Shown here in pieces: positions 1 through 48,900 of a stretch of DNA of 48,900 nucleotides; the first letter of the stretch is position 1, and each line of letters starts with the position of its first letter. The notes under the pieces were generated by a model. The model made no database searches. It was not told where the DNA came from and saw nothing but the letters and a program-made list of their open reading frames with translations. This DNA is from Candidatus Acidiferrales bacterium (GTDB lineage Bacteria; Acidobacteriota; Terriglobia; Acidiferrales; UBA7541). The stretch covers positions 1 through 48,900 of the forward strand of contig JASHQB010000306.1 of assembly GCA_030037775.1 (NCBI GenBank), written 5' to 3'. A program made the translations under genes and the position numbers.

Positions 1-371
1 CGCGCCTGCGCCAGCCGGAAAGCGGATACGGCACGTCCGGCTGGCACCGCAAACTCCGCCACACGCTTGGGAAACTCGCGCCGCTGATCGTAGCGGAGCC
101 CCAGGCGGCCCAGCAATTCGGCGGCAAGCTTGGGGTCATCGGTTCGTTCGACCCCCCAAAACCATAGCCGCTCTTCTTCCCGCTGCAACAGCTGTACGGC
201 CTCTTCCAGTCGCTTTATGGCTGCATCGAACGACGACACCAGGAAAAAGACTGGCAGCGACCAGTCTTTTCCCCCAAAACGCACCTGAATGCGAACCGAG
301 TACTTCCCGTTTTGATTGATCTCGATGCAGCAGCGGTATTCGTTCCGCTCCGCGGTCATTTTCTGGTTCAT
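1..371 (-). CDS. hypothetical protein (C-terminus beyond window edge)
   Basis: Uninterrupted minus-strand reading frame from ATG at 371: MNQKMTAERNEYRCCIEINQNGKYSVRIQVRFGGKDWSLPVFFLVSSFDAAIKRLEEAVQLLQREEERLWFWGVERTDDPKLAAELLGRLG..., open to the window edge. Absent from the supplied ORF track, presumably because it is truncated. Confidence 0.6.
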   Translation of the reverse strand, partial: MNQKMTAERNEYRCCIEINQNGKYSVRIQVRFGGKDWSLPVFFLVSSFDAAIKRLEEAVQLLQREEERLWFWGVERTDDPKLAAELLGRLGLRYDQRREFPKRVAEFAVPAGRAVSAFRLAQA

Positions 372-429
372 AAGTTCCTCGATTCCGGAGAAAGCTAGTC
401 CCGGCAAGCCCATGTCGCTCTGTGGCGCT

Positions 430-454
430 AGACCAGTGGCTATGGCCACTGTCT
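430..454. other. stem-loop between two minus-strand genes
   Basis: AGA-c-CAGTGGC-TATG-GCCACTG-TCT: perfect 7-bp stem extended by 3 bp across a bulged C; GGTTTTG follows on the + strand. Confidence 0.45.
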
Positions 455-628
455 GGTTTTGAGTCGCTCCGCTGGGGCGTTCAACTGGGAAGGGCGCTGA
501 AGCTTCACCCCGCTGGCGACGGGAGCTCAAAGCTGCGGAAGCAATATGCTAGATGACCGCGGTGAGGGTTGCAACAAGAAAAGCGTCGGAAATTGCGTAA
601 TGCTAAGCCTTTTATTTACATGTACTTA

Positions 629-2587
629 TTACGAGGATTGGCCCATCAGGAGCTTCAGATTCGCTGCGTTGAATGCCAGTTTGCCGTCCTGTATATACCG
701 CTTCTGAAGGGCGTCGTGGAAGGCTTCAAAGGCCGCAGCCTGCTTCTCTTCGAGGATTTGCTTCTGCAATGCGTCCTTGGCCTTCGCAAAATCGTCGGGA
801 TTGACCGCCTGTTTCGACTTGACCTGATACACGACCCAGTTCCCGCCAAGCAGGGCCGGGCCGCCGGTCTGGCCCACGTTCATAACGAATGCGTCTTCCA
901 ACTCCTTCGCCGGGCCGACGTCGACCACTTGGCTTGTCCGCGTGATGGGATCCGTTGTCTTGAGGTCCAAACCAAGGGATTTGGCGGCTTTGTCAAATGC
1001 CATGCCGCTTTTCACGTCCTTGGCCAGCTCCTCAGCCTTCTGTTCAGCGAGATCCTGCGCCTTCTCCTTACGGTAGTCGGCGAGCACGCGGTCACGAACC
1101 TCAGCCAGAGTTCCCTGGTGGCCGGCGACGATCTTGCCGACCGAGATGATCACGTAGCCACGGTCAATCGAGATCGGCTGGCTCAGCTCTTCCGGATGCA
1201 AAGAAAAAAGAGCTTCTTGCAGCGCCGGCTCCGCTCCCAGATCGCCCACCGCGTCGGTCACACTCACCAAAGGTGTCTCGCCAGTTTGCAGGTTGAACTG
1301 TTTGGAGATGCCATCGATGCTCTGCCGATTCGACTGACGTACCACAGCAGCAAGCTTGTCGGAAATGTCGCCCTGCTCAGCGTTGAGCCTTTCCTGTGTC
1401 AAGGTGTTGACGATCGAATCCTTTACTTCGTCCAGGCTCTTGGTGTGGGCGTTCTCTTTGTCCAAAACTTTGATGATGTCAAAGCTGTACGGCGTCTGCA
1501 CAACGTCCGAAATAGCGTCTTTCGGAAGGCTGAAGGCTGCCTTTTCGAACGCCGGGGCAGTCTGGCCAGCAACGATCCAGCCAATATCGCCGCCTTTCGT
1601 CTTGGTATTGGTATCCTCGGAATACTTTTTCGCCAGATCCGCAAAGTTCGTACCGTGCTTGGCTTGATCATCCACCTTTTGCGCTTGTTGTTTGACCAAT
1701 GCCACTTCTGCATCGGTTTTCCCGAGCGTGTTGAAAACGATGTGCGCAACATCCACACGGTTTTCGACCTTATAGTCATCCAGATGCTGCTGGTAATAGG
1801 CCTGAACGTCGGCATCGCTGATCTTTATGCTCTGCTTCAGTTGGTTCAGGTCCAGCAAGGCGTATTTTGCCGAGCGCTTCTCGGGAACTTGGTATTTCGA
1901 CTCATTCTTCGCGAAGTAGGTGGAAAGCTCTGCATCCGTGGGGGTAATGGACGACTCAAGGTCCGATGGTTTGACCTCCGCGTAGGTCAGCTGAACCTTT
2001 TCGTTCTCGTAGCGATAACGCGCTTCGACTTCCTGCGGCGTGACGCTGATACCGTCCGTCACCAGGTACTTGAACTTATCCGTTAACACGTCGTCGCGAA
2101 CGTAGTCCTCAAACTCCGGCACGGACATGCCCGTGCGTATTTGCACTTCCTGGGCGTAGCGCTCCGCGCCTACCCATACGCCACCCGGGAACGCGGTGGG
2201 AAGCACTTGCTTGATGCGCAGCGTAATTTCGTCGGGAGTCACCTGCATGCCGAGGCGGTCCGCTTCCATCTGGAGCAGGCGCTGGAAGATCATTTGGTCG
2301 AGCACCTGACGCATGTACAGGCCCTGCATGACTTGAGGAACGTTTTGCCCGCGAGTCTGCTGAGCAAACTTCTGGCGCACGTCGATGACGCTGATACTTT
2401 CTCCGCCGACGGTTGCCACTGCATCCGGGCTTCCCGTGCTGCTGCCGCCGATGCCTCCGACCGGGGCCATGGTTAACACCATCGCGCCGCAGATGAGGAC
2501 GAGCACGCCTCCCAAGAAAATTTTGACGGCGGTCTTGCTCTGGCTCAGATTCTTTAACAAGTGTGTTTGCGCCTCACTGGTAAACAA
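629..2587 (-). CDS. SurA/PpiD-like membrane-anchored peptidylprolyl isomerase (parvulin type)
   Basis: 652 aa; single N-terminal TM segment, SurA-N-like region and parvulin-like segment (VAHIVFNTLGKTDAE...FADLAKKYSEDTNTKTKGGDIGWIVAGQTAPAFEKAAFSL). Confidence 0.88.
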   Translation of the reverse strand: MFTSEAQTHLLKNLSQSKTAVKIFLGGVLVLICGAMVLTMAPVGGIGGSSTGSPDAVATVGGESISVIDVRQKFAQQTRGQNVPQVMQGLYMRQVLDQMIFQRLLQMEADRLGMQVTPDEITLRIKQVLPTAFPGGVWVGAERYAQEVQIRTGMSVPEFEDYVRDDVLTDKFKYLVTDGISVTPQEVEARYRYENEKVQLTYAEVKPSDLESSITPTDAELSTYFAKNESKYQVPEKRSAKYALLDLNQLKQSIKISDADVQAYYQQHLDDYKVENRVDVAHIVFNTLGKTDAEVALVKQQAQKVDDQAKHGTNFADLAKKYSEDTNTKTKGGDIGWIVAGQTAPAFEKAAFSLPKDAISDVVQTPYSFDIIKVLDKENAHTKSLDEVKDSIVNTLTQERLNAEQGDISDKLAAVVRQSNRQSIDGISKQFNLQTGETPLVSVTDAVGDLGAEPALQEALFSLHPEELSQPISIDRGYVIISVGKIVAGHQGTLAEVRDRVLADYRKEKAQDLAEQKAEELAKDVKSGMAFDKAAKSLGLDLKTTDPITRTSQVVDVGPAKELEDAFVMNVGQTGGPALLGGNWVVYQVKSKQAVNPDDFAKAKDALQKQILEEKQAAAFEAFHDALQKRYIQDGKLAFNAANLKLLMGQSS

Positions 2588-2663
2588 CCGATTATAGAAG
2601 ACCGCCGCGCGCGACTCAACTTGAATCGATGCGCGAGAACCGCGCGGTGACGCCGCGGCATAT

Positions 2664-2692
2664 CCTTGACAGCCGTCCAGCGCCGCGGTATG
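2664..2692 (+). promoter_or_regulatory. sigma70-type promoter of TPR paralog 1 (TTGACA-N17-TATGTT)
   Basis: TTGACA at 2664-2669, 17-nt spacer, TATGTT at 2687-2692, about 50 nt before the TTG start at 2744. Confidence 0.6.
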
Positions 2693-2743
2693 TTCCGGTT
2701 AACAACGGTGTAGTCAGAGTAGGCCTTTTCCGCAGAGGGTAAG

Positions 2744-4696
2744 TTGAAATCGAAGTTCATCACCCTCGTCGCAGTCGCGTTGGGCGTCCTTGGTATTCCG
2801 TCTCTCGCCTTCGCACAAGGTGGAGCTCCGCCAATCCCCAGTACTCTAGGTCATCAAGGTTCGGCAGGAAATTCTCCCGTGGGAACTTCCGAAACAGGTT
2901 GGATTAGCGTTTATCTCCGGAGCGAAAGCGAGCTGCCGATTTCTGCGATACCGCAGATGACCCTTACCTCCCTGGATGACGTCCCGATTCCTCAATTTCC
3001 ACGCCTGGACGGCAAAGCCTGGATCTTCTCTGGCCTCCCGATAGGCACGTCCTACGAACTCGACGTGAAGGTCGATGGCTTTCAGCCAGTCCATGAGACT
3101 GTGGACATCCCAGACATGGAATACGGCACGGCCAATGTTGTTATCACGCTCAGAGCCATCGACGAACAGCTGACCTTTCATCCTCCGACCGGGCAGTTCA
3201 TGCTCGCGCCTCGAGTGCAGAAAGAGGTTCAGCAGGGCCTGCGCGATTTGAGCTCGAACAAGATCGCTTCGGCGCAGAAACACTTCCAGAAAGCGATCGT
3301 GATGGCTCCCGGCAATCCGTACGTGAACTACGTGACGGGCATGAGCTACGTTCTCGCAAAGCAGGAGGCGAAAGCCCAGCCTTATCTGGAGGAATCTGTC
3401 TCCTTGGATCCGAATGAAGCATCTTCGCTGCTTGCGCTCGGGACCTTGCGTTTGGACCAGGGGAATTATGCTGGCGCCGTTGATCTGTTGAGCAAGGCGG
3501 TGAAGCTGGAGCCTTCTTCGTGGAAGTCGCAGTGGCTGCTAGCGGATGCCTGCCTGAAGCAACGCGATTTTCCCCAGGCTCGGGAGCACGCGGAAGAGGC
3601 CCTTGCCGCAGGCAAGGAGAAGGCCGATCGTGTGAGACTGGTTCTTGCCGAAGCCGTGGCGTCCATGGGCGACCGCGCGGGCGCCCTAGCGACGTTGGAT
3701 CGTTTTCTATCCGACCATCCAAACGATCCAGACGCTTCGAAGTTTCGCGCTTGGCTGACCAGCCGGCCGGAAACTTCCCCAACGATTGAAAACGCTGCCG
3801 TCAAACAGGTATCGGCTCCCGAGGCCGCGGTCCCGCAGATCGAGCCTATCGCCGTTGCCGCTCCTGCTCCGCAGCCAACCGCGGACCTTCCACCAAACCC
3901 GGATTGGGCACCTCCAGACATCGATGCCGAAAGGCCGGTCATCGTCTCAGGGGCGTCGTGCTCTTTGCCGAAAGTTCTTAAAGCCGGGGCGAAGAATGCT
4001 ACCCGGCTAGTGACTGACCTGCAAAAATTCTCCGCGACCGAGGAGTATCAGACCGTCGAAATCAAGAGAGATGCGAGCCTGCAAAGACCGGCTTCGCGGA
4101 CGTTCAACTACATGGTTTTTATCGAGCATCCCAGCGCGAAAATCCTTCAAGTCAATGAATATCGCGATCAGGGTGTGACAGCTCAAGATATGCCCGGTGA
4201 GCTCGCCGACATGGGCGCTCCCGGTCTGGCGCTCGCGTTTCATCCGCTGCTGCAAGGCGATTTCACATGGAGTTGCGAAGGAGCCGGACGGTGGCAAGAC
4301 AAACCGGCGTGGATTGTACGGTTCGAGCAGCGCAGTGACCGGCCGAATTATCTCGCCGTTTTCCGGGATGGGCCAAATTCATATCCATTGCCGTTAAAAG
4401 GCCGCGCCTGGATTTCCGAGAGTGGCGGTGAAGTGATGCACCTCGAAACGGACCTGGTGAAGCCAGTGGCCGAGATCAAGCTGGAACGCGAGCATTTGGT
4501 TATCGACTATGAAGCTGTATCTTTCCCCAAGCGCAAAGTAACCTTGTGGCTCCCGGAAAATGTGGACTCGTATTTTCAATATCGCGGGCACTATCTGCAT
4601 CAGTTCCACCACTTCAGCAATTTCAAGCTTTTCTGGACCGGCGCTGCAGAGAAAATCGGCCAGCCCAAAGGAGCAACCGACAACAGCAGCGATTAG
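2744..4696 (+). CDS. exported TPR-repeat protein with carboxypeptidase-regulatory-like N-domain and conserved C-terminal domain (paralog 1 of 3)
   Basis: 650 aa, TTG start with AGAGGGT upstream; signal peptide MKSKFITLVAVALGVLGIPSLAFAQ; TPR repeats (AQKHFQKAIVMAPGNPYVNYVTGMSYV); C-terminal ...KVTLWLPENVDSYFQYRGHYLHQFHHFSNFKLFW. Confidence 0.88.
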   Translation: MKSKFITLVAVALGVLGIPSLAFAQGGAPPIPSTLGHQGSAGNSPVGTSETGWISVYLRSESELPISAIPQMTLTSLDDVPIPQFPRLDGKAWIFSGLPIGTSYELDVKVDGFQPVHETVDIPDMEYGTANVVITLRAIDEQLTFHPPTGQFMLAPRVQKEVQQGLRDLSSNKIASAQKHFQKAIVMAPGNPYVNYVTGMSYVLAKQEAKAQPYLEESVSLDPNEASSLLALGTLRLDQGNYAGAVDLLSKAVKLEPSSWKSQWLLADACLKQRDFPQAREHAEEALAAGKEKADRVRLVLAEAVASMGDRAGALATLDRFLSDHPNDPDASKFRAWLTSRPETSPTIENAAVKQVSAPEAAVPQIEPIAVAAPAPQPTADLPPNPDWAPPDIDAERPVIVSGASCSLPKVLKAGAKNATRLVTDLQKFSATEEYQTVEIKRDASLQRPASRTFNYMVFIEHPSAKILQVNEYRDQGVTAQDMPGELADMGAPGLALAFHPLLQGDFTWSCEGAGRWQDKPAWIVRFEQRSDRPNYLAVFRDGPNSYPLPLKGRAWISESGGEVMHLETDLVKPVAEIKLEREHLVIDYEAVSFPKRKVTLWLPENVDSYFQYRGHYLHQFHHFSNFKLFWTGAAEKIGQPKGATDNSSD

Positions 4697-4767
4697 TTCG
4701 GGCTGAGGTTCAGTCTTGCATCAGCCGTTCACCTCTGTACCACCCTCTTTTCGGTCAGTTAACGAGA

Positions 4768-4797
4768 TTGACAGCCAGCGAGCCTTGAGGCTAACGT
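4768..4797 (+). promoter_or_regulatory. putative promoter of TPR paralog 2 (TTGACA-N18-TAACGT)
   Basis: TTGACA 4768-4773, TAACGT 4792-4797; same placement relative to the next CDS as for paralogs 1 and 3. Confidence 0.45.
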
Positions 4798-4863
4798 AGG
4801 CGCGCCGATAGGTCGCTGCGTTCTCGGTCGGACAATGGGAAGGGGCCTGCAACCGAAAGCGAG

Positions 4864-6738
4864 ATGAAAACCAGACTTCTAATCCCTTTTGTCGGTACGC
4901 TGCTTTTGGTGGGCGCCGCACGCAGTGCCAACGCACGACAGCTTACGGACCTCGCGGCGAGGAATGTGGCAGTTGACATCAGCCATAGCGGCAACATAGC
5001 GGTCTACGTCCGAACCGAAGACGGGGAACCGCTGTCTTCCCCTCCGAACCTGACTCTTTTCGCGATCTCCAGATTCATGCCCACACCCAAGGCGCAGAAG
5101 GGCGACGGGGATGTTTGGATTTTCCCGAACCTCTTGATCGGAGACATCTACGAGGTCCAGGTGCAGGCACCCGGATACCACACCGAGCTCAGGGCCGTGA
5201 CCGTACCCGACTCCGTCAGCGCCTCGGCAAGCATAATTGTCTTCATGCGGAACCCCAGCGATGAACTGGCTTTTCATCCTCCATCGGGCCAGTTTGTGCT
5301 GGCGCCCGAAGCCGAAAAGGAAGCGCAAAAAGGATCGGCGGATCTGGACTCCGGCAAAATCGCGTCGGCGCAAAAACATCTAAAGAAGGCGCTCGAGATG
5401 GCTCCCGGAAATCCCTATGTGAACTATCTGATGGGCATGCGCTACCTTCTGAACGGGGAGCTGCCCGCAGCCAAGCCATATTTGGAGAAATCCGTTTCGA
5501 CTGATCCCCGGCAGGTTTCGGCTCTGGTGGCGCTCGGCAGCCTCCGCTTCCGGCAGGGAGATTATGCTGGAGCGATTCAGGTGCTCACACCGGCGGAGCG
5601 ACTAGACGGCTCGAAGTGGAGAGTGCATTCCATGCTCGCCGGTTCGTATCTCAAGCAAAAAGATTTCCTAGACGCCCGCGAGCAAGCAGAGAAGGCGCTG
5701 GCCCAAGGCGGCGGCCAGGCTCAGCGCGATCAGTTGGTGCTGGGCGAAGCGCTCGCGGGACTGGGCCGCGTCGACGAGGCGATCCATGCGCTGGAAGCCT
5801 TCATGAAACAGTTTCCCCGCGACAGCAGCGATCCGGCCATTCGCGCCTGGATTCCGGACCTGAAAAAGCCGCAGCCGTCGATGTTGCCGCCGGCCGCAAT
5901 TGAGATCCCGAGCGCCCCAACTCTAGTGGATTTACCTCCGAAGGAGAACTGGGCCCCGCCGGACATCGACGCCCAAAAACCACTCATCATCTCTGGCGCG
6001 TCGTGCTCTTTGCCGAAAGTTCTTAACGCCGCGGCGAAGAATGCCGCGCAGTTGGTGACTGACCTCGAGAAGTTCTCCTCGACCGAAGAGTATCAGACCG
6101 TCGAAATCAAACAGAACGAGAGCCTTGAGACGCCCGCATCGCGCAAGTTCAATTACATGGTTTTCATCGAGCATCCGAGCGCGCAAATCATTCAGGTAAA
6201 TGAGTTCCGCGACCAGGGTGTGACGGCCAAAGAAATGCCCGGCGAGCTGGCCGACATGGGTGCTCCCGGTCTGGTGCTGGCGTTCCATCCGCTTCTTCAA
6301 GATGACTTTACCTGGAGTTGCGAAGGCCTGAGCGAGTGGCGGGACGAACCCGCCTGGCTGGTGCGTTTCGAGCAGCGTCCTGATCGACCGAACCGGCTCC
6401 TGGAGTTCGAGTCCCCCATGGGCGCATATCCGCTGCCGCTGAAAGGCCTTGCCTGGGTATCGGAAAACAGCGGACAAGTCATCCACATGGAGACCGACTT
6501 AGCGAAACCAATCCCCGAGATTAAACTGCAACGCGAGCATTTCGTGATCGACTACAAATCAATCGCTTTCCCGAAGACCAAAGTGACATTGTGGCTGCCG
6601 GAAAGCGTGGACGTCTACTTCCAATATCGCGGGCACTACCTGCATCACTACCATCACTTCAGCAATTTCAAGCTTTTCTCCACCAGCGCCACGCAGAAAA
6701 TCGGCCAGCCGAAGGAAGCGAAGAACGACAACCATTAG
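4864..6738 (+). CDS. exported TPR-repeat protein, paralog 2 of 3
   Basis: 624 aa; signal peptide; same domain order as 2744-4696; near-identical blocks including SGASCSLPKVLNAAAKNAAQLVTDLEKFSSTEEYQTVEIK and LWLPESVDVYFQYRGHYLHHYHHFSNFKLF. Confidence 0.88.
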   Translation: MKTRLLIPFVGTLLLVGAARSANARQLTDLAARNVAVDISHSGNIAVYVRTEDGEPLSSPPNLTLFAISRFMPTPKAQKGDGDVWIFPNLLIGDIYEVQVQAPGYHTELRAVTVPDSVSASASIIVFMRNPSDELAFHPPSGQFVLAPEAEKEAQKGSADLDSGKIASAQKHLKKALEMAPGNPYVNYLMGMRYLLNGELPAAKPYLEKSVSTDPRQVSALVALGSLRFRQGDYAGAIQVLTPAERLDGSKWRVHSMLAGSYLKQKDFLDAREQAEKALAQGGGQAQRDQLVLGEALAGLGRVDEAIHALEAFMKQFPRDSSDPAIRAWIPDLKKPQPSMLPPAAIEIPSAPTLVDLPPKENWAPPDIDAQKPLIISGASCSLPKVLNAAAKNAAQLVTDLEKFSSTEEYQTVEIKQNESLETPASRKFNYMVFIEHPSAQIIQVNEFRDQGVTAKEMPGELADMGAPGLVLAFHPLLQDDFTWSCEGLSEWRDEPAWLVRFEQRPDRPNRLLEFESPMGAYPLPLKGLAWVSENSGQVIHMETDLAKPIPEIKLQREHFVIDYKSIAFPKTKVTLWLPESVDVYFQYRGHYLHHYHHFSNFKLFSTSATQKIGQPKEAKNDNH

Positions 6739-6820
6739 TTCAGTCTGAACTGCCTAGCGTTGTGTACGCTCCTGCCTGCGGTTCGTTTCTGGCTTTGCTC
6801 TCCTTTCCGCCACCACGCGA

Positions 6821-6849
6821 TTGACACGGTAGCGCCTTTCCCGTAAGGT
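6821..6849 (+). promoter_or_regulatory. sigma70-type promoter of TPR paralog 3 (TTGACA-N17-TAAGGT)
   Basis: TTGACA 6821-6826, 17-nt spacer, TAAGGT 6844-6849, just upstream of the CDS at 6868. Confidence 0.55.
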
Positions 6850-6867
6850 TAACCAGCGCTGCATGAC

Positions 6868-8841
6868 TTGAGAGTGATTCCGATGGTGCGATTTTTCCCA
6901 AGTTTTACTTTGACATCAAAAGTTGCCAGATTTGCCGCCATTCTATTCGTGCTTCTTTGCTTCGCGACCTACGCGCACGCCCAAATTCCGAGCCACGTCA
7001 GTCCCGGTACATCACTGTCACCCGGCGGCCCGCAAATGGGCACGATCACTGTCTATATTCGGAGTGACCGAGGGGAGCGACTTTCCGTAATACCGACTCT
7101 CTCGCTCTCTTCGACCAGCCGGGGTTCGATGCCAGGTTTCGCTCAGGGAAACAACGAGCAGGGTTGGGTATTCTCGGATGTTCAACAGGGGGATGAATAC
7201 GAAGTGGAAGTGAAGGCCGACGGGTACGAGACCACGCGCCAGGCGGTAATGCTCGTGGCCGGGAATGCCAACATCATCGTCTTTTTGAAACCCGTCGACG
7301 AGCAGCTGCAATTCCATCCTCCTGCTGGGCAATTCGTTTTGGCGCCCCGCGCGCAAAAGGAAGTCGAAAAGGGACTGAACGATCTTCGCTCCAGCAGAAT
7401 CCCCTCGGCACAAAAGCATTTCGAGAAAGCTCTGGCGATGGCGCCGGGGAATCCCTACGTCAACTATGTAATGGGCGTGAGCTATTTGATCGCAAAGCAA
7501 TTGCCGGAGGCCCGGCCTTATCTGGAGAAGTCCGTCTCGATCGATCCAAAGGATCCTGCTTCGCTCCTTGCGCTGGGTACTTTGCGTTTTCAATCGGCGG
7601 ACTACACTAGCGCCATACAAACCTTAAATCAGGATGTTCAGCTCGATCCTTCCTCCTGGAAGGCGGAATGGATGCTGGCGGATTCCTATCTGCGCCAGCA
7701 CGACTACGAGCAAGCGCGCAGCCATGCCGAGAAAGCGCTCGCCAACGGAAAACAAAATGCCACACCGGTGCAACTTGTCTTAGGCCAAGCGCTCGCTGGC
7801 CTAGGTGACAGAGGGGGCGCCGTGATGGCGCTGCAGACCTACCTGGCCGTTTACCCGAGCGATCCCAACGGTGCCAAGATTCAAAGCTATATCGTGAGGT
7901 TGCAGCAGCCCATCTCGACGATGGGAACGGGGGCTCCTGCACCCGCCGCCAAGGGCTCCTCTGTGAGCATTCCTTCTGCCCGGTCTGCAAGTGCGACCAT
8001 CCCTGCACCGGCACCGCCTGTCGAGCTTCCACCGAAGGAAAACTGGGCGCCTGCGGATATCGACGCGGAGAAGCCATTCGTGATCTCCGGAGCCGCGTGC
8101 CCTGTGGCCAAGGTTCTCGACCAGGCTGGAAAAAACACCGTGCAACTTGTGACCGATCTGCAAGAGTTCACTGCAACCGAAGAGTATGAGTCTGTCGAGG
8201 TCAAACGCGATGAGCGCTTGGAAACGCCCATCACGCGAAACTTTAGCTACCTGGTTTATATCGAGACGCCGCGCCCGCGACTGATTGAAGTGAAGGAGAT
8301 TCGCAATAACAATCTCAGTCCGGCCGACATGCCCGGGCGCCTTGCCGATAATGGCGCGCCTGGATTGGTGCTGGCGTTCCACCCCATCTATCGGGACGAT
8401 TTCTCCTGGCAATGCGAGGGGCTTGGGGAATGGAACGAGCAGCCGGCCTGGCTCGTGCACTTCGAGCAGCGCAGCGACCGCCCCACAAGTCTTCTCGCCG
8501 CGTTCGATACGCCTTCCGAGGAGTTCGCCCTGCCGCTGAAGGGCCGGGCTTGGATTTCCACCAAGACCGGCCAAGTGGTGCGGCTGGAGGCCGACTTGGT
8601 GCGTCCGGTCGAGCCGCTCGGTTTGAAGCGGCAACATTTCGTCATCGAATATGCGCCCGTTAGCTTCCGTGCGCACAAAGTCACTCTTTGGCTGCCGGAA
8701 AGCGTAGATGTGTATATTCAGTTTCAGGGGCACTATCTGCACCACCAACACCGCTTCAGCAATTTCCAACTCTTCTGGGTGGGTACGTCACAAAAGATCG
8801 AAGCGCCCAAGGAGCCCGCAACTGTGAAACAAAAAGAATAG
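6868..8841 (+). CDS. exported TPR-repeat protein, paralog 3 of 3
   Basis: 657 aa from TTG (ATG alternative at 6883); same architecture; C-terminal LWLPESVDVYIQFQGHYLHHQHRFSNFQLFW. Confidence 0.87.
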   Translation: MRVIPMVRFFPSFTLTSKVARFAAILFVLLCFATYAHAQIPSHVSPGTSLSPGGPQMGTITVYIRSDRGERLSVIPTLSLSSTSRGSMPGFAQGNNEQGWVFSDVQQGDEYEVEVKADGYETTRQAVMLVAGNANIIVFLKPVDEQLQFHPPAGQFVLAPRAQKEVEKGLNDLRSSRIPSAQKHFEKALAMAPGNPYVNYVMGVSYLIAKQLPEARPYLEKSVSIDPKDPASLLALGTLRFQSADYTSAIQTLNQDVQLDPSSWKAEWMLADSYLRQHDYEQARSHAEKALANGKQNATPVQLVLGQALAGLGDRGGAVMALQTYLAVYPSDPNGAKIQSYIVRLQQPISTMGTGAPAPAAKGSSVSIPSARSASATIPAPAPPVELPPKENWAPADIDAEKPFVISGAACPVAKVLDQAGKNTVQLVTDLQEFTATEEYESVEVKRDERLETPITRNFSYLVYIETPRPRLIEVKEIRNNNLSPADMPGRLADNGAPGLVLAFHPIYRDDFSWQCEGLGEWNEQPAWLVHFEQRSDRPTSLLAAFDTPSEEFALPLKGRAWISTKTGQVVRLEADLVRPVEPLGLKRQHFVIEYAPVSFRAHKVTLWLPESVDVYIQFQGHYLHHQHRFSNFQLFWVGTSQKIEAPKEPATVKQKE

Positions 8842-8844
8842 TCG

Positions 8845-10203
8845 ATGACCTGCTCTTCGCGGCGACTTGCGCAGTTTTTCCCGCTTTCAACAGCATTTTT
8901 TCTGCTACTTGTATTCTTCGCTCCGCGCGTTTGTGCACAAAAACCTGATCCGGAGCTTCTCGCGTACATACGGACAATCCGCGCCATCGACAACCATTCG
9001 CACCCGCCGGCCCTGGCAATCAACGGCCAGCCCGACGACGAATACGATGCTCTGCCATGCGCTCCGCTCGAGCCGACCGATGCCCCGATGACCAGCCGCC
9101 CGGAGAATCCGCAGTTCCTGGCGGCGTGGAAGGCTCTCTACGGTTACGAATATTCCGACATGAGTGCGGCGCACGTGCGCGAGCTTCTGGCTGCCAAAGA
9201 GCAGGTCAAAAAAGAGCAGGGCGACAACTACCCGAACTGGGTTCTCGACCACCTGGGTATCGAGGTCGAGCTGGCTAATCGTGAAGCCATGGGTCCAGGC
9301 CTTCGACCACCGCGGTTCCGTTGGGTGCCCTTCGACGATGCCCTACTTTTCCCCCTCAACAATTCAGCGCTCGCCTCTGAGACGCCTGATCGCAAATTTT
9401 TCTTCGACCGCGAAGAGCTGCTACTACAACGCTACATGAGGAAGCTCGGTGTAGCCAAGTTGCCCGCCACTCTCGATGAATACTTGTCGCAGGTCGTTAC
9501 CGCGACCCTCGAGGATCAGAAAAACAATGGCGCCGTGGCCGTTAAGTTCGAGGCCGCCTACCTTCGCGCGCTCGATTTCGAGCCTGCCGATGCGCCAGTG
9601 GCGGCGCAGGCGTATGCGGACTACATCCATGGCGGCATTCCCGCCAAAGCCACCTACACCACATTGCAGAATTACATTTTTCACCACATCGCCGAGGAAG
9701 CTGGGCGCCTGGGCATGCCCGTTCACTTTCACACTGGGTTCGGTTGCGGCGGCTATTTCAAGATGGCCGGCGCGGATCCCTTGCTGCTCGAATCCGCTTT
9801 GGACGAGACATCCCTGCGCGGAACAAAATTCGTACTGCTCCATGGTGGAGCGGGGCCATTCTCAAAATCCGTTGCGGCGCTTCTGGTGAAGCCGAATGTT
9901 TACACCGATTTTTCCGAGCAGACCTGGCTGCTGCCCACGCGCGAACTGAGCAAGAACATCCGCTACTGGCTCGAATGGTTTCCTGAAAAAGTGATGTTCG
10001 GCACGGACCTTTCGCCGGGAACTCCGGAGATTGATTGGGAAGAAATTGGCTGGCAGACGGCTGAATCCGGCCGTGAAGCCCTGGCCATCGCGCTTACAGG
10101 GATGATAGACGACAACGAAATCACGCGCGCCCGGGCACGCGAAATCGCGCGCATGGTGCTGCGCGGCAATGCCCTGAAGCTCTACGGCTGGCCGGACCGC
10201 TGA
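8845..10203 (+). CDS. exported metal-dependent amidohydrolase family protein
   Basis: 452 aa; signal peptide; metal-site motifs NHSHPP, VAVKFE, VHFHTG, LLHGGAG, FGTDLSPGTP. Confidence 0.82.
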   Translation: MTCSSRRLAQFFPLSTAFFLLLVFFAPRVCAQKPDPELLAYIRTIRAIDNHSHPPALAINGQPDDEYDALPCAPLEPTDAPMTSRPENPQFLAAWKALYGYEYSDMSAAHVRELLAAKEQVKKEQGDNYPNWVLDHLGIEVELANREAMGPGLRPPRFRWVPFDDALLFPLNNSALASETPDRKFFFDREELLLQRYMRKLGVAKLPATLDEYLSQVVTATLEDQKNNGAVAVKFEAAYLRALDFEPADAPVAAQAYADYIHGGIPAKATYTTLQNYIFHHIAEEAGRLGMPVHFHTGFGCGGYFKMAGADPLLLESALDETSLRGTKFVLLHGGAGPFSKSVAALLVKPNVYTDFSEQTWLLPTRELSKNIRYWLEWFPEKVMFGTDLSPGTPEIDWEEIGWQTAESGREALAIALTGMIDDNEITRARAREIARMVLRGNALKLYGWPDR

Positions 10204-11378
10204 AGCGCAGCGGGGGAAAGCTCCCGAGGCGAAGTGAATCCACTGAGGGCCATCGACAAATCAAAATCCGCCAGCAAGTTCAGCATCGCGTCGCGCACAC
10301 CAGCCTCACCCGCCACCGCCAATCCCCAAATGTAAAGCCGCGCCACGAGCACAGCGCGCGCACCCAGCGCCAGCGCCTTCATGATATCCGCGCCGCGGCG
10401 TACGCCACTATCGAAGAGCACCGGGATTTTTCCGTTCACTGCTTTCACTACGCCGGGAAGCGCATCGAGCGCCGCGATTGCTCCGTCGACCTGCCTACCG
10501 CCATGATTCGAAACAATCACACCCTCGACGCCGCAATCCACGGCGCGGGCCGCATCATCGCCGTGCAGAATCCCTTTGAGAAGAATGGGCAGTCTGGTGT
10601 GTTGTCGCAAGAATGCCAGATCATTCCAAGTAAGCGTAGTATTCGTGAAAATGCTGGCCCACAGCCGCACCGCCTCGACTGGGTCTTTCTCGGGGGGCTC
10701 GCGCAGCGCGCTGCGGAAAACGGCATCCGTCAGGTAATTGGAAAGCCCTTCCGCCAATAGAAAGGGCAAATAGCCGTGCTGCAAATCCCGCTCGCGCCAT
10801 CCGAGCATCGATGTGTCGAGCGTCACCACCAGCGCGGTGTAACCCGCCTTCTCGGCCCGCTGCAGCATACTCGCGGTCAATTCCGGATTCTTCCCCCAGT
10901 ACAGTTGAAACCAGCGCGGCGCCGGGCCCATCGTCTGCGCCACTTTTTCGATAGGCTGCGAAGACACCGTGCTTAAGACAAACGGCAGCCCCAGCGACGC
11001 GGCCGCGCGTCCCGTGGCCAATTCTGCTTCGGCGTGGACAATCCCCTGTACTCCCACCGGCCCCAGCAAAACCGGCGCCGGCAATTTGGCGCCCAGCAGC
11101 TCGATACTCATATCCGTCACGGAGACATTCCGCAGCATACGCGGCACGATGCGCCAGCGATGAAACGCCTGCAGATTGGCGCGCATCGTGTCTTCGCCGC
11201 CCGCGCCGCCGGCCACGTAGTCGTAGGCGCGCGGATCGAGCGCTTCTTTCGCCTTTTGCTCCAGCAGCGCGAGTGAAGCGGGAATCGACAGCTTCTTCGC
11301 AGCCACGCCAAGCTGGTAAATCTCCAGCTCGCGCGCGAGCCCTGGATTCAACGCCGGATTCACTTTTGTTGGTTCCAT
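10182..11378 (-). CDS. FMN-dependent alpha-hydroxy-acid oxidizing protein (lactate oxidase/LldD-like)
   Basis: 398 aa; AFHRWRIVPRMLRNVSVTDMS, GVIVSNHGGRQVDGAIAALDALP, PVLFDSGVRRGADIMKALALGARAVLVARLYIWGLA. Confidence 0.9.
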   Translation of the reverse strand: MEPTKVNPALNPGLARELEIYQLGVAAKKLSIPASLALLEQKAKEALDPRAYDYVAGGAGGEDTMRANLQAFHRWRIVPRMLRNVSVTDMSIELLGAKLPAPVLLGPVGVQGIVHAEAELATGRAAASLGLPFVLSTVSSQPIEKVAQTMGPAPRWFQLYWGKNPELTASMLQRAEKAGYTALVVTLDTSMLGWRERDLQHGYLPFLLAEGLSNYLTDAVFRSALREPPEKDPVEAVRLWASIFTNTTLTWNDLAFLRQHTRLPILLKGILHGDDAARAVDCGVEGVIVSNHGGRQVDGAIAALDALPGVVKAVNGKIPVLFDSGVRRGADIMKALALGARAVLVARLYIWGLAVAGEAGVRDAMLNLLADFDLSMALSGFTSPRELSPAALQRSGQP

Positions 11379-11417
11379 GCCGTGGACATTCTCGCAGAAC
11401 TGACGCCCACGCGCCGC

Positions 11418-11852
11418 CTATTTTGCATAGGGATGGCCAGTCAAAATCGTAAAGGAGCGGTAGATTTGCTCGGCGAGCAGGACGCGAGCCAACTCATGCG
11501 ACATCGTCAAAGGCGACAGGGAGATCGCCTGATCTGCGCGCCGTCGCAACTCTTCCGGAAAACCTTCAGGGCCGCCGCACAAGAAAATCAGTTCACGAAT
11601 CCCGCGGTCGCGCAGGGCGCCGAGCCACCTGGCGAATTGCGCGGACGTGAACTGCTTCCCACCGGCATCCAGCAGCACGGCCGTCGCGCCGGGGGGAAGC
11701 TTCACTTTCCGCAGCGCGGCCTCACTGGTCTCGCGCAGCTCCGTCGTCTCCACCTCTGCGTACGGGCGGATGCGCGCGAGATATTCGTCGACGAGAGCGC
11801 GAACTTCCGGGCGCCGCGTGCGCGCGAACATGACCAGCCGCACTTTCATCAT
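11418..11852 (-). CDS. rlmH: 23S rRNA (pseudouridine1915-N3)-methyltransferase RlmH
   Basis: 144 aa; LLDAGGKQFTSAQFARWLGALRDRGIRELIFLCGGPEGFPEELRRRADQAISLSPLTMSHELARVLLAEQIYRSFTILTGHPYAK. Confidence 0.93.
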   Translation of the reverse strand: MMKVRLVMFARTRRPEVRALVDEYLARIRPYAEVETTELRETSEAALRKVKLPPGATAVLLDAGGKQFTSAQFARWLGALRDRGIRELIFLCGGPEGFPEELRRRADQAISLSPLTMSHELARVLLAEQIYRSFTILTGHPYAK

Positions 11853-11879
11853 GTGTGAGGGATGCGAAACGCCCAGTTC

Positions 11880-12818
11880 TTAGACCAGGCCGTATTTCTT
11901 TCTTTTTTCGAGCAGCGTCTTGCGGCTGATGCCGAGAATTTCGGCCGCACGCGCTATTTTATAGTGGGTCGCTTCGAGCGTCGCACGCACCGCTTCCTTT
12001 TCCATTTCTCCGAGTGACTGCAAGCGGCCGTGCGACGGCGCATCGGACGCCACCTGAAGGGCCGAGGGGAAGTCCTCGCGCTTCAAAGTCGCACCCGTCG
12101 CAAAAACGAGCGCCCGTTCGATCACGTTCTTCAGCTCGCGCACATTCCCCGGCCAGTCGTAGAGTTCCAACGCCTGCATGGCGCCGCCGTCGATGGTGGC
12201 GCCAGCATGCCCGTGAACAGGCGCAAGCCGTTTCACGAAGTGCTCGGCGAGAGGGCGAATATCCTGGGTCCGTTCGCGCAAAGGAGGAACCTTGATTACC
12301 AGCACGTTCAGCCGGAAGTACAAATCCTCGCGAAAATAGCCGCCGCGCACGGCGCGTTCCAAATCCGCATTGGTCAGCGCGATCAAGCGCGCGTTCATCT
12401 CCAGTGTTTCGGTGCCGCCCAGCCGCTCAAATTTCCGTTCTTCCAGAACACGCAACAATTTCGATTGCACCGCAGGCGCAAGAGCGACCACCTCATCGAG
12501 GACAATCGTACCGTCCTCAGCCAACTCCATCCGCCCCGGCTTGCGCGCTTCCGCTCCCGTGAAGGCGCCACGCTCGTGCCCGAAGAGCTCCGATTCGACC
12601 AGCTCCGAGGGGAGGCTGGCGCAGTCAATCTTGAGGTAGGGCGCGTCGCGCCGTGGGCCGGCTTCGTGAATCCATCTTGCCAGTTGGTCCTTTCCGGTGC
12701 CGCTTTCGCCGGTGATCAGAACCGTGGTGGATGTGTCCGCAACTTTGGCGGCAATTTCCAGGACGTGCTGAGACGCTGGATCCTCCGTCACCCATTCGAG
12801 ACGCGCCTTTGAATTCAT
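11880..12818 (-). CDS. sigma54-interacting AAA+ transcriptional activator with Fis-type HTH, no N-terminal sensory domain
   Basis: Start placed at MNSKARLEW (12818), whose ATG overlaps the rsfS stop (ATGA). Walker A GESGTGKDQ, GAFTGA loop, Walker B TIVLDEV, C-terminal HTH AAEILGISRKTLLEKRKKYGL. The ORF-track extension to 13076 overlaps rsfS in another frame. Confidence 0.9.
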   Translation of the reverse strand: MNSKARLEWVTEDPASQHVLEIAAKVADTSTTVLITGESGTGKDQLARWIHEAGPRRDAPYLKIDCASLPSELVESELFGHERGAFTGAEARKPGRMELAEDGTIVLDEVVALAPAVQSKLLRVLEERKFERLGGTETLEMNARLIALTNADLERAVRGGYFREDLYFRLNVLVIKVPPLRERTQDIRPLAEHFVKRLAPVHGHAGATIDGGAMQALELYDWPGNVRELKNVIERALVFATGATLKREDFPSALQVASDAPSHGRLQSLGEMEKEAVRATLEATHYKIARAAEILGISRKTLLEKRKKYGLV

Positions 12819-13201
12819 GATCCACCACCGGGGGCTGCCGATCGGCTGGTTTCGGGAACATCGAAACGCTTGGCGGCGCGCCACAGTCGCTCGATGTCGT
12901 AAAAGGCACGCGCTTTCTCGCTGAAAACGTGGACCACGAAGCTTCCGTAATCCAGCAACAACCATTCTGTTCCGGCACGCCCCTCGCGATGCGGCAGGCG
13001 CAGCCCCTCCGCGCGGAGCTTTTGCTCGACTTCGTCCCCGATGGCCTCGATCTGCCTCACACTTTCCGCCGAGCAAATGACAAAGTACTCAGAGAACGCC
13101 CCCAATCCTGTCAGCGACAAGACGGTCACCGCCGTCGCTTTCTTGCTGTGAGCGGCGTCCACTGCCCAGCGTACGTTTTTGGGTAAGGAATCCAGGTTCA
13201 C
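12815..13201 (-). CDS. rsfS: ribosome silencing factor RsfS
   Basis: 128 aa, GTG start; ATAVTVLSLTGLGAFSEYFVICSAESVRQIEAIGDEVEQKL...EWLLLDYGSFVVHVFSEKARAFYDIERLW. Confidence 0.93.
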   Translation of the reverse strand: MNLDSLPKNVRWAVDAAHSKKATAVTVLSLTGLGAFSEYFVICSAESVRQIEAIGDEVEQKLRAEGLRLPHREGRAGTEWLLLDYGSFVVHVFSEKARAFYDIERLWRAAKRFDVPETSRSAAPGGGS

Positions 13202-13872
13202 CGGTAAAGGGCCTGCCTATGAATGTAGTCTTCCACGGCCGGCGGCACAAGAGCACGAATCGAAGCTCCACGCTCGCAGCGGCAGCGGATATCTGTCGAG
13301 GACACATTGGACGCCACGCTGGTCAGCAGATGCACCGTCGATTCTCTGAGCGCGATGGCGTTGCGGCCACGCGCTTTCTGCTCGCTGAGCAGCCGTGGCG
13401 GAATTATTCGCCGCAGCGCTTCCAAACGAATACCAGGGCGGCTGGCAACTATGAAATCACAGGAATCGAGCAAAGCCTCGTAGCTCCACCAAATCGGAAT
13501 TTCCAAAAACGAGTCCGCGCCCAGAATGAAATAAATCTTATCGCTGGCATGTTGTTCACGGAAACGCCGCACCGTATCGACGGAATAAAAAACCTGCGAG
13601 GCGTCCGCCTCATCAGGGGCCTCCGCAAGTGATGGCACAAATCGCGCTTTTCCTGCGCAAGCCAGCGCCACCATGGCGTAACGGTGGGCGAAGGCCGCCA
13701 GCTCCTGGCGTTTCTTGTGAGGAGGCCGGGAAGAAGGCACAAAGTAAATCTCATCGAGCTGAAAGCGCCGCGCGGCTGCTCCGGCCACAATTAAATGGCC
13801 GCAGTGAATCGGATCGAATGTGCCGCCAAAAATTGCGATGGCGCGCGCGCCCTTGGCAGCACGTTTGCTCAA
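13198..13872 (-). CDS. nadD: nicotinate-nucleotide adenylyltransferase
   Basis: 224 aa, TTG start; [26 protein letters not shown], and C-terminal SSTDIR. Confidence 0.93.
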
Positions 13873-15011
13873 CGCTCCTCCGAACGCACACCCGCGCTTT
13901 CCGCGCTTGCCTGACTGGATGCCGGCATACCTCTGTCCAGATCAGGATCTTCCAGCCGCGGCGCCGCTTGCCGCGGGAGCTGCCCCAGCGCATCGGCCAT
14001 CGCTCTTACCAGAGCTTGCACGCCCTCGCCGGTAGCCGAGGAAATCGCGAAGAAGGGGAGCCCGCGCGCGGCGGCAAAATCGCGAAGCCGCTCGACGCGC
14101 TCACGGTTGGTCGTCGCGTCGAGCTTTGTGGCCACCACGAACAGCGGCTTCTTCATAAGCTCTTCGCTGAACGCGCGCAATTCGCCCTGAATGATCTCAA
14201 AATCGCGGATCGGGTCGCGCGGGTTCCCATCGCTGGTGTCAACCAGCTGGGCTATCAAACGCGTGCGGTCGATGTGGCGCAAGAAGCGAATGCCTAGCCC
14301 CGCGCCTTCGTGCGCCCCTTCGATCAAGCCCGGCAGGTCGGCGACTACAAACGTGCGCCCAGTGCCGGGCGGAGCATCGGGGTCTGCGGAAACCACACCC
14401 AAATGCGGTTCAAGCGTCGTGAAGGGATAATCCGCGATCTTCGGCTTCGCGGCCGAAATGCGCGAAATGAAAGTCGATTTGCCTGCGTTCGGAAATCCCA
14501 CGAGTCCCACATCGGCCAGTAGTCGCAGCTCCAAACGCAGCCGGCGCTCCTCTCCCGGTTGGCCATCCTCATGCTCCCGCGGAGCCTGATGCCACGGCTT
14601 TGTGAAATGCGAATTTCCCCGCCCGCCCTGGCCGCCGCGCGCCACACGGAACTGCTGCCCCGGTTCGCTGAAATCGAAAAGCTTCTCGCCGCTTTCTTCG
14701 TCGAAAACCAGCGTCCCAACCGGCACAGTCAGCACCGTGTTGACGCCCGACCGGCCGTGACAGTTGGAACCTTCGCCGTGACGGCCACGGTCGGCGCGAA
14801 ACTCGCGGTTATACCGATAGCGCAGAAGGGTATTCTCCTGCTCCGTAGACTGAAGAATGATGTCGCCACCATTGCCTCCGTCGCCCCCCGAGGGTCCGCC
14901 TCGTGGCACATATTTCTCGCGACGGAAGGCGACGCAGCCGTTCCCGCCGTCGCCGCCCTTGATCCAAATCTTCGCCTCGTCGACAAACACGTCTGCACCT
15001 TCAGCTGTCAA
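13869..15011 (-). CDS. obgE: GTPase Obg/CgtA
   Basis: 380 aa; glycine-rich Obg fold ([34 protein letters not shown]), G1 [26 protein letters not shown]. Confidence 0.95.
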
Positions 15012-15080
15012 GGAGAGAATACGATACCGCTCGGTAGAAATACAAAAGAAGCGCGAATAGACAGCGCACGGAAAAGTCGC

Positions 15081-15377
15081 TTATTGCTTGGCAGGCGCTT
15101 CGGCGGTCTTGCCCGCTTTCTCTTCGGCGGGCAGAACGCTGATGTAGCGGCCTTTCTGACCCTTGTCCTCAAACAGCACTACGCCCGTGATACATGCAAA
15201 AAGCGTGTCGTCCTTAGCGCGGCCTACGTTTTTGCCGGGCTTGTACCGCGTGCCCCGTTGGCGGACCAAAATGCTTCCGCCATTCACCAGCTGGCCGCCG
15301 AAGCGCTTGATTCCCAGCCGCTGCCCGTGGGAATCCCGTCCATTAACCGACGAACCGCCGCCCTTTTTGTGTGCCAT
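15081..15377 (-). CDS. rpmA: 50S ribosomal protein L27
   Basis: [61 protein letters not shown]. Confidence 0.96.
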
Positions 15378-15386
15378 AGAAAGCCT

Positions 15387-15701
15387 CTAGTCCACCTTAA
15401 TGTCGCTGACTTCGACTGCTGTGTAAGCCTGCCGATGGCCGCGCGTGATCTTGTATTGTCCGCCGCGCTTGTATTTCAGCACCAAACGCTTCGCCGCTCG
15501 CCCGTGCGAGATGATTTTGCCCGTCACTTTGGCCTTGGAGGAACTGGCGCCGGCAAGCAACTCCTTGTTGTCATCGTGGACCGCGACCACTTCGTCGAAA
15601 GTCACCTTTCCGCCGACCTTGCCATCGAGCTTTTCGACGCGAATCGTCTCTCCGGGCGCAACGCGATACTGCTTTCCACCACTGCGAATCACGGCGTACA
15701 T
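15387..15701 (-). CDS. rplU: 50S ribosomal protein L21
   Basis: MYAVIRSGGKQYRVAPGETIRVEKLDG...; start moved to 15701 from the longer track ORF (15788). Confidence 0.95.
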   Translation of the reverse strand: MYAVIRSGGKQYRVAPGETIRVEKLDGKVGGKVTFDEVVAVHDDNKELLAGASSSKAKVTGKIISHGRAAKRLVLKYKRGGQYKITRGHRQAYTAVEVSDIKVD

Positions 15702-15816
15702 ACAGCCTCCTGAAGCAAAAGCGAATCCACGATTATACCGGCCATTAACATGTTTCGTCAATTGAGAGACGAGAGCGCGGCGAAGCAAACAGTCAACTGG
15801 ATTTCAAGGTGAGCGC

Positions 15817-16548
15817 TCAGGCCTGAGCCGTGCGGTATCTTTCGCCTAACGCTATTTCCCGGACGATCGCATCCATGGCCTCTACAGGGTCCGGCGCGGC
15901 GGTGATTGGCCGCCCCACCACGAGATAATCAGCACCCCACCGAGTTGCATTGGACGGCGTGGCAACTTGCATCTGATCGTCCTGCCGGCCGCGCTTCTTC
16001 GGCTTGTTCGGATCCACAGGGCGAATCCCCGGAACCAAGATTTTCATTTCGCTGCCGAGGGCCTTTCGCAGCGCCTGAACGTGTTCGCCTGCGCTGACGA
16101 CTCCGTGCATCCCCGCGGTCTGCGCCATGGCGGCGAGTGCGGCCACCCTCGCGCTCACAGGTCCCGTCAGTCCTACCCGAACCAGTTCGGTGTCGTCCAA
16201 ACTCGTCAGCACGGTGACGCCTAGGAGCATTGGCGGCCGCTTGGCGCCATCCACTGCAGCCCTCGCGGCCCGTAGCATCGCCAACCCGCCCGTCGTATGG
16301 ACGGTCATCATCCGGACACCCGGAAGCCTTACGGCGGCCTCTACCGCCCCCGCCACGGTATTGGGGATATCGCAGAATTTCAGGTCAAGGAAAATGCCGG
16401 GAACCAGCTTGGCGATTCGCCGTACTGCATCTGGTCCTTCAGCGGTGAACAACTGGCTGCCGATTTTGACAAAACCAACTCTGTCGCGAAGCCGGCGGAT
16501 GAAGCGAATCGATTGGTTTACGTCAGGGAAGTCCAGTGCTACGATCAG
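15817..16548 (-). CDS. pyrF: orotidine-5'-phosphate decarboxylase, predicted CTG start
   Basis: Track ORF begins at an internal TTG (16452). The in-frame upstream extension (CTG)IVALDFPDVNQSIRFIRRLRDRVGFVKIGSQLFTAEGPDAV restores the N-terminal beta-strand; DLKFCDIPNT holds the catalytic DxKxxD; GRPITAAPDP at the C-terminus. Confidence 0.85.
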   Translation of the reverse strand: MIVALDFPDVNQSIRFIRRLRDRVGFVKIGSQLFTAEGPDAVRRIAKLVPGIFLDLKFCDIPNTVAGAVEAAVRLPGVRMMTVHTTGGLAMLRAARAAVDGAKRPPMLLGVTVLTSLDDTELVRVGLTGPVSARVAALAAMAQTAGMHGVVSAGEHVQALRKALGSEMKILVPGIRPVDPNKPKKRGRQDDQMQVATPSNATRWGADYLVVGRPITAAPDPVEAMDAIVREIALGERYRTAQA

Positions 16549-17069
16549 TTTACGGGCTGCGTCGCTTTCGATGGAGGCACCTTCAGCAGTTCCACCCTCA
16601 CTCGGGCGGTCCCGCGTTGTACGAAGCCCAATTCTCTAGCAACCTGGTAGGAAACGTCAAGGTCTCGTCCCGCGACATAGGGTCCACGATCATTGATCCG
16701 CACGATGGCGCTCTTGCGGGTCCTCAGGTTCATCACGCGAACCACCGAGCCCAACGGCAGAGTGGGGTGCGCCGCCGTCTGGCCGTACATGTCATAGATT
16801 TCCCCATTCGCGGTCAGCTGTCCGTCGAAGTCCCCCCCGTACCAACTGGACAGGCATATGAAGCTGCTTAGCGGCTTGCTGCCTAGCGCCGGATTGGGCG
16901 TCGCCAGCGGGGGCCGCAGCAGGGCCTGGCCGCCCGGAGCGACTGGGCCGGTGCCCTCCACGTGCGCCGTTGACCTGCCCGCGGCGAACAAAACCAGTGC
17001 CGCGACCGTGGCAAGTATCACCGCGCGCGTCCAACTGAGTCTTGCACCGAGTTTCGTTAAGTCTTTCAT
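16545..17069 (-). CDS. rlpA: RlpA-like double-psi beta-barrel (septal ring/rare lipoprotein A family) protein
   Basis: LSSWYGGDFDGQLTANGEIYDMYGQTAAHPTLPLGSVVRVMNLRTRKSAIVRINDRGPYVAGRDLDVSYQVARELGF; hydrophobic N-terminal segment. ATG at 17069; the track starts at TTG 17075. Confidence 0.88.
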   Translation of the reverse strand: MKDLTKLGARLSWTRAVILATVAALVLFAAGRSTAHVEGTGPVAPGGQALLRPPLATPNPALGSKPLSSFICLSSWYGGDFDGQLTANGEIYDMYGQTAAHPTLPLGSVVRVMNLRTRKSAIVRINDRGPYVAGRDLDVSYQVARELGFVQRGTARVRVELLKVPPSKATQPVN

Positions 17070-17080
17070 AATCAACGAAT

Positions 17081-17109
17081 ATTATACTATGAGGGTTCGG
17101 CCTGCTCAA
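17081..17109 (-). promoter_or_regulatory. sigma70-type promoter of rlpA-pyrF (TTGAGC-N17-TATAAT)
   Basis: Minus strand TTGAGC (17109-17104), 17-nt spacer, TATAAT (17086-17081), about 12 nt before the rlpA ATG. Confidence 0.6.
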
Positions 17110-17139
17110 TACATATCTTCCTCCATTTGGGGCACTACT

Positions 17140-18120
17140 TCACTCGATATGAGACCGTAACTCGCTGATATTATGATAGGTTAAATCATTACAGTGGTGC
17201 CGCAGATCTCCCACCACACGCTCGCTTGCCTTCGGATCGGAAAAATGGGCCGTTCCGACCTGAATCGCAGTCGCTCCGGCTCGCAAATACTCCACAGCAT
17301 CCTCGCCCGTTTGAATCCCCCCTAATCCGATTATGGGTATGCGCACGGCCCGCGAAACCTCATAGACTAGTCTAAGGGTCAGGGGCTTAATCGCCGGGCC
17401 CGATAGCCCTCCGCTCAATCTGCCGAGCCGGGATCGACCTGTCCGAGCGTCCAGGCTCATTGCTGGGTACGTGTTCGCCACGGTTAAGGCATCTGCGCCG
17501 GCTGCCTCGACGGCGCGAGCCACTGCCCGCACGTCAGCGTTCGGAGCCAATTTCACCCACAGCGGCCTGCGCGAAGCCTTCCGCGCGGCGGCCACCACCT
17601 CGGCAGCCAGAGCCGGTTCGGCGCCGAATTCTGCTCCGCCGCAATCGACATTGGGGCAAGAGATATTCAGCTCATAGGCGGCAAGGCCGTCGGCGCCCTC
17701 AAGCACCTGCACCACGTCGCAGTATTCGGCGACGCTGTGCCCAAACACGTTTGCCACGATGGCTGTACGGTACTTTCGCAGTTCGGGAAGTTTTTCGGAG
17801 ACGAAGGCGCGCACGCCAATATTCTGTAACCCCACGGCGTTCAGCATTCCTCCGGAAGTCTCGCAGAGGCGCGGCGCGGGAGCGCCTTCCATCGGTTTTG
17901 CAGAAAGACCCTTCACCACGATTCCGCCGAGAGAATTCAAATCAACGAGGTGGGCAAACTCGATGCCGTAGCCGAAAGTTCCGCTGGCAGCGATTACAGG
18001 ATTGGAAAGAAGGAGGGTACCTATACGGACGCTGAGGTCCACGTCCGTGGGCCGCCGGGCGCTTGCGGGCGAGCTCACATGAGGCAGTCTATCATGTGAG
18101 TTCCAAATTACAACACCCAC
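17140..18120 (-). CDS. pyrD: dihydroorotate dehydrogenase (class 1B-like catalytic subunit)
   Basis: LSNPVIAASGTFGYGIEF, GGIVVKGLS, NAVGLQNIGV, YELNISCPNVDCGG, WVKLAPN, GLGGIQTGEDAVEYLRAGATAIQVGTA. Start may be downstream (GTG at 18078). Confidence 0.93.
   Translation of the reverse strand: MGVVIWNSHDRLPHVSSPASARRPTDVDLSVRIGTLLLSNPVIAASGTFGYGIEFAHLVDLNSLGGIVVKGLSAKPMEGAPAPRLCETSGGMLNAVGLQNIGVRAFVSEKLPELRKYRTAIVANVFGHSVAEYCDVVQVLEGADGLAAYELNISCPNVDCGGAEFGAEPALAAEVVAAARKASRRPLWVKLAPNADVRAVARAVEAAGADALTVANTYPAMSLDARTGRSRLGRLSGGLSGPAIKPLTLRLVYEVSRAVRIPIIGLGGIQTGEDAVEYLRAGATAIQVGTAHFSDPKASERVVGDLRHHCNDLTYHNISELRSHIE
18074..18100. repeat. perfect 9-bp inverted repeat over the pyrD 5' end
   Basis: CTCACATGA (18074-18082) - 9 nt - TCATGTGAG (18092-18100). 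Confidence 0.7.
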
Positions 18121-18187
18121 CGTTTGGCCGGCCGAGCGGGTTCTATAGAAAATCGTCGCGTCTGCCTATGCTGCTCCTTATGTTACG

Positions 18188-18748
18188 ATGGTCGGCCCTA
18201 TGCGCATCATCGAGAAGCGCCAGCTCATGTCCGCGGATGAAATCCGCCGCACCCTGGAGCGTTTGGCACACGAAATTGTGGAAAAAACCGCCGGCGCCAA
18301 AGATCTGGCTTTGATCGGCGTGCGCCGTCGCGGCATTCCGCTCGCCGAACGCCTTGCGAAGTCCATTCGTGCCTCTTCCAAGGCCGAAGTCCCGGTCGGC
18401 ACGCTCGACATCACCCTTTACCGCGACGACTTGTCAACGGTCGCTCCGCAGCCCGTCGTTCAATCGAGCGAAATCCCGTTCCCGGTTGACGACCGTGACC
18501 TGCTGCTTGTCGACGACGTCCTTTACACCGGGCGCACCGTTCGCGCTGCCATGAATGGCTTATTCGACCTAGGCCGCCCGCGGCGGATCCGGCTTTGCGT
18601 GTTAGTCGATCGCGGGCACCGCGAGCTGCCCGTTGAAGCGACTTTCGTCGGCCGCACGGTTGAAACCTCCGACGCGGAAATTATCGAAGTCCGCCTCCAG
18701 GAGATCGACCATGAGGAGCGGGTCATGGTTATGGACCGTGTGGACTGA
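18188..18748 (+). CDS. pyrR: bifunctional pyr operon regulator / uracil phosphoribosyltransferase PyrR
   Basis: ALIGVRRRGIPLAERLA, VPVGTLDITLYRDDLS, LLLVDDVLYTGRTVRAAMNGLFDLGRPRRIRLCVLVDRGHRELPV. Confidence 0.94.
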   Translation: MVGPMRIIEKRQLMSADEIRRTLERLAHEIVEKTAGAKDLALIGVRRRGIPLAERLAKSIRASSKAEVPVGTLDITLYRDDLSTVAPQPVVQSSEIPFPVDDRDLLLVDDVLYTGRTVRAAMNGLFDLGRPRRIRLCVLVDRGHRELPVEATFVGRTVETSDAEIIEVRLQEIDHEERVMVMDRVD

Positions 18749-18781
18749 GCCTATATTAGAAATTCGCAACCGAGGGAGATT

Positions 18782-19750
18782 GTGTCGCACCGTTTTCATC
18801 ATTTGCTGGCCATCGAGCCGCTGAACCGCGAGCAGATTACTTTTCTTCTTGATCAGGCGAAGCCTTTCCAGGAGTTCCAGCGCTATCCGCTAAAAAAACT
18901 CGCCACCCTGCGCGGGAAAACCATCGCTCTGGCCTTTTTTGAAAACTCCACGCGCACGCGCATCAGCTTCGCCACCGCGGCCTCGCGGCTTGGCGCAGAC
19001 ACAATGAGCCTGCAGGCCGAGTCCTCCAGCCTGAAAAAAGGCGAATCCCTGATCGACACGGTGCGCACACTCGAAGCGATGAAGCCCGACGCCATCGTCA
19101 TTCGCCACAGCTCCTCGGGGGCCGCGGAATTCATCTCTCGCCGCGTTGATGTGCCGGTGATCAACGCTGGCGACGGCACTCACGAACATCCCACCCAGGG
19201 ACTGCTCGACGCGCTTACCATACGTGACCGTCGCGGCAAACTCGACGGCTGCAAGATCACTATCATCGGCGACATCCTGCACAGCCGCGTGGCACGGTCA
19301 AACATCCATCTACTCTCGAAATTCGGTGCGCAGATCACGCTCTGCGGACCGGCCATGTGGCTTCCGCGCGAGCTAGAATGCCTGGCGCCGAATATTCGAC
19401 GCGTTCCACGCCTGGAAGAAGCCCTCGACGGCGCCGAAGTGGTCATGGCATTGCGCATTCAGCAGGAACGCCTCCACGAACCGTCTCTCGCCGCGGACGA
19501 ATACATTCTTCGCTATCAACTGACGCCGGCGCGCCTGCGCCTCGCCCACCCGGACGCCATCGTCCTGCACCCCGGACCGATGATCCGCGGCCTGGAAATC
19601 GATCCCGCGGTCGCCGACAGCTTGCAATCGTGCGTCCTTGAACAAGTGACCAACGGCCTCGCCGTTCGCATGGCCCTTCTCTTCGAGCTCGTCGCCGGTT
19701 CCACGGACCCACAAGATCATGCAAAGGATTCCGCACATGCTTCTCATTAA
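18782..19750 (+). CDS. pyrB: aspartate carbamoyltransferase catalytic subunit
   Basis: GTG start; FFENSTRTRISFATAASRLGAD, INAGDGTHEHPTQGLLDALTIRD, ILHSRVARSN, VLHPGPMIRGLEI. Confidence 0.95.
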   Translation: MSHRFHHLLAIEPLNREQITFLLDQAKPFQEFQRYPLKKLATLRGKTIALAFFENSTRTRISFATAASRLGADTMSLQAESSSLKKGESLIDTVRTLEAMKPDAIVIRHSSSGAAEFISRRVDVPVINAGDGTHEHPTQGLLDALTIRDRRGKLDGCKITIIGDILHSRVARSNIHLLSKFGAQITLCGPAMWLPRELECLAPNIRRVPRLEEALDGAEVVMALRIQQERLHEPSLAADEYILRYQLTPARLRLAHPDAIVLHPGPMIRGLEIDPAVADSLQSCVLEQVTNGLAVRMALLFELVAGSTDPQDHAKDSAHASH

Positions 19751-21011
19751 GAACGGCCGCGTCATCGATCCTTCTTCTAAGACCGACGCGCGGCTCGATC
19801 TCCTCATCGACAAAGGCAAGATCGCTAAGCTCGCTCCGTCGATTTCCGCTGCTGACGCGCTTTCGCTTGACGCTGTCGGCTGCATCGTCGCTCCGGGATT
19901 CATCGACTTGCACTGCCATCTTCGCGAACCCGGCGGCGAAATCTCGGAAACCATCGAATCCGGCACGCAAGCCGCCGCGCGTGGAGGTTTCACCGCGGTC
20001 TGCTGCATGCCAAATACGCAGCCGGTAAACGACAACGCCTCCGTCACGCGCTCCATCATGGAGCGTGCCGCGTCAGTTTCTCCCGTTCACGTGTGGCCCA
20101 TCGGCGCGGCGTCCAAAGAAAGCAAGGGCGAACAGCTCGCGGAAATCGCCGCCATGCAGCAAGCCGGCGCTGTGGCCGTCAGCGACGACGGAAAGCCCAT
20201 CGCTTCCGCCCGGCTGCTTCGCCAAGTGATGGATTATTGCGGCCCGCTCGGCCTGCCGGTAATCGACCACTGCGAGGATTCCTCGCTCGCCGCCGGAGGC
20301 GTGATGCGCGAAGGCCCGCGCTCCGTTCGCCTCGGCCTAAAGGGCATGCCCGCCGCCGCCGAATCGATTTGCACGGGCCGCGACGTCGAAGTCGCTCTGC
20401 TCAGCGGCGCCCGCCTGCATATCGCGCACATGTCTACGCGCGGGTCGCTTGAACACGTGCGCTCCGCCAAACGCCGTGGGCTTGCGGTCACCTGCGAGGT
20501 GACGCCGCATCACTTCACGCTGATCGATGAAGACGTACAGTACGACTCGCATTTCAAAATGAATCCGCCGCTCGCCTCGCGTGAGGATCGCGATGCGCTC
20601 ATCGAGGGCCTGGCGGACGGCACCGTCAACGCCATCGCCACCGACCACGCGCCTCATCATCCCGCCAGCAAAGATGTGGAATTCGACCGCGCACCTTTCG
20701 GCATCCTGGGCTTCGAAACGGCCATCGCTCTGGCGCTCGGCGAACTGGTGCACACCAAGCGCATTTCGCTGATGCGAATGGTGGAATTGTTCACCACAGG
20801 TCCTGCTCATGTGCTGGGCAAGAATGGCAACAGCCGCGCGCTTGCTGAAGGCTCTCCCGCGGACATCACCCTGTTTTCGCTCGATCGCGAGTGGACCTAC
20901 CGCGCCGCCGATTCGCCCAGCCGTTCGCGCAACACGCCATTCGACGGCCGCAAATTCCGCGGCGGCCCCGAGGCCACCATCGTCGCCGGTAAGGTCGTGT
21001 ACCGCGTGTGA
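19737..21011 (+). CDS. pyrC: dihydroorotase
   Basis: MLLIKNGRVIDPSSKTDARLDLLIDKGKI, GFIDLHCHLREPGGE, MPNTQPVND, HIAHMSTRGSLEHVR, ATDHAPHHPASK. Track start at 19719; the ATG at 19737 fits the family better. Confidence 0.93.
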   Translation: MLLIKNGRVIDPSSKTDARLDLLIDKGKIAKLAPSISAADALSLDAVGCIVAPGFIDLHCHLREPGGEISETIESGTQAAARGGFTAVCCMPNTQPVNDNASVTRSIMERAASVSPVHVWPIGAASKESKGEQLAEIAAMQQAGAVAVSDDGKPIASARLLRQVMDYCGPLGLPVIDHCEDSSLAAGGVMREGPRSVRLGLKGMPAAAESICTGRDVEVALLSGARLHIAHMSTRGSLEHVRSAKRRGLAVTCEVTPHHFTLIDEDVQYDSHFKMNPPLASREDRDALIEGLADGTVNAIATDHAPHHPASKDVEFDRAPFGILGFETAIALALGELVHTKRISLMRMVELFTTGPAHVLGKNGNSRALAEGSPADITLFSLDREWTYRAADSPSRSRNTPFDGRKFRGGPEATIVAGKVVYRV

Positions 21012-21023
21012 CGTGAGGAAAAC

Positions 21024-21755
21024 TCACTCCAAATTGCTTTTCAGAAACGCCAGCGACAGCGCCCATGCCCGCTCTGCCGCCACCTTGTTGTAGCTCGGCC
21101 GCGCATCACAGAAAAACGCGTGATCCGCATCCGCGAACTCCAAGCTGACGAACGTCTTGCCCGCATCTCGCAGTGCTTTTCCCACGGCCTCTCGCTGCTC
21201 CGGGCCAATGTGCTTGTCGAGTCCGCCCCAGAAGAGAAAAATCGGCCCGTGAGTCTCGGCAACTCGTCCCAGCAGTCCCGGTCCGCGCTCGCTCTTCGCG
21301 ATTCCTCCGCCATAGAACGAAATTGCCGCGCGCAGCGGCAAAATCAAGTTCGCCAGAAAGGATAGTCGTCCGCCCATGCAAAATCCGACGCACGCGATGC
21401 GATGCGCATCGATGGCGTTCTGCTGCAGCAGCGCGTTATGCGCCGCGCGTATGTCTGCTTCGAGATTCTTATCATCCAATGCCATCACGTGCGGCATCAC
21501 CGACTGAAAATCGGCGTAGCTCCCCTCGTATCCTGGCGGCGCCGTGCGGTGGAACAGTTCCGGCGCAATCGCCACGTATCCCTCTCGGGCGAAGCGCTGC
21601 GTCACGTCGCGAATATGCTCATTCACGCCAAATGCCTCTTGAAACACGAGCAGACCGGGCAATTTGTCGCGCCCCTCGGGCTGCGCCACGAAGGCACGCA
21701 TCGCTGTTCCGTCGCTCACCTGCAACGTCACAAATTCTGCCTTGAGTTCAGGCAT
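21024..21755 (-). CDS. dienelactone hydrolase family protein
   Basis: 243 aa; LVFQEAFGVNEHIRDVTQRFAREGYVAIAPELFHR, CVGFCMGGRLSFLAN, DADHAFFCD. Confidence 0.92.
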   Translation of the reverse strand: MPELKAEFVTLQVSDGTAMRAFVAQPEGRDKLPGLLVFQEAFGVNEHIRDVTQRFAREGYVAIAPELFHRTAPPGYEGSYADFQSVMPHVMALDDKNLEADIRAAHNALLQQNAIDAHRIACVGFCMGGRLSFLANLILPLRAAISFYGGGIAKSERGPGLLGRVAETHGPIFLFWGGLDKHIGPEQREAVGKALRDAGKTFVSLEFADADHAFFCDARPSYNKVAAERAWALSLAFLKSNLE

Positions 21756-21868
21756 GACTCGCTCCTCGCGCAGTTCTATCCGGTTTGTTTCGAGCGCGCT
21801 GGCGGAAAGGCATCATATAAACACGCGAAAAACTTCAGATTATCGGTTCTCTGCAGACTGGGAAATTC

Positions 21869-21930
21869 CTCCAGCTTCTACTGGAGCCGAGCAAGGCCTA
21901 GCACACCGTCGAGGTCAGCGACTGTGTGCT
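21869..21930 (-). other. two consecutive stem-loops in the gdhA-dienelactone hydrolase intergenic region
   Basis: 21900-21930: AGCACAC/GTGTGCT plus GTCG/CGAC separated by one mismatch. 21869-21886: CTCCAG-6nt-CTGGAG. Confidence 0.4.
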
Positions 21931-21955
21931 GAGGAACTCAATGGTGCCCGCCGTT

Positions 21956-23254
21956 CTAGGGGAACAATCCGCGCACCACGGTCGCGTCGGCGACGCGCCC
22001 CACCGCCAACATATAGGCGGCAGTGCGCATATGCACATGATTTTTCCGCGACGTCTCGTACACTTCCTGGAACGACCGCTTCATCACCGCTTCCAGCTTC
22101 GCATTCACTTCCGCCTCACTCCAGAAGAAGCTCTGCAAATCCTGCACCCACTCGAAATAACTGGTGGTGACGCCGCCCGAGTTCGCCAGAATATCCGGCA
22201 GCACCATAATGCCGCGCTTCGCCAGCGCCTCGTCAGCATGCGGAGTCGTGGGCCCATTCGCCGCTTCCGCCACAATCTTCGCCTTGACCAGGTCCGCATT
22301 GTTCAGCGTGATTACGGTCTCGAGCGCCGCAGGAATCAAGATGTCGCATTTCATGGTCAGCAAATCGTCGTTCGAAATGCGCGACGTTCCCGGCATGCCC
22401 ACCACGGTCCCGGAACGCTCCTTGTACCGCGCCGCTTTGTACGGATCGATTCCCCTCGAATTGTGCACGCCGCCGCGCGAATCGCTGATGGCCACGACTT
22501 TCGCTTTTTTCTCGGTGAACAGCCGCGCCGCAATCGACCCTGCGTTTCCGAATCCCTGAATCGCGACCGTCGCGCCGCGCAAATTCATCTTCTTCGTTTT
22601 GCAAGCTTCTTCCGTCACGAAAAGACATCCGCGCGCCGTCGCTTCGTTGCGCCCTTCCGACCCGCCCAGTGGCACCGGCTTGCCTGTCACCGACGCCAGC
22701 GCCGTATGCCCCACGGTCATCGAATAGGTGTCCATAAACCACGCCATGGTTTGCGAATCTGTGTACACGTCCGGGGCAGGGATATCCCGCTCCGGCCCGA
22801 TAATCGGCAGAATTTCCGAGCAGAACCGCCGAGTCATGCGTTCCAGCTCCGACTTGCTCATGCGCTTCGGGTCGCAGATGACTCCGCCCTTTCCGCCCCC
22901 GAACGGAATATTCACGGCCGCGCACTTCCACGTCATCCACATCGCCAGCGCCTTCACTTCGTCCAGCGTCACGTTGGGATGGTAGCGAATCCCGCCCTTC
23001 GCCGGCCCACGCGCCACGTTGTGCTGCACGCGATAGCCCTGAAAAACCTTTACCTGCCCGTTATCCATCTTCGTCGGCACGGACACTTCCATGATCCGCT
23101 TCGGCGTTCGCAACACTTGCCGCAAGCCTTGATCCAGCTTCAAGTGCTCCGCGGCAATATCGAACTGAATCTGTGAAATCCGGAAAACGTTCAAATCTTC
23201 ACGCGGTGCAATCCGCGGAATCGCCTGGGGAACCGCTTTGGCGCTTATGGCCAT
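21956..23254 (-). CDS. gdhA: Glu/Leu/Phe/Val dehydrogenase (glutamate dehydrogenase)
   Basis: 432 aa; QHNVARGPAKGGIRYHP, VNIPFGGGKGGV, PAPDVYTDSQTMAWFMDTYS, AIQGFGNAGSIAA, ILPDILANSGGVTTSYFEWVQ-type motif. Confidence 0.94.
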   Translation of the reverse strand: MAISAKAVPQAIPRIAPREDLNVFRISQIQFDIAAEHLKLDQGLRQVLRTPKRIMEVSVPTKMDNGQVKVFQGYRVQHNVARGPAKGGIRYHPNVTLDEVKALAMWMTWKCAAVNIPFGGGKGGVICDPKRMSKSELERMTRRFCSEILPIIGPERDIPAPDVYTDSQTMAWFMDTYSMTVGHTALASVTGKPVPLGGSEGRNEATARGCLFVTEEACKTKKMNLRGATVAIQGFGNAGSIAARLFTEKKAKVVAISDSRGGVHNSRGIDPYKAARYKERSGTVVGMPGTSRISNDDLLTMKCDILIPAALETVITLNNADLVKAKIVAEAANGPTTPHADEALAKRGIMVLPDILANSGGVTTSYFEWVQDLQSFFWSEAEVNAKLEAVMKRSFQEVYETSRKNHVHMRTAAYMLAVGRVADATVVRGLFP

Positions 23255-23273
23255 TCGGTCTTTCCTCCTTGCC

Positions 23274-23582
23274 TTATGCTCCGGCTGCTAACCGGTTGCC
23301 CGCGCGATAATGCTCCATGCAATCGCGCGAACAGAAATGCAATGTCTCTCTGCCTTGTTCCAATACATGAGAAATATCTTCCGCCACGTAGGTCCCGCAC
23401 ATCGGATCGCGGAACAGCGCGCGTGTTTTCGGCGCCGACGCGCCCGGTTCAATCGGCCCACGCGCGGCCCCTCGCCGTTGCGCGTCAGCCGCCCGTTGAA
23501 ATGTTTTTCCGACGATCCATGCAATGCTCGCCGTGACGACCAACCAAAAAACGTATCGGAAAAATCGCTCTAGATATTTCAT
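23274..23582 (-). CDS. small membrane-anchored protein with TRASH/Zn-ribbon-like C-terminus
   Basis: MKYLERFFRYVFWLVVTASIAWIVGKTF TM segment, then FRDPMCGTYVAEDISHVLEQGRETLHFCSRDCMEHYRA (MCGTYV...HFCSxxC). Confidence 0.75.
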   Translation of the reverse strand: MKYLERFFRYVFWLVVTASIAWIVGKTFQRAADAQRRGAARGPIEPGASAPKTRALFRDPMCGTYVAEDISHVLEQGRETLHFCSRDCMEHYRAGNRLAAGA

Positions 23583-23979
23583 CGGCCCCAACCGCTTTCG
23601 GACACGCCGCCATTGCATCCCGCGACGTCACTGCTTGTAAGTGCTATCAGGCCCGAAGTTTATTCAACCCGGCTATAGCAGTCAATTGAAAGCGCCTAAA
23701 TTCGAGTGATTCTGTGTTTTCCCCACAACCGTCTCATTCGAAATACCTTAGCGGGCATCTAGTCGTAACATACTGTAAATGCAGGGCTTGCAGTGAAGTT
23801 GACGCCTTATTCAGCCCGTATGGTCATAGAAGAGAGCTTGGCCCTTTCCGATGCGGTTTCCCCCTGTTTGTCCTTCCCTTTCTCTGAGTCCGGTGCGACT
23901 GTTACGCATCTCTTCCAAGGGCTTGCAACATCCGCCGGCCGCGCTCCGGGCGTATTCTCCTACGAGCGCTTGAGGGATT

Positions 23980-24534
23980 GTGAATCGCGCGCAAGGCCCT
24001 GAAAACCGTGCTTCGGATTGGTCGCTGCTCGAACGCGTCGTCCGCTTGGACGAGTCTGCGCTCGCCGCTCTCTACGACCGATACAGCGGACTCGTGTACG
24101 CCGAATGTATTCGCATTCTTCGCGATGCCGGCGCCGCCGAGGAGATTCTTCAGGACCTTTTTTTTCAGATTTGGCGCAGTGCCGCAAGATTCGACCCGCA
24201 ACGCGGCTCGCTACCCGGATGGCTTCTTGTCGCGGCCCGCAACCGTTCCATTTCCCGATTGCGCCGCCGCGACAGCCGTGAAAATGACGAACTGACGGAG
24301 AACAGCGTTGTGCTGCCTTGCAATCTCGAATCCGTCGCTGCGCAAAATGAACTGCTCGGTCGCGTCAAGATCGTTCTAAGCGGTTTGCCCAACGGGCAGC
24401 GCGAAGCCATCGAGCTCGCCTATTTCGAAGGCATGTCGCACAGCGAGATCGCCGGCCGCACCGGCGCGCCTTTGGGCACGGTAAAAACTTGGATTCGCAC
24501 CGCCGTCGATACTTTGAAACGGGAGTTGACTTGA
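23980..24534 (+). CDS. ECF-type RNA polymerase sigma factor
   Basis: GTG start; ALAALYDRYSGLVYAECIRILRDAGAAEEILQDLFFQIWRSA (region 2), LPNGQREAIELAYFEGMSHSEIAGRTGAPLGTVKTWIRTAVDTLKREL (region 4). Confidence 0.93.
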   Translation: MNRAQGPENRASDWSLLERVVRLDESALAALYDRYSGLVYAECIRILRDAGAAEEILQDLFFQIWRSAARFDPQRGSLPGWLLVAARNRSISRLRRRDSRENDELTENSVVLPCNLESVAAQNELLGRVKIVLSGLPNGQREAIELAYFEGMSHSEIAGRTGAPLGTVKTWIRTAVDTLKRELT

Positions 24535-25307
24535 GCATTCATCCCATCAGCGAACAGGACCTCGAGCTACTCGCCCTCGGCGTTCTTGCCGGCGAAGAAT
24601 GCCAGCCCCTTCACGGGCACCTTGCATCCTGCGCGGAATGCTCACGCAAATTCGCCGAGGCGCACGGCCGCATTGCTCTCATTGCACTTGCCGCGCCGCC
24701 GCAAGCTCCTTCCGCGAACGCGCGCGAAGGCCTTCTGCAGAAAATTCGGTCTGAGGATTCGGCTTTGCCTGCTCGAACGGCTCTGCGCCCTGCTCGCGCC
24801 CGCTGGTGGAATTCTCTTTGGGTTCCCGCAACTGCCATTCTCGCCATCGCCACGGCTCTTCTCTGGGTCAATGACCGCCGCATGGACGATCAGTTGCAAA
24901 AAATGCGCGAGACTGAGCAGATGTTTGAACAGGAAATGCATCACCAGCGCGCGCTCGTTGCTTTTTTCTCTGCGCAGGACACTCAAGCCGTTTCACTCGC
25001 ACCCAAGCCTACGGTGCCAAAGGACGCCTGGGCCCGCGTTCGCTACAACTCCCGATTGGGCATGATTTGTTACACCGGTGACCTTCCCGCTCCGCCGCCG
25101 AACAAGGAATACCAGATGTGGATCGTCCCGATGGTCGGGAGCCCCATCAGCGCGGGAGCTTTTATGCCCGCCTCCTTTAGCGGCGGGCATATGTGCATGG
25201 CCAAAATGCCCGCGGGAATCAGCTGCAAAGCCTTTGGCGTCACCATCGAACCGATGGGTGGAATGTCCCATCCAACTGGCCCGGTAGTTCTCGCCAGCGC
25301 TTTTTGA
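24531..25307 (+). CDS. anti-sigma factor (RskA-like C-terminal domain, zinc-binding anti-sigma N-region)
   Basis: TTG start overlapping the sigma stop (TTGA); LHGHLASCAECSRKFAE, central TM segment, RskA-type YNSRLGMICYTGDLPAPPPNKEYQMWIV. Confidence 0.88.
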   Translation: MSIHPISEQDLELLALGVLAGEECQPLHGHLASCAECSRKFAEAHGRIALIALAAPPQAPSANAREGLLQKIRSEDSALPARTALRPARARWWNSLWVPATAILAIATALLWVNDRRMDDQLQKMRETEQMFEQEMHHQRALVAFFSAQDTQAVSLAPKPTVPKDAWARVRYNSRLGMICYTGDLPAPPPNKEYQMWIVPMVGSPISAGAFMPASFSGGHMCMAKMPAGISCKAFGVTIEPMGGMSHPTGPVVLASAF

Positions 25308-25391
25308 ATTTTTCGAGGCTCTGAGGAGAATTTTCTGGAACTCATCCAAATCCCCGAGCCCGGCGTACTCCTCACGAACGAGAAGAGTCCC

Positions 25392-25853
25392 ATGAAAAGG
25401 CCGGCTCACCAATCGAAAGTGACGACGGTTTGCGGCATTGCTCTGCTTTCCTTTGCCGTTGGCTCTCTGCTTACTGCCGGCCTGATGCACGTGCATCAAG
25501 TCCGGGCCGATAGCAATCGCATCTTCGAGCTTCGCGTTTACCATGCATTGCCGGGCAAATTGCCCGCGCTGGAGGCGCGGTTTGGCGACACGACTTCGAA
25601 GCTGCTCGCAAAACACAATCTGAACGTCGTGGGTTACTGGACAGTGCCGCAGGACCCTTCTCCGTTTTGGAACGACACTTTCATTTTCATGTTGGCTCAC
25701 TCGAATTTGGACGAAGCAAAAGAGAATTGGGCCGCCTTTGACGCCGACCCAGCCTTTCAGGACGACGTGCTCAAACCCGAGAAAACGGACCCGACCGTGA
25801 CAAAGATAGAGCGGACATATATGCGACCGACCGATTTTTCGCCCATGAAATAG
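25392..25853 (+). CDS. NIPSNAP family protein with N-terminal membrane/signal segment
   Basis: FELRVYHALPGKLPALEARFGDTTSKLLAKHNLNVVGYWTV...LAHSNLDEAKENWAAFDADPAFQ. Confidence 0.85.
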   Translation: MKRPAHQSKVTTVCGIALLSFAVGSLLTAGLMHVHQVRADSNRIFELRVYHALPGKLPALEARFGDTTSKLLAKHNLNVVGYWTVPQDPSPFWNDTFIFMLAHSNLDEAKENWAAFDADPAFQDDVLKPEKTDPTVTKIERTYMRPTDFSPMK

Positions 25854-25933
25854 CGCGAATTTGATAAGATTCCATCGTCTGGAGGTACATTCCACGCGAT
25901 GGGAACCCAGCAACAATGCTAAAGGGAGGAACT

Positions 25934-26281
25934 ATGAAAAAGCTGTCGAATGTGCTCGGCCTTGCCGCCGCGCTGCTGTTCACCGTGGGGCTGGCCTCCA
26001 ACGCCAGCGCCAAGGCTCACACCTACACCGGCTGGATCAGTGACAGCTCTTGTGGCGCGAAGGGCATGAGTGCGGACCACAAGGATTGTGCCATGAAGTG
26101 CGTTAAGGAAAAGGGTGCCTCATACGTCTTCGTCAGTTCGAAGACAAAAAAGGTCTACGCCATCCAGAACCAGGACGCCGTTACCGATGCCGACCTCGGC
26201 GGCGAAGTTACGCTGACCGGCGCCATCAACGCCGACGGCTCCATCAAGGCAGATTCCATCACTCCCAAGTCCGGAATGTGA
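25934..26281 (+). CDS. small secreted Cys-motif protein (function unknown)
   Basis: MKKLSNVLGLAAALLFTVGLASNASAKA signal peptide; TGWISDSSCGAKGMSADHKDCAMKCVKEKGASYVFVSSKTKKVYAIQNQD. Good RBS AAAGGGAGG before ATG 25934. Confidence 0.8.
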   Translation: MKKLSNVLGLAAALLFTVGLASNASAKAHTYTGWISDSSCGAKGMSADHKDCAMKCVKEKGASYVFVSSKTKKVYAIQNQDAVTDADLGGEVTLTGAINADGSIKADSITPKSGM

Positions 26282-26304
26282 TTCCCACTCACCATTTTTC
26301 TTCC

Positions 26305-26347
26305 GGGCGCGGCCACTTTGCACTTCGAAGCTGCCGCGCCCTTTTTT
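26305..26347 (+). terminator. intrinsic terminator after the small secreted protein gene
   Basis: GGGCGCGGC (26305-26313) ... GCCGCGCCC (26333-26341), then TTTTTT. Confidence 0.85.
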
Positions 26348-26425
26348 CATCTTGGGGAGTTCAATCTCATCCGCCTCGAGACGAACAGTTGAAGTCGCCA
26401 TTGCGACCTCCTCAGGCTTCCACGT

Positions 26426-26920
26426 TCACTTCTCGACGAATTTCTGCAGCTGCTGGACCACCATCGGCCAGCCGCTGCTGTAGCCCTTGCGCGCGGCTTC
26501 TTCGCCAGCGAGCCCGCTGTGGGTGACTTTCACCAGAGTGGCGTTTCCGGCGGGCGTGAGGTCCCAGCGCACGACCGTCGGATGCTTGGGGTCGGCATGG
26601 CCGCTCGAAAGCCAACTGTAAATCAGCAGCCGCGGCGGGACGCATTCGAGGATTTCTCCCTGTGTTTCGTATCTGTCCGGTCCGGCGGCAGGTTTCTGCC
26701 GTGGGCCTGAGACCATGCGCCATTTGCCGCCGGCGCGGGCGTCCATTTCCCACACTTTGACCTCCCACGCATCGTTGCCCCACCATCGCATCAGTTCGTC
26801 GGAACGCGTGAGAGCCTGAAAGACGCGTTCCGGCGGGGCCGCGATTTCAATTTCGCAAGTGATCGCGTCGGAGTCCGGAGAAACGACCGATTTCACTGCG
26901 GCGCTGCCTTGATCGGACAT
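26426..26920 (-). CDS. SRPBCC (AHSA1/START-like) domain protein
   Basis: MSDQGSAAVKSVVSPDSDAITCEIEIAAPPERVFQALTRSDELMRWWGNDAWEVKVWEMDARAGGKWRM; start at 26920 preferred because of the upstream RBS-like sequence. Confidence 0.87.
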   Translation of the reverse strand: MSDQGSAAVKSVVSPDSDAITCEIEIAAPPERVFQALTRSDELMRWWGNDAWEVKVWEMDARAGGKWRMVSGPRQKPAAGPDRYETQGEILECVPPRLLIYSWLSSGHADPKHPTVVRWDLTPAGNATLVKVTHSGLAGEEAARKGYSSGWPMVVQQLQKFVEK

Positions 26921-26936
26921 TGGAATTCTCCCTTTT

Positions 26937-27326
26937 TTAGATTCGCTTACGCGCGCGGGCTTTACGCCTGGCACGCGCAGCCGTTTTTTCGTTCTGGTAT
27001 TCGGATTCGACGAACCTTTTCAAGCTAGCAAGATTGGCGCTCCAGAAGGAACGGTAGCGCTCAAGCCAGGAGTCGACAGCCTTCAAAGGATCAGGATTGA
27101 GGCTGTAGAGACGCAGGCGACCGAGACGGCGCTGCTCGACGAGGCGAGCGCGGCGGAGCAGGCGCAAGTGTTTGGAGATGGCAGGCCGGGAGACGGGAAA
27201 AGCATGGGCGATTTGGCCAGCCGAGAGACTGCCGGCGCGGAGCAGGTCGAGGACGGCGCGACGGGTCGGGTCGGCGAGGGCGGCGAATGCTGCTGCGCCA
27301 TTATATGTAGCCAATCGGTTACGCAT
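26937..27326 (-). CDS. ArsR-family winged-helix transcriptional regulator
   Basis: ALADPTRRAVLDLLRAGSLSAGQIAHAFPVSRPAISKHLRLLRRARLVEQRRLGRLRLYSLNPDPL; upstream of the SRPBCC gene, a common pairing. Confidence 0.92.
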   Translation of the reverse strand: MRNRLATYNGAAAFAALADPTRRAVLDLLRAGSLSAGQIAHAFPVSRPAISKHLRLLRRARLVEQRRLGRLRLYSLNPDPLKAVDSWLERYRSFWSANLASLKRFVESEYQNEKTAARARRKARARKRI

Positions 27327-27390
27327 AATGTGTAACTATACGGTTTCGCATTTATGATGTCAAGGATTTTCACAAGCGAGAGGAACACCG

Positions 27391-28665
<1,275 letters not shown>

Positions 28666-28792
28666 TTAGCAGCATACCCCACCAAAAACGTTTCACCAAC
28701 GCCCTCGTGCGGCACGTTGCTTTGTCGGGCGACTCGCTGTATTTTCCTGAGAAATCCAGGCGCGCACGAGAAACCACTGCGAGGTCATTTCA

Positions 28793-29428
28793 ATGGGAAA
28801 AGCAGCCGCGAAGACCGAATCGCTCTACAGCGTGAGCTCCGGCGTGGCCATGTTCCAGAACTGGGTCGCCGGCCTGAAAAGCAAGACCGGCCGTTCGCTT
28901 GAGGAGTGGCTTGCGCTGGTCAAGAAAGAGGGTCCCAAGGACGAAAAGAGCCGCCGCGATTGGCTCAGGAAAAAACACAAATTCAATAGATATCACTCCG
29001 GATGGATCGCCGAGCGTGCGGAGGGGAAAGGCGGCAACCACGACAATCCGCAAAGCTATCTGAGGGCCGCCGTGCAATACGTCGAAGAGCAATACTCCGG
29101 CGCCAAGCAGAATCTGCGCCCCATCTATGACCATCTGCTCGCGCTCGGCCGCTCCCTCGGAACGGACGTGAAGGCCTGCCCTTGCAAAACCATCGTGCCG
29201 CTCTATCGCCAGCACGTCTTTGCACAGATTAAGCCCAGCACGAACTCGCGCGTCGATTTGGGGCTGTCGCTCACGCACTACAAAGGCAAGCTGCCCAAAC
29301 GGATCATCGACACCGGCGGCGCAGCCAAAAAAGACCGCATCACCCACCGCATCGAGCTGAAAAATGTTTCCGAAATTGATGCCGAAGTGAAATCCTGGTT
29401 CAAGACCGCCTACGACCTCGACGCCTAG
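28793..29428 (+). CDS. DUF4287/DUF5655-like domain protein
   Basis: VAMFQNWVAGLKSKTGRSLEEWLALVKKEGP...HNWI-like N-part; C-part QLRPIYDHLLALGRSLG-like segment with KTIVPLYRQHVFAQIKPSTNSRVDLGLSL. Confidence 0.75.
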   Translation: MGKAAAKTESLYSVSSGVAMFQNWVAGLKSKTGRSLEEWLALVKKEGPKDEKSRRDWLRKKHKFNRYHSGWIAERAEGKGGNHDNPQSYLRAAVQYVEEQYSGAKQNLRPIYDHLLALGRSLGTDVKACPCKTIVPLYRQHVFAQIKPSTNSRVDLGLSLTHYKGKLPKRIIDTGGAAKKDRITHRIELKNVSEIDAEVKSWFKTAYDLDA

Positions 29429-29663
29429 CTCCGCGCGCAGGATATTTCATCACGCCTGGCGTCAAGTTTGCACCGAAGTCGACACAGGCCATTCGTGCTT
29501 CATCAAAGTATCAATCTCGCGCACGTCGCTCACGCCGCGTGCAGAGAATCACGCTTGCCCTCACAAAGATGACCGGGCGAGGCAAGCCCGCGCGATGAGG
29601 ATAGGATATGATGAAAAAGGGATTTGACGGCGGCTAGAAATAAAAGATTGAGGAAAACGGACG

Positions 29664-30959
29664 ATGAAGAAGGGCACAGCTTATATCGTTAGCGCTGCGA
29701 GGACTCCGATCGGCAAATTCGGCGGAGCCTTGGCGGAATTCACCGGACCCGATTTGGGCGTGATCGCCGTTCGCGCCGCGCTGGAACACGCCTTTGGCGC
29801 GCCACTGCCGCCAGAAGGCGAGCCGGGGTTCGGCGGCACAATCGAAGACAGCATCAAAGGTGCACTCAATGGCGCACCGCAAAAACCCGGAAACGAAATT
29901 CGCTGGCACGTGGACGAATTGATTTTTGGCAATGCGCGGCCTGCGGGCGTGGGCCCGAATCCTGCCCGGCAAATCGCCTGGCGCTCCGGGCTGGGCGACG
30001 ACGTGCCGGCGTATACCGTCAACATGGCCTGCGCTTCCGGCCTGCGTGCGATTCTTCTCGGGTGGCAGCAGATTCTGCTCGGCGAGGCGCAAGTTGTCGT
30101 TGCCGGCGGCGCGGAGTCCATGTCTAAGGTGCCCTATCTCGTCGACGCGCGTTGGGGCATGAAACTCGGCAATCAGCCGCTTGTCGACGCAATGTATCGC
30201 GACGGATTCTTGTGCCCCATTTCGAAAATGATCATGGGCGAGACGGCCGAGGTGCTCGCCACGCAGTACAGAATTTCGCGCGAAGAGCAGGACGAATTCG
30301 CTCTTGAAAGCCATCGCCGCGCCGTGCGCGCGCAGCGGGAGTGCCGCTTCAGCCGTGAGATTTCACCCATCGAAGTGAAGGACAAAAAAGGCAACGTGAC
30401 GCGTGTCGACAAAGACGAGCACGTGCGCGCCGACGTGACGCTCGAAAAACTGGCGAAGCTCCCTCCGGTTTTCAGCACGAGTGGAACCGTGACCGCGGGA
30501 AACGCCAGCGGCATCACCGACGGCGCTTCCGCCGCGGTGCTCGCGAGTGAAGAAAAAGTGCGCGAACTGAATTTGAAACCGCTCGCACGAATCGTGGACG
30601 CGACGATTGCCGCAGTTGACCCGCGCGTGATGGGCATTGGTCCCGTGCCGGCGGTGCGAAAATTGCTCGCGCGCACCGGAACGAAGCTCGAGGATTACGG
30701 CGCGATTGAATTGAACGAAGCCTTCGCCGCCCAGGTGCTCGCCTGCGACCGCGATCTGCATTTTCCGCGGGCGACGCTGAATCCCAACGGCGGAGCCATC
30801 GCGCTGGGGCATCCGATTGCATGCACCGGCGCGCGCATCACGACGACGCTGCTACACGAATTGCGGCGCGAAGAAAATCGCGCCGCGGGAAACCGGGGGC
30901 TGGCCACACTGTGCGTTTCCGGCGGGCTGGGCGTAGCGCTGGAAATCGAAACGGTCTGA
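29664..30959 (+). CDS. thiolase family acetyl-CoA C-acetyltransferase/acyltransferase
   Basis: 431 aa; [75 protein letters not shown]. Confidence 0.94.
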
Positions 30960-30986
30960 GCAAGCCTTCAGGCGTTCGCAGAAGCG

Positions 30987-31022
30987 AAAAAAAAACGGAC
31001 GGCCCGTAGAAGCGGCCGCCCG
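30987..31022 (-). terminator. intrinsic terminator of the rpsF-rpsR-rplI operon
   Basis: Minus strand CGGGCGGCC-GCTTCTACG-GGCCGTCCG-TTTTTTTTT: 9-bp stem (one G:U) and nine Ts. Confidence 0.9.
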
Positions 31023-31044
31023 GGTTGGTTTGTGCAAACGAAGG

Positions 31045-31491
31045 CTAGGATTCGCGGTCGACGGTGAGCGTCACCGTTGCGGTGACGTCGCGATAAAGCT
31101 TCAGCGTGATCGGATATTCTCCGACCAGCTTGATCGGATCGTTCAGCTGGATTTTCCGCTTGTCGATTTCGTAACCCTGCGCCTTGAGCGCTTCGGCGAT
31201 ATCCGCGGTTGTGACCGAGCCGAAAAGCTGGTCGTTTTCACCCGCCTTGCGCGAAAGCTTGAGCGTGACGGAGGCGAGCAGTGCGGCCTGCTGCTGCGCG
31301 CTCTCGCGCTCGGTGGCTTCTTTCTTCGCGAACGCCGCGCGCATTTTTTCCAGGCGCTTCATGTTCGAGGCGTTGGCGGGAACGGCCAGCTTCTGCGGCA
31401 GCAAATAATTGCGCGCGTAGCCTTCTTTCACGGTCACCACCTGGCCGCGGGTGCCCAGCTTTTCAACGTCTTCCTGCAAAATGATTTCCAT
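31045..31491 (-). CDS. rplI: 50S ribosomal protein L9
   Basis: MEIILQEDVEKLGTRGQVVTVKEGYARNYLLPQKLAVPAN; start moved to 31491 from track 31725. Confidence 0.95.
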   Translation of the reverse strand: MEIILQEDVEKLGTRGQVVTVKEGYARNYLLPQKLAVPANASNMKRLEKMRAAFAKKEATERESAQQQAALLASVTLKLSRKAGENDQLFGSVTTADIAEALKAQGYEIDKRKIQLNDPIKLVGEYPITLKLYRDVTATVTLTVDRES

Positions 31492-31529
31492 GGCTTTATC
31501 CTCAAAACTTTTTGACTCCCAGGCGCGAG

Positions 31530-31886
31530 CTACAGCTCTGTGGCGAACGGCAGCAGAGCGATATTCTGTGCGCGCTTGATGGCTACGGTGAGCCATCGCT
31601 GGTGCCGCGCGCACGTGCCGGTGATGCGCCGCGGAAGAATCTTTCCGCGCTCCTGCAAGAAGGACTGCAGGATTTCCGGCTTCTTGTAATCGATCAGGTC
31701 CACTTTGTCGACACAGAAGCGGCAAACTTTCTTCTTGCGCACGTAGTTGCGCTTGCCGCGGCGATGCGGGCCGGCGGGCCTGCCGCCCGGTCCGGATGGC
31801 CCTCCCGAGGGTCTTCCGCCGGGCGAAGAAGAATGCTGCGATGGCGGATGCGAATGCGGCGCTGGTGCTGGTGTTTCTTCAGGCAT
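31530..31886 (-). CDS. rpsR: 30S ribosomal protein S18 with Pro/Gly-rich N-terminal extension
   Basis: [64 protein letters not shown]. Confidence 0.95.
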
Positions 31887-31897
31887 CGATTTTCTCC

Positions 31898-32326
31898 CTA
31901 TCCTCTGGCCGCGGCCTGCTCAGGGGCAGGAGGCGCGGCGCCCGGCGTTGCCGGCGCGACTGCCGTCTTGCGCGGACGGCGCGCGGCTCGCCGCTCACGA
32001 CGCCTGGCGAATTTCTGCTGGCGCTTGATTTCCTCGTCCAGGCGGATGGTCAGGTATTTCACCACGGCGTCGGAAACGCGCAAGCGGCGCTCCAATTCCT
32101 TTAGCAATTCGCCATGGCTGGAACGCAGCAGCATGTAAACGAAAAATCCTTCGCGCAACCTTTTCACGCGATAGGCCAGGCGGCGCGTGCCCCACTTTTC
32201 CACTTTTTCCACCTTGGCCTGCTTTTCCTCGGCGGCATGCTGGAGCGTGGCGATCAATTTGTCGATCTCCGGCTCCGGCGTGTCCGGCCGGCAAATGAAG
32301 ATCAGGTCGTAAAGTCTTTCTTCCAT
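31898..32326 (-). CDS. rpsF: 30S ribosomal protein S6
   Basis: [29 protein letters not shown]...[54 protein letters not shown] plus Arg/Ala-rich tail. Confidence 0.95.
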
Positions 32327-32350
32327 ATTTCCTCTTTTCCCTTCGCTACC

Positions 32351-32950
32351 TCAGCAACTTGTTTCTTCCTCACCTTCAGACGGCGTGTCGCGGCGATTGA
32401 AACGCGACATCGCGCGGCTCGCGCCCTCGGTGACGATCGTCTCGATCGCGTCCGCGGCGGTGTCAATCATCTTCGCCGCAGCCTCGCGAACGTCCTTGCC
32501 CATCGGCGCCAGATCGTAAGCTGCCAAATCCCTCACCGGAAATTCCGGCCGAATGCCCAATCGAACTCGTAGAAAGTGATCGGTCCCGAGCGCCCCGATC
32601 ACTGACTTCAGACCGTTATGCCCGCCAGCGCTGCCGCGTTCGCGAATGCGGATCGCGCCCCACGGCAAAGCCACTTCGTCGCTGATGATGATGGCCTGCG
32701 ACGGATCGACCTCGTAGCGCTCGATCAAATCGCTCACGGCATGGCCGCTGGCGTTCATGAACGTCTGCGGCTTTGCCAACGCCACATCGTGGCCGTCGAT
32801 TCGGCCCAGGCCGACATAAGACTGCGCTTCCGGCCGCGTGACGTGAATGCCAAACCGTTCCGCCAGCAAATCAATTACATGAAAACCGAGGTTATGCGGC
32901 GTCCAGGTATACTCGCGACCGGGATTGCCAAGGCCCACGATAATTCGCAT
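32351..32950 (-). CDS. pth: peptidyl-tRNA hydrolase
   Basis: MRIIVGLGNPGREYTWTPHNLGFHVIDLLA, LAKPQTFMNASGHAV, GSAGGHNGLKSVIGALGTDHFLRVRLGI. Confidence 0.96.
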   Translation of the reverse strand: MRIIVGLGNPGREYTWTPHNLGFHVIDLLAERFGIHVTRPEAQSYVGLGRIDGHDVALAKPQTFMNASGHAVSDLIERYEVDPSQAIIISDEVALPWGAIRIRERGSAGGHNGLKSVIGALGTDHFLRVRLGIRPEFPVRDLAAYDLAPMGKDVREAAAKMIDTAADAIETIVTEGASRAMSRFNRRDTPSEGEEETSC

Positions 32951-32988
32951 TCAAGCATCCCCGCGCGCGAACATCCCAGGTGCGTGCG

Positions 32989-33711
32989 TTACTTTTCCTT
33001 GCCCTTCTTTTCCTTTTCGGGCTTCTCCGCTTCCGCACCCTCTTCGCCTTCCTCGACTTCCTTCTTGCCCTTCTTGATCACTTCGGGCTCCGCCGGTGCC
33101 GCTTCCGTGGCCACCGCGGCCGCTTCCGGCGCGGCGACCTCCTCTTCCTTCTTCAGCACAACCACGTGGGCCAAAACGCGCTGCGGATCGGTGACCAGCT
33201 TGATTTTGTTCGGATCAATCGGCAGGTCGGCGGCGCGCAACTGCTTGCCGATGGTCAAGCCGCTGACGTCGACTTTGAACTCCTCGGGAATGTCCGCCGG
33301 CAGGCACTCCAGTTCCACTTCGCGTGTGACCATTTCAAAAATTCCACCTTGCAGCTTCACGCCCTCGGGCTCGCCGAACGTGTGCACCGGCACCTTGACG
33401 CGCATGCGCACGTCCATGGCGATGCGCAGCAGATCCACGTGCAGCAGCGCACCGCTGACCGGATCCACCTGCCAATCCTTGAGCATGGCCCTTTCGTCTT
33501 TGTGCCCGGAAATCTGTACCGTGAAAATCGTGTTATGCCCGGTTTCCGAGCGGAGAATGCGAGCGATCTGGCGCGCATTCACGGCCATGGCGATAGGCTC
33601 ATGCTTGCCGCCGTAAAGCACGGCGGGCACTTGACCGGTGCGGCGCGTGCGCCGGGCAGCATGTTTGCCGCGTTCCTCACGTGGCGCGGCTTCCACAACA
33701 AAAGCTTCCAT
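32989..33711 (-). CDS. rplY: 50S ribosomal protein L25/general stress protein Ctc
   Basis: MEAFVVEAAPREERGKHAARRTRRTGQVPAVLYGGKHEPIAM...; charged C-terminal tail. Start moved to 33711 from track 33927. Confidence 0.93.
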   Translation of the reverse strand: MEAFVVEAAPREERGKHAARRTRRTGQVPAVLYGGKHEPIAMAVNARQIARILRSETGHNTIFTVQISGHKDERAMLKDWQVDPVSGALLHVDLLRIAMDVRMRVKVPVHTFGEPEGVKLQGGIFEMVTREVELECLPADIPEEFKVDVSGLTIGKQLRAADLPIDPNKIKLVTDPQRVLAHVVVLKKEEEVAAPEAAAVATEAAPAEPEVIKKGKKEVEEGEEGAEAEKPEKEKKGKEK

Positions 33712-33730
33712 ACGTCCTTCCTTTGCTCGG

Positions 33731-34675
33731 CTAGATGAACAGCTCGCTAATCGAAGTCTCTTCGTGAATCGAACGGATGCCGCGCGCGAGAAGCTCCGCG
33801 ACGCTGAGCACCTTGATTTTGGAAACGCGCTTGGCCGCATCGGTAAGCGGCACGGAATCGGTGACGACAACTTCCTTGATCGGCGACTTGCAAATGCGCT
33901 CGACCGCGGGGCCAGAAAGAATGGCATGGGTGCATCCGGCGTAGACTTCCGTGGCGCCTTCCTTCAAGAGAGCCTCAGCGGTTTTTACGAGCGTGCCAGC
34001 GGTGTCGATGATGTCGTCAATCACCAGCGCCGGGCGGCCGTTCACTTCGCCGATCAGGTGCATGACTTCGCTGACGTTGACGTCGATGCGGCGCTTGTCG
34101 ACGATGGCCAGCGGCGCGTCCATTCTCTTCGCAAAGAAGCGCGCGCGTTCTACTCCGCCGGCGTCGGGCGAAACTACCGTGGCGTTACGAATGCCGTTGT
34201 TCTGAAAATACTCGACCAGCACCGGAGCGGCGAACAGGTGATCGACAGGCACGTTGAAATATCCCTGGATCTGCGGCGCGTGCAAATCCAGCGTGAGCGC
34301 GCGGCTGGCTCCGGCGGTCTCGAGCAAATCGGCAACGAGCTTCGCGGAAATCGGAACGCGCGGACGATCTTTGCGATCCTGCCGCGCGTAGGCGTAATAC
34401 GGAATCACCGCAGTGACGCGCCAAGCGGAGGCGCGCTTGAACGCGTCGATCATCAGCAGCAGTTCCATCAAATGGAAATCGACAGGCTGGCTGCACGCCT
34501 GCACCACGAAAACGTCCGCGCCGCGCACGTTTTCGAGAATCTGAAAACGCGATTCGCCGTCGCTGAACTGACCGCGCTCGGCGTGTCCGCGAGGAACGCC
34601 CAGATATCTGCAAATGGCCTCGCAGAGAACGGGGTTCGCACTTCCGCTGAAAATTTTCAGCTTATCGGCCGTCAA
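33731..34675 (-). CDS. prs: ribose-phosphate pyrophosphokinase
   Basis: IFSGSANPVLCEAICRYLGV, FSDGESRFQILENVRGADVFVVQACSQPVDFHLMELLLMIDA, YYAYARQDRKDRPR, LVIDDIIDTAGTLVKTAEALLKEGATEVYAGCTHAILSGPA. Confidence 0.96.
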   Translation of the reverse strand: MTADKLKIFSGSANPVLCEAICRYLGVPRGHAERGQFSDGESRFQILENVRGADVFVVQACSQPVDFHLMELLLMIDAFKRASAWRVTAVIPYYAYARQDRKDRPRVPISAKLVADLLETAGASRALTLDLHAPQIQGYFNVPVDHLFAAPVLVEYFQNNGIRNATVVSPDAGGVERARFFAKRMDAPLAIVDKRRIDVNVSEVMHLIGEVNGRPALVIDDIIDTAGTLVKTAEALLKEGATEVYAGCTHAILSGPAVERICKSPIKEVVVTDSVPLTDAAKRVSKIKVLSVAELLARGIRSIHEETSISELFI

Positions 34676-34692
34676 AGAATCCTCGTTTGTGA

Positions 34693-35577
34693 TTACCGCG
34701 CGAGCATGGCCCGGCGGTAAGAATCTCGCGTGAGAGTCCGCGCTACAAAAACCTGATCATCCGGAAACGCTCGAGCGGCTCGGCGCGCCTGCGCTGGGTT
34801 TCGGAAAAATCCGAACACCGCCGACCCGCTACCCGCCAGCGCGGCTTCCGCAGCTCCTTCCTGAAGCAATCGCCGCTTGATTTGACTCAAGCGAGGATGG
34901 CGACCAAAGACGGCAGCCTCGAAGTCATTGCAAAGGCCGCCGCCCTGCCGACTCCAGCACAGAGCGCAGAAACTCCACATTTTAGAGGTTGCCACCGGGG
35001 TTGTCAATTGACGATCGAGCCAGGAGTAGGCGTCGCGCGTGCTCACGCCGACGCTGCACGGGGAAACAACCAGAAGGGTCTGTGTGGGAAGGTCGGGTAG
35101 CGGATAAATCTCGTCGCCACGCCGAACGCCCAGGGCGCGGCCGCCAAGAAGAAAAAAGGGGACATCAGCACCCAGCGAAGAAGCGATCTCAAGCAAACGC
35201 GGCAAAGGCAATTCCCGGCGCGTCAGCCGCAAAACACCCAGGAGCGCCGCGGCCGCGTCACTGGAGCCGCCACCGAGCCCGCGCGCGACGGGAATGCGCT
35301 TGGTGAGCCGCGCGCGAAATCCCTGGCGCAACCCAAGTTCGCCTCGGAGCACGTCGATGGCGCGCCAAACCAGATTGCTCGAATCGGCGGGCAGAGCGGG
35401 ATCGTTAAGTTCGAGAGAAATTTCGCGCGAAGAGAAAAGCTCTAGCTCCAGCGAATCGCGCAGCGAAATCGATTGAAATACCGTACGCAGCTCATGGTAG
35501 CCATCGGGAAGCTTCCCGACGACGTGCAGGCACAGATTAACTTTCGCAAACGCCGAGAGGCGAACAGTTTTTCTCAT
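34693..35577 (-). CDS. ispE: 4-diphosphocytidyl-2-C-methyl-D-erythritol kinase
   Basis: SAFAKVNLCLHVVGKLPDGYHELRTVFQSISL, RIPVARGLGGGSSDAAAALLGV, GADVPFFLLGG. Confidence 0.95.
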   Translation of the reverse strand: MRKTVRLSAFAKVNLCLHVVGKLPDGYHELRTVFQSISLRDSLELELFSSREISLELNDPALPADSSNLVWRAIDVLRGELGLRQGFRARLTKRIPVARGLGGGSSDAAAALLGVLRLTRRELPLPRLLEIASSLGADVPFFLLGGRALGVRRGDEIYPLPDLPTQTLLVVSPCSVGVSTRDAYSWLDRQLTTPVATSKMWSFCALCWSRQGGGLCNDFEAAVFGRHPRLSQIKRRLLQEGAAEAALAGSGSAVFGFFRNPAQARRAARAFPDDQVFVARTLTRDSYRRAMLAR

Positions 35578-35587
35578 GCGCCGGCGG

Positions 35588-37675
35588 CTAGAATCGGCTG
35601 TCGCCGCTCGGAGAGCGCTGTGCGACGTGACGCTTGATGTTCTTCAGTTTGTTCTGCAGCTCGGAAACCTTGTCCGGCTCGTAATCGGCAGGCAGCGCTT
35701 TTTGCCAGCAGACCAGTGCCTTCTCCCAGATTTGCTCGGCGCGATCGGACTGGCCCAACTTGGCGTACACGTCGCCCAAGTGGCTGAGGATTGTAGGATC
35801 GCCCGAATCGTGAGCGATGGCTTGCTGCAGACACTGTTGGGCCTCCGCAAGATTGCCCTGCTTGTAGTAGGCCCAACCGAGGCTATCGAGATACGCGCCG
35901 TTGGTGGGATCTTCGGCGAGGGCGCTGTGAATCATGGAAATCGCTTCGTCAAGGCGAACCCCGCGGTCCGCGAGCATGTAGCCGTAATCGTTCAAGACTC
36001 CGGCGTCGTGCGGATTGACCGCAAGTGATTTGCGGAACATCTCCTCTGCTTGCTCGTAGCGTTTCTCGTCGTTATAGATGGCTCCAAGTAGGAACCAGGA
36101 GCTTTCCTTATCTGAGGGATCATGTGAGAGGCCGAGGGCAGCATTGGCATCGCGTTCGGCGTCGCTGTAGCGCTTGCCGCGCTCTTCCACTTGCGCCAGA
36201 TTGATATAAGTATCGCGGTCGAGCTGGCCATTGACGGCCAGGCCGCGAAGAACTTTGGTCGCGGCGTCGACTTGGCTGTTATCGCCCAGAAGCATTGCGT
36301 ACGTAACCGCGAGCGTGGGATCGCCAGCATTGGCGGCGCGCGCCTTTTCCGCTTCGGCGATGGCATGCTTGATGTCGCCGCTGGCGCGATAGGTGTCAAT
36401 CAGCAGGAGCTCCCCGCGCTTTTGGCTCGAGGGGCCGAGCTGCTGCATCTCCTCAAACGTGCGCTCCGCAGAATCGTAGTCCCCCGCATCGCGATGGGCC
36501 ATTCCGAGTTGCTCGTAAAGGATTTCGAGCGCGCTCGGCGCGGGCTGGCCCTCCTGCTGTTGCGCTTTCACTCCGGCGATGGCGTCGGAAAGAACCTGAA
36601 TCGCGTCCTTGTAGCGCGCCTGCGCCTCGTAGAGCAACGCTTCGTTGTACAGCACTTCCAGGTCGCCCGGCGCGTATTTCTTGGCCTGCATCAGCGCAGC
36701 TTCGGCCTTATCAAGCTCGTTCATGTGCCGGTAGATTTGCGAAATGCGCAGATAGTTTTGCGGATTGTCCGGCTCCATCTGCACCAGCCGCTCGAATTGC
36801 GGCAGAGCGTCCTGGTAATCGTTGTTCGCAAGCATGGCCTGCGCGAGCCCGTGACGATGACTGGGCTCATCGGGATCCAACGTGACGGCACGCTGGAAAG
36901 CGGTTTGCGCCTCGGCGTTGTCATTGATCTTCGTGTAAGCGTTGCCGAGCAAATCGTAGAGTGCCGCGTCATCGGAGGAACCAGCGGCGTCGCGAAGTAC
37001 CGTGATGGCGTCTTGCGGACGGCCCTCCTCCAGATAAAGCTGGCTCAACTGTTCCAGCGCGCCCTCGTTGTCCGGCGAATGATTCAGGATGCTGCGCAAT
37101 TGCTCTTCGGCGCGCTGCGGCTGATTTTGGAAACCATAGAGGCGCGCCAGCCAGAGCTGCGATTCGATGTCCGCAGGATCAAGCCGCTGAACGGCCTGCA
37201 ATTGTTCCACGGCCGAGGCGATTGTCTGCTTTTGTGCGTCGTTGTCGGAATTGTCCGCCAGATTGTGAACGTAAATGCGCGCCAGCAGCCGGTGCGCCGC
37301 CAGATTGTTGGGATCCTGCTGCACGGTGGAATTCGCCAGTCGAATCGCTTCAGACGTGCGCTGCGATTCCGCATAAACCTCCGCGAGGCGTTCAGTGATG
37401 GCCGGATCGGAATCCACCGCCAGCGCCTTCTGGTAATAGCCGATGGCCTGGTCGGCATCCTCCGATTTGCCCGAGGCTTCGAATTGCCGCGCCGCCAAAA
37501 CGCCCATCATGTAATCCGTGTAGGCTTCGGCGCGCTTGGCCTGATCATCCTGCGAATAGAGCGAAGAGCCCAGAGAAGCGCTGCCCGAAGCAGAGGGTGG
37601 CGCGGCACCCTGGGCCGCGGCCCCTCCGGCGCATAAAGCGACCGCTAAGATGGTTTCTGTGAAATGAGTCTTCAT
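35588..37675 (-). CDS. exported TPR-repeat protein
   Basis: About 695 aa from MKTHFTETILAVALCAGGAAAQG; many TPR units (e.g. AEQMFRKSLAVNPHDAGVLNDYGYMLADRGVRLDEAISMIHSALAEDPTNGAYLDSLGWAYYKQGNLAEAQ). Confidence 0.9.
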   Translation of the reverse strand: MKTHFTETILAVALCAGGAAAQGAAPPSASGSASLGSSLYSQDDQAKRAEAYTDYMMGVLAARQFEASGKSEDADQAIGYYQKALAVDSDPAITERLAEVYAESQRTSEAIRLANSTVQQDPNNLAAHRLLARIYVHNLADNSDNDAQKQTIASAVEQLQAVQRLDPADIESQLWLARLYGFQNQPQRAEEQLRSILNHSPDNEGALEQLSQLYLEEGRPQDAITVLRDAAGSSDDAALYDLLGNAYTKINDNAEAQTAFQRAVTLDPDEPSHRHGLAQAMLANNDYQDALPQFERLVQMEPDNPQNYLRISQIYRHMNELDKAEAALMQAKKYAPGDLEVLYNEALLYEAQARYKDAIQVLSDAIAGVKAQQQEGQPAPSALEILYEQLGMAHRDAGDYDSAERTFEEMQQLGPSSQKRGELLLIDTYRASGDIKHAIAEAEKARAANAGDPTLAVTYAMLLGDNSQVDAATKVLRGLAVNGQLDRDTYINLAQVEERGKRYSDAERDANAALGLSHDPSDKESSWFLLGAIYNDEKRYEQAEEMFRKSLAVNPHDAGVLNDYGYMLADRGVRLDEAISMIHSALAEDPTNGAYLDSLGWAYYKQGNLAEAQQCLQQAIAHDSGDPTILSHLGDVYAKLGQSDRAEQIWEKALVCWQKALPADYEPDKVSELQNKLKNIKRHVAQRSPSGDSRF

Positions 37676-37789
37676 GCGCGCTCCCCAATAGAATCCATTA
37701 TTGAATAGACGGCCAGCCGCGTCAAAGCGTTCCTGCCCCGGCGATTCCGTTTTGCTCAATTCATTAGATGCCAATCGTCGCGCGGCGGG

Positions 37790-39373
37790 TTAGTGCCGAA
37801 AATGGCGTACTCCGGTGAAAACCATCGCCAGGCCGAGGCGATTCGCGGCGGCGATCACTTCATTGTCGCGAACTGAGCCGCCCGGCTGAATCACGGCAAC
37901 GGCTCCGCCTTTCGCCGCTTCTTCCACGCCGTCAGGGAACGGGAAAAATGCGTCCGAAGCGACCACGCTTCCCACGAGCGGCATCTGCGCCTTCATCACC
38001 GCGAGTTTCACCGAGTCCACGCGCGACATTTGTCCCGCGCCGATCCCGAGCGTCTGGCCTTCGCGCGCAAATACGATTGCGTTGGACTTGACGTGCTTGC
38101 ACACGACCCACGCGAAGCGCATCGCCTGTCGCTCGCCGGTTGTGGGCTGGCGCTCGGTAACGATTTTCCATTCCGCCTCAACCACAGAGCGATGGTCCGG
38201 CTCCTGCACCAGCATTGCGCCGCTGATCCGCTTCAGCTCAAGTTCCTCTGCCGGGAACGCGCCAGGCGCGGCCACGGACATTTCCAGCAAGCGCAGATTC
38301 TTCTTCGTGGAAAGTTTCTCGAGCGCACTTTTTTCATAGCCGGGCGCGGCAATACACTCCACGAAAAGCCTCTCGAGTTCAGCGGCGGTAGCCGCATCGA
38401 CGGTGCGATTGAGCGCGATCACGCCGCCGAATGCGGAAACGGGATCGCACGCCAGCGCCTGGCGATATGCTTCGGCGAGCGAAGGATTCTCGGCCGCTCC
38501 GCAGGGATTGTTGTGCTTGATGATGGCTACCCCAGGCGCGGAGAATTCGCAAGCGAGCGACCACGCCGCATCCATATCGACCAGATTGTTATACGAAAGC
38601 TCTTTGCCTTGCAGTTGCCGCGCGGCTGCGAATCCCGTTCGCGCGCGGTCCGCTGGAACGTACAGCGCCGCTTGCTGATGGGGATTTTCACCGTAGCGCA
38701 TCTCCTGCTGGCGCTCGAAATCGAAGTGCAGGCGCTGCGGCAAGATTTCCTGTGCGGGCGCGAGTTGCAAATCGTGATTGGCTGAAAGACGCTCGAGCTG
38801 CGTGGCAATCAGCCCGTCGTAACGCGCGGTCAGCGCAAACGCCTTTCGCGCCAGCTCCAGCCGCGTCGCGAGTCGAATTTCACGCGCGGCGCATAATTCT
38901 TCGAGCAGCACCGGATAATCGGCGGGATCCGTGACCACGGCGACGCTCTCAAAATTCTTTGCCGCCGAGCGCACCATCGTCGGCCCACCGATGTCGATGT
39001 TCTCGATCAGCTCTTCGGCCGTGACGCCCGCTTTGCCCGCTGTGGCGGAAAATGGATAGAGATTCACCACCACGATGTCGATCGGCGCGATGCCGTGCGC
39101 CGCGGTTTGCTTGCGGTCGTCGGCGTTTCCGCGGCGAAAAAGAATTCCGCCGTGCACTTTGGGATGCAGCGTCTTCACGCGGCCGCCCAGCATTTCGGGC
39201 GAACCGGTCAGCTCGGCCACGTCGCGAACTGCAATGCCCACGTCACGCAAAAAGCGCGCGGTGCCGCCCGTAGAGACGATTTCGATGCCGAGCTTCGAGA
39301 GCCGTGCTGCAAAATCAGCCAGTCCTATCTTGTCGTAAACACTTATGAGAGCGCGTTCCACCGCCACAGCCAC
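37790..39373 (-). CDS. purH: bifunctional AICAR formyltransferase/IMP cyclohydrolase
   Basis: ALISVYDKIGLADFAARLSKLGIEIVSTGGTARFLRD, VKTLHPKVHGGIL, KHNNPCGAAE, VVASDAFFPFPDGVEEAAKGG, VIQPGGSVRDNEVIAAANR. Confidence 0.97.
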   Translation of the reverse strand: MAVAVERALISVYDKIGLADFAARLSKLGIEIVSTGGTARFLRDVGIAVRDVAELTGSPEMLGGRVKTLHPKVHGGILFRRGNADDRKQTAAHGIAPIDIVVVNLYPFSATAGKAGVTAEELIENIDIGGPTMVRSAAKNFESVAVVTDPADYPVLLEELCAAREIRLATRLELARKAFALTARYDGLIATQLERLSANHDLQLAPAQEILPQRLHFDFERQQEMRYGENPHQQAALYVPADRARTGFAAARQLQGKELSYNNLVDMDAAWSLACEFSAPGVAIIKHNNPCGAAENPSLAEAYRQALACDPVSAFGGVIALNRTVDAATAAELERLFVECIAAPGYEKSALEKLSTKKNLRLLEMSVAAPGAFPAEELELKRISGAMLVQEPDHRSVVEAEWKIVTERQPTTGERQAMRFAWVVCKHVKSNAIVFAREGQTLGIGAGQMSRVDSVKLAVMKAQMPLVGSVVASDAFFPFPDGVEEAAKGGAVAVIQPGGSVRDNEVIAAANRLGLAMVFTGVRHFRH

Positions 39374-39492
39374 CTCCGCGATAAAAAAGGCTTACCAGTG
39401 TATGCGCTCGCGCAGCGATGCGAAAGGATGAAATGAAAGGCAGTACTCCCGAACTCGAAGGAATGGTGCGCGCGCCCCGCCGATCGGAAAAT

Positions 39493-40026
39493 TTATTCTG
39501 CGGCTTGAACTATCGTTATGGTCCGCAACATCCGAATCCAGCGGGCCGGGCGCTTGTCGCGAGGGGCAACCAGCTTCAGCGGGCCCTCGTTTGAACCAAG
39601 CGGGGCCCCATCGAGCGTATCCGCGACGATTACGTCGGAATCCAAGAAACCAGAATCCAGCTCGGCCAGTGAGAATACCACGCGGTAACGATCGGAGGCT
39701 TCCGCCAGCACATATGTGGCCATCAGAGGCCCGCGCAACTTCTCGCCTTGCGGAACGCCGGCGCGGCGAAACAGTTCCTTCAGCGGAACGCCCTGGTAGA
39801 CTTCCGTTTTATTACTGTGCGCATTGACCACCGTCACCGTTGTCCGAGGCATGTTTTTCAGGTCGGCTAAGGAAAGCTCGAGCGGAGTTGCCACGTTTCC
39901 GCTGATCCGCAGTGCGGGCGAAGTCCCCGTATTCTGCGCAGATACAGGCCGTTGCAGAGCAACAATCGACAGCATCGACACCAAGCCCGCGGCCCACGCG
40001 ACGACTGCATTTTTTCGATTGATCAT
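39493..40026 (-). CDS. exported molybdopterin-binding (sulfite oxidase-like Moco domain) protein
   Basis: 177 aa with signal peptide; LRISGNVATPLELSLADLKNMPRTTVTV...YQGVPLKELFRRAGVP...PLKLVAPRDKRPARWIRMLRTITIV. Confidence 0.8.
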   Translation of the reverse strand: MINRKNAVVAWAAGLVSMLSIVALQRPVSAQNTGTSPALRISGNVATPLELSLADLKNMPRTTVTVVNAHSNKTEVYQGVPLKELFRRAGVPQGEKLRGPLMATYVLAEASDRYRVVFSLAELDSGFLDSDVIVADTLDGAPLGSNEGPLKLVAPRDKRPARWIRMLRTITIVQAAE

Positions 40027-40067
40027 GGGAGTTTACGAGGAAACGATCGGCGCACTTACGCTAATGC

Positions 40068-40274
40068 CTAGTCCTTCTCCAGCATGACTTCGGTCGATTT
40101 GATTACCGCCTTCACCGTGTCGCCGACCTTGAGCTTCATTTCATCGGCGCTGCGCTTGGTGATCACGCTCTCAATGAGGTCTTTGCCCACGCGGACGACC
40201 ACATGCGCCATCACGCCTCCGAACTGAATTTCTTCCACTTTCCCTACCAGTTTATTGCGCGCCGAAAGTGTCAT
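40068..40274 (-). CDS. TOBE/Mop-type molybdenum-binding domain protein
   Basis: MTLSARNKLVGKVEEIQFGGVMAHVVVRVGKDLIESVITKRSADEMKLKVGDTVKAVIKSTEVMLEKD. Confidence 0.88.
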   Translation of the reverse strand: MTLSARNKLVGKVEEIQFGGVMAHVVVRVGKDLIESVITKRSADEMKLKVGDTVKAVIKSTEVMLEKD

Positions 40275-40350
40275 GGCCGAAGAATACAACCGGCGGCTTG
40301 CGGATGTCTATAGCGAGGATGCCCAAGCAAATGAATTGCGGCGAGGCGGC

Positions 40351-41649
40351 TTAATTGTCGGAGTAGTAACCGTCGCGCACTTGCACCGCCAGGTCCTTGT
40401 TTTTCGTAGTGAGGGCAATTTTGTGGTAGCCGGGTCCGGAACTGGCGTGGTCCGGCGTGTAGCCCAAGGCGTACTGGCTCCTCAACCCTTCCTCCACCTG
40501 CGCGTAGATTTGGTCGAAGGTCAGTTTTTTCGAAACTTGAAATAACTGTCCGCCAGTCTCCGTCGAGATCCGTTCCAGTATTTTCTTGCCATCGGCGCGC
40601 GCTTCCTGGGGATACCGCTGCCCTCTGCCGCCGCCTGGCCAGCCGCCGCCACCACGCCCCGGCCACCCGCCTCCGCCGCCTGGCCAGCCGCCGCCCCAAC
40701 CTCCGTGACGATTCGAACTGTCGCTGTCCGATCCGTGATCGGCAAAGTAGATCGAATAAACCGCCGTATCCGCGCGTTGCGCCGCTTCGATCGCAGCCGT
40801 GAGAGTTTCCTTGCTGCCACGGTCCACTCCGTCGGACAACACAAAAACCGCCTTGCGGCCCGGCTGCTTTTTCATCTCGTCATTCGCCGCCAAATAGATC
40901 GCGTCGTAAAGCAGCGTCCCGCCGCCGCTATCGTGCGCTTGGTTGTGCCCGTTATTGCTGCCCGTACTGGTCGGAACGTTCTCGTCCGGATCGCTCGTGT
41001 TTGTTCCGCCGCCACTTCCGTCGTTGCCATCACTTCCGTTGTTCCCGTTGTTACCGTTGGCAAACTGCGGCTGAGGCGTCTGCAGCTCCTGCAGCGCGGC
41101 GTTCAGCTTCGGACGCGACGACGTCAAATCCTGCAGCAGCTCGACCTGCCGGTCGAAATGAATTACGAAGGCCTGGTCTTTGTCGCGCAACATCTGGTCC
41201 AGGAATTTGTAGCTGGCGTCGCGCTCGTCGTCGATCACATTGCGCTGGCTCAGGCTGGTGTCGACCAGCAGGCCAAGCGTCAGTGGAACGTCGCTCTCGC
41301 GGATGAAATGCGTGATCGTCTGCGGACGGCCGTCCTGCTCCAGCGCGAAGTCTTGTTGATTCAGCGTCGGTATGATTTTCCCGTGCTTGTCCCGCACCGT
41401 CACATACAGATATACCAGCTTAACTTCGACGGATATCTTGGGCTGGCTCTGCTGCTGCGGCGCCTGTTGAAGCTGCGGAGCTTTCTGCGGTGGCGGGGTG
41501 ATTGGGCCTTCCGATTGCGCGCGGGCAATCCCGCCTGCAAAAAAGAGCATCATGCCAAGAAAGGCAACTAAGAACGGGCCGACGAGGCTCGCTCGCAGCC
41601 TCCAGCCATTCTTGCAGGGCGCATTCTTATGATACCGCGGCATGGGCAT
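40351..41649 (-). CDS. VWA-domain protein (VWFA-related Acidobacterial-type) with two low-complexity insertions
   Basis: KLVYLYVTVRDKHGKIIPTLNQQDFALEQDGRPQTITHFIRESDVPLTLGLLVDTSLSQRNVIDDERDASYKFLDQML; Gly/Trp/Pro-rich and Asn/Gly-rich inserts. Confidence 0.88.
   Translation of the reverse strand: MPMPRYHKNAPCKNGWRLRASLVGPFLVAFLGMMLFFAGGIARAQSEGPITPPPQKAPQLQQAPQQQSQPKISVEVKLVYLYVTVRDKHGKIIPTLNQQDFALEQDGRPQTITHFIRESDVPLTLGLLVDTSLSQRNVIDDERDASYKFLDQMLRDKDQAFVIHFDRQVELLQDLTSSRPKLNAALQELQTPQPQFANGNNGNNGSDGNDGSGGGTNTSDPDENVPTSTGSNNGHNQAHDSGGGTLLYDAIYLAANDEMKKQPGRKAVFVLSDGVDRGSKETLTAAIEAAQRADTAVYSIYFADHGSDSDSSNRHGGWGGGWPGGGGGWPGRGGGGWPGGGRGQRYPQEARADGKKILERISTETGGQLFQVSKKLTFDQIYAQVEEGLRSQYALGYTPDHASSGPGYHKIALTTKNKDLAVQVRDGYYSDN
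40628..40695. repeat. 23-nt direct repeat inside the VWA gene (two exact copies)
   Basis: CCGCCGCCTGGCCAGCCGCCGCC at 40628-40650 and 40673-40695, encoding the G/W/P-rich insert. Confidence 0.75.
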
Positions 41650-41691
41650 GGTTAAGGGATTCGCGCGGCGCGGCGGAGGTTGCCCGCGTGC

Positions 41692-42291
41692 TCAGGCGCT
41701 GAGGCGCGCTTTGAGCTTGACGCGCCCGGCTTCCACGCTGACCGTGTATTCGACTTGCGCGGCGGCCTTTTTCGATTTGAGTTGCCGGGTTTTTTCGCGC
41801 ACAAACTTCGTAAATTCATCAAAATTGGGCGTCCCGCCTTTTTCGCCCGTTGCCGTGCGAGCTTCTACCAACTTGCGATAGAGTTGCTCGATCTTGTCAG
41901 CTTCGCGTTCGGGATCCGAAAAGGTCATCGCAAACGCGGAAGCGCCGGATGTTTCATGCGCGGTGGCGTCCTTCTTGGCCCGCTCGGCCTCGATCGCTTT
42001 CGCGGCTGCGCCGAAGTGCCTCGGGGTCGTGCCTTCCTCGCGCTCCTTCAGCTTCTTGCGCCATATTTCGCAGTATTTCGCGAAGGTCTGCGCGAGATTG
42101 GTGTAGCGGAAACGCTGCGCGTAGCTCATCTCCCCGCCGCGGTCCCCATAGCGTTTCATCAGCGATTCCACGCGCCACTGCGTGTCGGCCGGGGGGCGTT
42201 TGCGGCCGCCGCCGAAGTACTGCTCGTATTCGATTTTCAGGGTGCGAATGTCTTTTTCGATCTGCGAGAGATCTTCTTCGATTGTCGCCAT
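41692..42291 (-). CDS. conserved hypothetical protein (coiled-coil/charged; resembles the MXAN_5187 C-terminal-type family)
   Basis: MATIEEDLSQIEKDIRTLKIEYEQYFGGGRKRPPADTQWRVESLMKRYGDRGGEMSYAQRFRYTNLAQTFAKYCEIWRKKLKEREEG; family assignment from memory only. Confidence 0.65.
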   Translation of the reverse strand: MATIEEDLSQIEKDIRTLKIEYEQYFGGGRKRPPADTQWRVESLMKRYGDRGGEMSYAQRFRYTNLAQTFAKYCEIWRKKLKEREEGTTPRHFGAAAKAIEAERAKKDATAHETSGASAFAMTFSDPEREADKIEQLYRKLVEARTATGEKGGTPNFDEFTKFVREKTRQLKSKKAAAQVEYTVSVEAGRVKLKARLSA

Positions 42292-42450
42292 GGTCTCCGC
42301 AATGCGTGGAAAGGGGACTCCTGAGTATCGTAGAGGGCCAGTGTGGCACCGTCAACGGCAGCGTGAAAAGTGAGTGCCTGAAAAGTATTCGGTCCACCGT
42401 CCGGCGCGAAGTTGCGCACGCTCGGGGCGTGTGCTGAAATAGCAGCCATT

Positions 42451-43881
42451 GTGGCTTCTCCTGCGCAAAAGAAACTGCGGGTAGAAAGCGAGCGCATCGC
42501 GCTCCTGCGGCAGATTCCCTCCGTCGACGAAGTCCTGAATGCGCCTCAGGCGGGAAAATTGATCGACGCCGCCGGGCGCGCGATGACCGCAGCCACCGTC
42601 CGCGAAGTGCTGGCCGAGTTGCGCGAAAAAGCGCGGAACGGAGCGCCGGCCGCTGTGCTCGGCATCGCTGAAATTCACAACGTCATTGCCCGGAAGATTG
42701 AAGAAAAACTGGCGCCGTCGCTGCGCGCGGTCATCAACGCAACGGGCGTGGTGCTTCACACGAATCTGGGACGCGCGCCACTCTCGAAAGCATCTGCCGA
42801 ACGCATCGCCGCCACGGCGACGCGATACTCCAACCTCGAGTTTGACCTCGCCGCTGGCGAACGCGGCAAACGCGACGCCCACACCAGCCGTGCCCTCGCG
42901 GAACTCACCGGCGCCGAGGCGGCCATCGTCGTGAACAACAACGCTGCCGCGGTCTTCTTGGTCCTGAACACCCTGGCCAAAAACGCCGAAGTGATTGTCT
43001 CGCGTGGCGAGCTTATCGAGATCGGCGACGGCTTCCGCATCCCGGAAATCATGGCCGAGAGCGGCGCGCGACTGCGCGAAGTCGGCACCACCAACCGCAC
43101 GCGAATCGCCGATTACCAGCGTGCTATCGGCGGCGAAACGCGTCTGCTTCTCCGTGTGCACCCTTCGAATTTCAAAATTATAGGATTCACCAGGCGGCCT
43201 GAACTCGAAGAACTGACCGCGCTGGGACACAAGAAGCGCATTCCCGTCTTTGAAGATCTTGGCTCCGGCTGCCTCACCGATCTCGCCGATGCGGGCGCCG
43301 GTGAGCCTGTCGTGCGCCTCAGTTTTGCGGCCGGCGTTGACGTCGTCACGTTCAGCGGCGATAAGTTGCTTGGCGGCCCTCAGGCAGGCATTATCGCCGG
43401 AAAGAGGAAACTCGTCGAACGCGTGCGCCGAAATCCTCTCTTCCGCGCCTTGCGCGTCGATAAGCTCACCATTGCCGCCCTTGAAGCCACGCTCGACGCC
43501 TACCGCCGCGGGGCGCTGGACGAAATTCCCGCGCTGCGCATGATTCGCATGCGCCTGGAGGAGCTCGAACGCCGCGCCCGCGCATTCACGGAGAGATTGC
43601 GTGCCAACTTGCCGAGCGGAGCAGCAATTGAAGTTCGTCGCGGATTTTCCGTGATCGGCGGAGGCTCAACGCCAGAACAAAAATTGCCGACCACGCTCGT
43701 CGCGGTGCGCAGCGACCGTCAATCCGCGGCCCAAATCGAAGAGCGCCTCCGAAAACCAACGAGCGGAGCAACGCCGGTCATTGCGCGCATCGAAAAAAAC
43801 ACCCTCATGATCGATTTGCGTACTGTTTTCGAAGAGGAAGAGCCGGCCCTCGGCTCGGCTCTCAGCACCGCACTAGCCTAG
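42451..43881 (+). CDS. selA: L-seryl-tRNA(Sec) selenium transferase
   Basis: LRQIPSVDEVLNAP, VINATGVVLHTNLGRAPLS, YSNLEFDLAAGERGKRDAHTSRALAELTGAEAAIVVNNNAAAVFL, FSGDKLLGGPQAGIIAG. Start is GTG 42451 or TTG 42412. Confidence 0.94.
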   Translation: MASPAQKKLRVESERIALLRQIPSVDEVLNAPQAGKLIDAAGRAMTAATVREVLAELREKARNGAPAAVLGIAEIHNVIARKIEEKLAPSLRAVINATGVVLHTNLGRAPLSKASAERIAATATRYSNLEFDLAAGERGKRDAHTSRALAELTGAEAAIVVNNNAAAVFLVLNTLAKNAEVIVSRGELIEIGDGFRIPEIMAESGARLREVGTTNRTRIADYQRAIGGETRLLLRVHPSNFKIIGFTRRPELEELTALGHKKRIPVFEDLGSGCLTDLADAGAGEPVVRLSFAAGVDVVTFSGDKLLGGPQAGIIAGKRKLVERVRRNPLFRALRVDKLTIAALEATLDAYRRGALDEIPALRMIRMRLEELERRARAFTERLRANLPSGAAIEVRRGFSVIGGGSTPEQKLPTTLVAVRSDRQSAAQIEERLRKPTSGATPVIARIEKNTLMIDLRTVFEEEEPALGSALSTALA

Positions 43882-43898
43882 TTTTCCCGCAGAAGAAT

Positions 43899-44651
43899 TC
43901 AAAGGTGATTGATGCAGCTCGCCACGCACGCGGCGCCAAAGCCGTTGTCGATGTTCACCACGCTGATGTTCGACGCGCAACTGTTCAGCATCGCGAACAG
44001 CGCCGCTAAGCCAGAAAAACTCGCGCCGTACCCAACGCTGGTGGGGACGGCAATCACCGGCACGCTCACCAGTCCCGCCACCACGCTCGGCAGTGCGCCT
44101 TCCATCCCCGCGGCGCAGATAATCACGCGCGCGTCTCTGATTTTTTCGCGATGCGCAAGCAGCCGGTGCAGACCCGCCACGCCCACGTCGTACAGCGCCT
44201 CGGCCGGGTTCCCGAGCATTTCCGCCGTGATCAGCGCCTCTTCCGCCACCGGAATGTCGCTCGTTCCCGCCGTAACAATAAGAATCAGCCCCTTGCCTGT
44301 AGTTTTCTTACCGCGGCGAATCGCTATCGTGCCCGAAAGTTCGTAGAATTTCGCGTCGCGCGTGATCCGGCGAACCAGCGCGTAAACTTTCGCGTCCGCG
44401 CGCGTAATCAAAATATTGTGCGACGATTTCGCACGCAGCATTCCGCGCACAATTTCTGCCACTTGCTTTGGCGCTTTCCCGCGCGCAAAAATCACTTCCG
44501 GATAGCCCTGCCGCAACCCTCGGTGATGGTCAATCTTCGCGAATCCCAAATCCTCAAACGGCAAATTCTTCAGCCGCTTGATGGCCTCGTCGCACGAGAC
44601 GCGCCCCTTTTTCAGCCCCTCCACCAATTCGTGAATGTCGTCGGCGTTCAT
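43899..44651 (-). CDS. larB: nickel pincer cofactor biosynthesis protein LarB
   Basis: FAKIDHHRGLRQGYPEVIFARGKAPKQVAEI, VTAGTSDIPVAEEALITAEMLGN, CAAGMEGALPSVVAGLVSVPVIAVPTSVGYGASFSGLAALFAMLNSCASNISVVNIDNGFGAA. Confidence 0.94.
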   Translation of the reverse strand: MNADDIHELVEGLKKGRVSCDEAIKRLKNLPFEDLGFAKIDHHRGLRQGYPEVIFARGKAPKQVAEIVRGMLRAKSSHNILITRADAKVYALVRRITRDAKFYELSGTIAIRRGKKTTGKGLILIVTAGTSDIPVAEEALITAEMLGNPAEALYDVGVAGLHRLLAHREKIRDARVIICAAGMEGALPSVVAGLVSVPVIAVPTSVGYGASFSGLAALFAMLNSCASNISVVNIDNGFGAACVASCINHL

Positions 44652-44763
44652 AGATGTACGTCAGCCTCAAAATGCGCCGAGGCATTCTAGCATTCCGCGC
44701 CTTGACGGGTACCTTGACTTTGCCCGAACGCGCTCCATAAACTCAAAGTTTCAACTCACCGCG

Positions 44764-45387
44764 ATGGCCCATACCGAAGGCAAGACCATCACTGTAGGAA
44801 TCACCGGCGCGAGCGGCGCAATTTACGCGCAAGCGATGCTTCGCGCACTCGACGCCGACGCGCGTGTTTCCCGCGTCTACCTCGTCGCCACCGAGGCCGG
44901 CCTGCGCCTCATCACTACCGAGCTCGCCATCGTCGCGCAGGAACCAAAGAAACTCGCGTCACTCCTCACCGGCACACCCGCGAAAAAATTCGAATGCCTG
45001 CCAAACAAGGACATCGGCGCGTCCATCGCTTCCGGCAGCGCCGCCGTCGACGCCATGGTCGTGATCCCCTGCTCTGCGGGCGCGCTAGGCGCCATCGCCT
45101 CCGGCATCAGCGACGATTTGCTCGCGCGCGCCGCCGACGTTTGCCTGAAAGAGCGCCGCAAACTTGTCCTCTGCCTGCGTGAAACGCCGCTCAACCGCAT
45201 CCACATCGAAAACATGCTGCGCGTCCACGATGCCGGCGCAATCGTCATGCCCGCGATGCCCGCGTTTTATTACGCGCCGAAGTCCATCGACGAAATGGTC
45301 GAACAGTTCGTCTACCGCGTCCTCGCGCAGCTCGGATTGCCTCGGGAAGAGCAATTTCGCTGGTCCGGCGGAGCAAAAAGGAAATGA
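44764..45387 (+). CDS. ubiX: UbiX-family flavin prenyltransferase
   Basis: ITVGITGASGAIYAQAMLRAL, DIGASIASGSAAVDAMVVIPCSAGALGAIASGISDDLLARAADVCLKERRKLVLCLRETPLNRIHIENMLRV. ATG 44764 preferred over track 44635. Confidence 0.95.
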   Translation: MAHTEGKTITVGITGASGAIYAQAMLRALDADARVSRVYLVATEAGLRLITTELAIVAQEPKKLASLLTGTPAKKFECLPNKDIGASIASGSAAVDAMVVIPCSAGALGAIASGISDDLLARAADVCLKERRKLVLCLRETPLNRIHIENMLRVHDAGAIVMPAMPAFYYAPKSIDEMVEQFVYRVLAQLGLPREEQFRWSGGAKRK

Positions 45388-46271
45388 CGCACAGCCGCAT
45401 CCGCACCGTGCTCGAAATGATTAAGTTCGAGCACTCCGTCTTTGCGTTGCCCTTCGCGCTCGTCGCCGCCCTCCTCGCCGAACGCACCGGACGCGCCGCC
45501 TGGCCCGCGCCTCGCACCATCGCCTGGCAGCTCGCTTGGATTACCGTTGCTATGGTCGGCGCGCGCTCCGCCGCCATGACCATGAACCGCATCGCCGACA
45601 TCCACTACGACGCCGCGAACCCACGCACTCAGAATCGCGCTCTGCCCAAGGGGCTGCTCTCCCTCCGCTTCGCCTGGACCTTCACGCTCATCTCCGCCGC
45701 CGTGCTGGTCATCGCCGCCTGGCAACTCAACCGCCTCGCCCTCGAACTCTCGCCCCTCGCCCTCGCTTTCCTCTTCCTCTACTCCTACACAAAGCGCTTC
45801 ACCGCCTTGTCTCACCTCGTCCTGGGGTTTTGCCTCGGCATTTCCCCCGCCGCTGCCTGGATCGCCGTGCGCGGCGCGCTCGACTCACGCATGCTCATCC
45901 TCTGCGCCGCGGTCACTCTGTGGGTCGGCGGCTTCGACGTCCTCTACGCCTGCCAGGACGTCGAATTCGACCAGCAAGCCGGCCTCTACTCCATTCCCAA
46001 GCGCTTTGGCATCGCCGGCGCTCTCGGCATCGCTCGCATCATGCACGTGATGATGGTCCTGCTGCTCGGTTGGCTCGCCTGGAGCTTCGCCCTCGCCTGG
46101 CCGGCATGGGCCGGCATCGTCGTGGTCGCCGCGCTGCTCGCCTACGAGCATTCGCTTGTCAAACCCAACGACCTCAGCAAAATCAATGCTGCGTTTTTCA
46201 CCATCAACGGCTATATTAGTCTGTTGTTCCTGATTTTCTGGGGCGCGGCCACGTTTGTGACCACGTTCTAG
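45384..46271 (+). CDS. ubiA: UbiA-family prenyltransferase (MqnP-like, from gene context)
   Basis: MIKFEHSVFALPFALVAALLAER, MTMNRIADIHYDAANPRTQNRALPKGLLS, GFDVLYACQDVEFDQQAGLYSIPKRFG; ATGA overlap with ubiX. Confidence 0.92.
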   Translation: MTHSRIRTVLEMIKFEHSVFALPFALVAALLAERTGRAAWPAPRTIAWQLAWITVAMVGARSAAMTMNRIADIHYDAANPRTQNRALPKGLLSLRFAWTFTLISAAVLVIAAWQLNRLALELSPLALAFLFLYSYTKRFTALSHLVLGFCLGISPAAAWIAVRGALDSRMLILCAAVTLWVGGFDVLYACQDVEFDQQAGLYSIPKRFGIAGALGIARIMHVMMVLLLGWLAWSFALAWPAWAGIVVVAALLAYEHSLVKPNDLSKINAAFFTINGYISLLFLIFWGAATFVTTF

Positions 46272-46296
46272 ATTTTCGGAATACTCGCTGGATTTC

Positions 46297-47469
46297 ATGA
46301 GCATGCAACCGCACATATCAGATGCGCGTCTCGAGCCCATCGCCCAAAAGGTCCTTGCTGCCGAACGCCTTTCCGCCGACGACGGCCTCGCGCTCTACGC
46401 CTCGAACGATCTGCTCACCATCGGCTGGCTCGCCAATCACGTCCGCGAAAAGCGCCACGGCAATATTTGCTACTTCAACGTCAATCGCCACATCAATCCC
46501 ACCAACGTCTGCGGCGCGCACTGCAAACTGTGTGCCTTCGGCCGCGACAAAGACGTCAACGGCGCTTACACCTATTCACTCGACGAAATCTGGCACCGCG
46601 CCTCGCAGGGCGTCTCCGAAGGCGCCACCGAATTCCACATCGTCGGCGGCTTGCATCCCGACTTGCCGTTCGACTTCTACCTCGACATGATTCGCGGCCT
46701 CAAGCAGCGCTTCCCGCAAGTCCATCTCAAAGCCTTCACCATGGTCGAAGTGGGATTTTATTCGCGCATCTCCAAACTCTCGATTCGCGACACGCTTCTC
46801 GCCATGAAAAACGCCGGCGTCGATTCCCTTCCCGGCGGCGGCGCGGAGATCTTCAATCCCCGCGTGCGCAAAATCATCTGCGACCACAAGACCAGCGGCC
46901 GCATGTGGCTCGACATCGCGCGCACCGCGCATCAAATCGGCCTGCGCTCCAATGCCACCATGCTCTACGGCCACATTGAAACCGCCGAAGAGCGCGTCGA
47001 ACATTTGCTGCTTCTTCGTGAGCTGCAAGACGAAACCAAAGGTTTTCAGACTTTCATCCCGCTCGCCTTTCATCCCGACAATACCGGACTCGACTTCTGC
47101 CCCAAGCCCACCGGCTTCGACGATCTGAAAACCATGGCCATTGCGCGCCTGCTGCTCGACAATTTCGACCATATCAAGGCCTACTGGATTATGCTCACGC
47201 CCAGCATCGCGCAAATCGCTTTGCGTTTCGGCGCCGACGACATCGACGGCACCGTCATCGAAGAAAAGATTTATCACGATGCCGGCGCCACTACTCCGCA
47301 GCACATGACCCGCGCCGATCTCGAGCGCCTCATTCGCGCCGCTGGCCGCGTTCCCGTCGAACGCGACACCATGTATAACGCCGTCGACCGCTCCAAAATG
47401 CCGCCCGCACCCAACGCCACCCGCACCGCCGATTTCATTCCGCAAACTTCCCTCTCCCTCAACGTTTAG
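46297..47469 (+). CDS. mqnE: aminofutalosine synthase MqnE (radical SAM)
   Basis: NPTNVCGAHCKLCAF (CX3CX2C), EFHIVGGLHPDLPFDFYLDMIRGLK, PGGGAEIFNPRVR, GADDIDGTVIEEKIYHDAGATTPQ, GRVPVERDTMY. Confidence 0.94.
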   Translation: MSMQPHISDARLEPIAQKVLAAERLSADDGLALYASNDLLTIGWLANHVREKRHGNICYFNVNRHINPTNVCGAHCKLCAFGRDKDVNGAYTYSLDEIWHRASQGVSEGATEFHIVGGLHPDLPFDFYLDMIRGLKQRFPQVHLKAFTMVEVGFYSRISKLSIRDTLLAMKNAGVDSLPGGGAEIFNPRVRKIICDHKTSGRMWLDIARTAHQIGLRSNATMLYGHIETAEERVEHLLLLRELQDETKGFQTFIPLAFHPDNTGLDFCPKPTGFDDLKTMAIARLLLDNFDHIKAYWIMLTPSIAQIALRFGADDIDGTVIEEKIYHDAGATTPQHMTRADLERLIRAAGRVPVERDTMYNAVDRSKMPPAPNATRTADFIPQTSLSLNV

Positions 47470-47475
47470 AGCTCT

Positions 47476-48456
47476 ATGAATCAAAAGTTTTCGCTCTTTA
47501 CCCTGTGTGCTCTGTTTGTGTTCGGCGGCGTGTCCGTGCAAACGGCCACCGCGCAGACAAAGGTCTGGCAACCATCGCCGGGACATACGCAAATCGCCAT
47601 CTGGCCGGGCCCGCCGCCCGATGCGCAGCCTGTTCCGGGCCCGGAGTCCGTGCAAACCGATACAAAGTCTTTGATCGCCGGCAAGCCGACCACGGGCGTG
47701 ACCAACGTCACGCGGCCAACGATGACCGTTTATTCGTCAACGGGAAAGAACACCGGCGTTGCGATCGTCGTGTTTCCCGGCGGCGGCTTTGAGGAATTGG
47801 CCATAGACCTCGAAGGCACGGAGGTCTGCGACTGGCTCACTTCCGAGGGAATCACCTGCGTGCTGCTGAAATATCGCGTGCCAAGCCTGCCGTATGACTG
47901 GCACTGCGATTGCCGGCCCCACAATCAAATGATCTCGACATTGTCGCTGGAAGATGCTCAGCGAACCATGGGCTTGGTGCGCCTTCACGCCGCGGAATAC
48001 CACGTCGATCCGCATAAGATTGGAGTGCTCGGTTTTTCAGCGGGCGGCTATCTGATCGCGGAGATCAGCACGAATTATAAGCGCCGTTTGTATAAGCCCG
48101 TCGACGCGGCCGACAAAGAAAGCTGCCGTCCAGATTTTGCCGTGGGCGTTTATCCGGGGCATCTGTGGGTTGACGGCGACGGTTATAAATTGAATCCGAA
48201 CGTCCCGGTCACGCGGCAAACCCCACCCACGTTCTTAGTCCAGGCCGAGGATGATAACGTGGACGGCGTAAACCAATCCGTGGCGTACTACATCGCGCTG
48301 AAAAACGCTGGCGTTCCTGCAGAGCTACATCTCTACGCGCATGGCGGCCATGCTTTTGGCCTGCGCCGCCGCACGAATCTTCCCATCACCGAGTGGCCCC
48401 AGCTCGTGGACAAGTGGCTCGGAACGATTGGCATGACTTCGCCGTCGCGTGAATAA
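47476..48456 (+). CDS. exported alpha/beta hydrolase (acetylxylan/carbohydrate esterase-like)
   Basis: Signal peptide; VFPGGGFEELAIDLEGTEVCDWLTSEGITCVLLKYRVP, IGVLGFSAGGYLIAEIS, FLVQAEDDNV, HAFGLRRR. Confidence 0.9.
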   Translation: MNQKFSLFTLCALFVFGGVSVQTATAQTKVWQPSPGHTQIAIWPGPPPDAQPVPGPESVQTDTKSLIAGKPTTGVTNVTRPTMTVYSSTGKNTGVAIVVFPGGGFEELAIDLEGTEVCDWLTSEGITCVLLKYRVPSLPYDWHCDCRPHNQMISTLSLEDAQRTMGLVRLHAAEYHVDPHKIGVLGFSAGGYLIAEISTNYKRRLYKPVDAADKESCRPDFAVGVYPGHLWVDGDGYKLNPNVPVTRQTPPTFLVQAEDDNVDGVNQSVAYYIALKNAGVPAELHLYAHGGHAFGLRRRTNLPITEWPQLVDKWLGTIGMTSPSRE

Positions 48457-48471
48457 TTTCCTCGCAAAAAG

Positions 48472-48900
48472 CTATGGGCTCGCCAATCTGTGCGCTCGCC
48501 TCGCCTCGCTGCATACTCGCCACGCGAGCCACGCATAAAACGGCGCATACTCCAGCCAAAGCATCAGCGGACTCCAGTGCCATGTGCCTAGAATCCCATA
48601 TCCAATCAGCACGCTGTACGACAAAAACTGCAGAATCGTCAGCAGCAGCCACGCCGGATTAGGAAAAAAGCACAGCAGCGGAATAATCCAAGTGAAGTAC
48701 CACGGATATGCGTTCGGCGTGAGCAGCAGTACCGCCCCAAAAATCAAAAACGCCGCACGTTCCGGTTCGAGCCGCCGCGCCGCCGCCCACAGCGCCATTC
48801 CCACCACAATTCCTTCCCCAATTCCCAGCGCAATCTCGGCGTGTCCGCTGAACATCCGCAGCAAGGTAAACAGGCTCGCATTATTGTCCTGCCAGTGCGC
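48472..48900 (-). CDS. polyprenol-phosphate-mannose-type integral membrane glycosyltransferase (DUF2029/GT87-like), C-terminal part
   Basis: Frame stays open to the window edge (HWQDNNASLFTLLRMFSGHAEIALGIGEG...); LLTPNAYPWYFTWIIPLLCFF and multiple TM segments. Confidence 0.7.
   Translation of the reverse strand, partial: AHWQDNNASLFTLLRMFSGHAEIALGIGEGIVVGMALWAAARRLEPERAAFLIFGAVLLLTPNAYPWYFTWIIPLLCFFPNPAWLLLTILQFLSYSVLIGYGILGTWHWSPLMLWLEYAPFYAWLAWRVCSEARRAHRLASP

Follow-up and report, generated by a model that had tools for sequence, protein, structure and literature searches.

Three consecutive open reading frames on the + strand of a soil-type Acidobacteriota genome encode exported paralogues of 650, 624 and 657 aa, whose C-terminal domain is predicted to adopt the LolA/LolB/RseB half-barrel fold. 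Sequence comparisons indicate that these copies are old and that modules have been swapped among them and with a fourth gene. We propose, with a probability of about 45%, that the full-length proteins are client-specific envelope carriers or chaperones combining a LolA-like cavity, TPR docking and a linker. The window, i.e. the whole stretch of DNA analysed, is 48,900 nucleotides long (features in Table 1).

Table 1. Positions in the window of the three genes, their modules and their neighbours
Feature	Position	Strand	Remarks
PpiD/SurA-type exported peptidyl-prolyl isomerase	629..2587	-	divergent neighbour
Copy 1 promoter-like site	2666..2694	+	TTGACA-17-TATGTT
Copy 1, 650 aa	2744..4696	+	TTG start; mosaic of alpha-clade N-terminus and beta-clade C-terminus
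Copy 1 Sec signal peptide	2744..2815	+	AFA|Q, without lipobox; sequence reading; signal helix predicted on copy 3
Copy 1 beta-sandwich (carboxypeptidase-regulatory-like)	2903..3175	+	alignment; fold from copy 3 model; Pfam support weak
Copy 1 TPR array	3212..3754	+	Pfam TPR families; fold from equivalent region of copy 3
Copy 1 TPR array, second half	3464..3754	+	recently converted segment; partner G000:C67:1490-2533
Copy 1 Pro/Ala-rich linker (module junction)	3755..3910	+	alignment; disordered in copy 3 model
Copy 1 C-terminal LolA-fold domain (predicted)	3911..4693	+	
Copy 2, 624 aa	4864..6738	+	ATG start; N-terminus groups with G002:C375 and G004:C11 genes
Copy 2 C-terminal LolA-fold domain (predicted)	5956..6735	+	
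Copy 3, 657 aa	6868..8841	+	TTG start; alternative ATG at 6883
Copy 3 C-terminal LolA-fold domain (predicted)	8050..8838	+	AlphaFold model
Exported amidohydrolase	8845..10203	+	begins 4 bp 3' of copy 3

Layout and neighbourhood of the three genes

The common layout of three same-strand exported paralogues, described in the initial annotation, is borne out by the open reading frames, the alignment, the Pfam TPR matches and the copy 3 model. The copies align from end to end with 49-57% amino-acid identity, in the order signal peptide, beta-sandwich, TPR array, disordered linker and 260-aa C-terminal domain. TPR families (PF14559, PF13432, PF07719 and others) score above the curated cut-off in all three. 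The AlphaFold model of copy 3 comprises a signal helix, a beta-sandwich (50-135), eleven TPR helices (155-341), a disordered linker (about 348-380) and a C-terminal half-barrel (408-631). Among the matches listed by Foldseek for this whole model, only TPR proteins were found. As to the carboxypeptidase-regulatory-like assignment of the first domain, the model has a beta-sandwich there, and PF13620 gives a weak match below the cut-off in copy 3 (E=0.008, 16.9 bits vs 32.3) and no match in copies 1 and 2. Read by eye, the signal peptides end in AFA-Q, ANA-R and AHA-Q, with no lipobox cysteine after them in any copy. As soluble exported proteins, the family members would be periplasmic.

A separate TTGACA box precedes every copy; those upstream of copies 2 and 3 were read by eye at 4768 and 6821. 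The amidohydrolase is probably co-transcribed with copy 3; it is not conserved beside other family members. More generally, clustering the neighbours of 53 loci of full-length genes revealed no common gene beyond widespread ones and, without a conserved neighbour, no client can be named for the full-length forms. OMP_b-brl_4 genes adjoin full-length genes in a cluster of 6 of these sampled loci. Stretches matching CarboxypepD_reg/OMP_b-brl_4 number roughly 14 to 56 per genome (37 in this one), and the adjacency looks close to what such abundance would give. A link to these barrels was therefore left unproven.

These barrels matter for one alternative, in which the beta-sandwich and TPR array form a structural or surface adaptor, i.e. 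an outer-membrane scaffold, the half-barrel being only a membrane-contact or dimerisation module. Dozens of such outer-membrane proteins in Acidobacteriota offer possible partners. Moreover, two exported TPR-only proteins of the same genus (G000:C67:1490-2533 in this genome and G001:C55:44243-45232) share the beta-sandwich and TPR half, with 59-72% identity to copy 1, and unlike copies 1-3 have neither linker nor LolA-fold domain, so that this half can function without the carrier domain. We nevertheless consider the adaptor doubtful: the adjacency looks unremarkable, and it is the C-terminal domain, the best conserved part of the full-length proteins, that contains the invariant residues.

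Old divergence and exchange of modules

The DNA identities between copies 1 and 2 that had first drawn attention near 3955/5998 and 4610/6655 are real. They consist of 29 nt (3953..3981 on the + strand, matching 5998-6026) and 25 nt (4610..4634 on the + strand, matching 6655-6679), with a third run of 23 nt; all lie within the C-terminal domain, and no identical run of at least 20 nt includes copy 3. These runs are part of a domain that is 73% identical; chance is excluded, and they carry no sign of a recent whole-gene duplication. Even where the copies are most alike, dS is about 1.0, and in the other segments it is saturated; these values are like or above those of orthologues from different species of the genus. 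Of the two origins first suggested, recent duplication is thus ruled out, and gene conversion is retained in a module-limited form.

The three copies belong to different clades, with orthologues scattered across sister species. Copy 1 is divided between two of them: its N-terminus falls in the alpha clade and its C-terminus in the beta clade of copy 2. The N- and C-terminal trees conflict, and the C-terminal groupings are rejected on the N-terminal data (AU p 4e-8 and 3e-80). A recent exchange is the conversion between the second half of the copy 1 TPR array and the TPR-only gene of contig C67, elsewhere in the genome. Their dS is 0.15 in this segment vs 0.79-0.90 in the adjacent modules, with identical runs of up to 49 nt and about 96% identity overall. 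The DNA identity of copies 1 and 2 is likewise attributed to modular exchange rather than to recent duplication. Recombination here works module by module on exported proteins.

Could these identities be artefacts, through misassembly of copies 1 and 2 or binning of the C67 gene as a contaminant? The metagenome-assembled genome is in 374 contigs with 2.9% contamination, and the genus contains no close relative of a succinate dehydrogenase-like gene on C67. However, the segment common to copy 1 and the C67 gene is about 96%, not 100%, identical. In addition, the C67 isoprenyl transferase shares 84/76/77/74% identity with G003/G002/G001/G004, which parallels the values for PpiD (81/74/76/74%), and contamination was judged unlikely. 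We regard an artefact of either kind as highly improbable.

Decay of copies under relaxed selection, a concern raised at the outset, is ruled out: the frames are open, the invariant residues are retained and dN is below dS. The copies are under constraint, with dN of 0.04-0.12 and dS of 1.0 or more between orthologues (L042/L043). The triplet is not a conserved set. It is specific to this genome and absent at this site in the nearest relative, while sister species have 1-3 full-length copies each, not in tandem with one another. No sign was found of the hetero-oligomer of the three products that had been suggested, and this missing conserved co-occurrence argues against it. Tandem pairs recur in other genera, and no relatives were found in the viral contigs searched.

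Predicted fold of the C-terminal domain

In Pfam, NCBIfam and the PDB, the C-terminal domain is without a sequence match, and it belongs to no described family. Its AlphaFold model (pLDDT 87, pTM 0.84) was compared with the PDB using Foldseek. The top match was LolA3 of P. gingivalis (E 7e-7, probability 1.0), and further best matches were the LolA-superfamily protein NE2245, a DUF1329 protein, RseB, LolB and LprG; MucB was also matched. TM-scores were modest (<0.5). The model thus predicts the half-barrel of CATH 2.50.20, with a curved antiparallel sheet and a helical plug. This fold was missed in the first reading of the DNA. A domain unnamed in Pfam and NCBIfam is thereby assigned a fold by prediction, together with a biochemical role that can be put to the test.

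The LolA/LolB carriers (PF03548; PDB 9tp6, 3buu, 8orn) have the same predicted half-barrel and plug, and are likewise exported and presumably periplasmic. They differ by the lack of sequence similarity: PF03548 matched none of 25 C-terminal domains, and hhalign against the LolA-type proteins of this genome gave a probability <1%. Here the domain follows a beta-sandwich and a TPR array in the same polypeptide, has two co-conserved cysteines and is present in multiple copies. As separate PF03548 genes are found elsewhere in the genome, this family is not the housekeeping LolA. The mycobacterial glycolipid carriers LprG/LppX belong to the same fold class but are lipoproteins, whereas the proteins described here have TPR arrays and no lipobox.

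Within the domain, E44, Y67, E83, R85 and H111 are invariant or near-invariant among 70 distinct sequences. Cys17 and Cys122 are both present in 57 of these and both absent in 10, and never occur singly; we propose that they form a disulfide. The LolA-fold protein EPDR1 also has disulfides but is a eukaryotic homodimer, and its description (PMC6363788) states that disulfides were absent from the bacterial structures of this fold known at that time.

The fold does not fix the function, since the group includes the sensor RseB and the enzyme VioE. In the first case, stress would be sensed through binding of a ligand (mislocalised lipoprotein, LPS) to the half-barrel, and the TPR array would pass this on by letting go of an anti-sigma factor or another partner. 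RseB and MucB, whose large domain has this fold, are among the Foldseek matches, and a PpiD/SurA-type foldase adjoins a family gene in two genomes, here and in G001, where the full-length gene concerned is the nearest to copy 3. This linkage is however missing in G002, G003 and G004. Moreover, the RseB TM-scores are low (about 0.25), the second RseB domain is lacking, no protein of this genome matches PF03888 and no sigma or anti-sigma gene was seen adjacent. A sensor is therefore unlikely. In the second case, the domain would be a small-ligand protein or an enzyme, with a metabolite of the envelope as its target and the E/E/R/H cluster as the acting residues. In favour of this, five polar or aromatic residues are nearly invariant in the 70 sequences, and the E, E-x-R and H-P positions are also found in the stand-alone family; the polar cluster may just as well have a structural or a catalytic role. 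We hold an enzyme to be quite improbable, as the domain contains no known catalytic motif and the clustered loci share no enzyme neighbour.

Proposed role and stand-alone homologues

If the full-length proteins are carriers or chaperones, as we favour, the half-barrel cavity would hold a hydrophobic or lipidic part of a client bound for the outer membrane, and the TPR array would dock a partner located at the membrane or at the assembly machinery. The long linker would allow the two to act while apart from each other. Through tandem duplication and gene conversion of single modules, TPR arrays would then come to be paired with different carrier domains. Ligand binding, docking and the outer-membrane nature of the clients are what we infer from this architecture. 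In the literature, no work was found joining Acidobacteria, tetratricopeptide and carboxypeptidase regulatory-like; work joining LolA, tetratricopeptide and Acidobacteria looks unrelated by title and abstract.

A conserved operon combines stand-alone homologues of the domain (profile match probability 100, E 3e-53) with cytochromes of 10-51 haems, a dihaem-cytochrome-b-like membrane protein and a predicted outer-membrane barrel which, like the domain itself, has no assigned family. This envelope electron-transfer context associates the domain with envelope assembly. A broader and more speculative reading, which we consider doubtful as a whole, is that the LolA-fold domain defines an undescribed client-specific envelope carrier system of Acidobacteriota. 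The stand-alone form would serve the assembly of the trans-outer-membrane multihaem conduit, and the TPR-fused, tandem and module-shuffled members would serve other outer-membrane clients. The domain was found in 171 of 250 sampled genomes of the class, i.e. in about two thirds of those sampled from this abundant and poorly understood soil lineage.

Organization and history of the tandem copies

The initial annotation had described three consecutive genes on one strand, and these are present as stated, with products that can be aligned over their full length and are about 49-57% identical. Copies 1 and 2 share 73% of residues over the C-terminal 260 aa, 52% over the TPR array and 33% over the beta-sandwich, and the C-terminal domain of copy 3 is 55-57% identical to that of both. 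A TTGACA hexamer lies ahead of each start codon (window 2666, 4768 and 6821, beginning 47-96 bp upstream), suggesting that each copy has its own promoter. An exported amidohydrolase gene (PF04909), which begins 4 bp beyond the end of copy 3, is probably co-transcribed with it; this gene is not conserved near other members of the family.

Coordinates of the tandem copies and of the downstream gene in the window
Feature	Position	Strand
Copy 1 ORF	2744-4696	+
Copy 2 ORF	4864-6738	+
Copy 3 ORF	6868-8841	+
Exported amidohydrolase (PF04909)	8845-10203	

The identical DNA stretches reported between copies 1 and 2 are genuine (29 and 25 nt, both inside the C-terminal domain). The recent duplication proposed earlier is nevertheless contradicted by synonymous divergence: copies 1 and 2 have a dS of about 1.0-1.45 across the C-terminal domain and of 1.5-1.9 across the N-terminal modules, versus about 1.0-1.35 for orthologues from the congeneric species G002 and G004. 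Against copy 3, both range from 1.3 to saturated. By this comparison, the three copies are old. There is no evidence that they form a hetero-oligomer.

Trees of the two protein halves conflict. In the N-terminal tree, copy 1 groups with a TPR-only gene on another contig of the same genome (G000:C67), with G001:C22 and with the TPR-only gene of that sister species (G001), and copy 2 falls with G002:C375 and G004:C11; these data reject a tree that keeps copies 1 and 2 in one group (p 3e-80). The C-terminal tree unites copies 1 and 2 with G001:C22 and the G002/G004 genes in a clade with support of 98/97, a grouping that the N-terminal data reject (p 4e-8). Copy 1 is therefore best read as a chimera joined within the Pro/Ala linker. 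Moreover, residues 241-337 of copy 1 differ from the C67 TPR-only gene by a dS of 0.15, the corresponding values being 0.90 for the beta-sandwich and 0.79 for the first TPR half, and identical DNA runs reach 49 nt; this marks a recent local conversion between unlinked loci. Module exchange within the family is clear. The genome is a 4.19 Mb assembly in 374 contigs (91% complete), and C67 was judged to belong to it because its isoprenyl transferase shows the same pattern of identity with the four sister species (84/76/77/74%) as PpiD, the exported isomerase flanking copy 1. C67 also carries a succinate dehydrogenase/fumarate reductase-like flavoprotein (G000:C67:9884-11614). The closest match to it within the genus reaches only 41% identity, and another paralogue of a more usual kind is carried by C318.

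Distribution of the family

The five genomes of the genus hold one to three full-length members each, and among them a tandem of full-length copies was not found outside the window. In G001, a TPR-only gene lies beside a full-length gene that adjoins PpiD. In the nearest relative by PpiD identity (G003), the gene immediately after PpiD is the orthologue of window gene 15817-16452, so that window 2600-15800, triplet included, is absent from the corresponding site and a rearrangement end adjoins PpiD. That stretch also holds likely rlmH, rsfS, nadD and obgE genes, identified by eye. Relatives recognized by sequence were Acidobacteria MAG clean266 (DAHUXN01) and a Candidatus Acidiferrales MAG (JASHRL01).

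The C-terminal domain was found in 171 of 250 genomes of the class and in 66 of 247 genomes of a phylum-wide sample, where matches outside the class are mostly weak. Same-strand tandem pairs also occur in G203 (two arrays), G161, G046 and G167, the window triplet being the largest array seen. In a 53-sequence tree, the G203:C273 pair are supported sisters and the other pairs are not sisters or are unresolved; tandem arrays therefore have more than one origin. The family is real, constrained and lineage-wide, with an unnamed predicted LolA-fold domain.

Predicted fold and location

Full proteins match TPR-type models in NCBIfam. For 25 aligned C-terminal domains, no convincing Pfam match was obtained (four families, each matched by a single domain of the set, best E 0.0045), no PDB sequence matched the domain profile below E 0.2, and profile comparison with the PF03548 proteins of the same genome revealed no similarity. 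The AlphaFold model built with 25 homologues (mean pLDDT 87, pTM 0.84) presents a single long helix, long antiparallel strands and further long strands at the end, strands 3 and 4 being separated by a helical plug. Foldseek matched it in the PDB to LolA3 of Porphyromonas gingivalis (E 7e-7, probability 1.0), then to a LolA-superfamily protein of Nitrosomonas, a DUF1329 protein, RseB, LolB and LprG, all with TM-scores <0.5. From this model and these matches, the predicted LolA-fold assignment is solid at the superfamily level.

Among 70 distinct C-terminal domain sequences, E44, Y67 and E83 never vary, and R85, F110, H111 and P112 are almost invariant. Cys17 and Cys122 are both present in 57 sequences and both absent in 10, never one alone, a count that is not independent evidence since the sequences share descent. 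This pattern suggests a disulfide, a feature absent from all bacterial LolA-fold structures known by 2019 according to a paper on the LolA-fold protein EPDR1 (PMC6363788).

In the model of copy 3, the signal helix is followed by a beta-sandwich of seven strands, eleven TPR helices, a disordered linker and a half-barrel; the overall pTM is low (0.48), and the domains are thus predicted not to be fixed relative to one another. The signal peptides, as read from sequence, end in AFA-Q, ANA-R and AHA-Q and have no lipobox, so that soluble periplasmic proteins are expected.

Stand-alone homologues and proposed role

The neighbourhoods of full-length genes have no neighbour in common. Stand-alone homologues of about 270 aa, which match the profile across the full domain (E 3e-53), provide the strongest clue to function. 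In 20 loci (L158-L177), all picked for holding such a match, a single neighbour set is common to 16 to 18 (e.g. L159, G236:C1:573000-588000; L160, L163, L164, L166, L167 and L174, among others). It comprises giant c-type cytochromes, one or two in number, that carry 10 to 51 CxxCH motifs, a protein of ~570 aa that is outer-membrane barrel-like by eye and has no Pfam family, a cytochrome-b-like membrane protein of ~310 aa with conserved H108, H122, H282 and H296 at dihaem-b spacing, and a 4Fe-4S/FAD oxidoreductase that combines two 4Fe-4S motifs with a pyridine-nucleotide-disulfide oxidoreductase domain. These genes and the LolA-fold gene often overlap or nearly abut. The operon is possibly an undescribed trans-outer-membrane electron conduit, and its make-up puts the LolA-fold domain beside a putative trans-envelope electron conduit.

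Given the predicted fold and these neighbours, the role best supported, with moderate confidence, is that the C-terminal domain would act as a carrier or chaperone for a hydrophobic part of an outer-membrane client. Roles as a scaffold, a sensor or an enzyme are less likely. A full-length cytochrome-b-like gene was not found in the window's genus. Across the class, about 50 of 250 genomes carry a near-full-length version of this gene, and the cytochrome operon with its stand-alone LolA-fold gene is conserved in several Acidobacteriota families.
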